A stretch of 64,000 nt of DNA. Source: Flavobacteriia bacterium. Its GTDB lineage: Bacteria; Bacteroidota; Bacteroidia; Flavobacteriales_D; Crocinitomicaceae. The notes below the pieces were generated by a model that saw only the letters and a list, made by a program, of their open reading frames with translations, made no database searches and was not told where the DNA came from. Shown in pieces: positions 1-64,000 of the stretch (its first letter is position 1; each line of letters begins with the position of its first letter). Both the position numbers and the translations under genes were made by a program. Location: assembly GCA_947450325.1 (NCBI GenBank), contig CANFUT010000007.1, positions 62,001 to 126,000 on the forward strand. Direction: 5' to 3'.

Positions 1-1
1 C

Positions 2-1108
2 AAACGTTTGATGAATTTCAATTTGTACGAAGGTTATCGATTTGGATTGGGCTTGGAAACTTCCAAAAAAATGATGAAACGCGCCACTGTTGGAGGATAT
101 TTTGGTTGGGCAACCAAAGATAAAGCTTGGAAATATGGCGGATTTTCTGAGTTCAAATTGTATCCAAAAAAGGATTTTAAATTGCGTCTGGTTTATCAGC
201 AAGATTTATTGCAACGCGGCGGAAATGAGTTTAGAGCGAACAGTAAATCATTTAACACGAATGATTTGTACCAGCAATTGTATGTGCGAAACATGGAAAA
301 GCAGCGTTTGGCAGAAATCATTTTGTCAGGTTATGCGACACCTGCATTTAAAGTGGCTTTAATCGGAAATTATCAAAGAGTCACTTTCACTGAAGGTTAT
401 CGATTCATTCCATTTGACACCAATCAATTGTTACTCAGTTCAAGTTTAGATTTGACTGAAATAGGAGGGGAGTTCACTTGGCAATTGGGAGAAAAAGTGA
501 TGCAATTGGGCGATAATCGCGTTTCCATCGGATCAAAATATCCAAAATTGGCTGTCAAATTCACACAAGGCAAGTCGGTGAATTCAATTGACGATTACAA
601 ATATTCTCGCGTGTTGGCAGAAATTTCTCAAAACGTTTCTTTGCGTGGCGTCGGAAAATTTGTTTGGATGATTCGCGGTTCGAAAACCATTGGAAATACG
701 CCTTTGTTTTTATTGCAAGCGGTAAATGGAACCGGCGGAAATTGGCGTTTGTCGGTACCAAATTCATTTGAAACGATTTTACCATCTGCATTTTTCAACG
801 ACCAACAAGTGAGTTTATTCACCAGAATGACTTTCCTAAATTGGAAAACCAAATTGAAATGGTTTGCTCCACAACTGTCTATTCACCACGCCATGGGAGT
901 TGGTTCGATGCAAAATAGAACGCAACATCTTGCAGATTTTAAAACCATGGAAAAAGGCTATTACGAAAGCGGAATTATTTTGGATAAATTATTCATTTCA
1001 GGATTCTCAACCTTCGGTTTAGGCGTTTTCACCAACTACGGCGCTTATGCACAGCCTAGATTTGAGAAGAATTTGACTTTTAAGATTAGTTTAGGGTTTA
1101 ATATTTAA
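2..1108 (+). CDS. C-terminal part of a DUF5686-type outer-membrane protein (5' end outside window)
   Basis: The reading frame is open from the first complete codon of the window, so this is the C-terminal ~368 residues of a longer protein whose start lies upstream. It has alternating aromatic/polar strands and ends in an aromatic-rich strand (FKISLGFNI), as expected for a beta-barrel inserted in the outer membrane. The motif EGYRFGLG followed by a glycine-rich segment resembles the DUF5686 region found in Bacteroidota proteins that carry an N-terminal carboxypeptidase-regulatory domain; that domain would be off-window. The function of the family is not established. It converges with the M43 protease gene across an inverted repeat. 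Family assignment is by recognition only and moderately sure. Confidence 0.6.
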   Translation, partial: KRLMNFNLYEGYRFGLGLETSKKMMKRATVGGYFGWATKDKAWKYGGFSEFKLYPKKDFKLRLVYQQDLLQRGGNEFRANSKSFNTNDLYQQLYVRNMEKQRLAEIILSGYATPAFKVALIGNYQRVTFTEGYRFIPFDTNQLLLSSSLDLTEIGGEFTWQLGEKVMQLGDNRVSIGSKYPKLAVKFTQGKSVNSIDDYKYSRVLAEISQNVSLRGVGKFVWMIRGSKTIGNTPLFLLQAVNGTGGNWRLSVPNSFETILPSAFFNDQQVSLFTRMTFLNWKTKLKWFAPQLSIHHAMGVGSMQNRTQHLADFKTMEKGYYESGIILDKLFISGFSTFGLGVFTNYGAYAQPRFEKNLTFKISLGFNI

Positions 1109-1109
1109 T

Positions 1110-1179
1110 TTAGAATGTAGAATTAAGAATGCAGAATTATTTCACTCTTCAGATTTAATTCTGCATGCTACATTCTTAA
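1110..1179. terminator. Imperfect inverted repeat between convergent genes, probable bidirectional terminator
   Basis: TTAAGAATGCAGAAT (1123-1137) is complementary to ATTCTGCAT plus CATTCTTAA (1158-1179), with a 7-base bulge on the right arm. A further TAGAATGTAG copy lies at 1111-1120. The element fills the gap between two convergent genes. It lacks a strong T-tract, so its terminator role is an inference. Confidence 0.45.
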
Positions 1180-1185
1180 TTTTCT

Positions 1186-3255
1186 TTATCTCTCAATCAC
1201 ATGCGAAGTCACAATCTCGCCATTTTTACTTTCAATTTTAAACAAATAAAATCCTTCATTGAGCGATTTTACGTCTAAGTCAAAACTTGGAGATTGGTCA
1301 ATATTTGAAAAAGTTTGAATCAATTTTCCTGTCAAATCATACACTTTTATGTTTTCAACTTCGTGGTTCATTCCCAAGTCAAAAGTGATCTGGTCGTTCG
1401 CTGGATTTGGATAAATTTCTACGTTGTTTTTTGACAATTGATTTACACCCAATTCATTTAAGTTCCCTAATTGAATATTGTCGATGTATAAATTGTTGTT
1501 TCCTTTGTTTTTGAATCGGAAACGCACCATCAAATTTGAAGTCCAATAAGAAGTAGGTACTGAAGTGATAAAGGACTTTTTCCATTGAGTTTCATCTTCT
1601 GGTGTAAATGGACCTGTCACAAAATCGGTCACCGTTTTCAATGAACTTCCGCCTAAATAAGATTTTGCTGTGAACCAAGAATCTCCGCAATTGGAAGAAA
1701 CTGCAACTTCCAACACATCTACCAAAGTACCTTCAATTCTTCCATAAGCCCAATCAAATGAAATCGCCAAGCTTGTCAAACCACTCGCATCCATCGGGTA
1801 ACTTTGGAAATCATAAGTGGAAGTAATTGGATTGTCGAAATTATTCAATTTAAAAGAACGATTGCTTTGAAAACCAATGTTGGTAAAATCCCAGTTGTAT
1901 GGCGCAGCACCTTCAACAGTAATCCAATTATCAAAATACGGTTGGTCGTTTTCAAAAGCTTGATCAATTCCTGCAATTGCTCCTTGCGCCGGTAAAACAG
2001 TAATGTAATCATTCATAACTACTTCAATGGTGTCGATTCCATTGCTTACTTTGAGTGTCACATCGTATTTTCCAACTTGGTTGTATACAGCCGAAGAAAG
2101 TGAATCTGCTGTGGTCATTGAATTTCCTCCTTGAAATGTCCAATTTCTAGCTGTGATTCCATGGTAAGAAACATCTGTGAAATGAATTGTGTCTCCAGCA
2201 CAAATAATTCTTTTGTCAGCTTGAAATTTGGCACCGCATAAATAATTGGTCACATCATCCGTTCCGGTTGCGGTTAAATTTGCTGGTTGCCATAAATTAT
2301 TTCGATTGGCAACAGGAGAATTCAATGCCGCATGCATCCTAGTTTTTTGTCCTTCGGTAAACATCAACGCGCAATAGGCATAATCCATGTAATTCTGCAC
2401 ATTGTCTAATTCTCCGCAAGTTTGACCGTTCAAGTTACAAGTTTGCCATCCGATGGTATTTGGTGTGTCTGTTACATCATCATCAAAAGCACAGTTCCCT
2501 GCATCGCCACAAGGTAAATAATAATAATTTGGAACATTGTTTCCTCCCCAAATGTGTTGCAAATTCAAGAAATGTCCGATTTCGTGCGATAAAACAGTTC
2601 TGTGAAAATACTGTGATGTTCCAATTGTTCCCACATAAGAATGTTGCATCACAATTCCATCCCATTCAGGAATTGTATCTGCTGCTGGTGGCATCATTGA
2701 ATGTCCAGCTAATCCTGCAGCTTCAGCGCAAATGTATACGTTCAAATATTTGTTTGGTGGCCAATGAATCAAACTTTTCACTTGATGGTCTCCGATTAAA
2801 GTTAAATCTGAAACAGTTCTTGTGATTCCGCTGGTACAATTTCCATTTGGATCTAATTGTGCCAAACGAAATTCAATTCCACAATCAGCAGCGCGAGATT
2901 TAAAAAGTTGAACAATATCTGTTGTGTCATCATTCAATTTTCGGTATTGTATATTTAATTGTCTGATTGCATCATGCACTTGGTCATCATTGATGTTTTC
3001 TGGTCCATAATTATGGATGATATGAAAAACCACTGGAATGATATAAGGTCCAGTTTTCATCGGGGGATTTTGACTGAATGCTTGCGTAAATTCCTGCAAT
3101 CTATTGTTTGCGTTGATTATACCTGCATTGTATTCAAGATGTTCCAAAAACAATTTTTGATGCATTTCATCGGTTCCACAATGAAGTTCATTTTGAGCAA
3201 AATTGATTGAATAAAGTCCAACGCAAAAAAAGAACGTAGTAATAAGTGATTTCAT
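1186..3255 (-). CDS. Secreted M43-family zinc metalloprotease with PKD domain and T9SS type A sorting domain
   Basis: This is a 689-residue exported protease. The start chosen is the ATG at 3255, because it gives a clean signal peptide (MKSLITTFFF...NFAQ); an upstream in-frame extension to 3336 would bury it. The zinc motif HEIGHFLNLQH (HExxHxxGxxH-like, H224, E225, H228, H234) followed by a Met-turn region (NYMDYAYC) identifies the pappalysin/ulilysin M43 family. A PKD-like domain (around residues 350-430) follows, then a jelly-roll segment. The C-terminus is a type A sorting domain (YPNPANDQITFDL ... GFYLFKI), the signal for export through the type IX system and attachment to the cell surface. 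The substrate is unknown; extracellular protein degradation is the likely role. Confidence 0.88.
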   Translation of the reverse strand: MKSLITTFFFCVGLYSINFAQNELHCGTDEMHQKLFLEHLEYNAGIINANNRLQEFTQAFSQNPPMKTGPYIIPVVFHIIHNYGPENINDDQVHDAIRQLNIQYRKLNDDTTDIVQLFKSRAADCGIEFRLAQLDPNGNCTSGITRTVSDLTLIGDHQVKSLIHWPPNKYLNVYICAEAAGLAGHSMMPPAADTIPEWDGIVMQHSYVGTIGTSQYFHRTVLSHEIGHFLNLQHIWGGNNVPNYYYLPCGDAGNCAFDDDVTDTPNTIGWQTCNLNGQTCGELDNVQNYMDYAYCALMFTEGQKTRMHAALNSPVANRNNLWQPANLTATGTDDVTNYLCGAKFQADKRIICAGDTIHFTDVSYHGITARNWTFQGGNSMTTADSLSSAVYNQVGKYDVTLKVSNGIDTIEVVMNDYITVLPAQGAIAGIDQAFENDQPYFDNWITVEGAAPYNWDFTNIGFQSNRSFKLNNFDNPITSTYDFQSYPMDASGLTSLAISFDWAYGRIEGTLVDVLEVAVSSNCGDSWFTAKSYLGGSSLKTVTDFVTGPFTPEDETQWKKSFITSVPTSYWTSNLMVRFRFKNKGNNNLYIDNIQLGNLNELGVNQLSKNNVEIYPNPANDQITFDLGMNHEVENIKVYDLTGKLIQTFSNIDQSPSFDLDVKSLNEGFYLFKIESKNGEIVTSHVIER

Positions 3256-3346
3256 GGAAAATATTTTTGAAGTAAATATAATTGAAATGAAGTAAAAGTT
3301 AAAGAATTTGCTTGGTTTAATTTTAATTATGTTCAAAAATTATCAA

Positions 3347-3381
3347 AACAAAAAAAGACCGCCAGTTTACTGACAGTCTTT
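3347..3381 (-). terminator. Intrinsic terminator of the 53-residue membrane protein gene
   Basis: Read on the minus strand, AAAGAC (3376-3381) and GTCTTT (3354-3359) form a stem closed by CAG/CTG around a TAAA loop, followed by a run of T. It lies 20 bases past the stop of the small gene and also separates it from the protease gene. Confidence 0.75.
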
Positions 3382-3401
3382 AAAATATGTTGAACGAAAT
3401 C

Positions 3402-3563
3402 TTAGTGATTTATTTTCTCGTCTTCGAAAACTCTTTTTGGACGAATTTTGTCGAAAACTCCCAATGAAATCCAGAAAGGAACGATGAAAGTCAATAGGAA
3501 TAAAAGCACCCAAAACGCCATTCCACCAATCAAAAGAAATATTGTTATACCTAAACCACTCAT
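3402..3563 (-). CDS. Small single-span membrane protein, 53 residues, function unknown
   Basis: A complete short gene that is easily missed. ATG at 3563 and TAA at 3402 encode 53 residues. Residues 5-37 are strongly hydrophobic (ITIFLLIGGMAFWVLLFLL...), giving one long or two short membrane segments. A charged cytosolic-type tail follows (KIRPKRVFEDEKINH). It has its own intrinsic terminator and a separate upstream region shared divergently with fumC, which supports it being a real gene. I do not recognise a family. It could be a small inner-membrane regulator or an accessory subunit, but nothing nearby indicates a partner. Confidence 0.6.
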   Translation of the reverse strand: MSGLGITIFLLIGGMAFWVLLFLLTFIVPFWISLGVFDKIRPKRVFEDEKINH

Positions 3564-3758
3564 ATCTTCGTTTTTTAAATTCTATTTACGTTGTAAAAGT
3601 AGTAAATAAATTATTAAATGAAACTTTTTGCACATTCATTTTTCTGTTTTTTCTTTTTTATAAACATTATTAATAAAAACGAACGAAAAAGCTTACCTTT
3701 TAGGATTGAATTCAATTGTTTTTCGATCGAGTTCAATCAAAATCAAATAATTCAAAAC

Positions 3759-5153
3759 ATGGAATTTAGAATTGAAAAAGATACAATGGGCGAAGTTAAA
3801 GTTCCCATTAATCGCTATTGGGGAGCACAAACTGAACGTTCAAGAAATAATTTTAAAATTGGAAAAAGTGCTTCGATGCCGATTGAAGTAATCCATGCTT
3901 TTGGACATTTAAAGAAATCTGCGGCGCGGGTAAATTGTGATTTGGGCATTCTTTCGGCTGAAAAAAACGAACTTGTCTCAAAGGTATGTGATGAAATTTT
4001 AGCTGGTACTTTGGACGACGAGTTTCCTTTAGTTATTTGGCAAACGGGTTCTGGAACGCAAACCAATATGAATGTCAATGAAGTGATTGCCAATCGAGGA
4101 CAAGTGATTTTTGGAGGGAATTTGACAGATGAGGTAAAATTCTTAAATCCAAATGACGATGTAAACAAATCACAATCGTCTAATGATACATTTCCAACGG
4201 CGATGCATATTGCTTGTTATCAATTGGTTTCTGAAAATACACTAAAAGGATTAAAGTTGTTGAAGGATGCTTTTACAGAAAACTCAAATAAATTCAGAGA
4301 TATCATAAAAACTGGACGAACGCATTTTATGGATGCAACGCCTTTGAGTTTAGGACAAGAATTTAGTGCGTATGTCACTCAAATTGAACACGCAATCCGC
4401 TCGATTGAAAATGCATTGGAATTTGTGAGTGAATTGGCTATTGGCGGAACAGCAGTCGGAACAGGATTAAATGCACCCAAAAATTACGCGGTTTTGGTTG
4501 CTGAGAAAATTGCAGAATCAACAGGTTTTCCATTTATAACTGCTAAAAATAAATTTGAAGCGTTGGCGACCAATGATGCAATGGTAGAACTTTCTGGCGC
4601 TTTGAAAAAAACGGCGGTGACCTTAATGAAAATCGGAAATGATATTCGCATGCTTTCTTCTGGTCCGCGAAGTGGAATTGGTGAAATTCATATTCCTGAC
4701 AATGAACCTGGATCTTCGATTATGCCCGGGAAAGTTAATCCAACGCAACCTGAAGCGCTGACAATGGTTTGTGCGCAAGTGATGGGAAATGACGTAACAG
4801 CTTCAATTGCAGGCTCGAATGGACATTTTCAACTCAACGTTTTTAAACCTGTCATTGTGGCAAATGTGCTCGAATCAGCCAGATTGATTGGTGATGCTTG
4901 TGTTTCATTTACAGAGAATTGCGTCGTTGGAATCGAACCAAATTTGACGAATATCCAAAGAAATCTTGAAAATTCATTGATGTTGGTTACCGCGCTAAAT
5001 CCTCACATTGGGTATAACAAAGCGGCTGAAATTGCCAAGTTTGCGCATAAAAATAATACGACTTTGAAAGATGCCGCAATTCATTTAGGACATGTTACCG
5101 GTGAAGAATACGATTTGTGGGTTGATCCAAAAAAGATGATTGGAAACTTATAG
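3759..5153 (+). CDS. fumC: Fumarate hydratase class II
   Basis: Cytosolic TCA-cycle enzyme that interconverts fumarate and L-malate without an iron-sulfur cluster. The start is placed at ATG 3759, giving 464 residues (the usual FumC length) and the typical beginning [13 protein letters not shown]. The in-frame extension back to 3618 is low-complexity AT-rich sequence and is unlikely to be translated. The fumarase/aspartase signature [11 protein letters not shown] begins at G318, with the catalytic serine of the SS-loop in the expected place. The upstream [11 protein letters not shown] and [11 protein letters not shown] motifs complete the active site. It converges with the uvrD-type helicase gene with only 8 bases between stops and no visible terminator. 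Confidence 0.97.
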
Positions 5154-5161
5154 GTTGCCGA

Positions 5162-7444
5162 TCAGTCAACAACTTCCAATTTGGCAAACTTCATCAAAAG
5201 CGTTTTTGAACCTTCTTTCGGGAAGAAAATAGTCGCTTTTTTGTCGTCGCCTGTTCCTTCGATTTTCATTACTTTCCCTTTGCCAAATCGCTCGTGCATG
5301 ACATTGTAACCAACTTTCAATTCTAAGGCGCTTGAACCTTTTCCTTTTGATGAACCCAAATCTGAAAGTGAGCGCAGGTTTGTCGGTTGAGTTGGCATTC
5401 TATTCAATCCGCCGATGTATGCTTTTTCATTCATTCCTGGTCGGGCATTCAGCGATCTTCCGCCAGTTCTTTCTCCATAAGGATTTTCGTAGGTGATAAA
5501 TTCTTTGCTGATTTCAGAAATAAATCGACTTGGTTCTGATGATTGTAAATTGCCGAAAACAAAACGAGAAACGGCGTAAGAAATGGTACAAGTTTGTTCC
5601 GCTCGAGTAATGGCAACATAAAACAAACGACGTTCTTCTTCCAACTCACTTCTTGAATGTAAAACCATTTGGGAAGGGAAAAGATTTTCTTCTAAACCAA
5701 CCAAATAAACATGCTTAAATTCCAAACCTTTGCTAGAGTGAATGGTCATCAAAGTGACTTTGTTTTTGTCTTCATCTTTGGTCAAATCAGCATCGGTTAA
5801 AAGTGCAACATCAATCATGAATTCTGAAAGTGTTTTCAATTCCGTTGCTTCTTGATCACTTGAAAAAGCGCGAATTCCGCTCAAAAGTTCTTCGATGTTT
5901 TGATATCGTTCGACTTCCTCCGGACCTTTTTCCTTTTCATTGTAAAGATCTTTCAAAACACCAGAAGCTTTGGCGATGTGATGTGCCATTTCGTAGGCAG
6001 GCAAAGTTTCCAATTGAGCTGAAAAACTGCGAATCATCGTCACAAATTCAAACAATTTGGTTTTGGTCGGACCATTTAATGAAACTGAATATCGACCAAA
6101 ATCAGAAATAATGTCCCACATGCTCACGCCGTGTTGATTGGCAGCGATGACAATATTTTCTATCGACGTTTTTCCGATTCCCCTTCGTGGATAATTGATA
6201 ACTCTTTTGAGTGCTTCCTCGTCTTTTGGATTCGCGGTCAAACGAAAATAAGCCAATAAATCCTTGATTTCCTTGCGTTGATAGAATGAAAGACCACCGT
6301 AAATTTTATAAGGCATGTTTAATTTTCGCAATGCTTCCTCAAAAGCACGAGATTGTCTATTCGTACGATATAAAATGGCAAAATCATTGAAAGCCAATCC
6401 AGCACCTTGCTTTAAATCATAAATTTTGTTTGAAATTACTTTTCCTTCTTCATTGTCAGTCATCGTTTTGAGGATGGTAATTGGTTTTCCTAGTTCATTT
6501 TCGGTCCAAACATCTTTTTGAATTTGATCTTTGTTTCTCGCAATGACACTATTCGCCGCTTCAACAATGGATTTTGTGGAACGGTAATTTTGTTCCAGTT
6601 TGAAAAGTTGAAAATCAGGATAATCTTTTTTAAAATTCAAGATATTCTGAATGTTTGCTCCACGGAATGAATAGATACTCTGCGCATCGTCGCCAACTAC
6701 GCAGATATTTTCATAAACAGCTGCTAACTTTTTGACAATCAGATATTGTGCGTAGTTTGTATCTTGGTACTCATCAACTAAAATGTACTTGAATTTATGT
6801 TGATAGTATTGCAAAGCTTCAGGGAAATCGCGCAATAGAACGTTTGTTTGATACAATAAATCATCAAAGTCCATGGCGCCAGCTTTAAAACAGCGATTGG
6901 CATAAGTCTTATAGATTCTTGCCATTTCTGGTCTTTTGCTCAAAGTATCTTCTGACATAATCTCCACATTTTGCGCATAGGCATCTGGAGAAATCAAGTT
7001 GTTTTTTGCTGAGGAAATACGTCCCAAAACCATGCTTGGCTTGTAAACTTTATCATCCAAACTCAATTCTTTGATGACATCTTTCAACAAACTTTTGGAA
7101 TCTTGGGTGTCGTAAATGGTGAAATTTTGAGGATATCCAATTTTATCGGCATTGAATCTCAAAATGCGTGAAAATACCGAGTGAAACGTACCCATGGTGA
7201 TGTTTTTCGATTCACCACCACCAACAATATTGTTGATTCTTTCGGTCATTTCTTTGGCAGCTTTGTTAGTAAAAGTCAAAGCCAAAATATTGAACGGATC
7301 AATTCCCAATCGCATCATGTGTGCAATCCGGTAGGTCAAAACCCTTGTTTTCCCTGAACCAGCGCCAGCAATTACCATTGTGGGTCCTTCGATATGTTCC
7401 ACAGCAGCGCGCTGACTTTCATTCAGTCCGTTCAAATATTCCAT
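5162..7444 (-). CDS. uvrD: UvrD/PcrA-type ATP-dependent 3'-5' DNA helicase
   Basis: Superfamily 1A helicase of 760 residues used in nucleotide-excision and mismatch repair and in removing proteins from DNA. Walker A GAGSGKT is at residues 27-33 and the Walker B/motif II DEYQDT starts at D224. Motif IV (QNYRST), motif V (TIHSSKGLEF) and motif VI (YVAITRA) follow in order. The C-terminal ~50 residues (VGYNVMHERFGKGKV...) form the Tudor-like RNA-polymerase-binding tail typical of PcrA/UvrD, which separates it from Rep and from AddA/RecB. The start MEYLNGLNESQRAAV is the canonical N-terminus. The gene stands alone, downstream of the PKD-repeat gene. Confidence 0.95.
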   Translation of the reverse strand: MEYLNGLNESQRAAVEHIEGPTMVIAGAGSGKTRVLTYRIAHMMRLGIDPFNILALTFTNKAAKEMTERINNIVGGGESKNITMGTFHSVFSRILRFNADKIGYPQNFTIYDTQDSKSLLKDVIKELSLDDKVYKPSMVLGRISSAKNNLISPDAYAQNVEIMSEDTLSKRPEMARIYKTYANRCFKAGAMDFDDLLYQTNVLLRDFPEALQYYQHKFKYILVDEYQDTNYAQYLIVKKLAAVYENICVVGDDAQSIYSFRGANIQNILNFKKDYPDFQLFKLEQNYRSTKSIVEAANSVIARNKDQIQKDVWTENELGKPITILKTMTDNEEGKVISNKIYDLKQGAGLAFNDFAILYRTNRQSRAFEEALRKLNMPYKIYGGLSFYQRKEIKDLLAYFRLTANPKDEEALKRVINYPRRGIGKTSIENIVIAANQHGVSMWDIISDFGRYSVSLNGPTKTKLFEFVTMIRSFSAQLETLPAYEMAHHIAKASGVLKDLYNEKEKGPEEVERYQNIEELLSGIRAFSSDQEATELKTLSEFMIDVALLTDADLTKDEDKNKVTLMTIHSSKGLEFKHVYLVGLEENLFPSQMVLHSRSELEEERRLFYVAITRAEQTCTISYAVSRFVFGNLQSSEPSRFISEISKEFITYENPYGERTGGRSLNARPGMNEKAYIGGLNRMPTQPTNLRSLSDLGSSKGKGSSALELKVGYNVMHERFGKGKVMKIEGTGDDKKATIFFPKEGSKTLLMKFAKLEVVD

Positions 7445-7556
7445 AGATACAAAGTTAATCAGTATCTGTAAAGTTTCAGAATGTGTTTGCTATTTTTCAT
7501 TGTCAATTTATGAACATTGAAATTAGCTTGAAAAAGCAAAGAAAAATATATTCTTT

Positions 7557-10500
7557 TTATTTGGAATCCAAGACAGTAACGAAACCTGTTTTTTTGAATT
7601 TCGTTATGTTGTCGTTTAAAACGCCTTCAATTTGATAGAAATAAACCCCATCATGACATTTTTCATTCCCATTGTCTGATCCATCCCAGATTAGCACTCC
7701 TGTTTGATTCGATTTTTTCCAAACAACATTTCCCCAGCGGTTTTGAATCACCACATCGAATGAATTGAAAATATCTTCAAAAATGACAAATTGATCGTTT
7801 GAATTGTCGCCGTTGGGTGTAAACACGTTTGGCATATCAAAGTCAGCATTGATAAAAATGGGTATCGTATACTTCGATTTACAGCCATCTTGATCAGTCA
7901 CAATCAAAGTAGTGTTTTGATATCCGGTAGAATAAATTCCTTGCGAGACAGTTGAATTTGTGCTATTTGAAATCGTTGTATCAGTTCCGATTTGCCACGT
8001 CCAATTGACAATTGGTGAATTGTTGTAGGTTGAACCATCAATAAATGTGATTGCTTGTCCTAAATCTGCCGGATTTGGATTTGCTGTATAGTAAGCACTC
8101 AGACCGTTATCTAAAATGAATATGGTGTCTAAAGGATAAATAACCACACAATTATTTGAATCGGTTAGTGTTACATTAGGTATGAATGTACCAAAATCAG
8201 TGTAGTTGTAAACAAAATTCAATGAATCATTGAATGATTGACCATCGCCCATATTCCAAACGAGCGAAGCAGCATCAGTTACATTATCAATATCAAATTC
8301 AACAAACTGTCCGCAATATTGAGCTGATTGTATTAAAGTAGGATCTCCTGTTGGCCCAAAAATGGTCAAATAATTGAAGAGAGTAGTATCCGAATTACAA
8401 CCATATTCATCGATTATATGCAAGGATGTGCTGTAAACTCCTGGGAAAACATAAATATTACTCGGATTTTCCGCAGTTGATAAATTGGCATTATCTCCAA
8501 AATTCCATTCCCAAAACAAAATATTTCCTAAACTTTCAGTTGCATCTTCAAAGTTAACAAATACAGGCGGGCAAGTATATTCTCCCAACGAGTTTACACT
8601 TCCTCCAGTCATGGTGTAATTGATTCCTGCAACAGGCATAGAAACAATTAATGTAACTGTACTTGTATCTTTACATCCATTTCCATCCGTGGCAATAAGT
8701 GTCAAAAAATGGTCTGCATGTGTTGAAGAATTACTTGGAACTTCATCAAAAAAACCATTTACATTGGTAGTTGTAGAATCGACATTTCCATCCAAATACC
8801 ATTGATAGGAAAGCGGACCAACTCCCGTCGTAATGTTTTGTGTGACGTAAGTTTCTAAATCACAAATGATAGAATCTATTAAAAATTTCGCTTGTGGTTT
8901 AGTAACTAAAACAGGTGTAGTTGCAGGTACAGAATTACATCCAAAAATGTCTGTTGCAACTAAACTCACATTGAAATTTCCTTCAATTTGAAAAATATGA
9001 TTTACTGAAGTATTGATGCTAGTAGTCGTTTGTGTCGTACTGTCGTCAGGAAATGACCAACTGTAATTATCCAAAGGTAAACTACTGCCTTGTGTCGTTG
9101 AAGAATTGAAAAAATTCACTAACAGCGGTGCACAACCAATATTAATATCTGAACTAATTTGAGCGATTGGTAATTCCAAAACCTGCAAAGGACTAAAAGT
9201 AACTGTGTCTGAGCAACCAACAGTATTTGTTGCAACTAAACTGACTGAATATGTACCTGGCAAAGTATATGAGTAACTTGTATCCTGTCCAACTGCATAG
9301 TCACCATTCCCCATATTGTAAATCCATGATCCGATGGTGTTTGTAGAGGTGCTTCCACTTCCATCAAGCTCGAGTAAACTGCTTTTACAAATAGAATCAT
9401 TTACCAAACTTAGGGCTGCATTTATTTGAGAAATATGAATGGTAGTACTTGAGCTATCTGCACAACCAGTAGTATAATTGTAAATTACTTGCTTGACTAA
9501 ATAAGACCCATAATTGGTATAGGTATGAGATGAAGTTCCTAAATCTGCGTCATCTAGCACTGGATCTTCTAATGTAATTTGATTTCCGTCTCCCCAATAC
9601 CAAATCATTTTAACATCATCAGAAATTTTTCCGATCAATGAATTGTCATTCAATGTTACGTTTACAGGCAAAGAGCTTGGATTGCAAAACAAACTAGTTG
9701 ACGGCAAAAATCTAGAAATAGGTGCTTTTATTCTTAATGCATTTACGTGGGTAACTGAATCTACACATCCACGAAAACTAACTGTCAATTTAACATCAAA
9801 GTAACCAGTATCAGAAACATACATGTGGTAAGGAGTGCCAACAACTGACGTTCCGCCATCACCAAAATCCCAAGTATAAGTTACTTCATCAGGAGTGTGA
9901 GGAGTAGTTATTGAAGTGAAATTATTAAATTGTATGTAAGTTTTGGCGCATTGTTGCGGTGGACTAGGCGAAAAGTTTATTAAATCAATGTTTCCAACTA
10001 CAATGTAATCTGGTATTGTAAATGTTGAAGTACATCCAGATTGTGTTGTAACCGTTAGTATGACATCAAAACTTCCACTTGCATAATTGTGTACTGGTGG
10101 ATTTTGACCTACATAAGTAGAATTATCTCCAAAGTCCCAAGTCCAACTAGTTATAGGATCTGTTGTAGGATTTTGCGCAATAGATGATTCAGTAAACTGC
10201 ACTGCCAGAGGTGCGCAACCACTGGTCGTTAGTGTTGAAAATTGAACAACAGGATCTGATAAATGAATCAAATTCACCAAAGTTACAGAATCTTTACAAC
10301 CATTCGTAGCGGTCATTACGAGTGTAACCGAATATGAACCATTTCCTTGAAATGCATGAGTTGGGGAGTTTTGTCCACTAAAAGTTGAACCATCTCCGTA
10401 ATTCCAAACGAAAGTTCCAGTGCCTGTTGAGGTATTACTAAAACTTACTGGCAAAGGCGAACAACCTGTAGTTGTTGAAGTTGCTGTGAAAGAAGGTGTA

Positions 10501-11312
10501 GGCGAAGGAAGAATGGTAATTTGATGAGTGGTATTTGATGAGCATCCTGATGTAGTATTGGCGGTAGCTAAAGTCACCGTATATGTACCAGGAGTACCAT
10601 AGGTAAAAACAGGATTAATTTGATTTGATGTTTGCGTATTACCAGCGTTCCAATTCCACGAGTTTGTTCCTACTGTAGAATTATTTTGGAAAGTTATCGG
10701 TGCTCCAACACAACCGGTTGTGGGAGCATTCATTGCTGCTGTGTAATTCGAAACAGTTATTGGTACGCTGAAGTTAGCATTACAACCAGAGTTTTGATTA
10801 GTAACGGTAAGCGAAGCGGTATAATTTCCAGGAGTATTGTAAATAATGGTATCTGGAGTTAACAAAGTTGAAGTTTGACTGTTGCCAAAATTCCAATTGT
10901 AAGTAATACCTGGTCCAGTAGTAGAAGTATTTGTAAAATGAACGCCAAAAGGAACCACGCATCCAATTCCTTGAATATTAAATGATGCTGATGGAAGCGG
11001 ATTGATTACAATATATCCGACTTTTACTTCTGCATCTGCTTGACCATTTGCGGTTTGAACTGCAAGTGTTACTGTGTATGTTCCAGGTGCAGGATAAGTA
11101 TATGATGGATTAATGTCAGTACTTGTTTGTCCGTTACCGAAATTCCATGAATAATTGGTAATTGTTGAATTTCCTGGGGTTGAAGTACTCATGAAATTAA
11201 TTGTACCACCCAAACATACTGAAAGTGGTGACGCTGTAAAATCAGCATTGGGAGCTTGAGAAAAGCCGACAACGAATGAAAAAATAGTAAACAATAAAAA
11301 AAGAAACCTCAT
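7557..11312 (-). CDS. Giant PKD-repeat surface protein with gliding-motility-type (T9SS type B) C-terminal domain
   Basis: 1251 residues starting with a signal peptide (MRFLFLLFTIFSFVVGFSQA). About 13 PKD-like immunoglobulin-fold repeats follow, recognisable by recurring W-x-F/W-G-D/N-G cores (for example WNFGNGQTS, WDFGDGGTS, WNMGDGQSF) and cysteine-containing strands of the GC-xP type. The last ~85 residues match the CHU_C/gliding-associated domain: PNVFTPNGDNSNDQF, NRWGNVVW, WDGSDNG, DGVYFYQI. This is the T9SS type B sorting signal. Such proteins are typically extracellular adhesins or matrix components; no enzymatic domain is visible. The repeat-rich gene has its own upstream region after metH and probably its own transcript. 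Confidence 0.88.
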   Translation of the reverse strand: MRFLFLLFTIFSFVVGFSQAPNADFTASPLSVCLGGTINFMSTSTPGNSTITNYSWNFGNGQTSTDINPSYTYPAPGTYTVTLAVQTANGQADAEVKVGYIVINPLPSASFNIQGIGCVVPFGVHFTNTSTTGPGITYNWNFGNSQTSTLLTPDTIIYNTPGNYTASLTVTNQNSGCNANFSVPITVSNYTAAMNAPTTGCVGAPITFQNNSTVGTNSWNWNAGNTQTSNQINPVFTYGTPGTYTVTLATANTTSGCSSNTTHQITILPSPTPSFTATSTTTGCSPLPVSFSNTSTGTGTFVWNYGDGSTFSGQNSPTHAFQGNGSYSVTLVMTATNGCKDSVTLVNLIHLSDPVVQFSTLTTSGCAPLAVQFTESSIAQNPTTDPITSWTWDFGDNSTYVGQNPPVHNYASGSFDVILTVTTQSGCTSTFTIPDYIVVGNIDLINFSPSPPQQCAKTYIQFNNFTSITTPHTPDEVTYTWDFGDGGTSVVGTPYHMYVSDTGYFDVKLTVSFRGCVDSVTHVNALRIKAPISRFLPSTSLFCNPSSLPVNVTLNDNSLIGKISDDVKMIWYWGDGNQITLEDPVLDDADLGTSSHTYTNYGSYLVKQVIYNYTTGCADSSSTTIHISQINAALSLVNDSICKSSLLELDGSGSTSTNTIGSWIYNMGNGDYAVGQDTSYSYTLPGTYSVSLVATNTVGCSDTVTFSPLQVLELPIAQISSDINIGCAPLLVNFFNSSTTQGSSLPLDNYSWSFPDDSTTQTTTSINTSVNHIFQIEGNFNVSLVATDIFGCNSVPATTPVLVTKPQAKFLIDSIICDLETYVTQNITTGVGPLSYQWYLDGNVDSTTTNVNGFFDEVPSNSSTHADHFLTLIATDGNGCKDTSTVTLIVSMPVAGINYTMTGGSVNSLGEYTCPPVFVNFEDATESLGNILFWEWNFGDNANLSTAENPSNIYVFPGVYSTSLHIIDEYGCNSDTTLFNYLTIFGPTGDPTLIQSAQYCGQFVEFDIDNVTDAASLVWNMGDGQSFNDSLNFVYNYTDFGTFIPNVTLTDSNNCVVIYPLDTIFILDNGLSAYYTANPNPADLGQAITFIDGSTYNNSPIVNWTWQIGTDTTISNSTNSTVSQGIYSTGYQNTTLIVTDQDGCKSKYTIPIFINADFDMPNVFTPNGDNSNDQFVIFEDIFNSFDVVIQNRWGNVVWKKSNQTGVLIWDGSDNGNEKCHDGVYFYQIEGVLNDNITKFKKTGFVTVLDSK

Positions 11313-11363
11313 ATCAGTACTTATGTTACATCAAAGCTATTAAAACAGACGTAATAATTCACT

Positions 11364-11393
11364 AAAAAGATTGATTATAAATAAAAATCAACC
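11364..11393 (-). terminator. Possible weak terminator downstream of the metH C-terminal gene
   Basis: On the minus strand GGTTGAT (11387-11393) can pair with ATCAATC (11369-11375) around an 11-base loop, followed by five T. The stem is short and AT-rich, so support is weak. Confidence 0.35.
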
Positions 11394-11410
11394 AAATATT
11401 TTTTTACTTT

Positions 11411-14077
11411 TTAGTGAATGACACTTCCTAACCAACGTTCCATTTCTTCTTTTGTTCGATTTTTTCTTTCAGCGATTGAAGCAACTTGTTCTTGTGTTAT
11501 TTTTCCTAGTCCAAAATATTTCGCTTGTGCGTGTGCAAAATACCAACCACTTACGGCTGCTGTTGGAAACATGGCTAAACTTTCTGTCAATGTTACTCCA
11601 GTTATTGAAGTTGCATTTAACAATTCAAAAATGGTTTCTTTCTCCGTATGGTCCGGACAAGCTGGATAACCTGGTGCTGGTCTAATACCTTGATAGGTTT
11701 CTTTGATCAAATCAGCGTTACCCAAATTTTCATTTTGCGCATAGCCCCAAGTTTCTTTTCTGACAATTTCATGTAATTTTTCAGCAAAGGCTTCTGCTAA
11801 TCTGTCTCCCAATGCTTTCAACATAATGGAATTGTAATCATCGTGATCTGCTTCGAATTGTTTTACTTTTTCGTCCAATCCAATTCCAGTTGTCACCACA
11901 AAAGCGCCGATATAATCCTGAATTCCAGTATTTTTAGGTGCGATAAAATCAGCTAACGCAATATTTGGAACTCCTTCAGCTTTTCTTGTTTGTTGTCTCA
12001 GAGTAAATTGTGTTGCGATAATCTCATTTCCTTCTGAATTTTTGATTTCAATGTCATCGCCATCGCTATTTGCAGGAAAAATTCCATAAACAGCTTTTGC
12101 GGTTAGCCATTTTTCTGAAACGATGGATTGCAACATACTTTGAGCATCTTCAAACAAACTTTTTGCTTCGCGGCCCACAATTTTATCTTCTAAAATTTGC
12201 GGAAATTTGCCATGTAATTCCCAAGTTTGGAAAAAAGGCGTCCAATCGATGTAATCAACTAAATTTTCTAAAGGGTAGTCAATCAATTGTTGGATTCCAA
12301 GTTGATTTGGTGTGTGAATGTCTTCGTTTTTCCATTCTATTTGGATTGCATTCTTTCTTGCGTCTTCGAGTGGAAGTAAAACTTTTGCATTTCTATGTTT
12401 TTCATGGTGTTCACGCAGTTTTTGATATTCAGTTTTGATTCCTGCTACAAAATCAGTTTTTCTTTGTCCCAACAAACTTTCAACCACTGTCACAGAACGT
12501 GAAGCATCCAATACATGAACTGTCTGACCTTTGGTATAATTTTGTTCAATTTTGACCGCTGTATGTACTTTGGAAGTTGTTGCTCCACCAATCATCAATG
12601 GAATAGACAAATTCGCTTTTTCCATTTCTTTAGCCAAATGAACCATTTCATCCAAAGACGGAGTAATTAATCCACTTAATCCAATGATATCCACTTTTTC
12701 GTCAATCGCGGCTTGAATGATTTTTTCGGCAGGAACCATGACGCCTAAATCTACTACTTCATAATTGTTGCAACCCAATACGACACCGACAATATTTTTC
12801 CCAATGTCGTGAACGTCTCCTTTGACAGTTGCCATTAAAACTTTTCCCGCTGAGGAACTTGCACCAGCTTTTTCCAATTCAATGTATGGCAACAAAACTG
12901 CAACAGCTTTTTTCATTACGCGGGCTGATTTCACCACTTGTGGAAGAAACATTTTTCCGCTTCCAAATAAATCGCCCACGATATTCATTCCGTCCATCAA
13001 CGGACCTTCGATTACTTCAATGGGTCTTGGATAAAGCAGTCTGCAAGCTTCGGTGTCTTCATCTATAAATTCAACGATACCTTTTACCAAGGCATAGGAA
13101 AGTCTTTCTTGAACAGGTTTCTCTCGCCAACTTAAATCAACTTCTTTCTTTTTACCATCGCCTTTTACTGTTTCGGCTAATTCCAATAATCTTTCTGTGG
13201 CGTCAGGTCTGCGATTGAGAATTACATCTTCAACATGTTCCAATAATATCGGATCAATGTTGTCGTAAATTTCCAACATCGAAGGATTCACAATTCCCAT
13301 GTCCATTCCATGTTTGATTCCATGGTAAAGGAAAACAGAATGCATCGCTTCACGCACTTTGTCGTTTCCTCGAAATGAAAATGAAACATTTGAAACACCA
13401 CCACTAACATGTGCTCCTGGAAGATTTTCTCGGATCCATTTGGTTGCGTTGAAAAAATCTAATGCATTATTATTGTGTTCTTCCATTCCAGTAGCAACTG
13501 GAAAAATATTTGGGTCGAAAATGATGTCTTGCGCTGGAAATTTCACAACTTCTACCAAGATTTTGTACGAACGTTCACAAATTTGAATTCTTCTTTGGTA
13601 ACTGTCTGCTTGTCCATTTTCATCAAATGCCATCACAATTACCGCCGCACCATAGCGTTTGATTTTTTTTGCTTGATCGATAAAATTTGCTTCGCCTTCC
13701 TTCAAAGAAATTGAATTGACAATTCCTTTTCCTTGGATGCATTTTAAACCAGCTTCAATGATTTCCCATTTCGAACTGTCAATCATCACTGGAATTTTAG
13801 AAATATCTGGTTCGGATGCCATCAAATTCAAAAATTTAATCATGGCAGCTTTACCATCAATCATTCCTTCGTCCATATTCACGTCGATAATCTGCGCACC
13901 TCCTTGCACTTGCTCTAGCGCAACGGACAATGCTTCTTCGTATTGACCTTCTTTGATCATTCTCAAAAATGCACGTGAACCAGTAACATTTGTTCGTTCT
14001 CCGATGTTGATAAAATTCGATTCTGGAGTTACGATTAATGGTTCTAGACCTGATAATTTTAATGGAGGAAGACTCAT
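11411..14077 (-). CDS. metH: Cobalamin-dependent methionine synthase, C-terminal component (folate, B12 and activation domains)
   Basis: 888 residues corresponding to the second to fourth modules of MetH, which transfers the methyl group of methyltetrahydrofolate to homocysteine. The pterin-binding domain begins at once ([14 protein letters not shown], residue ~22). The cap and B12-binding domain carry [10 protein letters not shown] at 421-430, where H423 is the cobalt ligand (DxHxxG). The reactivation domain ends the protein and holds the AdoMet-binding motif [12 protein letters not shown]. The homocysteine-binding module is missing here and is supplied by the separate gene just upstream. 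All visible catalytic motifs are intact, so this is a natural split rather than decay. It lies 142 bases after the upstream component and is probably under the same SAM riboswitch. Confidence 0.95.
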
Positions 14078-14219
14078 ATTTTTATAGATGGTGAAGGAAA
14101 AACAGTGGCAAAATTATTTACCTAACAATTTAACATTCTATATTTTACAATTTTATTTCAATTTTTATTTCAAGAAAAATAATTTCAAAGCGAACTTGTT
14201 TTCAATCTTATAATCTTTT

Positions 14220-15224
14220 TCAATTTCCTGTAAACTGCACTTTTCTTGGCTCATATTCCTTTGCTAAATCTGCAATTACCTTGATGTGATCGGGAGTTGT
14301 ACCACAGCACCCACCGATAATATTAACTAAATTTTCATCTAAGAAAGTTTTGATTTGGTCACCCATTAACGCAGGCGTTTCATCGTATTTTCCAAATTCA
14401 TTTGGCAAACCTGCATTTGGATGGGCGCTAACTCCGAATGGAGCTTGCTTACTTAAAATCTGTAAATAGGGTCGCATCATCGAAGCACCAAGTGCGCAGT
14501 TTAATCCGATGCTCAGTAAAGGCATGTGTGAAACTGAAATCAAAAAGGCTTCAGTTGTTTGGCCTGTCAGCGTTCTACCACTTTGATCCGTGATTGTTCC
14601 TGAAACCATGATTGGCAATTGCACATTTTTATCTTCAAAGTATGAGTCGATTGCGAATAATGCTGCTTTTGCATTCAAGGTATCGAAAACTGTTTCAACC
14701 AATAGAATGTCAACTCCGCCATCAATCAATGCGCCAATTTGCTGATAATAGGCAGTTACCAGTTCATCAAATGTAATTCCTCTAAATCCAGGGTCATTTA
14801 CATCTGGAGAAATACTCGCGGTTCGATTCGTAGGACCAATCGATCCAGCAACAAATCTTGGTTTATCAGGGTTTAGTGTAGTAAATTCATCAGCTACTTT
14901 TCTTGCAATTTTAGCAGAATGGTAATTGATTTCATAAACGAAATCTTCTAAATCGTAATCCGCTTGAGCGACCGTTGTTCCAGAAAAAGTATTTGTTTCA
15001 GCGATATCAGCACCTGCCTCAAAATATTGTCTGTGAATATCTTCGATAATTTCAGGCCTTGTCAAGGACAATAAATCGTTGTTTCCTTTCAAAGATTTAT
15101 GGTGATTTTCAAACCAACCTTTGCGAAAATCTTCTTCTTCCAGTTTGTGCCTTTGAATCATCGTTCCCATTGCGCCATCCAGCACAAGGATTCTATTTTT
15201 GAGAATTTCTTGAATTTTATTCAT
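14220..15224 (-). CDS. metH: Methionine synthase N-terminal component (homocysteine S-methyltransferase domain)
   Basis: 334-residue TIM-barrel that binds and activates homocysteine through zinc. The three zinc cysteines are present: C243 (in GLNCALGAS) and C306/C307 (in GGCCGTTPDH). Their spacing equals that of the corresponding cysteines in E. coli MetH (247, 310, 311). The start is set at ATG 15224 (MNKIQEILKNRIL); an in-frame ATG at 15245 is possible. The B12 and folate modules are in the next gene downstream. The 5' leader contains an S-box SAM riboswitch, so expression should fall when SAM is plentiful. A stand-alone homocysteine methyltransferase is the alternative, but the neighbouring MetH remainder makes a two-subunit MetH more likely. 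Confidence 0.93.
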   Translation of the reverse strand: MNKIQEILKNRILVLDGAMGTMIQRHKLEEEDFRKGWFENHHKSLKGNNDLLSLTRPEIIEDIHRQYFEAGADIAETNTFSGTTVAQADYDLEDFVYEINYHSAKIARKVADEFTTLNPDKPRFVAGSIGPTNRTASISPDVNDPGFRGITFDELVTAYYQQIGALIDGGVDILLVETVFDTLNAKAALFAIDSYFEDKNVQLPIMVSGTITDQSGRTLTGQTTEAFLISVSHMPLLSIGLNCALGASMMRPYLQILSKQAPFGVSAHPNAGLPNEFGKYDETPALMGDQIKTFLDENLVNIIGGCCGTTPDHIKVIADLAKEYEPRKVQFTGN

Positions 15225-15313
15225 GTTTTTCAAATGTAAATTCATTCATATTCAATCTAAGAGACTAAAAATGAAATAATAAATACATTAAGAAAGTTTG
15301 GAAAACAAACATG

Positions 15314-15423
15314 AACTTATCTTTTCAGCCATTGACTGATCGGATTTGGCACCTTTTCTCAATTTCTTGCGATAGGTTGCCAAGGTTTCGTAGGGCCTGT
15401 CCCTCCACCTTTCTTAATAAGTT
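15314..15423 (-). ncRNA. SAM-I (S-box) riboswitch in the leader of the split metH genes
   Basis: On the minus strand the leader contains the S-box core in order: AAGAAAGGTGGAGGGACAGG, then CCCTACGAAACC, TTGGCAACC, a variable helix, and AAGGTGCCAAATCC. These match the consensus (AGGUGGAGGGA, UGAAACC, GGCAACC, AAGGUGCUAAUUCC), with ACGAAACC in place of AUGAAACC. The P1 helix closes by AACTTAT (15417-15423) pairing with ATAAGTT (15314-15320). It ends ~90 bases before the ATG of the homocysteine-binding component. I see no strong terminator after P1, so control may act on translation or through an AT-rich alternative pairing. Confidence 0.93.
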
Positions 15424-15442
15424 ATATATAAATGAACTGGCA

Positions 15443-15473
15443 CAAAGGTAAACTAGAAATTTTGGTATTCAAA
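15443..15473 (-). promoter_or_regulatory. Bacteroidota promoter for the SAM riboswitch-metH transcript
   Basis: On the minus strand TTTG (15470-15473) is followed after exactly 19 bases by TACCTTTG (15443-15450), a full match to the TTTG/TAnnTTTG (-33/-7) consensus. Transcription would start near 15439, about 15 bases before riboswitch helix P1. Confidence 0.8.
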
Positions 15474-15499
15474 GAATTTTTCTTTAAAAAATGAAAATT

Positions 15500-16123
15500 C
15501 TAAAATGAATCGGTTGTCAATATTTTATAGCTGAAATTTTTATCAGAAAGAAGTTCGATTAGTGCTGGCAAAAGTGTTTTTTGTCGTTCAGTGATTTTTG
15601 GATTGTCGTGTAACACCAAAATATCACCTCCTTTGATCTGCTTTTTTCCTTTTTCTAGAATTTTTTCTATGGAAATTGTTTTGTCAAAATCATAAGAAAG
15701 CCAAGACCACATTACTATCGTGTATTTACTTCTGATTTTTTTTGCTAAAGTAGGAGTGAGTCGCCCATAAGGCGGTCTGAAAAGTTTGGATTGAATCACT
15801 TTTTGCGCTTCTTCTATAGATTTCAAATAATCTTTTGGTTTCACTTTGAGTGCATTGAGGTGATTCATTGTGTGATTTCCAACTGCGTGTCCTTCGTCAA
15901 TGATGCGTTGATAAATTTCAGGATAACGTTTCACATTTTCACCCACACAAAAGAAGGTTGCAAGCAAGTTTTTTTCTTTCAAGAAATCCAAAATCCAGGG
16001 TGTGATATCTGGATGAGGTCCATCATCAAATGTCAAATAAATGGCATTTTTGTCCAAAGAAAAACCCCACGTTCTTCGCTTGAAAATCAAACGCAAAAAA
16101 CGTGGGGTTTTATATAACTTCAT
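15500..16123 (-). CDS. Polysaccharide deacetylase family protein (NodB domain, carbohydrate esterase family 4)
   Basis: 207 residues, almost entirely a NodB-homology domain that removes N- or O-acetyl groups from peptidoglycan, chitin oligomers or exopolysaccharide. The catalytic and metal-binding motifs are present: TFDDGPHPD (31-39), the HTMNH metal pair, RPPYGR, the WSWLSYDF strand and ILVLHD with the catalytic histidine. There is no clear signal peptide; the N-terminus (MKLYKTPRFLRLIFK...) is basic and may be cytosolic or membrane-peripheral. It starts 8 bases after the stop of the DUF2723 gene, implying co-transcription. Codons 5-21 also encode a strong terminator-like hairpin. The substrate cannot be told from sequence. 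Confidence 0.9.
   Translation of the reverse strand: MKLYKTPRFLRLIFKRRTWGFSLDKNAIYLTFDDGPHPDITPWILDFLKEKNLLATFFCVGENVKRYPEIYQRIIDEGHAVGNHTMNHLNALKVKPKDYLKSIEEAQKVIQSKLFRPPYGRLTPTLAKKIRSKYTIVMWSWLSYDFDKTISIEKILEKGKKQIKGGDILVLHDNPKITERQKTLLPALIELLSDKNFSYKILTTDSF
16054..16111 (-). terminator. Terminator-like hairpin inside the first codons of the deacetylase gene
   Basis: AAAACCCCACG (16061-16071) and CGTGGGGTTTT (16101-16111) form a perfect 11-bp stem with a 29-base loop. On the minus strand the stem is followed by a T-rich stretch (TTTTTCTTT), as in intrinsic terminators. It lies 21 bases past the stop of the DUF2723 gene but within codons 5-21 of the deacetylase, so it could end most upstream transcripts or attenuate deacetylase expression. 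Confidence 0.6.
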
Positions 16124-16131
16124 TGGTTAAT

Positions 16132-19100
16132 TTATTCTTGAGCTTGACCTTGTGCTTCCATCAATTGTTTGATTTGTTCTGGTGTCAAACCACTTGCTCC
16201 TCCTGCAGAAGGATTTGGAGCAGTTTCAATTGGTCTTTGAATGTAACCAAATTGCATACCGACAGCATCTAAATGACCTTTTAATTCAGTTAACATAGAA
16301 CCATAACCAGTTCTTGAGCCTTCGCCGCTTTGAACTGACATATCTTTCAAGTCTCTGTATTTATTTTCAAATACATTTTGGTACAATTGTCTGATTTTTT
16401 TATTCATTCTAATTGCCAACGCACCATTTGGATTTCCAAGTTCAGGATCAGAAACGATCATTGCCATGGTCATATAGTTGCTCAATGCGGCAACCAAGTC
16501 ACTTTTGTTTCTTGAAACAATTACAGCTGAACTGTTTTCAAAATAATTGAAAATCGTTTCAATTTCTCTGGCAATTTGAGTTCCTAATTTTTCTCCACCT
16601 ACTTTGTCACCAGCTCTGTATAGAATACTAACATAATCATGTAAACTTCCATCAGCAAAACTTTGGTATGATGCACCATCTGTACCTTTCATTTCACGGC
16701 CATCAGGATTTGGTTCACCATAGTCGATTACCAATTCTACCGGCATCACTTTCAACGATTTTTGAATTAAAGCAATCGCTCTTTTGTTGTATTTAGCAGC
16801 TCTTTCGTCAGCTCCTGCGATTACATTTTTCAAAGAATCAGCCAATCTATTGTTTCCAGCCGCTTTGAATCTTGCAATTTGAGAAGTGTAATTTTCCTTT
16901 CTTGCCATTTCAAATTCAGCATCACGAACATATGTTTCAGCCAATTTCGCAAAGTTTGTTCTGAATTGACTTGTATGACGACGAGAATAGTAATCAGTTA
17001 AAACACCTTTTTGGTTCATTTTACCATAATCGTAAACCTCCATGATGTTTTTGTACATTTTCTCCACGTTCACGGGATTATTGTCTTTCGCTTTTACTGG
17101 TGACAATTCGTAAACGATACCATTTTGTTTCACAAATCCAGCTTGAAACAATGCAATTGAAACGCTTGATCCATATGGAGAAGAGAAGTAAATCGCACGT
17201 TTCCAATCATTGTTTGCCAAGATGTCCATCATCATTACTTGTTCTCTTGTCAAATATTGTTTATCAATACTGAATCTGATTTCCTTGGCGACTGCAGAAA
17301 CTTCATTCGCCTCAATAATTCCTGATTTTAGAGCATTTGCTTTGTTAATTGGCAAGATGAATCCTTTACTTGGGAAAATACGCATTTTACTACCTCTTGT
17401 GGCAAACATGTTATCGTCATTTCTTGTAAATTCCATTGCTTCTTTGATAGGCATGAAATCCCAAGGTTTTTCCCAATCAACCAGTGAAGTTTGCAATTGT
17501 TGCAATGGTTCTTGCTCACCTTCAATTGTTCCTCCAGAATAGCTAGCGAAGATATCTAAAGCATAATTGATTGTTACTTCAATATCTGCTGCTGTTGGAT
17601 TTTCAATCACAAGTCCCAAATTCGTTTTGATGGTATTTAATTTACCTTCTGTTTCAGGATCTTTGGCTTTCAATGTATTTGCTACAGCCAACATTCCTTT
17701 GCGTAACGTTTCGAAAGATTGTTTGAATTGATCTTTGTTGTATTTGATTTTAGTGTTGTAAATATTTTCAATACTTGTTTTTGGAACTCCAAAACGCATC
17801 ATTTCAAACATCGACAAGAAGTATACTTGATCTGTACTACCAGCATACATCATAATCTGGTCTTCCGTAAATTTAATCGGAAGCGCATCTGAATCATATG
17901 CTTTCATTTTCATTTGATCTGTGTACCAGTCTGTTCCCATCAAAGAAAGGTTACAAACACGAACATCGGTGCGTTTTCCTTCAACTTCTTGCAAATACCA
18001 CAATGGGAAAGTATCGTTGTCACCATTGGTGAAAAGGATACCATTTTTAGCACAAGATTGTAAATAGTTGTAAGCTAAATCTCTTGCGGAAGTTTTATCA
18101 CTTCTGTCGTGATCATCCCAACCTTGGAAAGCCATTAAAAGCGGAATACCCATTGTTAAAATCACGGCCAACGAAGCGCCATTTGTTTCATTTCTTGATT
18201 TTTTACCCAAAGCAGCCATGATTCCAAGCGCAATAATTGCAATGAACGCCATAAATAGCCATGACATCACCACTGGATAACCTTCGCCTGCAGCAACATC
18301 AAAGATTAAACAAACTGGAATTCCAACACCAGCAATAATTCCAAAGCCAACAAATTCTTTCTTACCGAATGATTTGAAAGCTTCATAGAGGGCAAAAACT
18401 CCTAGTCCAATCCACATGGCAAAAGCATAGAACGAAGCTGCATAAGCGTAATCTCTTTCTCTTGGTTCGAATGGCTTCTGATTCAAATAAACTACAATTG
18501 CCATTCCTGTAAAGATAAATGTCAATAAGACAATAAATGCATCTTTCGGCGCTCTGTAGAAATGGAAGAACATTCCAATAAACCCTAAAATTAAAGGTAA
18601 AAAGAAGAATGTATTGTGACCTTCGTTGTTAGCTGTAAAAGTAGGAACACTTCCCACCTGATCGCCAACATAGTTTGAAGCATCAGAAGCTTGAGAGCCC
18701 AATCGGATTTCGTCAATGGCAGAAATACCTGACAACCAGTTTCCTCTCATTTGATCGCCGTGACCTTGAATGTCATTCTGACGACCAGCAAAATTCCACA
18801 TGAAATATCGCCAATACATCCAATTTACTTGGTAACGTGCAAAATAAGTTAAGTTTTCCCCAAAAGTTGGCAGTCTTTTTCCGTCGACTCCAATTTCAGC
18901 GGTAGCTAAATCCACATCATTGTTGGCGCTGTATCCAGACCAATCTTTGTATCCATTGATTTTCGCTGCATCTGATTCTTGATTCCAAAACATCCTAGGG
19001 AAGAATGTATTTTGGATATAAACAGGTTCTTGGTGTTTTCTAAATTCTTCGTTTGTAACGTAATATTTCTCTACAACTTCATAATTTCTACCCAAGTTTC

Positions 19101-20301
19101 TTGCATATTTATTAGCAATTGCTTCGCTTTTGAATGCTTTAAGATCAGTGTCTGCTCTCGTTACAACAAAGCGACGTGCGTAAAATCTTGATTTATCGCC
19201 AAATTTTTCTGCATCATCCATGGCAGAATTCCAATATGGACCGTACAAAATTGGCCAGCTTCCGTATTGCTCACGTTTCAAATAAGCGTGCAATGTTACC
19301 AAGTTTTCAGGGTCATTTTCATCCAAAGGTGTATTTGCACTTGAACGGATAACGATGGTTGCAAATGAACCGTAACCAATCAAAAACACGATAAATCCAA
19401 GCCCAATCGCATTCAAAAGTGGTTTATTGTTTTTTCTACTCCAACGTACCAAGAAAACGCATCCAATTATTAACAGTAAGAAAAAGAACATTCCACCTAA
19501 ATAAAAAGGCATGCCCATGCTGTTAACGAAAGCGATTTCGAATTTCGAAGCCAAGGAAATTGTTCCTGGAATAATTCCTTCTTGGATGAATCCTAAAGCG
19601 AAAATAGAAATGATTCCAGTTAAAAAGAATCCTTTCACATTAACTGTTTTCCACTGATTGAAATAAATTACATAAGCAATTGCGGGCACAGCCAACAATC
19701 CTAATAAATGCACTCCGATTGCCAAACCGAAAAGGAACATAATCAAAATCATCCACCGCATTGGACTGTGAGAACCGTCTAATTCACCGTGTTTGATAGC
19801 TTCCATTTCCTCGTCCCATTTCAGGATTGCCCAGAAAATCATCGCTGTAAACAAAGAAGACATGGCGTAAACCTCGCCCTCAACAGCTGAAAACCAGAAA
19901 GAATCAGTAAATGCGTAGGCCATAGCTCCAATAAATCCACTGCCTAAAACGGCAATCATATCACCTTTTGAGAAAGTTCTAGATTTTTGGTAAACCATTT
20001 TTTTAGCCAACATTGTAATCGACCAAAACATGAACAATATAGTCGCTGAACTCGACAAAGCAGACATTCTATTAATCCAAACAGCAACTCCTTCAGGATC
20101 GGCAAAGAAAGAAAACAATCTTCCCAACAACATGAATAATGGAGCACCTGGAGGGTGACCAACTTCAAGTTTATATGCAGCAGTGATGTACTCACCACAG
20201 TCCCATAAACTCACTGTATCTTCAATGGTGATAAAGTAAACAATGGTGGCAATTAAAAATACCAACCAACCTAAATAGACATTCAGCTTTTTGTAGTTCA
20301 T
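16132..20301 (-). CDS. DUF2723 family large multi-pass membrane protein (glycosyltransferase-like)
   Basis: 1389 residues. The N-terminal ~330 residues hold many membrane spans and the DUF2723 signature: WDCGEYITAAYKLEVGHPPG near residue 34 and NRMSALSSS near 82. This resembles the first loop of GT-C/PMT-type glycosyltransferases, where acidic residues bind the lipid-linked sugar. A second membrane block (around residues 570-750) and a long soluble C-terminal region follow, including GILFTNGDNDTFPLWYLQE, typical of these Bacteroidota proteins. By analogy it probably transfers sugars from a lipid carrier to exported proteins or glycans, but this is an inference; no substrate is known to me. 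It is probably transcribed with the downstream deacetylase, suggesting cell-surface glycan work. Confidence 0.8.
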   Translation of the reverse strand: MNYKKLNVYLGWLVFLIATIVYFITIEDTVSLWDCGEYITAAYKLEVGHPPGAPLFMLLGRLFSFFADPEGVAVWINRMSALSSSATILFMFWSITMLAKKMVYQKSRTFSKGDMIAVLGSGFIGAMAYAFTDSFWFSAVEGEVYAMSSLFTAMIFWAILKWDEEMEAIKHGELDGSHSPMRWMILIMFLFGLAIGVHLLGLLAVPAIAYVIYFNQWKTVNVKGFFLTGIISIFALGFIQEGIIPGTISLASKFEIAFVNSMGMPFYLGGMFFFLLLIIGCVFLVRWSRKNNKPLLNAIGLGFIVFLIGYGSFATIVIRSSANTPLDENDPENLVTLHAYLKREQYGSWPILYGPYWNSAMDDAEKFGDKSRFYARRFVVTRADTDLKAFKSEAIANKYARNLGRNYEVVEKYYVTNEEFRKHQEPVYIQNTFFPRMFWNQESDAAKINGYKDWSGYSANNDVDLATAEIGVDGKRLPTFGENLTYFARYQVNWMYWRYFMWNFAGRQNDIQGHGDQMRGNWLSGISAIDEIRLGSQASDASNYVGDQVGSVPTFTANNEGHNTFFFLPLILGFIGMFFHFYRAPKDAFIVLLTFIFTGMAIVVYLNQKPFEPRERDYAYAASFYAFAMWIGLGVFALYEAFKSFGKKEFVGFGIIAGVGIPVCLIFDVAAGEGYPVVMSWLFMAFIAIIALGIMAALGKKSRNETNGASLAVILTMGIPLLMAFQGWDDHDRSDKTSARDLAYNYLQSCAKNGILFTNGDNDTFPLWYLQEVEGKRTDVRVCNLSLMGTDWYTDQMKMKAYDSDALPIKFTEDQIMMYAGSTDQVYFLSMFEMMRFGVPKTSIENIYNTKIKYNKDQFKQSFETLRKGMLAVANTLKAKDPETEGKLNTIKTNLGLVIENPTAADIEVTINYALDIFASYSGGTIEGEQEPLQQLQTSLVDWEKPWDFMPIKEAMEFTRNDDNMFATRGSKMRIFPSKGFILPINKANALKSGIIEANEVSAVAKEIRFSIDKQYLTREQVMMMDILANNDWKRAIYFSSPYGSSVSIALFQAGFVKQNGIVYELSPVKAKDNNPVNVEKMYKNIMEVYDYGKMNQKGVLTDYYSRRHTSQFRTNFAKLAETYVRDAEFEMARKENYTSQIARFKAAGNNRLADSLKNVIAGADERAAKYNKRAIALIQKSLKVMPVELVIDYGEPNPDGREMKGTDGASYQSFADGSLHDYVSILYRAGDKVGGEKLGTQIAREIETIFNYFENSSAVIVSRNKSDLVAALSNYMTMAMIVSDPELGNPNGALAIRMNKKIRQLYQNVFENKYRDLKDMSVQSGEGSRTGYGSMLTELKGHLDAVGMQFGYIQRPIETAPNPSAGGASGLTPEQIKQLMEAQGQAQE

Positions 20302-20713
20302 TTGATTTTCTTTGGTGGAGATAACAGTTTTTTCAGTAAATTATTGTCTGTTTACACTGTTCAGTCCACAATTTAACGTGCGAATTTAAGAATATATCAA
20401 GACTTTCAATGATTGAAGATTTAAAAATCATAAATTTTCTTCGTAAATTAATGTAATGTAGTTTCTTATGATTTTTTTGTCTTCTAATTATTCATTACCA
20501 GTTGGGATTTAAGATGAGTCTGCACAAGAAAGTATCATTTTGTAAAATGAATTGATTCCACAAATGTTTGCTTATGCTGCTTGGGCAAAAAAAACTTTAT
20601 AAATGCTGATTCCAAACTTGTTTTAAATAATTGAAAATCAATTTTTAATTAGAAATGTCACTTTTCCTTATTGTGAAATTTGAGTACTTTTTTTCATTTT
20701 TTTTGTAAATCAC
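20302..20713. other. Gene-free spacer between the DUF2723 gene and the tRNA promoter
   Basis: About 410 AT-rich bases. It must contain the promoter of the minus-strand DUF2723 gene, for which only a weak box (TAAATTCG on the minus strand near 20385) is visible. Six-frame inspection shows only short interrupted frames. I see no RNA fold, repeat or gene remnant I can defend. Confidence 0.6.
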
Positions 20714-20743
20714 TTGTCAGAATAAAACAATTGTCTAAATTTG
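20714..20743 (+). promoter_or_regulatory. Promoter of tRNA-Gln
   Basis: TTG (20714-20716), a 19-base spacer and TAAATTTG (20736-20743) match the Bacteroidota -33/-7 consensus. The -7 box ends 10 bases before the mature tRNA 5' end. Confidence 0.75.
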
Positions 20744-20753
20744 CACCCGTCAA

Positions 20754-20826
20754 TGGCCCATGGTGTAACTGGCAACACGTCGGTTTTTGGTACCGAAGAG
20801 TCTAGGTTCGAGCCCTAGTGGGCCAA
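20754..20826 (+). tRNA. tRNA-Gln (anticodon TTG)
   Basis: A 73-base cloverleaf. The acceptor stem is TGGCCCA (20754-20760) with TGGGCCA (20819-20825) and discriminator A. The anticodon stem TCGGT/ACCGA encloses the 7-base loop TTTTGGT, which reads TTG and decodes CAA/CAG. The T-arm CTAGG-TTCGAGC-CCTAG is perfect. CCA is not encoded (CAAAG follows). This is a single tRNA gene followed directly by a terminator. Confidence 0.97.
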
Positions 20827-20834
20827 CAAAGTGA

Positions 20835-20867
20835 GAAAAAACCCTCTGATTATTCAGGGGGTTTTTT
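20835..20867 (+). terminator. Intrinsic terminator after tRNA-Gln
   Basis: AAAAAACCCTCTGA pairs with TCAGGGGGTTTTTT around a TTAT loop and runs into seven T. It lies 9 bases after the tRNA. Confidence 0.9.
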
Positions 20868-20900
20868 TGTTGCACACATTCAAATGCTTAATTTTGAGGT

Positions 20901-22187
20901 ATGAAATCTGATAATTTTTCCAAAAACGCATTGTTATTTATCTTGGTGACCATTTGTATAGATTCAATTGGTTTGGGAATAATCATTCCTTCTTTTCCCA
21001 GGTTGATTTCTGAAACGGCGCATGTCAGTTTGAAGCATTCATCCGCTTATTTTGGTTGGGTGATGGGCGCTTATGCGTTTATGCAATTCCTGTTTTCACC
21101 CATGATTGGAAGCTTGAGCGATCGTTTTGGACGAAGACCCATTTTGCTGGTCTCAGTTTTCGGAATGGGAATCGACTATTTATTCATGTTTTTCGCCCCA
21201 GATTTGTTTTGGTTGATTTTAGGTCGATCGGTAGCAGGGATTTTTGGTGCGAGTTATACATCTGCTGCTGCGTATATCGCTGATATTTCAACACCTGAAA
21301 ACAGAGCCAAGAATTTTGGAATGATTGGAGCTGCATTCGGAATTGGATTTGTGTTAGGACCAGGAATTGGTGGATTATTAGCGGACTTTGGAACTCGTGC
21401 ACCATTCATGGTTGCTGCGATTTTTTCTTTATTGAATTTTTGTTTCGGATTTTTCGTCCTAAAAGAATCATTGCCTGTTTCTGATCGCAGGGCATTTGAT
21501 TGGAAACGTTCAAATCCGCTTGGTGCTTTCAAACAATTGCAAAGATTTAAAAAGACAAAGTATTTATTTGTTGTGGTGTTTTTAGTTTTGATGGCAAACA
21601 TGGCAGTGCATACAGTTTGGAATTATTACACTATGGAAAAATTCGGCTGGACAGAAAAATATGTTGGTATTTCTTTGGCCGTTGTCGGCGTTTGTTTTGG
21701 TGTTGTGCAAGGTGGATTGTCCGGTTGGATTGTAGCCAAATTAGGAGAAAAAGGAACAGCAACTTTGGGATTAGTTACCTTAGTTTTAGTCACTGCTGGA
21801 ATCGGATTGATACCTTATGGATGGATGATGTATGTAATGATTTTGCCTTATGCACTTTCTGGAATTGTAGATCCTGCGATTCGCTCAATTGTGTCTGGTC
21901 AAACCGAAAACAATGAACAAGGCGAGCTACAAGGTGTTTTTACGAGCTTGATGAGTTTGGCAGAAATCATCGGACCACCGTTAATGATGTACATTTATTC
22001 AACTTCAAAAGTTGTATGGGAAAAATCTCCCTTCGCTTATGGATCACCGTTTTTTGCTGGTGCTTTTTTCGCGTTTATTGCTTTTTTTGTTTTACGTTGG
22101 GCGTTGAAAAGGAAATCAGAACCTACAATTCCAAACTCATTTGACCAACATCTTTCACAGCAAATGTCAATCGATGAAATGGAGTAA
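20901..22187 (+). CDS. MFS transporter of the TCR/Tet efflux type
   Basis: 428 residues with 12 predicted membrane spans. The MFS motif [14 protein letters not shown] lies in the first cytoplasmic loop (residues ~74-86). A motif-C-like glycine-rich span ([16 protein letters not shown]) in helix 5 is typical of drug:proton antiporters such as TetA. The early [15 protein letters not shown] is also characteristic of the TetA-like group. The likely role is proton-driven export of a small molecule, but overall similarity to resistance determinants does not by itself mean tetracycline resistance. The last 65 bases overlap, tail to tail, the end of rnhB on the other strand. Confidence 0.83.
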
Positions 22188-22737
22188 AACCGTGAATTTT
22201 AATCGCATTTCTATGGTCTTCTGTAGGATATCCTTTGTTTTTTGACCAACGATATTGTGGATAGTCTTTGTCTAAAAGTTCCATGAACTCATCGCGATGC
22301 GTTTTTGCTAAAATGGAAGCTGCAGCAATGGATTTAAATCTTCCATCGCCTTTGATGAAACACTGATGCGGGATCGCGTGGTTTTTAAATCGATTTCCGT
22401 CGATTAGTAAAAAATCTGGTTTCACTTTAAGTTGGTCAACAGCTTCATGCATCGCCAAAATACTGGCGTTTAAAATATTTATTTGATCTATTTTTTCATG
22501 GTCAATGTACGAAACCGCCCACGCAATCGCTTCTTGCTCAATGATTGGCCTGAGAATTTGGCGTTTTTTTTCTGTCAATTGTTTTGAATCATTTAGCCAA
22601 GGATGTCTAAAATCTGGTGGTAAAATCACCGCAGAAGCAACAACTGGACCTGCCAAACAACCTCTTCCAGCTTCATCACAGCCAGCTTCTAACTGATTTA
22701 ATTGATAAAATCCTGCTAATTCAAACTCAGTTTTCAT
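22123..22737 (-). CDS. rnhB: Ribonuclease HII
   Basis: 204-residue endonuclease that cuts the RNA strand of RNA/DNA hybrids and removes misincorporated ribonucleotides. The signature [13 protein letters not shown] is at residues 19-31, with catalytic D21 and E22. The further acidic residue in LLIDGNRF and the [12 protein letters not shown] motif complete the type 2 RNase H active site. Length is normal. Its C-terminal codons overlap the convergent MFS gene by 65 bases, so both termini are encoded by the same DNA. No terminator is visible for either gene. Confidence 0.96.
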
Positions 22738-22836
22738 ATCTTTGGCAAAATAATTGTAAATTTCGAAAAAATTAGGACTGATACAACTTTTTGGTCTAAT
22801 TACTCGTCAAAGAAACAACCATATTAAATTTGAAAG

Positions 22837-23208
22837 ATGAAAAAAATCTTAACATTAGTAATTATAGCATTTATAGGTGGAACAGTTGTAGCGCAAGATG
22901 CTCCTTCTAAAGCTAAAATTGAAAATGCTGAAAAATTCACAGCATCTAAAGAAAAAGGTATTTATGTTTTTCAAATGCCTAGTTCAGTAACGGCTGAGCA
23001 AATTAAAAAAGCATCAAGCTATTATACACAATACTTTACAGTTAATTTTGATGCAAAATCTCATGATGCCAAAATTACAATGTTGAAAAATGATGATGTT
23101 TCTAAACACGTTATTGTTAGATTTTTGGTAACAAATGGCGTGAAAGACATCACAATGGGTGGTGAAGATTTTGACGTTGAAACATTTTTCCAAAAATATA
23201 TTATATAA
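22837..23208 (+). CDS. Small exported protein of unknown function
   Basis: 123 residues with a signal peptide (MKKILTLVIIAFIGGTVVAQ) and a mature part of ~100 residues. The predicted alternation of helix and strand (EQIKKASSYYTQYFTVNF ... AKITMLK ... KHVIVRFLVT ... DVETFFQKYII) could be a small alpha-beta fold like those of heavy-metal-associated domains. There is no CxxC metal site and no cysteine at all. It probably works in the periplasm. It is monocistronic and followed by a strong terminator. I do not recognise the family and assign no function. Confidence 0.75.
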   Translation: MKKILTLVIIAFIGGTVVAQDAPSKAKIENAEKFTASKEKGIYVFQMPSSVTAEQIKKASSYYTQYFTVNFDAKSHDAKITMLKNDDVSKHVIVRFLVTNGVKDITMGGEDFDVETFFQKYII

Positions 23209-23230
23209 GGAATTACATTTAAAATACTTT

Positions 23231-23262
23231 GAAAGTTGATCATTTTGGTCAACTTTTTTTTT
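23231..23262 (+). terminator. Intrinsic terminator after the small exported protein gene
   Basis: GAAAGTTGA (23231-23239) pairs with TCAACTTT (23249-23256), followed by a long T-run. It is 23 bases past the stop. Confidence 0.85.
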
Positions 23263-23306
23263 GCGATTTCTTTTTTTCTTTTTAGATTAAAAATTATTAA
23301 AAAACA

Positions 23307-23339
23307 TTTGTTTATTCAAATACTATTGTATTACATTTG
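23307..23339 (+). promoter_or_regulatory. Promoter of the KUP potassium transporter transcript
   Basis: TTTG (23307-23310), a 21-base spacer and TACATTTG (23332-23339) match the Bacteroidota -33/-7 pattern. The predicted start near 23344 places the hairpin leader at the 5' end of the mRNA. Confidence 0.65.
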
Positions 23340-23350
23340 CTACGAAAATT

Positions 23351-23397
23351 AAGCAGCGCCGTTTAAGAGGAAAAACTTAAAATGGTCTGCTTTTTTT
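23351..23397 (+). promoter_or_regulatory. Terminator-like hairpin leader (possible attenuator) upstream of the KUP gene
   Basis: The outer stem AAGCAG (23351-23356) pairs with CTGCTT (23387-23392). The inner stem GCCGTTTAAG (23358-23367) pairs with CTTAAAATGGT (23376-23386), with one mismatch or bulge. The loop is AGGAAAAA and seven T follow. It has the form of an intrinsic terminator, yet it lies between the promoter and the ATG 21 bases further on. That layout suggests premature termination control or a short leader RNA. I do not recognise a known riboswitch class. Confidence 0.6.
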
Positions 23398-23420
23398 GTT
23401 TTTTATAAAATAATTTTTTG

Positions 23421-25403
23421 ATGAAATCATCGAACAAATCTTTACATCAAACACCTTTGAGTTTTGCAGGTGTTATTATAACAATCGGAATCGTTTTTGG
23501 AGACATTGGTACTTCTCCATTATATGTTTTTCAAGCAATTACAGATGGTGGTAAGAATATCAATCCAGATATTATTTTGGGTGGATTGTCTTCTGTGATT
23601 TGGACATTGATTCTATTGGCAACAGTAAAGTACATTTATTTTGCACTTAATGCGGACAATAAAGGCGAAGGTGGAATTTTTGCATTGTACGCATTGTTGA
23701 AACAAAAACGAGCCAAATGGATTATTATCCCAGCGCTGATTGGTTGTGCTACGCTAATGGCTGATGGATTTATCACTCCAGCAATCTCTATATCTTCTGC
23801 TGTAGAAGGGCTTAATACACTTTATCCAGATATTCCAACGATTCCAATCGTAGTCGGAATTATTTTTGGACTTTTTGCCATTCAACAATTTGGTACTGTT
23901 TTAATTGGAAAAGCGTTTGGTCCAATTATGATGATTTGGTTCATGTTGCTTTTATATCTTGGTTTGTCCCAAATTGGTCACAATCCTTTTGTTTTGAAAG
24001 CGATAAATCCATATTACGCTTACAATATGGTGGTTAATACACCAGGTGGATTTTGGGTTTTAGGTGCGGTTTTTCTATGTACAACTGGAGCAGAAGCTTT
24101 GTATTCCGATTTAGGTCACTGTGGAAAATCAAATATCAGAATGAGCTGGGGTTTCATCAGTATAATTTTAGTTATCCATTATTTTGGTCAAGCTGCGATG
24201 ACACTTACACCAGGATTTGCATTAGAGCCAAAACAAACTATTTTTTATGCAATGGTTCCACATGAGATTCTTCCTTATGTCATTGCGCTTGCGACAGCTG
24301 CCACAATTATTGCATCTCAAGCATTGATAACAGGCGTTTTTACTTTGATGAATGAAGCAGTTAAATTGAAAATTTGGACGAATTTGAAGGTAAAATATCC
24401 TACAGATCATCACGGTCAAATTTACATTCCTTCCATTAATTGGTTTTTAATGGTCGGTTGTTTGCTGGTAATTGCAGTATTCAGAAAAGCTGAAAACATG
24501 GAAGCTGCTTATGGAATGGCAATTACAATAAACATGGTGATGTCGTCCTATTTATTGTGTTATTGGTTGTTCCTGAAATATCCAAAAGCCAAAGCGTTTT
24601 ACTTCACAATTTTCTTGATTTTAGTTTCAATCGAATCTTTATTCTTATTCTCGAACTTAGGGAAAATCGTTCACGGCGGATGGTTTACTTTGATGCTTTC
24701 AATCATTTTCTTCATCTTCCTTTACTTGTTCTACATGGCTAGAAAACTGAGAAGTAGGATTACAGAATATGTTCACATGAGCAAAGTAATTCCACTTTTG
24801 AATGCCGTTAGAAATGACAAAAATGTCGCTTATGAAGCTACTAATTTGGTATATCCAACAAGAAGTGACAAAGCGACAAAATTAGACGCAACTGTTTTCT
24901 ATTCACTTTTTAGAAAAAAACCGAGAAAGGCAAATATTATATGGTTTTTGCATTTGGACATTAAAACTGAGCCATGGGGAATCAATTATTCGGTGAATGA
25001 AGTGATTGATAAACATTGCTATTACGTTTCACTTCAATTAGGATTCAAAGAAGAACACAGAATCGAATTTATGCTCAGAAAAATTCACCAAAATATGATT
25101 GAAAAAGGTGAATTAACTGGAGAAAGTGTTTTTGAAAGTGTGAGAGGGAAATTTGAAGAATCGGATTTTAAATTCATCATTCTGAACTCTCGTGTGGCTA
25201 CCGATAATAAACTGACTGCTTTCCAAATCATCACAGTGAAAGTCTATAGATTTATTAAGAAATTGGGCTTGAAGTCTTCTGAAGATTTTGGATTGGACGA
25301 AACAAATGTAATCGAAGAATTTATTCCAATCAGTGTCACTCAACAGTTCGACCAAGAAATGTGCGAAGACTTTGAAAACTACTCAAGTAAAAGAAGAAGT
25401 TAA
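23421..25403 (+). CDS. kup: KUP/HAK-family potassium uptake transporter
   Basis: 660-residue inner-membrane K+:H+ symporter. The start is ATG 23421, preceded by an in-frame TTG that is less likely. The family signature GDIGTSPLY is at residues 27-35, followed by further KUP motifs (NKGEGGIFALYAL, TTGAEALYSDLGHCG). About 12 membrane spans occupy the first ~450 residues. The soluble C-terminal domain of ~200 residues is characteristic of the family. The hairpin leader upstream suggests that expression is controlled after initiation. The last 4 bases overlap the end of the convergent DAACS symporter gene. Confidence 0.95.
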   Translation: MKSSNKSLHQTPLSFAGVIITIGIVFGDIGTSPLYVFQAITDGGKNINPDIILGGLSSVIWTLILLATVKYIYFALNADNKGEGGIFALYALLKQKRAKWIIIPALIGCATLMADGFITPAISISSAVEGLNTLYPDIPTIPIVVGIIFGLFAIQQFGTVLIGKAFGPIMMIWFMLLLYLGLSQIGHNPFVLKAINPYYAYNMVVNTPGGFWVLGAVFLCTTGAEALYSDLGHCGKSNIRMSWGFISIILVIHYFGQAAMTLTPGFALEPKQTIFYAMVPHEILPYVIALATAATIIASQALITGVFTLMNEAVKLKIWTNLKVKYPTDHHGQIYIPSINWFLMVGCLLVIAVFRKAENMEAAYGMAITINMVMSSYLLCYWLFLKYPKAKAFYFTIFLILVSIESLFLFSNLGKIVHGGWFTLMLSIIFFIFLYLFYMARKLRSRITEYVHMSKVIPLLNAVRNDKNVAYEATNLVYPTRSDKATKLDATVFYSLFRKKPRKANIIWFLHLDIKTEPWGINYSVNEVIDKHCYYVSLQLGFKEEHRIEFMLRKIHQNMIEKGELTGESVFESVRGKFEESDFKFIILNSRVATDNKLTAFQIITVKVYRFIKKLGLKSSEDFGLDETNVIEEFIPISVTQQFDQEMCEDFENYSSKRRS

Positions 25404-26611
25404 TTGATTTCCTTGCGGTAAGTTTCTTCGTTAAATTCATTCTCACTTTTGGCAATCACAATGGTTGCAACGCCATTTCCAATGATGTTCGTAATTGCAC
25501 GTGCTTCGCTCATAAATTTGTCAACTCCCCACAAAAATCCCAATCCTTCCAATGGAATGGTGTGCATGGATGACAATGTAGAAGCAAGCACGACAAATCC
25601 GCTTCCTGCAACGCCCGCGGCTCCTTTCGAAGTAAGCATCAAAATGCCAATCAGAATCATGATTTCAGTGAAACTCAGCGGAACATTGTACAATTGCGCC
25701 AAGAAAATCGCCGCCATAGAAAGATAAATGGAAGTTCCATCCAAATTGAAGGAATAACCAGTTGGAACAACCAATCCAACAACTGATTTGCTACAACCTG
25801 CCGTTTCAAGTTTATTCATCAAAGTTGGCAAGGCAGATTCTGAAGATGATGTTCCCAAAACAATCAATAATTCTTCTTTGATATATCTCAAAAATTTGAA
25901 AATATTTAAACCATAAAATTTCATAATTCCGCCCAAAATCAGGAAAATGAAAAGCGCCATGGTGATGTAAACGCACAACATCAATTTCCCTAGTGGAACA
26001 AGCGTATGCAAGCCAAATTTTCCAACTGTAAAAGCCATTGCTCCAAAAGCGGCAACTGGCGCCAAATACATGACATATTTCAACGCTTTGAAAACATAAT
26101 GTGAAGCTTTTTCGAGAACCGTAATTACTTTTTCTTTCTTGGAATAGTAATTCAACAAAATGCCAAGCACAATCGCAATAATGAGAACTTGAATCGTAAA
26201 ATTGGATTCAATAAAATGCAACCAACTGAAAGGTTCATCGGCTTTACTTGTGTATTTACTGACATCGCCAATGGTTAATTTTGATCGATCGATATTTCCT
26301 GGTTTTACTAATAGAGCAACGCTCACGCCAATTGCCAAAGATACCGTAGTCACAATTTCAAAATAAAGCAATGATTTGAATCCAATGCGACCCACTTTTT
26401 TCATGTTTCCCATCGAACTGATTCCCAAAATGATTGTCAAGAAAATAATGGGTCCAATGAAAACTTTGATGATATTAATAAAGTAAGTTCCAATTTTCTC
26501 CATTTTCAATCCTTGCTCTGGAAAGAAATGTCCCAATAAAATTCCGGCAACGATGGCAACTAAAACGTAGAAGGTTAAATGTTTGAATATTTTTTTGATT
26601 GAAAATGCCAT
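25400..26611 (-). CDS. Dicarboxylate/amino acid:cation symporter (DAACS/GltP type)
   Basis: 403 residues with eight membrane spans and two re-entrant loops, the glutamate-transporter fold. The serine-rich re-entrant loop GTSSSESALPT and the substrate-binding stretch GYSFNLDGTSIYL are both present, as is the second hairpin region LTSKGAAGVAGSGF. These proteins import glutamate, aspartate or C4-dicarboxylates with Na+ or H+. Substrate cannot be fixed from sequence alone. It converges with kup with a 4-base overlap. The class V aminotransferase gene lies upstream on the same strand after a 64-base gap with no clear promoter, so partial co-transcription is possible. Confidence 0.92.
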   Translation of the reverse strand: MAFSIKKIFKHLTFYVLVAIVAGILLGHFFPEQGLKMEKIGTYFINIIKVFIGPIIFLTIILGISSMGNMKKVGRIGFKSLLYFEIVTTVSLAIGVSVALLVKPGNIDRSKLTIGDVSKYTSKADEPFSWLHFIESNFTIQVLIIAIVLGILLNYYSKKEKVITVLEKASHYVFKALKYVMYLAPVAAFGAMAFTVGKFGLHTLVPLGKLMLCVYITMALFIFLILGGIMKFYGLNIFKFLRYIKEELLIVLGTSSSESALPTLMNKLETAGCSKSVVGLVVPTGYSFNLDGTSIYLSMAAIFLAQLYNVPLSFTEIMILIGILMLTSKGAAGVAGSGFVVLASTLSSMHTIPLEGLGFLWGVDKFMSEARAITNIIGNGVATIVIAKSENEFNEETYRKEIN

Positions 26612-26675
26612 ACTGCAGAAATTGGAATGAATGTAAATATATTAAAATAGAACAAAAAAGAAGAAATCTCTTTAG

Positions 26676-27848
26676 CTAAGCGATTAAATCAGTTTCATTT
26701 TTTATCTCCGATAAAGCTTCGAAAAGTATGTCTAAATCAGCTTGCGAATTGAATACTTGAATGGAATATCTGAGGTAAACTGACTCATCTTGTCGCATTA
26801 CAGGGATTTCTATTTTGTATTTATTGAAAAGCAATTTTTGTAATTTTTCAGGTTCTTTGGTCTGAATTGGGATACTAAATAGTTGACCGTAAAATTCATT
26901 TGTTAACGGAGCCAAGGGATTTGAATTGAATAACTCACAAAAGCGTTTCACATTTATTAATCCCAATTCGTGGCAAGCTTTTCGGACTGGTTTCCAATCG
27001 TTTTTTTCTAAAAATTCAATGGCTTTTGGAACGGTTAAAAAAGCAGAAAAATCTCGCGTTCCAGTCATTTGATGATGGTCTAAAAAAGTGGATTCACTTG
27101 GAAAAATACTTTTGTAACCCCAACTCACAACCAAGGGTTTTAATAGTTTTTGTGCTTCTTTGGTCGCGTATAAAAACGAACAGCCTTTCGGTGTCATCAT
27201 CCATTTATGGCAAGCGCCGATGTAAAAATCAGCTTTCAATTCGGATAAATTCAAATCAATTTGAGCGGGAACATGCGCGCCATCGACGAACGTTAACAAT
27301 CCTTTAGCTTTAGCTATTTCGCAAATTTCTTTTACGGGCAAAATCAAACCTGTTGAACTGGTAATTTGACTGATAAAAACGATTTTTGTTTTGGAAGTCA
27401 GACCTGCGAAAAAATCTTCGATGAACTGAGATTTGGATACCAAAGGCAATTGAATTTTTTGTCGAACGTATTTTGCGCCCGTTTCTTCACAAATAAAATC
27501 CCATGTTTTATCACAAGCGCCGTATTCAATATCTGTAGCTAAGATTTCATCTCCAGCTTGAAGGTTTAGACTTTTGGCAACGGTGTTCATCGCATAGGAT
27601 GGATTGACAGTGAAAACCAAATCATCTGCTTCGCAAGTTAAAAATTTGCTTAATGCTTCAAGGGATTTTTTGAGGTATTCTAGACCAGTAACAGTAATAA
27701 ATTGAACTGGTTCTTGCTCCAATTCCATTTGCCAGCGCTGATAATCTTCGAAAATCGGTTTTGGACAAGCGCCGAATGAACCAAAATTCAAGAAAGTCAA
27801 ATCTTTGCGAATGTAGAATTGATCTATTAGGTGTTCAAAATTTTCCAT
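26676..27848 (-). CDS. PLP-dependent class V aminotransferase-fold enzyme (isopenicillin N epimerase-like)
   Basis: 390 residues. The start is set at ATG 27848 because a full promoter lies just upstream; an in-frame extension to 27932 would include the promoter. The fold-type I PLP lysine is K215 in GACHKWMMTPKG. The aspartate-histidine cofactor motif DGAHVP and the early TNxxYAMN-like helix (NPSYAMNTVAKSL) agree with the CefD/selenocysteine lyase-like branch of class V. The reaction is not predictable: epimerase, cysteine lyase and aminotransferase members all look like this. No Fe-S or sulfur genes are nearby. Confidence 0.85.
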   Translation of the reverse strand: MENFEHLIDQFYIRKDLTFLNFGSFGACPKPIFEDYQRWQMELEQEPVQFITVTGLEYLKKSLEALSKFLTCEADDLVFTVNPSYAMNTVAKSLNLQAGDEILATDIEYGACDKTWDFICEETGAKYVRQKIQLPLVSKSQFIEDFFAGLTSKTKIVFISQITSSTGLILPVKEICEIAKAKGLLTFVDGAHVPAQIDLNLSELKADFYIGACHKWMMTPKGCSFLYATKEAQKLLKPLVVSWGYKSIFPSESTFLDHHQMTGTRDFSAFLTVPKAIEFLEKNDWKPVRKACHELGLINVKRFCELFNSNPLAPLTNEFYGQLFSIPIQTKEPEKLQKLLFNKYKIEIPVMRQDESVYLRYSIQVFNSQADLDILFEALSEIKNETDLIA

Positions 27849-27863
27849 GTGAAATGATTTGTC

Positions 27864-27894
27864 CAAAAGTAAACATTGAGTGGAGATTTTCAAA
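27864..27894 (-). promoter_or_regulatory. Promoter of the class V aminotransferase-fold gene
   Basis: On the minus strand TTTG (27891-27894), exactly 19 bases, then TACTTTTG (27864-27871). The box ends 15 bases before ATG 27848 and decides the start. Confidence 0.75.
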
Positions 27895-28020
27895 TTTGAT
27901 TTTCGCTTAGGTTCTAATAAAAAACTGTACATTTAGAATATATTTCAAAATCTGTATGGAATTTTGAACGTTTTGGCATCTTAGTTTTAAGGTACTATTG
28001 ATTTAAATATTTAAATATTC

Positions 28021-30045
28021 ATGAAAGTAACATTTGCATTTCTTTTCATTGCGTTTTCGTTGACTGCGCAAAAGGAAGTTAAACTGAATTCAAGCATCGA
28101 AAAAGTAACAGTATTTTTTCAAGGTGCTCAAATCCAACATCAAAAGAAAACAGAATTAAAACCTGGAAGGCAAGTCTTGGTTTTCGAAAAACTAACAGAT
28201 TTCATGGATCCAAATTCTGTGCAATTGAAAGCGTTGGGTGATTTGACGATTTTATCGGTTTCAACGCGAAAAAATTTCGAGGATTTGAAAATGACCAATT
28301 CTGAAATCACGGAGTTGAATAACAAGAAAAATCAATTATACGACAAAGATCAATTGTTGCGTGATGAATATGCGATTTTGCAAAATGACAAAAATCTTTT
28401 GCAAAGAAACAGCGATTTAAAAGGAACCACTGTTGGATTGAAAGTAGTTGAATTGAAAGAAGCCTACGCGTTCATTCATATCAAAATGGAAGAAATTGTC
28501 AATCGACAAACTGTTTTGGTGAAAGAATTGGAAAAATTGCAAAAAGAGATCAATAAAATTGAACAGGAAATAGATACGCGTCAGAGTAAACCAGTAACCA
28601 ATTACACTGAAATTTTGGTTGAAGTTGATGTTGACAAAACCACAAATGCTTCATTTGAATTCAATTATATTTCTCCACGTGCTTCTTGGTCGCCTTACTA
28701 CGATTTAAGAAGCGATGGAATTGGAAAACCAGTTCGATTGGAAGCCAAAGCTTTGGTGAATCAAAACACAGGAGTTGAATGGAAAGACATTGATTTGGTT
28801 TTGTCGACCAATGATCCTTATGAAAATTCAAAAGAACCGATTTTGAAAGAATGGTATTTGAATTACAACAATTATCCGCAACCTAAAAATGTAAGCGGAC
28901 GAACAATACCAACTTTCGACTATTCAGGCCAAAAAATTCGTGGTGAGGCGATTGATGCTTCTACTGGTGAAGCCTTATCGTTCGCAAAAATTAGTTTCAA
29001 TTCATATCCGCAAACTTCCGCAGTAACTGATTTTGATGGAAAATTTGAATTAATTGTACCAAAAGGCGAGCATTACATCAATGCAACTTATGTGGGTTAT
29101 ACTACTTCGCAACAATACATCAATGCACCATATATGAAATTTTTCTTGCAACCAGAGGCGATTGTGATGAATACCAATTCTACCATGGCAACAGGAAGCG
29201 CAACGCAACTTTCTGCTGGATATGGCGGACAAAGTTACACCTGGTCAAATGCTTCTTCACCTGCTTCAATTGCCACAAACGGGACTTATAATACTCCGGT
29301 TTCATTAGAAAGTGAACTTCAAACAAGAGGAAGTAGAAAAAGAAATTCTAAACAAAGATCAGTCGCTTACAGTTATGATGGAGACATGAAAGCGGAACAA
29401 GCAGCAAGAAATGTAACGGCGACAGCTATCAAAAAAGATTTACGTGTGGAGTATGCAATCCAAACCAAAATGACAATTCCCTCAAACGGACAAGATCAAC
29501 GTGTTCAAATTTCAAATTATACGCTTCCCGCCAATTATGAATATCACGCGGTTCCAAAATTAGATCCGTCAGTTTATTTGGTAGCACAAGTTTCTGGGTG
29601 GGAAAAATTGAATTTGTTGAATGGCGAATCTAATTTATATTTTGACGGAACTTACATCGGAAAAACGTACATCGATGTCAATTCTACCAAAGATACATTG
29701 TCATTCTCTTTAGGAAAAGACAACAAAATTCAAATGGAGCGCAAGAAAATCTCTGAAAAATCCAAAAACAAAACCATCGGTTCTCGTCAAAAAGTCGATG
29801 TAGCTTGGGAAATCAAGTTAAAAAACAATGGGGGTGCGAAAATTCCAATTTACATCAAAGATCAATTCCCAATTTCAAACTTAGAAGATATCAAAGTGAA
29901 ACGCGGAGATTATCTGGAAGGGAAAATTGCTGAAAATTCTGGAATTATTACTTGGAATTTCATTTTAGATCCTTCTCAAAGTAAAATCTTGAACTTTGAT
30001 TACTCAGTGGATTATCAAAAAGGTTACGTGCTTTACATCGAATAA
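28021..30045 (+). CDS. MuiA/DUF4139 family protein with inserted carboxypeptidase-regulatory domain (copy 1)
   Basis: 674 residues with a signal peptide (MKVTFAFLFIAFSLTAQ). The N-terminal DUF4140 region (SIEKVTVFFQGAQIQHQ...) is followed by a coiled-coil (residues ~90-190). The DUF4139 beta domain starts near residue 195 (YTEILVEVDV, FNYISPRASWSPYYDLR). It is interrupted at ~305-385 by a carboxypeptidase-regulatory-like domain (GEAIDASTGEALSFAKI ... TDFDGKFELIVPKG). A Ser/Gly/Gln-rich low-complexity linker follows, and DUF4139 then resumes to the C-terminus. Family members are called mucoidy inhibitor A, but their biochemical role is unsettled. The next gene is a close paralogue 15 bases downstream. 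Confidence 0.85.
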   Translation: MKVTFAFLFIAFSLTAQKEVKLNSSIEKVTVFFQGAQIQHQKKTELKPGRQVLVFEKLTDFMDPNSVQLKALGDLTILSVSTRKNFEDLKMTNSEITELNNKKNQLYDKDQLLRDEYAILQNDKNLLQRNSDLKGTTVGLKVVELKEAYAFIHIKMEEIVNRQTVLVKELEKLQKEINKIEQEIDTRQSKPVTNYTEILVEVDVDKTTNASFEFNYISPRASWSPYYDLRSDGIGKPVRLEAKALVNQNTGVEWKDIDLVLSTNDPYENSKEPILKEWYLNYNNYPQPKNVSGRTIPTFDYSGQKIRGEAIDASTGEALSFAKISFNSYPQTSAVTDFDGKFELIVPKGEHYINATYVGYTTSQQYINAPYMKFFLQPEAIVMNTNSTMATGSATQLSAGYGGQSYTWSNASSPASIATNGTYNTPVSLESELQTRGSRKRNSKQRSVAYSYDGDMKAEQAARNVTATAIKKDLRVEYAIQTKMTIPSNGQDQRVQISNYTLPANYEYHAVPKLDPSVYLVAQVSGWEKLNLLNGESNLYFDGTYIGKTYIDVNSTKDTLSFSLGKDNKIQMERKKISEKSKNKTIGSRQKVDVAWEIKLKNNGGAKIPIYIKDQFPISNLEDIKVKRGDYLEGKIAENSGIITWNFILDPSQSKILNFDYSVDYQKGYVLYIE

Positions 30046-30060
30046 TAAAAATTAGAATAT

Positions 30061-32043
30061 ATGAGATTAGTATTATTTTTTGTTTGCATTTCCTTCTTCA
30101 CTTTTGGTCAAAAAGAAATCAAATTGTCGTCGTCTATTGACAAAGTGACTATCTTTTTCCAAGGTGCACAAGTGCAACACCAGAAGAAAACAGAATTAAA
30201 CCCAGGAAGGCAAATCTTGGTGTTTGAAAAATTGACCGATTACATGGATCCTAATTCTGTGCAGTTAAAAGCCACAGGAGATTTGACGATTTTATCTGTT
30301 TCAACACGCAAAAATTACGAAGACTTGAAAATGAGTATCACCGAAATCGAAGAGTTGAACAAGCGTAAAAACATGCTTTACGACAAAGATCAAATGTTGC
30401 GTGATGAATATGCGATTTTGCAAAATGACAAAAATTTGTTGCAAATAAACAGTGATTTGAAAGGTTCTGAAGTTGGAATGAAAGTTTCTGAATTGAAAGA
30501 AGCTTATGCGTTCATTCATTTGAAAATGTTGGAGATTATTGGTCGTCAAACTTTTATAATCAAAGAATTAGAAACACTTCAAAAAGAAATCAATAAAGTT
30601 GAGCAGGAAATTCAAACGCGTCAAAGCAAACCGGTGATTAATTTTACCGAAATTTTGGTCGAAGTAGATGTTGCTAGTACAACCAACTCAACTTTTGATT
30701 TCAACTACATTTCTCCACGCGCATCTTGGACACCTTATTACGATTTACGCAGCGACGGAATTGGAAAACCAGTTCGTTTGGAAGCAAAAGCGCTCGTAAA
30801 TCAAAGTACTGGAATTGAATGGAAAGAGGTGGATTTGGTTTTATCGACAAATGATCCTTACGAAAATTCAAAAGAACCAATTTTGCAAGAATGGTATTTG
30901 AACTACAACAATTATCCGCAGGCGAAAAATGTGACAGGAAGAAATATTCCAACTTTCGATTATTCAGGACAAAAATTGCGTGGCGAAGTGATTGATGCTT
31001 CGACAGGTGAGCCGCTAGTATTTGCGAAAGTAGCATTTTCTAACAATCCTCAAGTAGGCGCAGTAACAGATTTTGATGGAAAATTTGAGGTGATTGTTCC
31101 GAAAGGAGAGAATTATATAACAGCCTCATATATTGGTTATAATTCCATTCAATTGCCAATAAATGCACCTTATTTGAAATTCTTTGTTCAGCCTCAAGAT
31201 GTGAGTTTGGAAGAAGTTGTCATTTCTTCAAACAAGAAATCGAGTGTAACGAGTCAAGACATGATAAGTATAGAACAAATGGAAGGAGTGAAATTATCAA
31301 AGCGTAAAAAGTTAAACTTGTCCCTTAAGAGAGAAAGATCAGATAATGCAGGATGGGATTACGGAGGCGAAGTGCTTTATGAAGCTGACAAAGCGGAAGA
31401 AGCCAAAAATGTACAAACTGTCATTTCTAAAAAAGAATTGCGTGTTGAATATGCAATTCAAACTAAAATGACCATTCCTTCTGATGGACAAGACCAAAGA
31501 GTTCAAATTTCGACCTATGAATTACCAGCAAATTATGAATACCACGCTGCGCCAAAATTAGATCCTTCGGTTTATTTGGTTGCACAAGTTTCTGGTTGGG
31601 AAAAATTGAATTTACTGAATGGTGAATCGAATTTATATTTTGATGGAACTTACATCGGTAAAACGTACATCGATGTTAATTCAACGAAAGATACACTTTC
31701 ATTCTCATTGGGTAAAGACAATAAAATCCAAATGGAGCGTACCAAAGTGAAGGAAAACAGCAAAACTAAAACGATAGGTTCTCGTCAAAAAGTAGATGTG
31801 GCTTGGGAAATCAAGTTGAAAAATAATGGTGGCGCTAATATTCCAATTTTCATCAAAGATCAATTCCCAATTTCGGTTGTTGAAGATATCAAGGTGAAAA
31901 GAGGAGAATTTTCTGAAGGTAAAATTGCTGATAAATCAGGAATTATAACATGGAATTTTATGCTTGATGCGTCGCAAAACAAAGTTTTGAAGTTTGATTA
32001 TTCAGTAGATTATCAAAAAGGATATGTTTTGTATATCGAGTAA
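30061..32043 (+). CDS. MuiA/DUF4139 family protein with inserted carboxypeptidase-regulatory domain (copy 2)
   Basis: 660 residues, a tandem paralogue of the preceding gene with the same domain order: signal peptide (MRLVLFFVCISFFTFGQ), DUF4140, coiled-coil, and DUF4139 split by a carboxypeptidase-regulatory insert. The first ~300 and the last ~180 residues are nearly identical between copies. The segment just after the insert (around 380-460) differs completely. Here it contains LEEVVISSNKK, which resembles the linker before the plug of SusC-type TonB receptors, and a basic run (SKRKKLNLSLKRER). The two genes are 15 bases apart and end at a shared terminator. A structural role in the envelope is plausible but unproven. 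Confidence 0.85.
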   Translation: MRLVLFFVCISFFTFGQKEIKLSSSIDKVTIFFQGAQVQHQKKTELNPGRQILVFEKLTDYMDPNSVQLKATGDLTILSVSTRKNYEDLKMSITEIEELNKRKNMLYDKDQMLRDEYAILQNDKNLLQINSDLKGSEVGMKVSELKEAYAFIHLKMLEIIGRQTFIIKELETLQKEINKVEQEIQTRQSKPVINFTEILVEVDVASTTNSTFDFNYISPRASWTPYYDLRSDGIGKPVRLEAKALVNQSTGIEWKEVDLVLSTNDPYENSKEPILQEWYLNYNNYPQAKNVTGRNIPTFDYSGQKLRGEVIDASTGEPLVFAKVAFSNNPQVGAVTDFDGKFEVIVPKGENYITASYIGYNSIQLPINAPYLKFFVQPQDVSLEEVVISSNKKSSVTSQDMISIEQMEGVKLSKRKKLNLSLKRERSDNAGWDYGGEVLYEADKAEEAKNVQTVISKKELRVEYAIQTKMTIPSDGQDQRVQISTYELPANYEYHAAPKLDPSVYLVAQVSGWEKLNLLNGESNLYFDGTYIGKTYIDVNSTKDTLSFSLGKDNKIQMERTKVKENSKTKTIGSRQKVDVAWEIKLKNNGGANIPIFIKDQFPISVVEDIKVKRGEFSEGKIADKSGIITWNFMLDASQNKVLKFDYSVDYQKGYVLYIE

Positions 32044-32064
32044 AAATTGAAATCTTAAAAATGT

Positions 32065-32103
32065 AGCGGTTGTTTGTTCTTTTGAATCGGCAACCGCTTT
32101 TTT
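32065..32103 (+). terminator. Intrinsic terminator after the MuiA pair
   Basis: AGCGGTTG (32065-32072) pairs with CAACCGCT (32091-32098) across an 18-base loop and runs into six T. It overlaps the -33 element of truA. Confidence 0.88.
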
Positions 32104-32128
32104 GTTCCTTAAATAGTCCTTACTTTTG
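32101..32128 (+). promoter_or_regulatory. Promoter of truA, abutting the start codon
   Basis: TTTG (32101-32104), a 16-base spacer (slightly short) and TACTTTTG (32121-32128). Only 4 bases separate the box from ATG 32133, so the mRNA is probably leaderless. Confidence 0.6.
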
Positions 32129-32132
32129 TTTC

Positions 32133-32867
32133 ATGACGCGTTACAAGTTTGAACTTTCATATAATGGAAAACCCTTTTTTGGTTGGCAAAGACAGCCCAA
32201 TCAAATTTCTGTTCAGGAAGAAATTGAAACTGCGTTATATAAATTAAATCACAATCAGGCAATTGCTGTCGTTGGTTGTGGACGCACAGACACAGGTGTT
32301 CACGCGAAACACTACGTTTTACATGTAGATTTAGAAGATGGATTTTACAATGCCGATTTGAATTTCAAGTTAAATCGCATGTTGCCCGATAGTATTTCAA
32401 TCCAAAAGATTGAAGTTGTTTCTTCTGATTTTCATGCCAGATTTGATGCTAAATCAAGAACTTATCGCTTTTTTTTGCATCAAGCTAAAGATCCGTTTAA
32501 TGTTGATTTTAGCTTATTTCATCCTGCGCAACTAGATTTCAACGCGATGAATGAAGCCGCTCAGTTTTTGATTGGGAAACAAGATTTTACTTCACTTTCG
32601 AAATTGCATACCGATGTGAAAACCAATATTTGTGCTGTTTCTGCTGCAAAATGGGTGAAAACAAATGATAATCAAGCGTACTTTGAAATTACAGCAGATC
32701 GTTTTTTGCGGAATATGGTCCGTGCTACTGTGGGAACTTTGTTAGAAGTTGGCACAGGAAAAATTCAACCTGCCGATGTAAAAAAAATCCTTTCACTCAA
32801 AGACCGACAAGCAGCAAAAATGTCTGTTCCTGGCCACGCACTTTTTTTGTGGGAGATTATTTATTGA
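32133..32867 (+). CDS. truA: tRNA pseudouridine synthase A
   Basis: 244-residue enzyme that converts uridines 38-40 of the tRNA anticodon arm to pseudouridine. The catalytic aspartate is D53 in the motif GCGRTDTGVHA. The N-terminus (MTRYKFELSYNGKPFFGWQRQ) and the C-terminal FLRNMVRATVGTLLEVG are diagnostic. The start ATG 32133 is preferred over an in-frame start at 32070, which would lie inside the upstream terminator. A -7 box ends 4 bases before this ATG, so translation may begin at the mRNA 5' end without a Shine-Dalgarno site. Confidence 0.96.
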   Translation: MTRYKFELSYNGKPFFGWQRQPNQISVQEEIETALYKLNHNQAIAVVGCGRTDTGVHAKHYVLHVDLEDGFYNADLNFKLNRMLPDSISIQKIEVVSSDFHARFDAKSRTYRFFLHQAKDPFNVDFSLFHPAQLDFNAMNEAAQFLIGKQDFTSLSKLHTDVKTNICAVSAAKWVKTNDNQAYFEITADRFLRNMVRATVGTLLEVGTGKIQPADVKKILSLKDRQAAKMSVPGHALFLWEIIY

Positions 32868-32894
32868 TCGATATTTTTTTGTAAATTTAGGTAA

Positions 32895-32927
32895 ATGACT
32901 TATCACAAACTAAACATAGAATCTTGA
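32895..32927 (+). other. Ten-codon upstream ORF overlapping the SNF2 start (TTGA)
   Basis: ATG 32895 opens a 10-codon frame (MTYHKLNIES) whose TGA (32925-32927) overlaps the TTG start of the helicase gene (32924-32926). A -7-like box TAAATTTA (32882-32889) ends 5 bases before the ATG. It could couple translation to the downstream TTG. Whether it is translated is unknown. Confidence 0.35.
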
Positions 32928-35900
32928 TAAAAGCAAAAATTGACAAGTATTTACGAGAAAATTGCAGCAAAGAAATTCTGAAGCGAGGACAATTGTTATT
33001 TAGTAATTCGGCAGTCAGTGATTTGGAATACGATCCTGAATTAGACGAAGGAAATGCAGCTGTTTTAGGTTCCAAAATATATAATGTTTCTGTTCATTTT
33101 TTGCTGGACCAAATGAGTGAGATAGAAAGTTATTGCTCGTGTCCTTATGATTGGGATTCTGTTTGCAAACATCAAGTTGCTGCCTTGTATGCGCTTGAAG
33201 AAAAATTCGACAAACAATCAAATATAGAGAAGCCAAATAAAAATGAAAAAGGAAATCTAATTCTTACCGAAAAATTTTTCAACGACTTTCACAAATCAGC
33301 TCAAATCAATGGGATGATTAGCAATTTAAGTGCATTGAGTGAAGTCAAAGTTGATATTCTGGTCGAACCTTCAGATTTTTTTTGGAATGAAAAAAAGACC
33401 GTTGTTTCGTTCGTGAAGAAAAACGAAAATTGGTTGCTGGAAAATTGCTGTAACAATAGTTTATTGTCGGTTTGTAAACACCAGCAAGCAGCGATTCATC
33501 TGATAAAAAAATACTACAAAGGGTTTGAATTTTTTCAAAAATTGAATGATTTAACCCGTTTGAAAGACGAGGCACGAATTGAATATCATGTTGGAGAAGA
33601 CATCGCTTTTGATTCATTCTTTCAATTAACGATGAATGAAAATTCAGATTTTGCTTTTGTACCGAAAGATGGTGCATATTTTAGTAAAAAGGACGCGCAA
33701 CATTTGATTCAAAGTTTTCAAGAAATCAATAAAATCCATACTAAAATTGCCATTCCATTTTCTCACAATCAAGAGAATGGCTTTGGATACGGTATTGCTT
33801 TCAACTTTGAGAAAACTTCGAGAAAATTATTTGATTTTAAGATAAATATTATTGAAGGAAAGGTAAGTAAGGACAATTCTAGATTAATTAATTCAATTGA
33901 TTTTTATCGTGGATCTGCTTATATTCCAGAAGATTTGCGACTTTTTATCAACGATTTCGATTATTTGAAAGGGGTTTTTGGTTATACAGACCATCCTGAA
34001 TCAAAATACAATCAAATCAGTGCTTTTTTAGCCAAAAATACGCTTTTGTTTGCGTCTCATCTTTGCTACGAAAATGATTCTTCTTATTCTGTTTCTCGTT
34101 CAACTTTAAAACCAATTAAATTCGCTGAACTTCCACTTGAAATCCGTTTTCAAGTTCAAAAGAAAAAGGAGAAATTTCACCTAGTTTCATATTTCAAATT
34201 AGGTGAAAGTTGGATTCCATTTTCCAAGAAAAATGCGATTTTGAGCGGGCATTTCTTTCTTCACGAAGAAGTGCTGATGGTCATACCCAATTACATTTCC
34301 TTCAGCGCAGCTTCGATGTTGGTAGAAACAGAAAAGCTGATTTTACATCAAAGTGAAAAACATGAATTGGTTGAAATTATTCAAGAATTTTCCAAATATC
34401 ACGAAGTTGATTTAAATAAATGTTTCAAAATTTCAGAAGTTTACCTTGCCAAACCTACTCTTGAAATTTATTTATACGAACAAGATGGGTTCCTAATTTT
34501 GAAGCCTGAAGTCATTTACGAATCGGGAGAGCGATTTACATTGTTGACTACTGACAATGGTTTTCACTTTGACGAAGATGAAAATGTTGCCCAATCATTT
34601 GTGCGAAATACAGAGGCTGAGAATAATTTCAAAAATGCGCTTCAAAACTTTGACTACACTTTTGATTTAGATACCAATTTCACCTACTTTTTCAAGTCTT
34701 TTGATGAGGTTCAGGCGCAAAATTGGTTGATGCACTTTTTTGCTTTTTGTCGTGACAATCAAATTGAAGTTTTTGGATTGAAGAACTTGAAAAGTTTGAA
34801 ATTTAGTCCTTTTCCTGCAAATATTAGCATTGGAATCTCGTCAAACATTGATTGGTTTGAACCGCACGTTGCTATTCGCTTTGGCGATGAATTAATTCCG
34901 ATGAAAAGATGGATTGATGCGCTTGAACGCAAAGAGAATTTCATCAAATTAAATGATGGTACCAAAGGTATTTTGCCAGATAAATGGATCAAGAAATTGG
35001 AATCGATTTTAAGAATTGGTTATGTTGAAGACCAAACCTTGAAAATTCAAAAATTGAAGTTTAATTTGATTGATGAACTTTTTGAGGAAATTGATGATTT
35101 TCAGTTAATCAATGAGCTGACAGAAAAGAAAAACCTACTAAAGAATTTCAATAAAGTTGAAAAAATTGCAATTCCAAGAAGCATCAAAGCGACGTTGAGA
35201 GATTATCAAAAAGAAGGATTCTATTGGCTGAATTTTTTAGATAATTTTGGTTTTGGTGGTTGTTTGGCGGATGATATGGGACTCGGAAAAACAATCCAAT
35301 TAATTGCTTTTTTAGCTCGACAAAAAGAAATCAATCGTGGAACTTCCTTGGTTGTTGTACCGAAATCTTTGTTGTATAATTGGAGCGCGGAGTTGGATAA
35401 ATTTTGCCCAAGTTTAAAATATTTGCACTATCATGGAAGCGATAGACGATTAAATCAACATGATTTTGAAAATGTTGATTTGGTAATCACAACCTACAAT
35501 ACCGTTGCTTTAGATTTGGTTGATTTGAAAGAATTTACATTCAATTATGTGATTTTGGATGAATCACAAGCAATCAAAAATCCGACTTCTAAGCGTTACA
35601 AAAGTGTTTGTATGTTGAAGGCGAAAAATAGAATTGTCGCTACTGGAACGCCCATAGAAAACAATACTTTCGATTTATATGCACAATTCAATTTTTTAAA
35701 TCCTGGATTTTTTGGTTCTCAGAAGGATTTCAAAGACAAATATGCCAATGAAATAGATGGTAAAAACGACATCGCTCGAGCTGATGAATTGAAGAAAATG
35801 ATTCATCCTTTTTTATTGAGAAGGACAAAGAAACAAGTTGCCAATGATTTACCAGAGAAAACCGAACAGATTTTGACGGTTGAAATGGGAGCAGACCAAC

Positions 35901-36574
35901 GCAAAGTATATAATCATTATCTAAAAGAGATTAGAAGTCAGATTTTAGGATTAATTGCCAAGGACGGTTTGGAAAATTCCAAAATGTATATCTTACAAGG
36001 AATGATGAAATTGCGTCAGATTTGCAACAGTCCTGATTTGATAAAAGACAGTGAATTTGATTGTCAAGAATCCGCTAAAATTGATTTATTGATGGAAAAA
36101 TTGATTTTATTGATAAAGACGAATAAAGTATTGGTTTTTTCACAGTTCACCTCAATGTTGGCATTGATTCAAGCGAGACTAGAATCTGAACAAATTGCTT
36201 TCAGTTACTTAGACGGAAAAACGAACAAACGTTTGGAATTGGTGAATGAGTTCAATGAAAATGAATCTAATCGGGTGTTTTTAATCAGTTTAAAAGCGGG
36301 CGGAACTGGTTTGAATCTCACTTCTGCGGATTATGTGTTTTTAATTGACCCTTGGTGGAATCCGGCTGCTGAATCTCAAGCCATTGATAGAACACACCGA
36401 ATCGGACAAAAAAATCATGTTTTTGCCTATAAATTGATTTGTGAAAATTCTATTGAAGAGAAAATAGTTCAGTTGCAAGAAAAGAAAAAAATGCTTTCAG
36501 AAGATTTGATTCAAGCGCAAGAGAATTTTGTGAAGAAATTAAATCAATCTGATATCGAGGTATTGTTTAGCTAA
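32924..36574 (+). CDS. SNF2/Rad54-family DNA translocase with N-terminal SWIM zinc finger(s)
   Basis: 1216 residues. An N-terminal SWIM finger has the CxCx(n)CxH pattern at C71, C73, C81 and H83. A second, near-match site lies at C175/C176, C184 and H186. A long middle region of unassigned beta-rich sequence follows. The helicase core has Walker A MGLGKT with K789, the DEAH-box variant DESQ at 879-882, TGTPIENN, and the C-terminal RecA domain with RTHRIGQ. Such bacterial SNF2 proteins translocate on double-stranded DNA and may remodel RNA polymerase or other bound proteins. The only in-frame start is TTG 32924; no ATG lies between the upstream stop (32888) and the SWIM domain. No restriction or defence genes adjoin it. 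Confidence 0.9.
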   Translation: MIKAKIDKYLRENCSKEILKRGQLLFSNSAVSDLEYDPELDEGNAAVLGSKIYNVSVHFLLDQMSEIESYCSCPYDWDSVCKHQVAALYALEEKFDKQSNIEKPNKNEKGNLILTEKFFNDFHKSAQINGMISNLSALSEVKVDILVEPSDFFWNEKKTVVSFVKKNENWLLENCCNNSLLSVCKHQQAAIHLIKKYYKGFEFFQKLNDLTRLKDEARIEYHVGEDIAFDSFFQLTMNENSDFAFVPKDGAYFSKKDAQHLIQSFQEINKIHTKIAIPFSHNQENGFGYGIAFNFEKTSRKLFDFKINIIEGKVSKDNSRLINSIDFYRGSAYIPEDLRLFINDFDYLKGVFGYTDHPESKYNQISAFLAKNTLLFASHLCYENDSSYSVSRSTLKPIKFAELPLEIRFQVQKKKEKFHLVSYFKLGESWIPFSKKNAILSGHFFLHEEVLMVIPNYISFSAASMLVETEKLILHQSEKHELVEIIQEFSKYHEVDLNKCFKISEVYLAKPTLEIYLYEQDGFLILKPEVIYESGERFTLLTTDNGFHFDEDENVAQSFVRNTEAENNFKNALQNFDYTFDLDTNFTYFFKSFDEVQAQNWLMHFFAFCRDNQIEVFGLKNLKSLKFSPFPANISIGISSNIDWFEPHVAIRFGDELIPMKRWIDALERKENFIKLNDGTKGILPDKWIKKLESILRIGYVEDQTLKIQKLKFNLIDELFEEIDDFQLINELTEKKNLLKNFNKVEKIAIPRSIKATLRDYQKEGFYWLNFLDNFGFGGCLADDMGLGKTIQLIAFLARQKEINRGTSLVVVPKSLLYNWSAELDKFCPSLKYLHYHGSDRRLNQHDFENVDLVITTYNTVALDLVDLKEFTFNYVILDESQAIKNPTSKRYKSVCMLKAKNRIVATGTPIENNTFDLYAQFNFLNPGFFGSQKDFKDKYANEIDGKNDIARADELKKMIHPFLLRRTKKQVANDLPEKTEQILTVEMGADQRKVYNHYLKEIRSQILGLIAKDGLENSKMYILQGMMKLRQICNSPDLIKDSEFDCQESAKIDLLMEKLILLIKTNKVLVFSQFTSMLALIQARLESEQIAFSYLDGKTNKRLELVNEFNENESNRVFLISLKAGGTGLNLTSADYVFLIDPWWNPAAESQAIDRTHRIGQKNHVFAYKLICENSIEEKIVQLQEKKKMLSEDLIQAQENFVKKLNQSDIEVLFS

Positions 36575-36600
36575 TTTTCAGATATCTATTATCTAATTTA

Positions 36601-36642
36601 TTTCAAATATGTGCTCCACAGATGCAGAACACATATTTGAAA
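36601..36642. terminator. Bidirectional terminator between the SNF2 gene and tyrS
   Basis: A perfect 13-bp stem: TTTCAAATATGTG (36601-36613) with CACATATTTGAAA (36630-36642), loop 16 bases. It lies between convergent stops. No long T-run follows, but the stem is strong. Confidence 0.65.
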
Positions 36643-36651
36643 CTTCATCTT

Positions 36652-37950
36652 TTATTCAATTACTAAAATGTAATTGTTTTTCTTCCCTTTTCCAATCAAA
36701 ACAAATTTTCCATTGATTAAATCTTCTTGGGAAATTTTAAAGTCTTCGCTTACTTTTTCTTTATTTACACTTACAGCATTTGCTTTTAATTCTCTTTTGG
36801 CTTCTCCATTTGAAGCCAAGAAGTTTGTTTTTCCAGCCAATGCATCTACGATTGACAATCCACTGTCAATGTTTTCCTGAGACACTGTTGCTTGCGGTAC
36901 ACCGTCAAAAATTTCCAAAAATTGCTCATTGGACAATTTTTTCAAATCGTCAGATGTTGATTTACCAAACAAGATATTAGATGCTTGAATTGCTTTTTCT
37001 AATTCTTCTTTTGAATGCACAAAAATGGTGATTTCTTCAGCCAGTCTTTTTTGAAGTAGACGCAAATGCGGTGCTTCTTCATGTTCTGATATCAGCTGAT
37101 TTACGGTTTCTTGGTTTAAAAAAGTAAATATTTTAATGTACTTGATTGCATCAGCATCAGCAGTGTTTAACCAAAACTGGTAGAATTTGTAAACTGACGT
37201 TTTATCAGAAGTCAACCAAATATTTCCTCCTTCAGATTTACCGAATTTTGAACCATCTGCTTTGGTAATCAATGGACAAGTCATGGCAAACGCTTTGGCG
37301 CCATCTCCGTTCATTCTGCGAATCAATTCTGTCCCCGTAGTGATATTTCCCCATTGGTCAGATCCACCCATTTGCAATTTGCAATTGTGTGTGTTGTATA
37401 AATGAACGAAATCGTAGCCTTGAATCAATTGGTAAGTAAATTCAGTAAACGACATTCCTTCACCTTCTCCTGATAAACGTTTTTTGACTGAATCTTTCGC
37501 CATCATGTAATTGACAGTGATGCGTTTTCCAACTTCACGTGCAAAATCGATGAATGAAAAATCTTTCATCCAATCGTAATTATTGACTAAAACAGGCGCG
37601 TTTACTGCTGTTGAATTAAAATCTAGAAATCTAGAAAGTACTGATTTGATTCCAGCAACATTTTTAGCCAAGGCTTCTTCATCTAAAAGATTGCGCTCAT
37701 CTGATTTCCCTGAAGGATCGCCAATCATTCCTGTGGCACCGCCAACAAGTGCAACAGGCTTGTGTCCGAATTTTTCTAAATGAACCAATAAGATAATCGG
37801 AACTAAACTTCCGATGTGTAAAGAATCTGCAGTTGGATCAAAACCAATGTAAGTTGAAGTCATTTCTTTCAACAACTGTTCTTCTGTTCCTGGCATGATG
37901 TCTTGCACCAATCCTCTCCATTGTAATTCTGTAATGATATTTTGTGACAT
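36652..37950 (-). CDS. tyrS: Tyrosyl-tRNA synthetase
   Basis: 432-residue class I aminoacyl-tRNA synthetase charging tRNA-Tyr. The HIGH-type motif appears as HIGS (45-48). The KMSKS-type loop is KFGKS (235-239), the form normal for bacterial TyrRS. The tyrosine-binding QGYDFVHL and GGSDQWGN motifs are intact. The C-terminal S4-like RNA-binding domain ends in [16 protein letters not shown]. The gene is minus-strand, 35 bases downstream of gldA, so the two may share a transcript. Confidence 0.97.
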
Positions 37951-37985
37951 TTTGTGTTGTCGAAACTCTTTTAAGTTTCTTATTT

Positions 37986-38888
37986 CTATTTCGTTAAAGA
38001 TTTGAAAACTTCTTCTAAAGTTCTTTCTTCCTTACGAAGTGTTAATACTAAAACATTGTTTTGTTGCGCAAATTGAGCAATAATTTTTCTCAAATCAAGA
38101 TTGCCATTTGATTCAACCAACCAACCGTTTTCTCCCACTTTTTCAACTTTGTTGATTCCTTTGATTTTGATGATTTGATTTTTAGTTACATTTCCTTCAA
38201 ACTCAACAAAAACAACTTGGTGATCTTCTTCGTATTGCAATTCTGAAGCTGTATTATCGGCCACAATTTTACCTGTTTTAATGATAATCACACGGTCGCA
38301 AATCGCTTCTACTTCTTGCATGATGTGCGTTGAAAGCATCACGGTTTTAGATTTTCCAATTTGGCGAATCAATTCTCGAATTTCAACCAATTGATTTGGA
38401 TCTAATCCTGAGGTTGGCTCGTCTAAAATCAAAACTTCTGGATCGTGAATAATCGCTTGTGCCAATCCAACACGTTGACGATAACCTTTCGAGAGCATCC
38501 CGATTTTTTTGTTTTGCTCAACTTCCAAACCAACTTGTTTGATCATTTCATCAACGCGTTTTTTAAGATTTGGAACATGGTAAATTTTACCTACAAATTC
38601 CAAATATTCACGTACATACATATCCAAATAAAGTGGATTGTTTTCAGGTAGATAACCGATTTTTTTTCGGGTTTCTAAAGAATCAATATCCACAGGAATT
38701 CCGCAAACTTTTACTTCTCCTGAAGTGCTTGGAATAAAGCCTGTAATGATTTTCATAGTGGTCGATTTTCCTGCTCCATTTGGACCTAAAAAACCAACGA
38801 TTTCACCTTTTCCAACTGAAAAGGAAATATCATTCACCGCCGCTTGTTCTCCGTAAAATTTAGTCAAATGACTTACTTCAATAGACAT
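37986..38888 (-). CDS. gldA: ABC transporter ATP-binding protein, GldA type
   Basis: 300-residue ATPase of the gliding-associated GldA/GldF/GldG transporter. Walker [10 protein letters not shown] is at 35-43, followed by the Q-loop region YLPENNPLY, the signature [15 protein letters not shown], Walker B with switch ([12 protein letters not shown]) and the H-loop STH. The ~75-residue C-terminal extension ([16 protein letters not shown]...) is typical of the GldA/NatA subgroup. gldF and gldG are not in this window. A weak -7 box (TATCTTCG on the minus strand, 38908-38915) lies ~20 bases upstream. GldA is the best match, although related NatA-type ATPases are hard to separate. Confidence 0.85.
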
Positions 38889-39026
38889 GTCTTTCGTTTT
38901 GTTGTTGCGAAGATACGGATTAATTCAAAATTAGGAATTGACGAATTTATTTTTGTTAAACTGTTTATTCAACTGTTAGATTGACCGAATTAAATTGTGA
39001 TTCAACTATACTTCACGCTAATTTCT

Positions 39027-39034
39027 TAAATTTG
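39027..39034 (+). promoter_or_regulatory. -7 box of rsgA, abutting the start codon
   Basis: TAAATTTG (39027-39034) ends 5 bases before ATG 39040. No -33 TTTG is seen at 19-21 bases. The layout predicts a leaderless or near-leaderless mRNA. Confidence 0.5.
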
Positions 39035-39039
39035 TGGCA

Positions 39040-39993
39040 ATGACTTCGAAAGGAAAAGTTTTAAAATCTACAGGAAAATGGTATATCGTCGAATTAGAAG
39101 ATGGTCAAATCATTAATTGCAGAATACGCGGGAAAATTAGGTTGGACGGATTAAAAACAACCAACCCAATTTCAGTCGGTGATATTGTGATCGTTGATCC
39201 AAAAATTGATGAAGAAGGAAATCGCGTGATTTTAGATTTTGAAGAAAGAAGAAATTACATTGTCCGCAAATCAACCAATTTGAGCAAACAAATGCAGATT
39301 TTGGCCGCAAACGTGGATCGCGCTTATTTGTTGGTGACAACGGTCGCGCCAGTGACTCATTTGGCTTTTATTGACAGATTTTTAGTTTCCGCTGAATCGT
39401 TTCGAATTCCTACAACTTTGCTTTTCAATAAAATCGATACTTACACAGCTGATCAACTTGAATACATTGACGCATTGTGCGATTTATATGGCTCTATCGG
39501 CTATCCTTGTTATAAAATTTCAGCTGAAAACAAGACCAATATTGATTTTTTAAGGGAAGAAATCAAAGACAAACAAGTCATGATTTCTGGTCACAGTGGA
39601 GTAGGGAAGAGTACGCTGGTCAATGCGCTTGATCCGATTTTGGATTTGAAAATTGGCGAAATTTCTGAATATCACCAGCAAGGTCAACACACCACAACTT
39701 TTGCAGAAATGCATCCACTTTCTTCTGGTGGATATATCATTGATACACCGGGAATTCGAGCTTTTGGAATCGTTGATTTAGACAAAGAAGTCATTTCCCA
39801 TTATTTCCCTGAAATGCGCGCGTTGATTGGCGAGTGTAAATTTCACAATTGTCAACATTTGAACGAACCAAAATGTGCCGTAAAAAAAGCAGTTGAAGAA
39901 AAGCAAATTTCAGAAAGTCGCTACATGACTTATTATCAGTTAATGACAGAAGACGACAGCGAAGTTCACCGCAAAAAAGAAATTTTCGGATGA
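39040..39993 (+). CDS. rsgA: Ribosome small subunit-dependent GTPase A
   Basis: 317-residue circularly permuted GTPase that checks late 30S maturation. The motif order is G4-G1-G3, as expected: NKID at 130-133, GHSGVGKST at 184-192 and DTPGIR after. An N-terminal OB-fold (residues 5-70, around [10 protein letters not shown]) contacts the ribosome. The C-terminal zinc knuckle C-x4-H-x-C...C is seen in [16 protein letters not shown]. Start ATG 39040 is chosen over an in-frame GTG at 39034, because the GTG overlaps the -7 box. It overlaps dtd by 4 bases (ATGA), which indicates translational coupling. Confidence 0.96.
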
Positions 39994-40439
39994 GAGTTTT
40001 GTTGCAACGTGTAAGTGAGGCTTCTGTGAAAATTGAAGGAAAAATCAATGGTCAAATTGATCAAGGATTGCTACTTTTAGTTGGAATTTGCGCTGAAGAT
40101 AATCAAGAAGACATCGATTGGTTGATTCAGAAAATTGTCAACATGCGAATTTTTAGCGATGAAAATGGAAAAATGAATCTTTCCATTCAAGATATTCATG
40201 GCGAGATCATTGTCATTAGTCAATTTACTTTGCATGCTTCTACCAAGAAAGGAAATCGTCCGAGTTTTATTGATGCAGCTCGACCAGAAATTGCAATACC
40301 TTTGTACAACCAATTTATCCAGAAATTGCAATCGTCTGATTTGAAAGTTGAAACAGGAATATTCGGCGCCGATATGAAAGTCAGTTTGGTGAATGATGGA
40401 CCAGTGACAATTTCACTCGATAGTAAAAACAAAGAATAA
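39990..40439 (+). CDS. dtd: D-aminoacyl-tRNA deacylase
   Basis: 149-residue enzyme that hydrolyses D-amino acids mischarged on tRNA. Two diagnostic motifs are present: SQFTLHA (the S-Q-x-T loop that selects chirality) near residue 72, and NDGPVTISL close to the C-terminus (the Gly-Pro motif). Length is standard. The ATG overlaps the rsgA stop (ATGA), so the two are co-translated. Both serve translation quality control. Confidence 0.96.
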
Positions 40440-40469
40440 TCTTAACTTCGTCTTCCTAAGCAGATAATA

Positions 40470-41876
40470 ATGACTTTTAATTCAGTACAATTTTTAATTT
40501 TTCTTCCTTTAGCACTTTTGCTTTACTATGCAGTAAGTTCTAAAAAACGATGGATTGTATTGTTGATTTTGAGCTATGTATTTTATGCAGGATGGAAAAT
40601 CGAGTATTTAGTATTAATTATTTACTCAACACTAGTTGATTTTTTTATTGCTCAATTGATTTTTAATGCCAAATCTGAAGTTAAGAAGAAATGGCTTTTA
40701 ACTTTTAGTTTAATTTCTAGTTTTGGTATTTTAATTGTCTTTAAGTACTTCCATTTCTTAGTAGGAGGTAGTTCTTGGTTCAAAGATGTTGCAAATTCAC
40801 ATGAGCAAATACTTTGGCTTCAGTTTGTTTTTGAATATGGAATACCTGTTGGAATTTCTTTCTATACTTTTCAAACGGTAAGTTATACATTAGATGTTTA
40901 TCACAAGCGAATTGAACCAGAAAAAAACTTTGGAAAATTTGCATTATTTGTTACTTTTTTTCCGCAATTAGTTGCCGGTCCAATCGAACGGTTTTCAGAT
41001 TTACATCCTCAATTATTCAAAGCTTTTAAGCCGAAATTAGAGACATTTCGATTGGCTTTTCAATTGTGTGTGTATGGTTTTTTCTTAAAAATGGTCATTG
41101 CAGATAATCTCGGCGACATTATCAGTCCGCTGTTTGCGAATCCCATAGCGTACGATCAAACGAGTAAATTGATTGCGCCATTTCTTTTTGGATTTCAAAT
41201 TTTTGCTGATTTTTTCGGATACACCTTAATCGCTATCGGCGTAGCACATTTGTTTGGAGTTAAATTGATGGATAATTTCAAATCTCCTTTTGGTTCATAT
41301 TCTTTGAAAGAATTTTGGAGTAAATGGCATATTTCTCTTTCCACATGGTTTCGCGATTATGTTTACATTCCGCTGGGAGGTAGCAAAAATTCTAAAAATC
41401 GTTGGATATTTGCGATTCTGATGACTTTCGGCTTGAGTGGATTATGGCACGGAGCAAGTGTTACTTACATTTATTGGGGATTGTTTCATGGTGCTTATTA
41501 TGTTTTGGAACAATTTCTTTTCCCAGTCAATTACCAAAAGAAAATGAAATTTATTGAAAAAGTAATTCGTTGGACAGCCACTTTTTCAGCTGTGACTTTT
41601 GGCTGGTTGCTTTTTAGGTCGAATAGTATGAAAGATATTTCATATTTTTTCTCGAAGACCGGAGATTCAAGTATTTTCAAGCAAGAATATCTACTTCTAT
41701 TAATCCCATTAATTGGATTTTTTATGTTGGAATTCCTATTTAGAAAAAGTCGAATTGATCAATTTTTAGACGAAAAAAACACAATGACAAGATGGTCAAT
41801 TTATGCTTTTGCTTTAGTCAGTATTCTCCTTTTTAGTGCTCGGGGAGATATGCAATTTATCTATTTTCAGTTCTAA
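40470..41876 (+). CDS. MBOAT family membrane-bound O-acyltransferase (AlgI-like)
   Basis: 468 residues with about ten membrane spans. The MBOAT core is clear: FWSKWHISLSTWFRDYVYIPLGG region (270s-290s), and the catalytic histidine in LSGLWHGASVTYIYWG followed by LFHGAYYV. The N-terminal MTFNSVQFLIFLPL is typical of AlgI-type proteins, which move acetyl or acyl groups across the membrane onto extracellular polysaccharides. The next gene starts at the stop codon (TAATG) and is the probable periplasmic partner. The acceptor is unknown. Confidence 0.92.
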   Translation: MTFNSVQFLIFLPLALLLYYAVSSKKRWIVLLILSYVFYAGWKIEYLVLIIYSTLVDFFIAQLIFNAKSEVKKKWLLTFSLISSFGILIVFKYFHFLVGGSSWFKDVANSHEQILWLQFVFEYGIPVGISFYTFQTVSYTLDVYHKRIEPEKNFGKFALFVTFFPQLVAGPIERFSDLHPQLFKAFKPKLETFRLAFQLCVYGFFLKMVIADNLGDIISPLFANPIAYDQTSKLIAPFLFGFQIFADFFGYTLIAIGVAHLFGVKLMDNFKSPFGSYSLKEFWSKWHISLSTWFRDYVYIPLGGSKNSKNRWIFAILMTFGLSGLWHGASVTYIYWGLFHGAYYVLEQFLFPVNYQKKMKFIEKVIRWTATFSAVTFGWLLFRSNSMKDISYFFSKTGDSSIFKQEYLLLLIPLIGFFMLEFLFRKSRIDQFLDEKNTMTRWSIYAFALVSILLFSARGDMQFIYFQF

Positions 41877-42862
41877 TGAAAAATCCAGTAAAATACATAT
41901 TTTATCGCCTTCTCGTAGTAATATTGATTGTGATCATAGGCAGTGTAATTTATCAATTCGCGATTTATCCTGAAATAAAAAAATCGGAAGGTTGGTTGCA
42001 AGAATTGGCTGAAAAAAAGCTAGATAAACATGCAAGCATTTACTATTTTTCATCGTCCACCAATAAATCCACCGCTCCCAATGACAGCGATAAGCGAAGT
42101 ATTATAGAAATAGTACAATCGACCGTGGGTCAAAAAATTGTTTCGATTGATACAGGTGCAATTCATTGTGGGATATTTTACGAGATTTTAAAAAAGATTC
42201 CTGAAAGTCAATCTATTGATAAAATAATTGTGGATTTAAATGTCCGCAGTTTTGGCAATAATTGGATTCATTCAGGATTAGAGAATTCATTGCAAAGAAA
42301 TTTGGTTTATTGGAACAACTATCCGGGAGTTTACAATCATTTGAGAGCTTCGTTGAAAATGTACAATTATCAAGCTCCAGCTGTCCATATTCGCGCCATT
42401 GAATATGGAGAAAAATTCACAAAACTTCCTTTTAGAAAACCGCATAACACCATCAAAAATTGGTGCGATTCACTTTTTAAAATTCCAGATCATGATGAAG
42501 CTGGATTAGTATTGATTAAGCATTTTGGTCATTTCATAGAGGAGAAGAATCCGATGCTAGAAAATGCTGATTTAATCGTTGAATGGTGCAAAAAACGCAA
42601 CATTCCCCTTGTTTTTATTATCTTGCCAGAAGATGTGTCTAAAATGCGGAGGTTGGTCGGCGAAGATTTGGCAAGTTTGGTGGAGAAAAATGCCGATTTT
42701 TTAGAGAAAAGATATTCAAGTAAATCCGTTGAAGTGATCAATTTAGTGAATGATTTCGATGAAAACGTTTTTTATGAATCTTTTCCAACTGAGCACTATA
42801 AAAGTTTTGGAAGAATGTATGTTGCACAAAAAATGATTGAAATAATCAATGTAAAAAGATAA
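41876..42862 (+). CDS. Membrane-anchored periplasmic protein partner of the MBOAT acyltransferase (possible SGNH-like)
   Basis: 328 residues. One N-terminal membrane anchor (residues 8-30) is followed by a ~295-residue exported domain. The gene overlaps the MBOAT gene by one base, the arrangement seen for AlgI with AlgJ/AlgX-like or DltB with DltD-like partners. A C-terminal FPTEHYKSFGRMYVAQ could hold the catalytic histidine of an SGNH-type fold, and VSIDTGAIHCG may correspond to the nucleophile strand. However, no clear GDS serine motif is visible, so it may be catalytically altered. The assignment is by context plus weak motif resemblance. Confidence 0.55.
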   Translation: MKNPVKYIFYRLLVVILIVIIGSVIYQFAIYPEIKKSEGWLQELAEKKLDKHASIYYFSSSTNKSTAPNDSDKRSIIEIVQSTVGQKIVSIDTGAIHCGIFYEILKKIPESQSIDKIIVDLNVRSFGNNWIHSGLENSLQRNLVYWNNYPGVYNHLRASLKMYNYQAPAVHIRAIEYGEKFTKLPFRKPHNTIKNWCDSLFKIPDHDEAGLVLIKHFGHFIEEKNPMLENADLIVEWCKKRNIPLVFIILPEDVSKMRRLVGEDLASLVEKNADFLEKRYSSKSVEVINLVNDFDENVFYESFPTEHYKSFGRMYVAQKMIEIINVKR

Positions 42863-42863
42863 T

Positions 42864-43202
42864 ATGGAAATCAAAGAAGCACAAAAAATCGTTGATGATT
42901 GGATTAAAACTTTTGGCGTTCGTTATTTTAATGAATTGACCAATATGGCCATGTTGACGGAAGAAGTTGGCGAAGTTGCGCGGATCATTGCCCGAAGATA
43001 TGGTGAACAAAGTGAAAAACAAAGTGACAAACAAAAAGATTTAGGCGATGAAATGGCAGATGTTATGTTTGTTTTAATTTGCTTAGCCAATCAAACTGGC
43101 GTTGATTTAGAAGCTGCCTTGAAGAAAAATTTAGACAAGAAAACACAACGCGATAGCACGAGACACCTCGAAAATAAAAAATTAACTGATGACAATATTT
43201 GA
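42864..43202 (+). CDS. MazG-like nucleotide pyrophosphohydrolase
   Basis: 112 residues of the all-alpha NTP pyrophosphohydrolase superfamily. The magnesium-binding pattern ExxE...ExxD is visible as EEVGEVAR (residues ~32-39) and DEMADVMF (~60-67). Such short single-domain enzymes clear non-canonical or damaged dNTPs. The gene follows the MBOAT pair by one base and overlaps the next gene by 14 bases, so it is in the same operon, although its function seems unrelated. A second, distinct MazG-like gene lies near 57.9 kb. Confidence 0.88.
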   Translation: MEIKEAQKIVDDWIKTFGVRYFNELTNMAMLTEEVGEVARIIARRYGEQSEKQSDKQKDLGDEMADVMFVLICLANQTGVDLEAALKKNLDKKTQRDSTRHLENKKLTDDNI

Positions 43203-43800
43203 AAAATTAAATCTGCATTTCGAAGAAACTTTTCCTTCTGCTGGAATTGAGAAACCGAATGAATTACAGGAAAAGGTACTTCAGCGCGTAAAACAAGGCG
43301 GAGATTTACTAGTAATCGCAGGAAAATCTTCGGGAAAATCGATGGCTGCTGCAATCGCTGCTTTGGAAAAAGTTCCAGAACAACTAGAAGGTTCGCCACG
43401 CGCTGTAATCATCTGTTCAACTTCTGAACAAGCCAAAATTACCGCAGCTTTTATCGTGAAAGTTTCGAGAAGAAAAGAAATTTACGTTGAATTGGCGCAC
43501 GACAAGGGAAACATGATCGAACAGCGAAATCATATTTTTGAAGGGGCTGATATTGTCGTTGGAACTGCGAAAAGAATTTACGATTTGTACATTCAAAATG
43601 GAATCAACATGGGGAAATTGAAACTTTTCGTTTTGGATGATGCGGAAACCATGCTGAAAGAATCAACAATCGCCCAAATGAGAAGAATTGCGGATAGTTT
43701 ACCGAAATGTCAACGAATTATTTTCGCTAATTCAGTTTCTTCCAAACTAGAAAAAGTGATGGAAGATTTGATGCTAAATCCATTGGAAATTCAGGCATAA
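43189..43800 (+). CDS. Lone N-terminal RecA domain of a DEAD-box-like helicase
   Basis: 203 residues that align with only the first half of a DEAD-box RNA helicase. A Q-motif-like PNELQ (24-28) is followed by motif I AGKSSGKS (44-51), a motif Ia-like ICSTSEQA, an Ib-like GTAKRIYDL, motif II VLDDAE in place of DEAD, and a motif III-like FANSVS in place of SAT. The second RecA domain (motifs IV-VI) is absent and the frame ends cleanly. The next gene encodes an unrelated barrel protein. Without the second domain it cannot work as a classical helicase. It may bind ATP or RNA as a regulator, or be a stable remnant. Confidence 0.75.
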   Translation: MTIFEKLNLHFEETFPSAGIEKPNELQEKVLQRVKQGGDLLVIAGKSSGKSMAAAIAALEKVPEQLEGSPRAVIICSTSEQAKITAAFIVKVSRRKEIYVELAHDKGNMIEQRNHIFEGADIVVGTAKRIYDLYIQNGINMGKLKLFVLDDAETMLKESTIAQMRRIADSLPKCQRIIFANSVSSKLEKVMEDLMLNPLEIQA

Positions 43801-43832
43801 TTATTGAAATGACTTTTCAAAAAGCAAAAAAG

Positions 43833-44501
43833 ATGAAAAAAATAGTTTATTTATTGACAATCGTTTTGTCTAGCATTATTTCGACGTATTCCTTCAGCCA
43901 AGAAAGTGAAGCATATTCCAATGAAGATGTTTCTGTTGGCATTGTAAGAAAAGGAAATTTTATTATAGACCCGTATTACGGAGCTCCAAATTTTGGTAAA
44001 ACAATAATTAAAAATATCACATTCGATAACCAAAAAATCAATACCACTGGCGAAGGTGGTCTTGGTCCGTTGGGACTTCGTGCTGAATATATGTTGGCAG
44101 ACAAATTTGGTTTGGGAATTGATTTCATCTTTAATTCTACAAAACTTGGATTGACGTATGATTCACTAAATACTGACAATACTTTATACAGAAGATACCA
44201 AGGAGAATTGGCAATGAAAAGAATTCGTGTTCAGTTGAGATTCAATTATCATTTTGTTTCAACAAATAAAATGGATGCCTATGTTGGAATTGGTGCTGGC
44301 TCAAACACACGAATTTGGTCAGTAACAAACACAGATCCCGCGTATCAATTTGAAAAGGGAAAAGTAAAAGGAACTTTGTTACCTTTTTCAATGAGAGCCG
44401 CAGTCGGACTTCGATATTATTTCATCCCGAATCTCGGATTAAATGCAGAAATAGGAATTGGAGGTCCACTATTGTCAGCAGGGGTTTCGGTTAGGATATA
44501 A
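43833..44501 (+). CDS. Outer-membrane beta-barrel protein (porin-like, function unknown)
   Basis: 222 residues from ATG 43833, which gives the signal peptide MKKIVYLLTIVLSSIISTYSFSQ. An in-frame start 24 bases upstream is less likely. The mature part alternates amphipathic strands (LGLRAEYMLADKFGLGIDF, RIRVQLRFNYHFV, YVGIGAG, RAAVGLRYYF). It ends in a strand closing on VSVRI, consistent with an eight-stranded OmpA/OmpX-like barrel without a peptidoglycan-binding domain. It ends at a strong terminator shared with dapD. Its role is not predictable. Confidence 0.75.
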   Translation: MKKIVYLLTIVLSSIISTYSFSQESEAYSNEDVSVGIVRKGNFIIDPYYGAPNFGKTIIKNITFDNQKINTTGEGGLGPLGLRAEYMLADKFGLGIDFIFNSTKLGLTYDSLNTDNTLYRRYQGELAMKRIRVQLRFNYHFVSTNKMDAYVGIGAGSNTRIWSVTNTDPAYQFEKGKVKGTLLPFSMRAAVGLRYYFIPNLGLNAEIGIGGPLLSAGVSVRI

Positions 44502-44517
44502 TCAAAGATATTTAATA

Positions 44518-44556
44518 AAAAAGGTCAGATTTAACGATGGAATCTGACCTTTTTTT
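44518..44556. terminator. Bidirectional intrinsic terminator (outer-membrane protein gene / dapD)
   Basis: AAAAGGTCAGATT pairs with AATCTGACCTTTT over a 9-base loop, flanked by A-run and T-run. It serves both convergent genes. Confidence 0.9.
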
Positions 44557-44573
44557 GTTTCTATTATTTTAAT

Positions 44574-45383
44574 TTAAACTGCGACATTATGCTCTCTCAA
44601 TGCTTCGTTTAATGATGTTTTAAGATCTGTAGAAGCTTTTCGTTTTCCAATGATTAAAGCACAAGGAACTTGAAAATCTCCAGCAGGAAAAGTTTTGGTG
44701 TAAGATCCAGGAATTACCACACTTCGTTCAGGTACATATCCTTTCATTTCAACAGGTGAATCGCCAGTAACATCAATGATTTTGGTGGATTGTGTCAACA
44801 CAACATTGGCTCCCAAAACGGCTTCTTTACCAACACGAACGCCTTCAACCACAATACATCGTGAACCAATGAAAGCATCGTCTTCGATAATTACTGGTGC
44901 AGCTTGCAAGGGCTCCAAAACACCACCAATTCCAACACCACCACTTAAGTGCACATTTTTACCAATTTGAGCGCAAGAACCAACTGTCGCCCACGTGTCA
45001 ACCATCGTTCCTGAATCTACATATGCGCCAATATTGGTGTAAGAAGGCATTAAAATTACACCTGGAGCGATGAATGCACCGTAACGCGCAATGGCATGAG
45101 GCACAACACGTACTCCCAAATCTTTGTAATTTCTTTTCAACGCCATTTTATCGTGAAATTCGAATGGACCAACTTCAATGGTTTCCATTTGACGGATTGG
45201 AAAATACATTACGACGGCTTTTTTTACCCATTCGTTCACAATCCAATCGCCATTTTCAGTTGGCTCTGCAACGCGTAAAATACCTTTGTCGATATCTTCA
45301 ATCACATGCTCAATCGCTTCAATGGTTGATTTTTCTTTCAATAATTCTCGGTTTTCCCAAGCTGCTTCTATTGTTGATCTCAT
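44574..45383 (-). CDS. dapD: 2,3,4,5-tetrahydropyridine-2,6-dicarboxylate N-succinyltransferase
   Basis: 269-residue enzyme of lysine and diaminopimelate synthesis that transfers succinyl from succinyl-CoA to tetrahydrodipicolinate. The N-terminal helical domain (to ~residue 100) is followed by left-handed beta-helix hexapeptide repeats (VRVVPHAIARYGAFIAPG, IGAYVDSGTMVDTW, IGKNVHLSGGVGIGG), the acyl-CoA site. The GTMVDTWATVGS segment is diagnostic. Length is standard. A TATCTTTG box lies about 45 bases upstream of the ATG. It converges with the outer-membrane protein gene at a shared terminator. Confidence 0.96.
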   Translation of the reverse strand: MRSTIEAAWENRELLKEKSTIEAIEHVIEDIDKGILRVAEPTENGDWIVNEWVKKAVVMYFPIRQMETIEVGPFEFHDKMALKRNYKDLGVRVVPHAIARYGAFIAPGVILMPSYTNIGAYVDSGTMVDTWATVGSCAQIGKNVHLSGGVGIGGVLEPLQAAPVIIEDDAFIGSRCIVVEGVRVGKEAVLGANVVLTQSTKIIDVTGDSPVEMKGYVPERSVVIPGSYTKTFPAGDFQVPCALIIGKRKASTDLKTSLNEALREHNVAV

Positions 45384-45427
45384 ATTTATCTTTTTTTCCT
45401 AATGGTTGGAATGAATTTCATTTTTTG

Positions 45428-45435
45428 CAAAGATA
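45428..45435 (-). promoter_or_regulatory. -7 box of dapD
   Basis: On the minus strand TATCTTTG (45428-45435) followed by CAAAA, about 45 bases from the dapD ATG. No clear -33 element. It lies back to back with the ruvX box. Confidence 0.6.
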
Positions 45436-45505
45436 AGCATTGCGTTTATTTTTCATCTCTAAAAACCTTCCACGATTCAATGATTCATTTTCGTTCAATT
45501 CCAAC

Positions 45506-45513
45506 TATCTTTG
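45506..45513 (+). promoter_or_regulatory. -7 box of ruvX, abutting the start codon
   Basis: TATCTTTG (45506-45513) ends 4 bases before ATG 45518. No clear -33 element. It predicts a leaderless mRNA for the ruvX-pabB-tilS unit. Confidence 0.6.
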
Positions 45514-45517
45514 TGTC

Positions 45518-45928
45518 ATGGGAAGAAAACTTGCACTTGATTTTGGTTTGAAAAGAACAGGAATTGCCATTACCGATGAAATGAATATCATTGCTTCTGG
45601 TTTAACAACGGTTGAAAGTCGCGAATTAATGGGTTTTCTTGAAAAAACGGTCTTGGAAAAAAATGTCGACACCATTGTTTTGGGTGAACCGAAAAGATTG
45701 AACAATGAAGATTCACATATCACACAAAATGTTCGTTTTTTGAAAGAAGATTTGGAGAAAAAATTCCCTACATTGAAAATCGTCATGATGGATGAAAGAT
45801 TTACTTCCAAAATGGCCTTTCAGTCGATGATTGATGGCGGATTGAATAAAAAACAACGACATAATAAAGCACTTGTTGACGAGATTAGTGCAACCATTAT
45901 TTTACAATCATATATGAATCAATTCTAA
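45518..45928 (+). CDS. ruvX: RuvX/YqgF Holliday-junction resolvase-like nuclease
   Basis: 136-residue RNase H-fold protein (YqgF). The catalytic acidic residues are in LALDFGLKRTGIA (Asp near residue 7), LGEPK and the C-terminal LVDEISATIIL. DERFTSK is a conserved family motif. In E. coli the homologue acts on the 5' end of pre-16S rRNA, and the resolvase role is less certain. Start ATG 45518 follows a -7 box by 4 bases, so an in-frame start at 45440 is rejected. It ends one base before pabB begins. Confidence 0.94.
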   Translation: MGRKLALDFGLKRTGIAITDEMNIIASGLTTVESRELMGFLEKTVLEKNVDTIVLGEPKRLNNEDSHITQNVRFLKEDLEKKFPTLKIVMMDERFTSKMAFQSMIDGGLNKKQRHNKALVDEISATIILQSYMNQF

Positions 45929-45929
45929 A

Positions 45930-47147
45930 ATGATTTCATTCCCAAGGGCATATTTTTATTCTAATCCAGCGCAATCTTTATTCTTTTTTGGAGAAGGACC
46001 AATCTTGAAATGTCAAGTTGGAAATGCCTTACATGAACTCGATGAATTCGTTGCAGAAAATCAAAACAGATATTTGGTTACTTTTTTAGGATACGATTTA
46101 AAGAATGAAATCGAGGTTTTGAAAAGTGAAAACAAAGATTTTCTTCAATTTCCTGATTTGTTTTGTTGGAATCCAGCTTTTGTAATTTCCTTAGAAAAAG
46201 GAAATGCCCCGATTTATTTACAAGGAGAAAAGTCTGATTTCTCAGAAAAAGAAATTGAAAATTGGTTGAATGAATTGAATCAACCTAAAAAAGAATTACC
46301 GAAAATTCATTTCAAATCACAAATATCAAAAAGTGATTATTTGGGAACGGTGAAGTTATTACAAAATGAAATTCAACAGGGAAATACCTATGAATTGAAT
46401 TTTTGTCAAACATTTATTGCTGAAAACGTACTTGATTTTAAGTCAATTGAATTACTTAAACAACAAATTGAACTTACTCAAGCACCATTTTCAGTCTTTT
46501 TGGAATTTGATCAATTTCAGGTGTTTTGCGGCAGTCCAGAGAGATTTATTCAGAAAGCTGGAAATAAAGTCATTTCAGAACCAATCAAAGGAACAATCAA
46601 GCGCGGAAGTAATTTGGAGGAAGATGAACAATTTAAAATCCAATTGAAATCCGATCCTAAAGAACGCGCAGAGAATATCATGATTGCGGATTTAGTAAGA
46701 AACGATTTGTCTAGAATTGCCCAAAAGAATTCTGTAAAAGTAGAAGAGTTGTGCGGCATTCATACTTTTGAAACGGTGCATCACATGATTTCGACTATCA
46801 GTTGCGAATTGAAAGAAAATTTAAAGTTTTCAGACATTCTCAAAGCAACTTTTCCAATGGGTTCAATGACTGGCGCGCCTAAAATTAGTTCGATGGAATT
46901 AATTGAAAAGCACGAATCTTTTAAACGCGGATTGTATTCTGGTTCGATTGGATATTTCAAACCCAATGGTGATTTTGATTTTAATGTTGTGATCCGATCG
47001 TTTTTATATAATTTAGAAAAACGTTGCCTAACTTGCTCTGTCGGTGGTGCAATAACCATTCAAGCCGATGCCGAAAAAGAATACGAAGAATGCTTGGTGA
47101 AAGTGAAACGCATGTTGCAATTATTTGGCGATGATCAAGGAATCTGA
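45930..47147 (+). CDS. pabB: Aminodeoxychorismate synthase component I (chorismate-binding)
   Basis: 405 residues of the chorismate-binding fold. The motif PIKGTIKRG carries the lysine that distinguishes PabB (aminodeoxychorismate) from TrpE, which has alanine in PIAGT. The C-terminal core contains IADLVRNDLSR, GSMTGAPK and LYSGSIGY, all active-site elements. It makes 4-amino-4-deoxychorismate for folate, normally with a glutamine amidotransferase (PabA) that is not in this window. The N-terminal ~100 residues are shorter and divergent compared with TrpE. It begins one base after ruvX and its end overlaps the tilS start by 17 bases. Confidence 0.9.
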   Translation: MISFPRAYFYSNPAQSLFFFGEGPILKCQVGNALHELDEFVAENQNRYLVTFLGYDLKNEIEVLKSENKDFLQFPDLFCWNPAFVISLEKGNAPIYLQGEKSDFSEKEIENWLNELNQPKKELPKIHFKSQISKSDYLGTVKLLQNEIQQGNTYELNFCQTFIAENVLDFKSIELLKQQIELTQAPFSVFLEFDQFQVFCGSPERFIQKAGNKVISEPIKGTIKRGSNLEEDEQFKIQLKSDPKERAENIMIADLVRNDLSRIAQKNSVKVEELCGIHTFETVHHMISTISCELKENLKFSDILKATFPMGSMTGAPKISSMELIEKHESFKRGLYSGSIGYFKPNGDFDFNVVIRSFLYNLEKRCLTCSVGGAITIQADAEKEYEECLVKVKRMLQLFGDDQGI

Positions 47148-48393
47148 TTTTCAAAATAATTGGTCATGGCTGAAAAACAAAAAACTTTTTCTAGCATGCA
47201 GTGGTGGTGTAGATTCCATGGTTTTGTTGCACCTTTTAGTAAAAGCTGAATTTCAAGTTTCAGTTTTACATGTCAATTATCATTTGCGTGGTGAAGATTC
47301 AAATAATGATGCGCAATTTGTAAAATCAACATGCGAAAAATTGAATTTGCCTTTTTATTTGAAAAGCGTCGAAACAAAGCAAATTTTGCAAGAAAAAGGC
47401 GGGAATTTACAAGATGTAGCAAGGAAAATTCGCTATGATTGGTTCCACGAAATTACTGACCAAGATGCAGACAATTTCATCCTGTTGGCCCATCACAACG
47501 ACGATCAAGTGGAAACTTTCTTTCAGCACATTGCACGTAAATCTGGAATCCTAGGATTGGCAGGAATGTTGGAAAATCACAATCAAATTGTGCGACCACT
47601 GTTGAATTCTTCAAAAGAAGAAATTCTTGAATTTGCAAAATCACATGACATTTTGTGGAGAGAAGATAGATCAAATGTAAAGAATGATTACACACGCAAT
47701 AAATTGAGAAACATATTGTTGCCAGAAGTAATAAATCAAATTCCAACATTAAAAGATTCAGTCTTGACTTTGGTGAAGGCTTTTCAGGATACCCAACAAG
47801 ATTTAGAATTAGAAGTCAAACCAATCGTTTTTAGTATTCTTGAGACAAAAAAATGGAGTCACGATAATTTTGATCAATTGTCAGAATTTGAACAAGTTGA
47901 AGTTTTGAGAAGTTTGGGGATTCGTCAAACAGCCATTTCGGAACTGCAGAAATTGAGAAAATCTCAAAAGGGAAAAAAGATTCAGATAGACGAATTTGAT
48001 ATGTACCAAGATTCAGATTGTTTTATGATTCTCAAACCTGAATTGATTATTGCCAAAAAAGAAGTTTGGAAAGTTTGCCAACGTAAAGTTGAATTCTTGC
48101 CCAATCAATTTAATTTAAACGAAATATACCTTGATTTATCAAAAATCAAAGGTGAGTTAAGAATAAGAAAGTGGCAAGTTGGCGATCGAATGAAACCTAT
48201 TGGTATGAATGGTTCAAAGTTAATTTCGGATATTTTAACTGAAGCTAAATTGTCATCAATAGAAAAAGAAAATTCCTTGGTTTTGGTTGATGACGAAAAG
48301 ATTATTTGGTGTGTAGGATTGAAAATTTCACGAGAAGCGATGCCAAATGAGCAAAGTGAAGCAATTGAGAGCGTTTGGATAGAAAAGCAGTAA
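47131..48393 (+). CDS. tilS: tRNA(Ile)-lysidine synthase
   Basis: 420-residue enzyme that attaches lysine to C34 of the AUA-reading tRNA-Ile. The PP-loop ATPase motif SGGVDS is at 24-29, followed by VNYHLRGEDS and AHHNDDQVETF, both family-diagnostic. A central helical domain and the C-terminal TilS domain (LRIRKWQVGDRMKPIGM) complete it. ATG 47131 is chosen over the in-frame TTG at 47125. It lies inside the end of pabB, indicating coupling in the ruvX-pabB-tilS operon. Confidence 0.96.
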   Translation: MIKESDFQNNWSWLKNKKLFLACSGGVDSMVLLHLLVKAEFQVSVLHVNYHLRGEDSNNDAQFVKSTCEKLNLPFYLKSVETKQILQEKGGNLQDVARKIRYDWFHEITDQDADNFILLAHHNDDQVETFFQHIARKSGILGLAGMLENHNQIVRPLLNSSKEEILEFAKSHDILWREDRSNVKNDYTRNKLRNILLPEVINQIPTLKDSVLTLVKAFQDTQQDLELEVKPIVFSILETKKWSHDNFDQLSEFEQVEVLRSLGIRQTAISELQKLRKSQKGKKIQIDEFDMYQDSDCFMILKPELIIAKKEVWKVCQRKVEFLPNQFNLNEIYLDLSKIKGELRIRKWQVGDRMKPIGMNGSKLISDILTEAKLSSIEKENSLVLVDDEKIIWCVGLKISREAMPNEQSEAIESVWIEKQ

Positions 48394-48481
48394 ATTTTTT
48401 TCGTACTAAGGCAATTTAACACTAAAAATATTTGGAATTTACATTTACTTTTTTTAATTTAAACTTCTAAATCAAAAAACC

Positions 48482-48760
48482 ATGCAAGTATTAGAAGTCC
48501 AAACAATTGAAAAAGAGATAGTTCCTACTCTTTCTTTCCATGGAGAGAAGCTTTTCAAGCAACATCCAGAAATTAGACAACAACTTGAGCAAGCTACGAG
48601 GCTTGGAAATGGTTACCATACAAAGGTTTCAATTTATTTTCATGACGATGAAGGTTTGAAACGTGTTGAAACTACAATTTGGGCAACTGGTGCAAACTAT
48701 ATTTGCCTCAAAGGTGGTGTTTGGATTCCAATCTCAAGGATTCAGGAAATTAAATTTTAG
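48482..48760 (+). CDS. Small conserved-looking cytosolic protein, 92 residues
   Basis: No signal peptide or membrane span. The sequence has a helical N-terminal half (FHGEKLFKQHPEIRQQLEQA) and a strand-rich C-terminal half (VETTIWATGANYICLKGGVWIPISRIQEIKF), suggesting a compact alpha-beta or beta-sandwich fold. The strand part resembles the small beta-barrel of proteins with a final W-I-P-hydrophobic run. The gene stands alone, 88 bases after tilS, with a C/A-rich leader. I do not recognise a named family; codon use and spacing support it as real. Confidence 0.75.
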   Translation: MQVLEVQTIEKEIVPTLSFHGEKLFKQHPEIRQQLEQATRLGNGYHTKVSIYFHDDEGLKRVETTIWATGANYICLKGGVWIPISRIQEIKF

Positions 48761-48861
48761 CCAATAAAATAAGGGTTTTTTGTGATTTGTTTTCTTTATC
48801 TTTAATTTGGAAATTCAAGAATAATTACGAACTCGTTAACAATTAAGTCCGTTTCATTTTG

Positions 48862-48869
48862 TAAATTTG
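48862..48869 (+). promoter_or_regulatory. Candidate -7 box for the dsbD-type gene pair
   Basis: TAAATTTG (48862-48869) lies 46 bases before ATG 48916. No clear -33 element at the usual distance. Confidence 0.45.
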
Positions 48870-48915
48870 AAGTTGAAAATTACAAGCCATTGTAGTCTTC
48901 TCTTAATTTCTTTCA

Positions 48916-49353
48916 ATGAAACGGATTTTTCTTTTTATTACATGTCTTTTCTTGGTGTTGAATTTGAACGCCCAAGAAGCAATTCAATGGGAGTTTAATT
49001 ACAACGAGAAGACAAATCAAGTTGAAATTGTTGCAAACATTAAGGATGGTTGGCATTTGTATAGTCAGCACATTAAGAATGATGTCGGACCAATTCCAAC
49101 CTCCATTACTTTCAAATCTTCAGATGATTTTCAATTAATTGGTGCAGTTGCAGAACCAAAAGCCATTCAAAAATACGATGAGAATTTTGAAGCAACATTA
49201 GACTTTTTTGAGCACAAAGTAGTTTTTACTCAAAAAGTAAAAGCAAAAAAAGCGAGCGTTCTTGAAGGTTCAGTTACTTTCATGGTTTGCAACGAAACTA
49301 TGTGTTTACCTCCGGTAGACAAACAATTTAAAATCACAATACCGAAAAATTAA
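48916..49353 (+). CDS. Stand-alone DsbD N-terminal-domain (alpha) protein, periplasmic
   Basis: 145 residues with signal peptide (MKRIFLFITCLFLVLNLNAQ) and one immunoglobulin-like DsbD-alpha domain. The redox cysteines are in MVCNETMCLPP near the C-terminus, matching the C-x(n)-C PP loop of DsbD-alpha. Such domains accept electrons from the DsbD membrane part and pass them to periplasmic thiol proteins. The next gene, 17 bases downstream, is a full DsbD with its own alpha domain, so this looks like an extra redox partner. The pair should act in cytochrome c maturation or disulfide reduction. Confidence 0.85.
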   Translation: MKRIFLFITCLFLVLNLNAQEAIQWEFNYNEKTNQVEIVANIKDGWHLYSQHIKNDVGPIPTSITFKSSDDFQLIGAVAEPKAIQKYDENFEATLDFFEHKVVFTQKVKAKKASVLEGSVTFMVCNETMCLPPVDKQFKITIPKN

Positions 49354-49370
49354 CAAACATTTATAGCATT

Positions 49371-51452
49371 ATGCATTTCAAATTACGACCAATTTTAATG
49401 CTTTTCTTAAGCATCTTTTTCCTAAGCAATCTTGCATTCGCACAGCCAAGTTGGAAAGACAAAATGACTTTAGATTATTCGGTAGCCAAAGATGGAGACT
49501 GTAAGGCAGTCATCAAATTTAAAGCGAAACTTGTACCTGGATTTCACATTTTCTCAATCTCTCACGATCCAGAAAAAGCTGATTTTACAGGAACACCAAC
49601 AACCATTGAAGTAGAAGCATCCAAAAATTACAAACTTCTTGGTAAACTTGCTGAATCAAAAAAGCCTACTGTTCACAAAGATGAATTTGGTACTTCTTTG
49701 TATTTCGAAAATACAGTTGAATTTTTGCAAAAAGTGGAAGTGTTGACCGACAAATCATTCGTGATGGATGTGCGTTTAACGGGTCAAATTTGTGATGAAA
49801 TGGGTTGTGTTTTTGTAAATAAGGATTTCAAAGTTGAATTCAAAAATTACAAGCCTTGTTCGATAACAGAAGTTCCAGAAGAGAATACAAATCAAGCTGT
49901 TTCAAATTTAGATACCAACACAAACGCTGTAAAAGAAAACAACGACAACGTCAACAAAAAATCTACTGCCGATGAAATTAAAGAAGCTACTCCAAGCAAA
50001 AAGAAAGCTGATTCATTCTGGATTACTTTCTTGAAAGGTTTTGGTGGTGGATTAATCGCCTTGTTGACACCTTGTGTTTTTCCAATGATTCCAATGACTG
50101 TGACGTTTTTTACGAAACAATCTGGTTCTCGCAGAAAAGGAATAATGAACGTTTTGCTTTATGGTGTTTCAATCATTCTGATTTATGTAACAATCGGATT
50201 GGTCATCACAGCCATCATGGGACCTTCAGGATTGAATGATTTATCAACGAATGTTTGGATGAATTTACTGTTCTTCTCCATTTTCATGATTTTTGCCTTT
50301 TCATTTTTGGGTGCATTTGAAATCAGAATGCCTAGTAAATGGGTGAACAAAGCCGATGGTAACGCTGATAAAGGTGGTTTAATCGGGATTTTCTTCATGG
50401 CTTTTACTTTGAGTTTGGTCTCGTTTTCGTGTACAGGACCAATTATCGGAACTTTGTTGGTTGAATCTTCTACAAGTGGAAGCATGATGGGACCAGCAAT
50501 TGGGATGATTGGTTTTTCTTCAGCACTTGCCATTCCATTTACTTTGTTTGCAATTTTCCCAGGATGGTTGAATTCATTGCCTCAATCTGGAGGTTGGTTA
50601 AACTCTGTGAAAGTAGTTTTAGGATTATTGGAATTGGCCCTTGCTTTGAAATTCTTGTCCGGAATCGATTTGGCTTATCATTGGGGAGTTTTGACAAGAG
50701 AAATCTTCATCGCTATTTGGATTGTAATTTTCTTTGTCATTGGTTTCTATTTGCTCGGTAAACTCAAATTTTCGCACGATTCTAATGTCGAAAGATTAAC
50801 TGTGACTCGATTCATGTTTGCGCTATTAGCATTGGTTTTTGCTGTATACTTAGTTCCAGGGATGTGGGGCGCACCTTTGAAGTTAATTGATGGTGTAGCA
50901 CCTCCAAGATCTCATTCAGAGGACAATTTCCGTTTTGTTCGAGGCGAATCGAATGGGGGAGGAACTGCTGTTGCTAATCCAATTTTCCAAGAATACAGAA
51001 AAGACATGCACGAAATCGATGGAGATTTATTGGTTTTCCATGATTTAGACAAAGCGCAAGAATACGCTAAAAAGGTAAATAAACCTGTTTTGTTAGATTT
51101 TACAGGATACAATTGTCCTAATTGTCGCAGAACTGAATCAACTGTCTGGACGGACACCAAAATCAGTTCAATTTTGAAAAATGAGGTCGTGATTGCTTCT
51201 TTGTATGTAGATGACAAAGCGAAATTGCCAAAATCTGAATGGAAATTTTCCAAAGTGTTGGATAGTGAAATTCGCACCGTTGGAAATAAATGGGGCGATT
51301 ACCAAATTCGCAAATACAACCAATTGTCTCAACCATTGTATGTCTTGACTGATCCAGAAGGAAATGATTTGACCAAACCAATGGGGTATGAATCAAACAT
51401 TGATGTTTACAAATCTTTCTTGGAAAAAGGGTTGAAGAAATATAAGAAATAG
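49371..51452 (+). CDS. dsbD: Thiol:disulfide interchange protein DsbD
   Basis: 693 residues with all three DsbD modules. After the signal peptide (to ~residue 25) the alpha domain carries its cysteine pair in GQICDEMGCVF (~140-150). A low-complexity Asn/Lys linker (~170-215) leads to the eight-span membrane domain with TPCVFPMIP and SFSCTGPIIG, the two membrane redox cysteines. The C-terminal thioredoxin domain has the active site GYNCPNCRRTE (CPNC). It shuttles electrons from cytoplasmic thioredoxin to periplasmic proteins. It is co-transcribed with the preceding alpha-domain protein. Confidence 0.94.
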   Translation: MHFKLRPILMLFLSIFFLSNLAFAQPSWKDKMTLDYSVAKDGDCKAVIKFKAKLVPGFHIFSISHDPEKADFTGTPTTIEVEASKNYKLLGKLAESKKPTVHKDEFGTSLYFENTVEFLQKVEVLTDKSFVMDVRLTGQICDEMGCVFVNKDFKVEFKNYKPCSITEVPEENTNQAVSNLDTNTNAVKENNDNVNKKSTADEIKEATPSKKKADSFWITFLKGFGGGLIALLTPCVFPMIPMTVTFFTKQSGSRRKGIMNVLLYGVSIILIYVTIGLVITAIMGPSGLNDLSTNVWMNLLFFSIFMIFAFSFLGAFEIRMPSKWVNKADGNADKGGLIGIFFMAFTLSLVSFSCTGPIIGTLLVESSTSGSMMGPAIGMIGFSSALAIPFTLFAIFPGWLNSLPQSGGWLNSVKVVLGLLELALALKFLSGIDLAYHWGVLTREIFIAIWIVIFFVIGFYLLGKLKFSHDSNVERLTVTRFMFALLALVFAVYLVPGMWGAPLKLIDGVAPPRSHSEDNFRFVRGESNGGGTAVANPIFQEYRKDMHEIDGDLLVFHDLDKAQEYAKKVNKPVLLDFTGYNCPNCRRTESTVWTDTKISSILKNEVVIASLYVDDKAKLPKSEWKFSKVLDSEIRTVGNKWGDYQIRKYNQLSQPLYVLTDPEGNDLTKPMGYESNIDVYKSFLEKGLKKYKK

Positions 51453-51548
51453 GATTTTGAAATAGTTATACCGATTATGTTTTCACTATTGTCCAATTAA
51501 ACAGGACTATGTTCAAACTATATCGGCATAAATCAAATTTCTCCAACA

Positions 51549-51585
51549 AAAAAACGGAAGTAAATCAATCGCTTCCGTTTTTTTA
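51549..51585. terminator. Bidirectional intrinsic terminator (dsbD / pepT)
   Basis: AAAACGGAAG (51551-51560) pairs with CTTCCGTTTT (51572-51581) across an 11-base loop, flanked by A and T runs. It lies between convergent stops. Confidence 0.88.
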
Positions 51586-51601
51586 TGAGGAATAATTTAG
51601 T

Positions 51602-52852
51602 TTAATTTTCAGCTCGTTGCTCCCAAATTGGTAACAGTTGAGCCAACGTATCAACCGCTTTTTGCATGTCTTGTACACTCACATATTCATGTTTGGAATG
51701 AATCGCCATTTCTCCGGTAAAGATATTTGGACAAGGTAATCCCATGAATGAAAGGCGCGAACCATCTGTTCCACCACGAATAATCGTTGGTTTTGGTGTG
51801 ATTCCAGCTTTTTCCATCGCTTCAATCGCGTAATCCGTTACAAAAGGGACATCTTGGATAATTTCTTTCATGTTGCGGTATTGCTCAGTCACCTGACAAG
51901 TATAAGTCGCTCCAGGAAATTGCGCAATTGTTGCTTTCATCAAATCTTCCAAACGCGTTTCATATTCAGCCAATTTAGCGGTGATATGATCACGAATAAT
52001 AAAAGTAACTGTCGCTTCTTCCAAACCACCATTAAACGAAGTTGGATGCACAAATCCTTCTCTTCCAGAAGTTGTTTCTGGCGTCCAAGAATCTGTTGGC
52101 AATGAATTGATAAATGCAGAAGCAACTTTCATAGCGTGCACCATTTTTCCTTTCGCGTATCCTGGATGAGCGCTCACTCCAGTGATTTGGAAACTCATCG
52201 CATCAGCTGAAAAAGATTCGTCTTCAATCGCGCCTAATTCTCCACTGTCCATCGTATAACCGTAGTCAGCGTTTAATTTTTCCATGTCTAAATGTTCCAC
52301 ACCGCGACCAACTTCTTCGTCAGGCGTAAACAAAATACGCACATCACCGTGAATTACTTCTGGGTGATTCACCAAATAATGCGCAAAATCCATGATGATG
52401 GCAATTCCCGCTTTGTCGTCAGATCCCAACAAAGTCAATCCGCTTGCAGTGATGATATCGTCACCAATTTTTTCTTTCAGATATTTGTGTCTTTCCGAAG
52501 TAATGATTTGTTCATTGTCATCTGGCAAAATAATCGGCGAACCGTCCCAATTTCTATGAACAATTGGTTTTACATTCGTCCCGCTGCAATCTGGCGCTGT
52601 GTCCATGTGAGAACAAAGACAAATGGTTGGAACATTTTTCTTAGATGAATTACTTGGAACCGTCGCAAAAACATATCCCCATTCGTCCATTTCCGCATCT
52701 TTGATGCCCATTTCCAACAATTCTTCAACCAGCACTTTGGCCAAATCTTTTTGTTTCATCGACGAAGGAAAAGAAGGAGAAACTGGGTCTGCAGTAGTGT
52801 CAATTTGAACGTATTTCAAGAAGCGTTCTTCAACAGTGTATTTATAATTCAT
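51602..52852 (-). CDS. pepT: Peptidase T (tripeptide aminopeptidase)
   Basis: 416-residue cytosolic M20B metallopeptidase that removes N-terminal residues from tripeptides. The two-zinc site is visible: SHMDTAPD (His and Asp), GSDDKAGI (bridging Asp), PDEEVGRG (catalytic and metal Glu), TMDSGELG (Asp) and the C-terminal SKHEYV histidine. The GGTDGSRLSFMGLPCPN stretch is characteristic of PepT. Length is normal. A -7-like TATCTTTA lies ~20 bases upstream. It is a single gene with a shared terminator. Confidence 0.95.
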   Translation of the reverse strand: MNYKYTVEERFLKYVQIDTTADPVSPSFPSSMKQKDLAKVLVEELLEMGIKDAEMDEWGYVFATVPSNSSKKNVPTICLCSHMDTAPDCSGTNVKPIVHRNWDGSPIILPDDNEQIITSERHKYLKEKIGDDIITASGLTLLGSDDKAGIAIIMDFAHYLVNHPEVIHGDVRILFTPDEEVGRGVEHLDMEKLNADYGYTMDSGELGAIEDESFSADAMSFQITGVSAHPGYAKGKMVHAMKVASAFINSLPTDSWTPETTSGREGFVHPTSFNGGLEEATVTFIIRDHITAKLAEYETRLEDLMKATIAQFPGATYTCQVTEQYRNMKEIIQDVPFVTDYAIEAMEKAGITPKPTIIRGGTDGSRLSFMGLPCPNIFTGEMAIHSKHEYVSVQDMQKAVDTLAQLLPIWEQRAEN

Positions 52853-52931
52853 TTGATTTCGATTTTGGGAATAAAGATAGGGAAATGTTGGGAGATTTTG
52901 AGTTTCGTTTGTTCAATGACAATTTTCAACC

Positions 52932-52963
52932 AAAAAAAAAAGACCAGCCAAAGCCAGTCTTTT
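52932..52963 (-). terminator. Intrinsic terminator of ndk
   Basis: On the minus strand AAAGACTGGC pairs with GCTGGTCTTT, using two G-T wobbles, around TTTG. A run of ten T follows. The wobbles work only on this strand. Confidence 0.85.
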
Positions 52964-52985
52964 CAAAAATCTATTTAAAAATCAA

Positions 52986-53405
52986 TTAGATAATTTCGTT
53001 TGCAGAGAAATGAAATTTACCTTCGATTTCAGCATTTTCGTCTGAGTCAGAACCGTGAACAGCGTTACGACCTTTTGATTCAGCGTAATATTTACGGATT
53101 GTACCTTCAGCAGCTTCAGCTGGATCTGTAGCACCGATTAACGCACGGAAATCAGCTACTGCGTTTTCTTTTTCCAAGATTGCAGCTACGATTGGTCCAG
53201 AAGTCATGTATTCAACTAATTCACCATAAAATGGTCTTTCAGCATGAACTTCGTAAAATTTTTGCGCTTGTTCTGTTGTCAATTGTGTCAATTTCATCGC
53301 TTTGATTTCAAAACCAGCTGCGATAATCATGTCGATAATTTTTCCTGTGTGCTTGTTTTCAAGTGCATCAGGCTTTAACATTGTAAATGTTCTATTTGTT
53401 GCCAT
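52986..53405 (-). CDS. ndk: Nucleoside diphosphate kinase
   Basis: 139-residue enzyme that equilibrates NTPs and dNTPs by a phosphohistidine intermediate. The active-site histidine lies in [15 protein letters not shown], the universal NDK motif. The N-terminal [11 protein letters not shown] carries the Lys-Pro-Asp element. Length fits bacterial NDK. A TATCTTTG box lies 22 bases upstream of the ATG. It is monocistronic with its own terminator. Confidence 0.97.
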
Positions 53406-53427
53406 TTTCTTTTTTCTAAATTGGGTG

Positions 53428-53435
53428 CAAAGATA
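53428..53435 (-). promoter_or_regulatory. -7 box of ndk
   Basis: On the minus strand TATCTTTG (53428-53435) followed by CACCC, 22 bases before the ndk ATG. The -33 element is not convincing. Confidence 0.6.
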
Positions 53436-53496
53436 CGTTTTTTAGACCGAAGTCGGAAACGATTGGGTAAAAGACTTGTTAATTTTGTGGAAAAAA

Positions 53497-53668
53497 GATG
53501 TTAGGATGTTAAGATATTAGGATATTAAGACGATTTACTTTGTAAGTCTAATAATCCAACAATCTAATAATCCAATACCGACAAAGTCAGCCACGAAGTG
53601 AATCCAACACCGCCGCAGGCAGACGCGCAGCGAATCCAATAATCTAACAATCTAATAATCTAAATCAT
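53497..53668. repeat. Intergenic repeat array with an imperfect palindrome and a GC-rich block
   Basis: Variants of AATCTAATAATCCAA recur at least four times (53546-53575 and 53632-53665). The left block (53497-53530, TTAGGATGTTAAGATATTAGG) is roughly the reverse complement of 53546-53575, so RNA from here could fold. Between them sits an unusually GC-rich segment (53595-53636, CGCCGCAGGCAGACGCGCAG) flanked by two GAATCCAA copies. No open frame covers it. It lies between the end of the copper operon and ndk. Confidence 0.55.
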
Positions 53669-54069
53669 TTCCGTTCATACTGGCAGCACGCATGCAATTT
53701 CTTGTACGCTTTGTCGTCGCCTTTGTATTTCACGTTGTCGTATCCAGCCAAGGCGATGTTTTTTTGAATTTGGTCTAAATTGATTTTGTTGGCGTCGAAT
53801 TTCACGTTAATCAACTTTTTGTCCACGTCCCAATTCGCGCTTTCAACTCCCTCGACTTTCAGCGATTTTTCGATGGTTTCTTTGCACATTTCGCAATTTC
53901 CCCAAACGGTAAAAGTTGTTTCACCTTTGCCGTCAACGATTGTCGTTTTAGTAAATTCGTTGATTGTTTTGCTAACAGTTTCTGTGTTTTCACTACCGCA
54001 TGAAGCGAAGAAAACAATTGAAACTATAATAAGTAAAAAGTTTACAATTGATCTAATATTTTTTTTCAT
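53665..54069 (-). CDS. Heavy-metal-associated (HMA) domain lipoprotein
   Basis: 134 residues. The signal sequence ends in the lipobox FASC, giving a lipid-anchored cysteine at C24. The mature protein carries one ferredoxin-like HMA domain with the metal motif GNCEMC (C59 and C62) and the typical NWDVDKKLINVKFD strand. The C-terminus adds HACCQYER, an extra cysteine pair that could also bind metal. Its likely role is periplasmic binding or delivery of copper. It is the last gene of a four-gene minus-strand operon, 10 bases after the multicopper oxidase. Confidence 0.88.
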   Translation of the reverse strand: MKKNIRSIVNFLLIIVSIVFFASCGSENTETVSKTINEFTKTTIVDGKGETTFTVWGNCEMCKETIEKSLKVEGVESANWDVDKKLINVKFDANKINLDQIQKNIALAGYDNVKYKGDDKAYKKLHACCQYERK

Positions 54070-54079
54070 TTTAAACAGT

Positions 54080-55792
54080 TTATTTTTTAATAAATTTCTG
54101 GTGAAAATACTGATTTTCTCTTAAAATTGAAATCATGTAAATCCCATTTTCAAATTGACTAATATCTATACTTTCTTCGTCTTTAGATGAGGTTGTTTGA
54201 AAACAAATTTTTCCGACATTGTCAAATATCACAATTTCAGAAGTTGATTTTCCTAGAGGCATATTGACTTTAAGAATAGAGTTTGATGGATTTGGATAAA
54301 CGTTTAATATTTGATTGTTTGGTTCTATTTCTGAATTCCCAGCAAAACTTTCTGTTACCACAAATTGTCCCATCATTCCAGCATCTTCATGCATCAGAAT
54401 ATGACAATGAAACATATATGGAACCATCGAATCCGCAAAATCTTCGAATTTAGTTATGAATTTCAAAGAATCTCCTGGTGGAACTAAAATCACGTCTTTT
54501 CTGCCACTTTCTGATGGAGTAGGCATCACAGTTTCATTTCTATTCAGCAAAAAGAATTGAACATCATGAATGTGAAACGGATGTGCAACCATGGTTTCGT
54601 TCACCAATTTCCAAATTTCAACATTGTTTAATGGAATGTTATAATCTATTCGCATCATGTTGAATAAACTGTCATTGAAGTAAAATGGACCGTCCATCAC
54701 CATCATGCTATCCGCTGTGAATCGGATTGTACGAGTGACATTGGCATCGGAAGCTAGAAAAGGAATGTTATTTTCCAAGGTACTTGGAATACTTGTTACG
54801 GGATTTATTGTTGGAGCAACAACATTAATTTGCAAAATATTAAAGTCAATCCCGTTCAAAGGACTGTCCATCGGCGGTCCATTTGGCATCGGCATGGTTG
54901 GTCCTCCTTGGATTCCCATGGCTAATTCGGAAGCGTAACTCATTAGTTGCAAGGTTTGTCCGTTCAAAGTGCTCAAATTAACCAATATCTCTGCGCGTTC
55001 TCCGGGAGAAAGTAAAATACGCGTGGTATGAAAGGCTTCATTTAGCAATCCTCCGTCGGAACCAATTTGGTGAAATGGAAAATCATTCGTAAATCCAAAT
55101 AAAAACGAGCGTTCTCCGGAAGCATTCAATAATCGCATTCTAACAATTTGTGCTGGAAAATCGCCATATACCGAATATCCATTGTTTGCTCTTGCTCCAT
55201 TTACCAGGATGGTACTATCCTGCATTCCCAATGGCATTGCTTGATTCAAAGAATCGTATTGTTGGCATTGAATGATAATTGGAAAATCATCAACTCCATA
55301 TCGTCTAGGTAGATTTAGTGACCTTTCAGTAGAATCTCGAACAATGATTAATCCTGCGGCGCCTTTGATTGCTTGTTTGGCTGTTTTCATGTGCCAATGC
55401 GGATGATACCAATAAGTTGAAGCATGATCCATAACTTTAAACGTTGGATGCCAAATTTCACCAGCTAAAATTGGTGTGTGTGGTCCGCCATCCCACATTG
55501 CTGGAACATGCAAGCCATGCCAATGAACTGTAGTTGTATCATCGATGGAATTTGTTACATCAAAATTTGCTACTTGTCCTTTGTTTAAAATAATTGTCGG
55601 ACCTAAATAAGCAAATTGATTGTACCCGAATGTTTTGGATTTCGGACCAGAAGGAAACAGTTGTACACTGTCATTGTGCATATTCAGCGCAATATTTGTT
55701 CCCGAAAGTGTATCTGGAATCACTATAGGCGTTTGACCTAAAGTGATTCCTGAATACAATAAAATAAAAACGAACCAAGTGGAATTTTTCAT
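54080..55792 (-). CDS. Multicopper oxidase (CueO/laccase-like) with T9SS type A sorting domain
   Basis: 570 residues. After a signal peptide (MKNSTWFVFILLYSGITLGQ) come three cupredoxin domains with all copper ligands: HWH (90-92), HPHWH (130-134), HPFHIH (404-409) and HCHILMHEDAGM. In the last, H462, C463 and H464 and then H468 and M473 build the type 1 and type 3 sites. Methionine-rich stretches (~285-310, MPMPNGPPMDSP) may bind Cu(I). The last ~80 residues are a T9SS sorting domain (VYPNPSNSILKV ... GIYMISI), so the enzyme should be on the surface or secreted. It probably oxidises Cu(I) or phenolic substrates. Confidence 0.93.
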   Translation of the reverse strand: MKNSTWFVFILLYSGITLGQTPIVIPDTLSGTNIALNMHNDSVQLFPSGPKSKTFGYNQFAYLGPTIILNKGQVANFDVTNSIDDTTTVHWHGLHVPAMWDGGPHTPILAGEIWHPTFKVMDHASTYWYHPHWHMKTAKQAIKGAAGLIIVRDSTERSLNLPRRYGVDDFPIIIQCQQYDSLNQAMPLGMQDSTILVNGARANNGYSVYGDFPAQIVRMRLLNASGERSFLFGFTNDFPFHQIGSDGGLLNEAFHTTRILLSPGERAEILVNLSTLNGQTLQLMSYASELAMGIQGGPTMPMPNGPPMDSPLNGIDFNILQINVVAPTINPVTSIPSTLENNIPFLASDANVTRTIRFTADSMMVMDGPFYFNDSLFNMMRIDYNIPLNNVEIWKLVNETMVAHPFHIHDVQFFLLNRNETVMPTPSESGRKDVILVPPGDSLKFITKFEDFADSMVPYMFHCHILMHEDAGMMGQFVVTESFAGNSEIEPNNQILNVYPNPSNSILKVNMPLGKSTSEIVIFDNVGKICFQTTSSKDEESIDISQFENGIYMISILRENQYFHQKFIKK

Positions 55793-55810
55793 CTGACAGA
55801 AAACAATTAC

Positions 55811-56701
55811 TTATTCTACAATGAATTTTTCAGTTCTTAATTCGCCATTAGCTTGGATTTTCAAGAAATAGATTCCTTTTGAATAGCTGGAAATGTTAAA
55901 TTCAAAATTGTTTTTCCCGTTGGCAATTATTTTGTTTTCATTTGAATAAATTTTTCCATCAAGTCCAACGATTGAAATTGTAATGTCTTGATTTTTAGCT
56001 GACGAAATTTCAAGATTGAATACGTTTTGAACTGGATTTGGAGTAATCAAAGTGGAATTGATGACAGCAATATTTTCCTGGATTCCAGCAACAGAGCCAG
56101 AAAAAGCCAAATTATCTAACCACAAATAGTCATTATTTGCAGGTGTCGAGCCACTTGCTTGCATAAAAATGATACAACTGTCAGGAGTTTCTGAACTAGT
56201 GTAAGTAAATGGAATTGTAAATGACGCCCAATTCATTTGCATGCCGTTCAATGCTTTGTAGGCAGTTGCAATAATGTCGCGTTGATTGGTGATGTTATTC
56301 CATTTTGTTAATTTGACATCAACTGATCCTTGTGATGTGCCATAAATCATGTGTTGCCATTTTCCCGTGAAATTTTGAGGTTGTCCTGTAAATGCAAAGC
56401 CAGATTTTGGTGCCATAGTCATTGAATCTAAAATTCCACAAACAGCAATTCCATTTATCACAGATGGTCCAACAGTTTGAGACGTTAGTTTCAAATAGGA
56501 GGATCCGGTCGCTCCCGGAGTACCAGCGGTTGCAGTAAAAACAGCTCCAACTGCAGTTGTATTATTCATCGTACCCCAATTGTCAGGTGTAGAATATGTT
56601 CCGTGTGAAGTCCAATTTTCAAAATCAAAATTTGGAATTTGAGCGACTGCAGAAAAGCTTAATGCGTTAACAGCTAATAATATAATGAATATTTTTTTCA
56701 T
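55811..56701 (-). CDS. T9SS-exported jelly-roll protein of unknown function in the copper operon
   Basis: 296 residues from ATG 56701, which gives the signal peptide MKKIFIILLAVNALSFSAVAQ; an in-frame start at 56755 is less likely. The mature protein begins IPNFDFENWTSHGTYSTPDN, the usual opening of carbohydrate-binding-like (PCMD-type) jelly-roll domains of Bacteroidota. It runs to LWLDNLAFSG (~residue 215). A T9SS type A domain follows (TPNPVQNVFNLEI ... GIYFLKI). It is 18 bases upstream of the multicopper oxidase in the same operon. Its job, for example an anchor or scaffold for the oxidase, is only a guess. Confidence 0.78.
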   Translation of the reverse strand: MKKIFIILLAVNALSFSAVAQIPNFDFENWTSHGTYSTPDNWGTMNNTTAVGAVFTATAGTPGATGSSYLKLTSQTVGPSVINGIAVCGILDSMTMAPKSGFAFTGQPQNFTGKWQHMIYGTSQGSVDVKLTKWNNITNQRDIIATAYKALNGMQMNWASFTIPFTYTSSETPDSCIIFMQASGSTPANNDYLWLDNLAFSGSVAGIQENIAVINSTLITPNPVQNVFNLEISSAKNQDITISIVGLDGKIYSNENKIIANGKNNFEFNISSYSKGIYFLKIQANGELRTEKFIVE

Positions 56702-56769
56702 CTTTAATAATTTTAAATTTATAAATACAAGTTTAGTTGACATATTGATAGTCAAGAAATGTATCTAAA

Positions 56770-57177
56770 TCAAATTATTAAAGCTCTGTTTTTGAGGAAA
56801 ATTGCTGTTTTTTGTTGAGGAGGAGGATGCTGAAAGTTTAAAGGTACTCTAGCGGTTATATTTCTAGTAAATTGTTGTTCAAAATTGACTATCACATTCG
56901 TGACTATTGCAAATTGATTGGTGGAATTTACTTTTATTTCAAAATTTGAAGAATGATTGTCTTTGATTTTGAAAACAACTAATTTATTGTGGCAACAGCG
57001 ATTAGATTCTATTTTACTTCCACAGCAAGATTTTTCATCATTCTTGAAAAGTGAAATTTTTTGCACTGTTTTACCACAATAATGGATGTTAATTGATGTA
57101 CCTGTTGAAACTAACAGATAAAACACACACAAAAATATGGTCAAAAATGATTTCACATTTAATAAAATTCTAGACAA
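56770..57177 (-). CDS. HYC_CC_PP family small exported protein (copper-operon associated)
   Basis: 135 residues with one N-terminal hydrophobic segment (residues 8-28) serving as signal or anchor. The motifs that name the family appear in order: HYCGKTVQKISLF, the cysteine pairs KSCCGSK and NRCCHNK, and a late HPPPQQ. Members often neighbour heavy-metal-binding and TonB genes, which suggests a role in copper handling; the function is not established. It is the first gene of the four-gene operon that includes the T9SS oxidase and an HMA lipoprotein. Confidence 0.85.
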   Translation of the reverse strand: MSRILLNVKSFLTIFLCVFYLLVSTGTSINIHYCGKTVQKISLFKNDEKSCCGSKIESNRCCHNKLVVFKIKDNHSSNFEIKVNSTNQFAIVTNVIVNFEQQFTRNITARVPLNFQHPPPQQKTAIFLKNRALII

Positions 57178-57244
57178 ATGTACAACAATCCCAAGTAGAA
57201 AATATGATTAAAAGTTTAGGTTCTATTGAAATGCTATTTAAATT

Positions 57245-57679
57245 TTAAATAATGACTTTGATTTTTTCAGCAACAATTTTATCCACTGGAAAAGTCATTT
57301 CTTCGGATGAAATATTTTTCAATGCAATCCAACGAGGCATTTCTCCATCTTGGTTTAAAATTTGTTTTTCGCTATTCGCTGTAATGTTTTGCCAATTTTG
57401 AGCACTTACCCAAAAATAGAAAATCAACAATTGGTGATTTTGATTAAAAGCGGATTCTTGGTAAAAATCGTTGACAAAAAATAATTCTCCAACTTCAATT
57501 TCAAGCGATAATTCCTCTAAAAATTCGCGTTTCAAACCGTCTGTAAGTCCTTCACCGAATTCCAAACCGCCACCAGGAAATTTGGTAAATGCGTGATTGA
57601 ATCTAAATTCATCTGTGATTAAAACTTCTTCGCGGTCGTTTTTCAACAGACCATAAACCCGCACATTGAAACTTTTCAT
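57245..57679 (-). CDS. NUDIX hydrolase
   Basis: 144 residues with an intact Nudix box, G-x5-E-x7-REFLEEL-S (in GGGLEFGEGL...REFLEELSLE, ~residues 36-58). The enzyme hydrolyses a nucleoside diphosphate linked to another group; the substrate cannot be read from sequence. It starts 5 bases after the stop of the MazG-like gene upstream, so they form a two-gene unit of nucleotide-cleaning enzymes. Confidence 0.88.
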   Translation of the reverse strand: MKSFNVRVYGLLKNDREEVLITDEFRFNHAFTKFPGGGLEFGEGLTDGLKREFLEELSLEIEVGELFFVNDFYQESAFNQNHQLLIFYFWVSAQNWQNITANSEKQILNQDGEMPRWIALKNISSEEMTFPVDKIVAEKIKVII

Positions 57680-57684
57680 TTCAA

Positions 57685-58077
57685 TTATTTCTCCAAAATG
57701 GATTTGATGTCTGGTCTGAAATACAGTTCTGATTTCAATACTTTTCCATCTTCGCGGTAAATTGGTTTTCCATTTGCATCTAATTTACTCATGTTTGAGC
57801 GTTGAATTTCTTGAAAAACTTCCACAATTTTGTCTTGCAAACCATGACGTAAAATCGTTCCACACAAAATATACAATTGATCACCCAAAGCATCCGCTAC
57901 TTCCACCAAATCGCCATTTTTAGCAGCTTCAAGGTATTCTTCGTTTTCCTCTTTCATCAAGTTGAAACGCAATTCTACTTCAGCTTCCGTAAGGTTAACT
58001 GTTGGCTCGTAATGATTTTTGATTCCAAATGCGTCATGAAATTGTTCGACGTGTCCGATGGTTTCTTGAATTTTCAT
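57685..58077 (-). CDS. MazG-like/HisE-like pyrophosphohydrolase family protein
   Basis: 130 residues of the all-alpha NTP pyrophosphohydrolase superfamily. The metal-binding ExxE...ExxD acids appear in EENEEYLEA (~residue 42) and EVADALGDQLYIL (~60-72). The C-terminal part (RSNMSKLDANGKPIYREDGK) is found in a distinct subgroup of phosphoribosyl-ATP-diphosphatase-like proteins from Bacteroidota and phages. It pairs with a downstream NUDIX gene 5 bases away. The substrate is unknown. Confidence 0.85.
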   Translation of the reverse strand: MKIQETIGHVEQFHDAFGIKNHYEPTVNLTEAEVELRFNLMKEENEEYLEAAKNGDLVEVADALGDQLYILCGTILRHGLQDKIVEVFQEIQRSNMSKLDANGKPIYREDGKVLKSELYFRPDIKSILEK

Positions 58078-58103
58078 TTTTGTGGATTTTATTTTTCGTA
58101 AAA

Positions 58104-58139
58104 TTAAAAAAAGGGATTATCAATGAAGACAATCCCTTT
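58104..58139 (-). terminator. Intrinsic terminator of the rpsF-rpsR-rplI operon
   Basis: On the minus strand AAAGGGATT (58131-58139) pairs with AATCCCTTT (58110-58118) over a 12-base loop, then runs of T. It is 23 bases past the rplI stop. Confidence 0.9.
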
Positions 58140-58161
58140 CAGGTATTTTAAGGTGTTGAGA

Positions 58162-58608
58162 TTATTCTCCTACAACTTCAAATGTAAATGTTGGTTTAAC
58201 ACCTTTGTGTAAGTTAGCTTCCGCTTGGAAAGTTCCAACTTCTTTAATTGGCTCATCTTTGATTTTCAATGATTTTCTATCGATATCAAAACCAGCAGCA
58301 CGAAGTGCTTCAGCCAATTGAACAGTGTTAACAGAACCAAAAATCTTACCGTTTTCACCTACTTTCGTAGAGATAGAAACAGTAATTTCAGCCAATTTAG
58401 CAGCAATTGCTTCTGCTTCAGCCATTACTTTAGATTCTTTGTGAGCTTTTTGCTTCATTGTTTCAGCGTGCGCTTTCTTGTTAGAAGGCGTAGCCAAAAT
58501 TGCATATCCCTGAGGGATCAAAAAGTTGCGTCCGTAACCGTTTTTTACTGAAACAGTTTCGTCTTTATAACCCAACTTATCTACGTTTTTCTTTAAGATA
58601 ATTTCCAT
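58162..58608 (-). CDS. rplI: 50S ribosomal protein L9
   Basis: 148-residue L9, which binds 23S rRNA domain V near the L1 stalk. The N-terminal signature (VDKLGYKDETVSVKNGYGRN with the LIPQGYA turn) is followed by the long connecting helix (residues ~45-80) and the C-terminal domain (GKIFGSVNTVQLAEAL). Length is normal. It is last in the rpsF-rpsR-rplI operon, 33 bases after rpsR. Confidence 0.97.
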   Translation of the reverse strand: MEIILKKNVDKLGYKDETVSVKNGYGRNFLIPQGYAILATPSNKKAHAETMKQKAHKESKVMAEAEAIAAKLAEITVSISTKVGENGKIFGSVNTVQLAEALRAAGFDIDRKSLKIKDEPIKEVGTFQAEANLHKGVKPTFTFEVVGE

Positions 58609-58641
58609 TTTACTTCAAGTTTTATTTGTTTGACAAGTGGC

Positions 58642-58905
58642 TTATTTCAACATATCACCAACATATGGCAAGATTGCCAAATGACGTGCTCTTTTGATAG
58701 CCTTGTTAACCTTAGTTTGGTATTTTTGAGAAGTACCAGTGATACGACGAGGAAGAATTTTTCCTTGTTCGTTTACCAATTTCAACAAAAAGTTTGGATC
58801 TTTATGATCGATGAATTTAATTCCACTTTTCTTGAATCGGCAATATTTTTGTTTTTTAATGTCGATGTTAATCGGCGTTAAATAGCGAATATCATTTTGT
58901 GCCAT
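58642..58905 (-). CDS. rpsR: 30S ribosomal protein S18
   Basis: 87-residue S18, which pairs with S6 on the 30S platform. Diagnostic are the KKYCRFK-like start (KKQKYCRFKKSG), DHKDPNFLLKLVNEQGKI and PRRITGTSQKYQ with the following basic helix. It is central in the ribosomal operon and should be regulated with S6, although I could not identify an S6:S18 operator in the leader. Confidence 0.97.
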   Translation of the reverse strand: MAQNDIRYLTPINIDIKKQKYCRFKKSGIKFIDHKDPNFLLKLVNEQGKILPRRITGTSQKYQTKVNKAIKRARHLAILPYVGDMLK

Positions 58906-58931
58906 TTCTTTAAAATTTTTGTGTTAAACAA

Positions 58932-59288
58932 TTAAGCTTCTGCTTTCGCAGTTTTAGCTTCACCCATTTTAGCGCGTCTTTTCTCAGCGTAAGCAAGGTG
59001 ATTTACGTCCATTTTTACAGTAAGGAAACGCATAACACGTTCGTCACGTTTAAAAGACAATTCAAGGTTTGCAATTATATCACCTTCACCTTCAAATTCC
59101 AACAAGAAATAAAATCCTGTTGTTTTCTTTTGGATTGGGTAAGCTAATTTTTTCAAGCCCCACTTTTCACTGTGCTTAAGTTTACCACCAAAATTGGCGA
59201 TTTCACTTTCGAATTTTTGCACTGCTTCCTTTGCCTGATCATCAGACAAAACGGGAGTTAAGATGAAAACAGTTTCGTAAGAATTCAT
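58932..59288 (-). CDS. rpsF: 30S ribosomal protein S6
   Basis: 118 residues from ATG 59288 ([18 protein letters not shown]), the standard start; a longer frame to 59351 would run through the promoter. The S6 fold is clear from [19 protein letters not shown] and FYFLLEFEG, with the ...[13 protein letters not shown] strand. The Ala/Lys-rich tail ([10 protein letters not shown]) is like those seen in Bacteroidota. It is first in the rpsF-rpsR-rplI operon behind a strong TATCTTTG promoter. Confidence 0.96.
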
Positions 59289-59322
59289 AATGTTAATAAA
59301 TAAAATTAATAATTTAAGGGTG

Positions 59323-59351
59323 CAAAGATAGGGAATTATTTTTAAAATCAA
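59323..59351 (-). promoter_or_regulatory. Promoter of the rpsF-rpsR-rplI operon
   Basis: On the minus strand TTG (59349-59351), 18 bases, then TATCTTTG (59323-59330) and CACCC. The leader to ATG 59288 is about 30 bases. Confidence 0.75.
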
Positions 59352-59379
59352 CTATGGTGATGATTAATAACTTAAAAAA

Positions 59380-60126
59380 CTATCCAAGTTTAAGAACAAT
59401 TCCAAATGTTGAACTAAAAATCCACTTTCTCACCGTTTGTGGCGGCTTTGAATCAAAATTATTACTAAACTCACTTTTCAAGTCTATATTTTTCTTCAGT
59501 TTGAACAAAAAAGTATATTGACCTGAAATACGATAGTCTTTGAAATTTTGAATATTTGCTTGATAGTAGGTTACTGCTGTAAATGCATAAGTAGGCTTAT
59601 TTATAAACCATGACAAGTAATTACTCCAACGGACATCGTGGTTGAATTCTGTGTATGGCTGAATTTCTTCGTATTCAAAAAAGAAAGAGCTCCCAGTGAA
59701 AAAACGAATTTCTTTACTGTCGTAAATTTTCCATCGTAATCCAGTTCCTGCTAATGAACGATTTCTTTGCAACAATAATTGATTGTATTGGATTTGAAGA
59801 TAACTTTCCCATTTCCAAGGACCATTTTTGATTCTGTATGCGTATCGAAAATGGGACATGCCGCGATTTGCATAAACTACATCGCCTTTGGAGTAGCCAA
59901 AATCATTGATTAAAAGAAAAAAATGTTTTCTGGTTTTATATTGTGCCAAAGTTCTAAAATTCAAACTAAACAGTAAATCTCTTGTTCGTTGAGCTGAAAA
60001 CGAAGCATCCACTGTGCCACTCCATCCAGAAGTGTCATCGTAAATTCTTTTATTTTCAATGTTTACAACTTGAGCAAAAAATTGAAAATGCAAAAGCATA
60101 AAGAAAATGCCAAAAATTAATTTCAT
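59380..60126 (-). CDS. DUF481-like outer-membrane protein
   Basis: 248 residues from ATG 60126 with signal peptide MKLIFGIFFMLLHFQFFAQ. The mature part is nearly all amphipathic beta-strands with many aromatic residues (WSGTVDASFSAQ, LLFSLNFRTLAQY, HFFLLINDFGYSKG, FRYAYRI, WESYLQIQYNQLL, RIFFTGSS-like). It ends in an aromatic strand (WIFSSTFGIVLKLG), as expected for an outer-membrane barrel. The pattern resembles DUF481/YdiY proteins. It lies 15 bases downstream of the Lpt permease gene, suggesting envelope biogenesis, but its function is unknown. Confidence 0.65.
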   Translation of the reverse strand: MKLIFGIFFMLLHFQFFAQVVNIENKRIYDDTSGWSGTVDASFSAQRTRDLLFSLNFRTLAQYKTRKHFFLLINDFGYSKGDVVYANRGMSHFRYAYRIKNGPWKWESYLQIQYNQLLLQRNRSLAGTGLRWKIYDSKEIRFFTGSSFFFEYEEIQPYTEFNHDVRWSNYLSWFINKPTYAFTAVTYYQANIQNFKDYRISGQYTFLFKLKKNIDLKSEFSNNFDSKPPQTVRKWIFSSTFGIVLKLG

Positions 60127-60141
60127 CAATGACAAACTGAT

Positions 60142-61245
60142 TTATTTAGGTGCAATCTTATATAAGTAAAGGCCAACTATTCCAAATAGAAAATTCGGTA
60201 ACCAAACAGCTAACATTGCTGGAAAACCAACGTTGATGGCCGCTACAGTTGTTACTTTCATTGCAAAGATGTAAATGAAAACAAATCCCAATCCTATCGC
60301 GATATTGACACCGATTCCACCTCTAGATTTTCGACTTGAAACAGCAACACCTATTAATGTCAATACATAAGTAGCAAAAGGATAAGATGTTCTCCGATAT
60401 AATTCAATTTCATACGTTGGAATGTTTCCTGCACCTTTGTCTCGTTCCTTTTTAATAAATTCTTTGAGTTCTGAATAACTCATTGTTTCCGCAAAATTGT
60501 CCCGAATGGCAATGTCTTCAATTTGAAAATTAAAAATTGTATCCATTTTGACACCTGCTTTCAAATCGTCTTTTAAAACTTTATTGTCTTGAACTTCCTC
60601 GTTTGGATTTATTTTTCTGACGTAATAATCATTCAAAATCCACTTTTTCGATTTAGGTAAGTTGGTTGCCGATTTTGCAAATAGATATGATTTTAATTTT
60701 CTGTCTTCGGTCCATTTTTCTATTTTCAAACCATAAACAATCCCATCATCACTGGCATAATTGTCGAAATATACTGAAACATTTCCAGGGAATTCTGCAT
60801 GGTAATTTGTTACAACAATTCTATCTCGATAATACTTCTCCTCAAAGTCCAATCTTTTTTGATTGGAGATTGGAACTATAAAATGGTTGAGCCACAAGGA
60901 AAGTAACATTAGAATTGTCGCTGCAATCATGTACGGTCGCATAATCCGCGTAAATGGCCTTCCGCTAAACATCATCGGAATAATCTCAGAATCTTGAGCC
61001 ATTTTAGCTGTAAACCAGATTACCGAAACAAAAATGATCATTGAAGAAAAAGTATTCCCGTAGAAAATCAAAAAGTTAACATAATAACTTCCAAAAATCT
61101 CTAAAATAGGTGCTTTATTGTCAATTAATTCGCTCAGTTTTTCAGATATGTCAAACACAATTGCGAGCAACATAATTACTCCCAGCATGAAAAAGAAAGT
61201 CGTTAAAAACTTTCGAATGATATATATGTCAAACTTTTTAAGCAT
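60142..61245 (-). CDS. LptF/LptG (YjgP/YjgQ) family LPS-export permease
   Basis: 367 residues with three N-terminal and three C-terminal membrane spans around a ~180-residue periplasmic beta-jellyroll, the architecture of LptF and LptG. The start is ATG 61245. The first span region LKKFDIYIIRKFLTTFFFML and the late ISSRKSRGGIGVNIAIGLG are typical. With LptB it would pull lipopolysaccharide from the inner membrane. Whether it is F or G cannot be decided here. It begins 3 bases after tgt, and the pair tgt-lpt is common in Bacteroidota. Confidence 0.92.
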   Translation of the reverse strand: MLKKFDIYIIRKFLTTFFFMLGVIMLLAIVFDISEKLSELIDNKAPILEIFGSYYVNFLIFYGNTFSSMIIFVSVIWFTAKMAQDSEIIPMMFSGRPFTRIMRPYMIAATILMLLSLWLNHFIVPISNQKRLDFEEKYYRDRIVVTNYHAEFPGNVSVYFDNYASDDGIVYGLKIEKWTEDRKLKSYLFAKSATNLPKSKKWILNDYYVRKINPNEEVQDNKVLKDDLKAGVKMDTIFNFQIEDIAIRDNFAETMSYSELKEFIKKERDKGAGNIPTYEIELYRRTSYPFATYVLTLIGVAVSSRKSRGGIGVNIAIGLGFVFIYIFAMKVTTVAAINVGFPAMLAVWLPNFLFGIVGLYLYKIAPK

Positions 61246-61248
61246 CAA

Positions 61249-62379
61249 TTATAAACGTGTACCTAATTTTTTTACTTGAATATCTTTCCACTCGCTGAAA
61301 GTTCCATCTAAAATACGACGACGGGCTTCTTTCATTAACGCTAAATAAAAACCTAAATTATGAATGGTCGCAATTTGAATTCCTAAATTCTCTTTAGATT
61401 TAATCAAATGACGCAAATATGCTTTAGAATAAACTTTGTCAACAAAGGTTGTTCCGTTCGGATCTAACATGGAGAAATCTTTCGTCCATTTTTCGTTTTT
61501 AATATTGATTGTTCCTTCAGAAGTAAATAACATTCCGTGACGTGCATTTCTAGATGGCATCACGCAGTCAAACATATCAACACCCAAAGCAATGCATTCA
61601 AGCAAATTCACAGGAGTTCCAACACCCATTAAATATCGTGGTTTTTCTTTTGGAAGAATGTTGCAAACCAAATCGGTCATTTCATATAAATCTTCGTCAG
61701 GCTCACCTACGGATAATCCACCGATTGCGTTCCCTAAACTAGGATAAGCAGCAATCGTTTCAGCTGATTCAGTGCGTAAATCTTTACAGGTACTACCTTG
61801 AACTATCGGAAAAAGTGCTTGTTCATAACCATACAATGGCTCTGTTTTTTCCATTTGATCGAAACATCGCTTCAACCAACGGTGTGTCATATGCATTGAA
61901 CGCTTAGCATATCCGTAATCACAAGGAAAAGGAGTACATTCATCAAAAGCCATGATGATATCACCACCAATCACGCGCTGAATATCAATTGCTCTTTCAG
62001 GAGAGAAAAAATGGTAACTTCCATCGTGAAAGGATTGAAATTTAACACCTTCTTCTGTGATTTTTCGTGCACCCGAAAGTGAATAAACTTGATAACCTCC
62101 GCTATCGGTCAAAATTGGACCATCCCAACCATTGAATTTGTGCAAACCGCCAGCGCCTTGAAGCACTTCCATTCCAGGTTTAAGATACAAATGGTAAGTA
62201 TTTCCCAAAATAATTTGAGCTTCTATCTCGTTTTTTAGTTCATGCTGGTGAACACCTTTGACGGATCCTGCTGTACCAACAGGCATAAATATCGGAGTTT
62301 CAATCACGCCATGGTCTGTGTGCAAGCTACCAGCTCTTGCTTTTGTCTTTGTATCTGTATAATGTAAATCGAAGTGCAT
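61249..62379 (-). CDS. tgt: tRNA-guanine transglycosylase (queuine tRNA-ribosyltransferase)
   Basis: 376 residues. The enzyme swaps G34 for preQ1 in tRNAs with GUN anticodons. The catalytic-site motifs DSGGYQVYSL, GGLSVGE and the nucleophile region FDCVMPSRNARHG are intact. ATG 62379 gives MHFDLHYTD..., the standard start; 62406 is a longer in-frame alternative overlapping the promoter. The CxCxxC zinc cysteines normally near residue ~302-307 are absent (here DPNGTTFVDKVYSKAYLRHL at 306), although the later zinc-site histidine region ATIHNL remains. This is the zinc-less form I associate with Bacteroidota. Confidence 0.95.
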   Translation of the reverse strand: MHFDLHYTDTKTKARAGSLHTDHGVIETPIFMPVGTAGSVKGVHQHELKNEIEAQIILGNTYHLYLKPGMEVLQGAGGLHKFNGWDGPILTDSGGYQVYSLSGARKITEEGVKFQSFHDGSYHFFSPERAIDIQRVIGGDIIMAFDECTPFPCDYGYAKRSMHMTHRWLKRCFDQMEKTEPLYGYEQALFPIVQGSTCKDLRTESAETIAAYPSLGNAIGGLSVGEPDEDLYEMTDLVCNILPKEKPRYLMGVGTPVNLLECIALGVDMFDCVMPSRNARHGMLFTSEGTINIKNEKWTKDFSMLDPNGTTFVDKVYSKAYLRHLIKSKENLGIQIATIHNLGFYLALMKEARRRILDGTFSEWKDIQVKKLGTRL

Positions 62380-62403
62380 ATCTTTGTTGAAAAATAAACC
62401 GTG

Positions 62404-62411
62404 CAAAGATA
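62404..62411 (-). promoter_or_regulatory. -7 box of tgt
   Basis: On the minus strand TATCTTTG (62404-62411) followed by CACGG, 24 bases before ATG 62379. The -33 element is weak. Confidence 0.6.
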
Positions 62412-62412
62412 G

Positions 62413-62440
62413 TTGTATTTAGCTAAGAGTCCCATCTTTG
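62413..62440 (+). promoter_or_regulatory. Promoter of the glycosyltransferase-sigma factor genes
   Basis: TTG (62413-62415), a 17-base spacer and CATCTTTG (62433-62440, one mismatch to TAnnTTTG). ATG 62459 follows after 18 bases, with AAAGGA as a possible ribosome-binding site. It lies back to back with the tgt promoter. Confidence 0.6.
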
Positions 62441-62458
62441 CACAAAAGGAAATTGTAA

Positions 62459-63598
62459 ATGGAGTTTTTACCTGATTTTAACGTAAGTATTGTATTGTAT
62501 TTATTTGTTGCTTTCGCAAGTTTAGCGTTTCTCCAGTTGCTTTATGTTTTGATTATTCATGCAAGATTTGCTTTTTATAGAAATAGCAAAAGTTTTAATA
62601 ATGAATCACAACCTTCAGTGAGTATTATTATTGCAGCTAGAAACGAATCAGACAATTTGTATTTGAATTTACCTCTAATCCTTCAGCAGAAATATCCAAA
62701 TTTTGAAGTTATTGTAGTGAATCATCAGTCAATTGATGAATCTTACCATATTTTAAATGCCTATAAAATGCAATTCCCAAATTTGCGCGTGGTTGAAGTT
62801 GAACCAAGTAGACATTTAGGAAACGGAAAAAAACTCCCGTTAACATTGGGGATAAAAGCTGCTAAAAATGAGCATTTGATTTTTACGGATGCTGATTGTC
62901 AACCTGCTAGTAATTTATGGTTGAAAGGCATGATGTCTAAATTTTCAGATGAAAAGCAAATTGTGATTGGTTATGGACCCTATCAAACAGAAAAGGGTTT
63001 ATTAAATAAAATTATTCGATTTGACACTGCATTTATCGCTATGAATTATTTTTCATTTGCTTTGTCGAAAATGCCTTATATGGCAGTTGGTCGCAATATG
63101 GCGTACACAAAGAAAACTTTTGATTCAGTTCATGGATTTAAATCACATTACTCAATTCATTCAGGTGATGACGATTTGTTTATTCAAGAAGCTGCAAAAA
63201 ACAGGAATTTTAATATTCAAATAGAAAAAGAGACCTTTTGTTATTCGAAAGCGAAAACGACTTGGAAAACTTGGGCTCAACAAAAGTCGAGACATTACAG
63301 CACAGCAGGGCATTACAACGTTATTAAAAAATCATTGTTAGGAATCTATCCGCTGACCTTGTTGATGTTGTGGATTTCCTTTGTTATTTTGATGTTTGAT
63401 TCAGAATATAGATGGATCACATTAGCATGTTTTGGTTTTATTATTGGAATTAAATGGTGGATTCAAGGAATGTGTTTTGCTAAATTAAAAGCCAAAAGCT
63501 TTATAGCATTTTTACCTTTCTTAGATTTATTTTATGCGATTCTTGTACCGAGCATGTTTTATACTGCAGAAAAATCGACAACATCGACATGGAAATAG
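62459..63598 (+). CDS. Membrane-anchored family 2 glycosyltransferase
   Basis: 379 residues. An N-terminal membrane span (12-34) is followed by a GT-A domain: VSIIIAARNESDN (nucleotide-binding strand), FTDADCQP with the DxD-type metal site, and the acceptor/catalytic GDDDLFIQEA. Two or three C-terminal spans (300-375) suggest a membrane-embedded enzyme acting on a lipid-linked or exported glycan. A QKSRHYSTA segment resembles the QxxRW motif of processive GT2 enzymes. Its end overlaps the start of an ECF sigma factor gene by 10 bases. Confidence 0.9.
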   Translation: MEFLPDFNVSIVLYLFVAFASLAFLQLLYVLIIHARFAFYRNSKSFNNESQPSVSIIIAARNESDNLYLNLPLILQQKYPNFEVIVVNHQSIDESYHILNAYKMQFPNLRVVEVEPSRHLGNGKKLPLTLGIKAAKNEHLIFTDADCQPASNLWLKGMMSKFSDEKQIVIGYGPYQTEKGLLNKIIRFDTAFIAMNYFSFALSKMPYMAVGRNMAYTKKTFDSVHGFKSHYSIHSGDDDLFIQEAAKNRNFNIQIEKETFCYSKAKTTWKTWAQQKSRHYSTAGHYNVIKKSLLGIYPLTLLMLWISFVILMFDSEYRWITLACFGFIIGIKWWIQGMCFAKLKAKSFIAFLPFLDLFYAILVPSMFYTAEKSTTSTWK

Positions 63599-64000
63599 GT
63601 GAACATTTATCAGAAAAAGCGAAACACGATTTGATGCTTGTGGAAGCAGCAAAGAATGGGAGTCAAGCAGCTTTTGGCGAGCTAATGGAGCGCTATAGAG
63701 AGTCTGTTTATTTTACCATGTTCAAAATGGTGAAAAATACGGATGATGCCGACGATTTGACAATCGAAGCGTTTGGAAAAGCCTTCAATAGATTAGATCA
63801 ATATTCCCCAAGCTTTGCTTTTAGTACTTGGCTTTTTAAGATTGCATCAAATAATTGTATCGATTTCATCCGCAAAAAAAGGATTAAAGTTACTTCCATG
63901 GATACTGGTTTTACCAGGGATAGTGGAGAAATTATTTATTTTGACGCAAAATCAAATACTCAAAACCCTGAGGAAGCCATCATTCAAAGTCAGAAAGTAA
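63589..64000 (+). CDS. ECF-type RNA polymerase sigma factor, N-terminal part (runs off the window)
   Basis: The frame opens at ATG 63589 and is still open at the last base, giving at least 137 residues. Region 2 is clear: AAFGELMERYRESVYFTMFKMV, the acidic DDADDLTIEAFGKAFN helix and the -10-recognising STWLFKIASNNCIDFIRKK. Region 4 and the stop lie outside. It overlaps the glycosyltransferase end by 10 bases, so the two are translationally coupled. No anti-sigma factor is visible yet; one could follow downstream. The regulon is unknown. Confidence 0.92.
   Translation, partial: MEIGEHLSEKAKHDLMLVEAAKNGSQAAFGELMERYRESVYFTMFKMVKNTDDADDLTIEAFGKAFNRLDQYSPSFAFSTWLFKIASNNCIDFIRKKRIKVTSMDTGFTRDSGEIIYFDAKSNTQNPEEAIIQSQKV

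Follow-up and report, generated by a model that had tools for sequence, protein, structure and literature searches.

A four-gene block in a Flavobacteriia genome that probably senses copper and directs a multicopper oxidase and a putative copper-binding partner to the cell exterior

CueO and CutO are multicopper oxidases of the periplasm. In Rhodobacter capsulatus, the cutFOG genes encode a small exported leader rich in Cys and Pro, a multicopper oxidase, and a copper chaperone, with CutO and CutG exported by the Tat pathway to the periplasm, according to the part of the published account available (PMC9973294). A related arrangement is CruR-bfrG of Bordetella pertussis, in which, as far as the available text describes it, a leader open reading frame with a Cys motif, a C-terminal Pro-Pro pair, and conserved spacing is followed by a metal gene; the CXXC and RAPP motifs of CruR are 45 residues apart, and the gene that it heads encodes a TonB receptor (PMC9426467). 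The locus described here lies in a stretch of 64,000 nucleotides from a Flavobacteriia bacterium (the window) and encodes, in order, a protein of the HYC_CC_PP family (HYC), a jelly-roll protein (JR), a multicopper oxidase (MCO), and an HMA-domain protein (Table 1). It repeats the order of roles in the available description of cutFOG, from leader to oxidase to chaperone (PMC9973294). It differs from cutFOG as described there in several respects. MCO carries a Sec-type signal and a type IX secretion system (T9SS) tail, an HMA lipoprotein stands in the chaperone position, JR is an additional component, and HYC shows no detectable relation to DUF2946.

Table 1. Features of the copper locus, in positions of the window.
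Feature	Position	Strand	Remark
HYC (gene 1, HYC_CC_PP protein)	57177-56770	minus	begins at TTG or, alternatively, at an in-frame GTG (57156)
HYC-JR intergenic region	56702..56769	minus	68 bases
JR (gene 2; PCMD-like jelly roll and T9SS type A sorting domain)	56701-55811	minus	ATG start; the longer version of the ORF program begins at TTG 56755
JR residues 113-121, GKWQHMIYG	56339..56365	minus	Q116, H117, M118
JR residues 151-158, LNGMQMNW	56228..56251	minus	M154, M156, W158
MCO (gene 3; CueO-type multicopper oxidase and T9SS type A sorting domain)	55792-54080	minus
MCO residues 364-367	54692..54703	minus	M364, M366, D367; diagnostic of the JR-linked clade
MCO M401	54590..54592	minus	diagnostic; three residues before copper ligand H404
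HMA-domain protein (gene 4; apparent lipobox)	54069-53665	minus	metal motif CEMC
Segment absent in sister species G015 (L216)	53696..57256	none
HMA 3' end kept in G015	53665-53695		about 30 bases

The four genes follow one another on the same strand with gaps of 68, 18, and 10 bases, as first claimed. Upstream, a Nudix gene (57245-57679) ends 67 bases from the HYC TTG and is co-directional, as is the gene that precedes it, so the operon promoter may sit elsewhere than assumed. Downstream, ndk follows HMA after 259 bases, also in the same direction. No match to a Bacteroidota-type promoter motif was found on the coding strand, a sigma-70 scan returned 24 sites against 18.7 expected, and neither the promoter nor the terminator scans at the locus gave a convincing candidate. 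Such an outcome would suit four genes that are neighbors by accident, an explanation that we regard as extremely improbable and that is contradicted by the comparison with relatives. When 399 genomes of the order were searched with MCO alone as the query, four close orthologues besides that of the window were recovered, with HYC and JR upstream in all four and HMA behind MCO in three. The first-pass annotation had called for a search for this gene order in other Flavobacteriales, and the order is indeed seen again in other genera and other families. In the sister species G015, the whole block is missing as one piece at the same site. Since the end of HMA is left behind there, a recent insertion into the window genome was rejected in favor of loss in G015. 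The GC content in 1-kb windows is 0.30-0.40 over the operon, similar to 0.31-0.41 in the flanks. The four-gene block is thus a real unit. Its proposed role in copper handling is strengthened by related loci, which adjoin genes for HMA, HMBD, CusB-type, and RND proteins, TonB receptors, AraC regulators, and long MCO-like proteins. The same annotation knew of no description of such a system, and none was found in openly licensed PMC texts.

The four gene products probably sense copper and deliver to the cell exterior an enzyme that oxidizes copper, together with a partner that binds it. The evidence leans, by a modest margin, toward a copper-detoxification operon similar to cutFOG, with the oxidase rerouted outside the cell by the T9SS and a surface Cu(I)-binding protein added. 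In the proposed mechanism, copper would reach the Cys cluster of HYC during export, before the conserved C-terminal tail has left the ribosome, and the encounter would set the expression of the genes behind HYC. The signals of JR and MCO predict Sec export through the inner membrane followed by T9SS transport through the outer one. At the surface, MCO would oxidize Cu(I) to Cu(II) as a CueO-type cuprous oxidase, and JR may either keep copper at the surface or pass it to MCO.

HYC matches HYC_CC_PP (NCBIfam NF047658) with 54.4 bits against a cut-off of 28. The residues HYC occupy positions 32-34, the CC pairs 51-52 and 61-62, and PP 118-119, the protein ends in RALII, and a signal peptide is present by eye. 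The family occurs in 158 of the 247 sampled genomes of the class, and its architecture is constrained in an unusual way: the distance from CC to PP is 50-57 residues in 69 of 71 proteins (median 54), while the spacer has a mean identity of 15%, i.e., its length is near-fixed and its sequence is not conserved. In addition, 14-17 residues lie beyond PP in 61 of 71 proteins, and the final residue is Ile in 62 of 75. In every one of the 29 called class-level loci, HYC is accompanied within 400 bases by a gene of the same orientation. Among the ten of these 29 whose downstream proteins were scanned, RND, TonB receptor, HMBD, HMA, or T9SS proteins were found in every case. HYC thus leads metal genes that are otherwise unrelated, an arrangement that would be explained if HYC were a co-translational metal sensor.

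In the available parts of their descriptions, CutF and CruR share this plan and these kinds of neighbors (PMC9973294; PMC9426467). By its leader position, Cys cluster, C-terminal Pro-Pro, and spacer, HYC looks like a nascent-chain copper sensor of this type. It differs from CruR in having HxC and CC motifs, a spacing of 54 residues, and a PP that usually lies 15-16 residues before the stop. The CutF survey, in its available portion, counts CutF-like proteins in Bacteroidota, which might include HYC proteins; its limit is the last 15 residues, and the PP of most HYC proteins falls just outside (PMC9973294). No mention of HYC_CC_PP was found in openly licensed PMC texts.

Alternatively, with MCO, JR, and HMA acting as proposed above, HYC might be a mature, Cys-rich periplasmic copper-binding protein with no sensor function. 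In its favor, DUF2946 had no match in 22 HYC proteins at E values up to 1 within the filters of HMMER, and the AlphaFold model of HYC, of modest confidence (pLDDT 70, pTM 0.35), is a hairpin plus a helix; a folded domain could equally fix the length of the spacer. Nor does the region between HYC and JR contain a clearly significant stem-loop. A hairpin is possible in the gap of the window (z -1.3) and is not exceptional. Across 21 of the 23 HYC-JR gaps (L064 and L176 were left out), the mean folding z was -1.95 versus -1.52 in 91 control gaps, a marginal difference (Mann-Whitney P 0.047). By eye, a hairpin of the CCCG..CGGG type with some paired changes can be seen in the gaps of seven relatives, and RNAalifold found 0 pairs in eight gap sequences, for which the MAFFT alignment shifts the hairpin arms. 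The case for a conserved stem-loop is weak, given the RNAalifold result and the marginal folding excess, and Rfam returned nothing in positions 53000-58000 at E values up to 1. What argues against a mature protein is the near-constant spacer at so low an identity, the conserved last residues, the constant distance from PP to the stop, and the leader position ahead of unrelated metal genes. The mature-protein explanation is accordingly considered doubtful, and a nascent-chain sensor is preferred.

The claim of the first-pass annotation that MCO is T9SS cargo and is encoded beside a second T9SS protein held for both tails, which score 50.5 bits in MCO and 51.0 bits in JR against a cut-off of 27, with sorting domains above cut-off in both Pfam and NCBIfam (residues 498-570 in MCO). 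The genome also carries the T9SS components SprA and GldK, over cut-off. The two-compartment copper handling suggested there fits these export signals and may be kept as a prediction from them. In openly licensed PMC texts, no literature on a multicopper oxidase, the T9SS, and copper together was found. The accessible part of a genome comparison mentions multicopper oxidase and type IX secretion separately, and that of a Bizionia copper paper calls the multicopper oxidase periplasmic and does not mention the T9SS.

MCO consists of Cu-oxidase_3 and Cu-oxidase_2 domains, and its best PDB sequence matches are CueO-type oxidases. All twelve of the residues that we take to be the type 1, 2, and 3 copper ligands of Escherichia coli CueO (10 His, 1 Cys, and 1 Met) align in MCO, and both proteins have Met-containing segments close to the type-1 site. 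In contrast to CueO, MCO has no long Met-rich insert, bears a T9SS tail, and scores 307.5 bits against the NCBIfam CueO equivalog, below its cut-off of 525. The JR-linked MCOs combine the twelve ligands with clade-specific Met near the type-1 site, and sister T9SS MCOs are without these Met. Of the 45 positions that mark the JR-linked clade, 9 carry Met, versus 0 of 15 for the others (rough binomial P 0.0005), though these MCOs form a single clade, so ancestry accounts for part of the pattern. No one-to-one alignment was found between the MCO methionines and the Cu(I)-site residues of CueO. The clade methionines suggest that the JR-linked MCO is a cuprous oxidase.

The AlphaFold model of JR (mean pLDDT 78.4, pTM 0.56) bears out the earlier "jelly roll" label. 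Residues 18-205 of the model match 3hbz (Z 17.5, rmsd 3.1, 184 aligned), and residues 215-296 match the T9SS C-terminal domain of mirolase, 8qb1 (Z 12.0, rmsd 1.5, 77 aligned). The best structures for the N-domain, 3hbz, 4jrl, 3s30, and 4het, which we take to be PCMD proteins, score Z 16.9-17.5, with the next row at 12.0; plain Foldseek gave only low TM-scores for whole-length matches. In sequence, JR departs from PCMD proteins by its Met motif and T9SS tail. PF13201 (PCMD) matched 3 of 30 JR proteins (best E 0.001) and had no match in the JR of the window at E values up to 0.1, and the PDB sequences matched by a JR profile were mostly T9SS sorting domains, with the matches confined to the C-terminal third.

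M118 and M154 are present in all 41 JR-family proteins encoded beside HYC, MCO, or HMA genes, compared with 1 of 57 and 0 of 57, respectively, among low-scoring distant paralogues without such neighbors. H117 is replaced by Tyr or Phe in 13 of the 41. This conservation points to Cu(I) binding by JR through M118, M154, and M/H156, perhaps with H117 and W158. The set resembles the Met, His, and Trp residues that we presume to be those of CusF; the fold is another, and the likeness lies in the residue set and does not imply spatial closeness. Among 51 high-scoring JR proteins, no HYC, MCO, or HMA neighbor was detected for 11, several of which adjoin unrelated genes. JR also stands beside sister-type MCOs at L076 and L083, where the clade methionines are absent, and at L170.

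Carbohydrate-binding modules such as CBM16 are likewise similar in fold to the JR N-domain, and the profile matches of MCO include laccases and phenol oxidases. Both would suit a surface laccase that oxidizes organic or other substrates extracellularly, with JR as a carbohydrate-binding PCMD anchor and with HYC and HMA supplying only cofactor copper. This explanation is rather unlikely given the methionines of copper-locus JR proteins that distant family members are missing, the Met gained near the type-1 site in the MCO clade, and the metal-gene neighbors of many related loci.

Beyond the first-pass annotation, the analysis adds the methionine signatures of MCO and JR and a leader that looks like an encoded copper sensor. 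We tentatively propose, with somewhat less than even confidence, that HYC_CC_PP proteins are nascent-chain metal sensors of Bacteroidota, not detectably related to DUF2946, that control RND pumps, TonB receptors, and surface oxidases, and that JR is a new T9SS-delivered Cu(I)-binding jelly roll with a Met site, the partner of a surface cuprous oxidase. If so, the cell would sense copper during export and detoxify it beyond the outer membrane, and the oxidase and its partner would constitute an extra compartment in the copper defense of Bacteroidota. The sensor role of so widespread a family is now directly testable. The remaining component, the HMA-domain protein (41.1 bits against a cut-off of 24.8), shows by eye what appears to be a lipobox (FFASC); the putative lipoprotein would bind periplasmic copper and may load MCO ahead of its passage through the outer membrane.

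The four genes that the first-pass annotation took for a copper operon are consecutive, with gaps of 68, 18 and 10 bases confirmed by the ORF coordinates, and profile searches bear out their families: an HYC_CC_PP protein (HYC), a jelly-roll T9SS protein (JR), a T9SS-tagged multicopper oxidase (MCO), and an HMA lipoprotein (HMA). Judged from sequence, the four genes are most economically read as an operon of the cutFOG type whose oxidase would be routed to the surface and to which a surface Cu(I)-binding protein would have been added. Upstream, a Nudix gene reads in the same direction as HYC and ends 67 bases before its start codon. SprA and GldK are encoded in the same genome, making T9SS export plausible. 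A literature search, with subscription journals mostly outside its reach, found no description of the four-gene operon. An intergenic AT-rich 23-base repeat 3′ of HMA has 11 matches genome-wide at two or fewer mismatches, vs 2 for a reversed control.

Coordinates of the four genes and of associated features in the window and other loci
Feature	Locus	Position	Strand	Remark
HYC	window	57177-56770	minus	TTG start
JR	window	56701-55811	minus	
MCO	window	55792-54080	minus	
HMA	window	54069-53665	minus	
23-base repeat	window	53550-53572; 53638-53660		
DsbD-related pair	window	48916-51452		
Second HYC locus	L212	3220-6317		own genome, contig C11
AraC-type regulator	L062	4353-4916		
AraC-type regulator	L073	10978-11541		
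Second JR paralogue	L060	10611-11486		
Second JR paralogue	L063	10615-11487		
Second JR paralogue	L067	4761-5711		
Second JR paralogue	L138	8716-9591		
MCO, MbnP, peroxidase	L048	7054-9148		
MCO, MbnP, peroxidase	L049	8763-10858		
Redoxin-like protein	L201	588-1367		T9SS-tagged
Redoxin-like protein	L050	7443-8231		T9SS-tagged
Redoxin-like protein	L159	7517-8293		T9SS-tagged

The gene order is shared elsewhere. An MCO-only search of 399 genomes of the order (E 1e-180) returned, besides the window, four hits, three from its own family and one from a different family; in 4/4 of these loci JR lies directly upstream of MCO and HYC before JR, HYC of L009 and L088 being confirmed by profile too. HMA follows MCO in L009, L010, and L088, while L011/L041 has a T9SS protein and an HMBD-type protein there instead. 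Searching genome contigs with JR gave 30 loci, 27 of them close relatives (44-55% identity), and a class-level JR profile matched 99 of 395 genomes at E 1e-25. Pooling all loci yielded 145 distinct JR-family proteins; the motif columns were aligned for 109, and the other 36 were dropped. For the 51 scoring at least 250 bits, MCO lies within 1.5 kb on the same strand in 33, HYC nearby in 26, HMA within 4.5 kb in 22, and at least one of the three near 40. The full order HYC, JR, MCO, HMA occurs in 14 of the 51, window counted, with a second JR before HMA in four and a beta-propeller protein there in one (L064). No such neighbor was detected for 11, among them L162, whose MCO runs off the contig; L159 and L161, where JR adjoins genes for a T9SS redoxin and for HMBD or CusB-type proteins; L077, where it adjoins a TonB receptor; and others that lie next to unrelated genes (e.g., YchF or PTPS). 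AraC-type regulators lie 3′ of the operon in some relatives (L062, L073); their N-terminus looks HMA-like by eye, and they may be a metal-sensing transcriptional partner.

G015, a sister species, shares 98.6% identity with the window in ndk and 89-95% DNA identity in the aligned flanks. Segment 53696-57256 is absent there between the ndk and Nudix genes, and the HMA 3′ end survives as a stub of about 30 bases; we read this as joint loss of the four genes. The genus's four other genomes, of which one is 73% complete, yielded no MCO of the JR-linked clade.

In the predicted structure of JR, the N-domain folds like 3hbz (Z 17.5) and the C-domain like a T9SS sorting domain. An MCO, HYC, or HMA neighbor accompanies 41 JR-family proteins, all of which have Q116, M118, and M154. 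At position 156, 33 of them have M, 7 have H, and one, truncated by a contig end, has I; position 117 is occupied by H (28), Y (11), or F (2). In 57 low-scoring members with no such neighbor found, the scan reaching 1.5-3 kb each side for most, M118 occurs in 1, M154 in 0, and M156 in 4. One low-scoring member that does adjoin an MCO (L170) has M118, M154, and H156. Four loci have a second JR paralogue between MCO and HMA; there, positions 117 and 156 are Y and H rather than H and M, which looks like a swap of one putative Met ligand for His.

All twelve CueO copper ligands align with MCO. Twenty JR-linked MCOs were compared with 32 others, namely 30 of 39 matches of the sister type (related T9SS MCOs outside the JR-linked clade) plus L076 and L083, where JR is further off. 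Met occupies 9 of 45 positions diagnostic of the JR-linked MCOs vs 0 of 15 diagnostic of the others, and mean Met content per ~463 residues is 24.3 vs 17.4, a pattern consistent with Cu(I) chemistry. M364, M366, D367, and M401 lie around the region of the CueO Cu(I) site, whose own residues have no one-to-one alignment with them. In the alignment, sister MCOs too end in T9SS-type tails, and they adjoin T9SS redoxin and HYC genes or T9SS-tagged MbnP and a MauG-type peroxidase; the latter arrangement, with a MauG/CCP-type di-haem peroxidase in L048 and L049, is apparently another surface-directed copper set.

According to two reports, the leader proteins CutF and CruR have a Cys motif, a Pro motif near the C-terminus, and a 45-residue spacing, and their genes precede MCO, TonB, or RND genes (PMC9973294; PMC9426467). 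HYC resembles them in its Cys motif, C-terminal-proximal Pro motif, near-constant spacing, and place before metal genes. In 75 distinct HYC proteins, a non-random sample from loci selected for JR, MCO, or HYC, PP falls within the last 30 residues in 71 and is followed by 14-17 residues in 61 of these; 62 of the 75 proteins end in Ile. PP lies 50-57 residues after the last CC in 69/71 (median 54, IQR 53-56), the spacer averaging 15% identity (403 equal-length pairs); the HxC-to-CC distance is 27-57, plus a single value of 1. A relation of HYC to DUF2946, the CutF/CruR family, was not detectable by profile search, and the stem-loop expected in the HYC-JR gap is only weakly indicated. CutF-like proteins of Bacteroidota are counted in the main text of the CutF survey, which mentions neither HYC nor T9SS (PMC9973294). 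HYC would be a candidate sensor, the operon copper-responsive, and HMA a putative chaperone.

Of 247 genomes sampled in the class, 158 carry HYC. The gene was callable in 29 of 30 class-level loci, with a co-directional gene within 400 bases in 29/29; the downstream proteins scanned in ten of these 29 comprised three RND, four TonB receptors, one HMBD, one HMA, and one T9SS protein. The window's own genome has a second HYC_CC_PP gene, located 5′ of genes for a TonB-dependent receptor and an HMA protein; this locus is probably a further operon for copper or another metal, headed by a leader of the same type. Genes for small redoxin-like proteins with a T9SS tag turn up repeatedly next to HYC, JR, or MCO genes. 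The window also encodes, within a few kb of the copper genes, a stand-alone DsbD N-terminal domain directly 5′ of a DsbD-type membrane protein.
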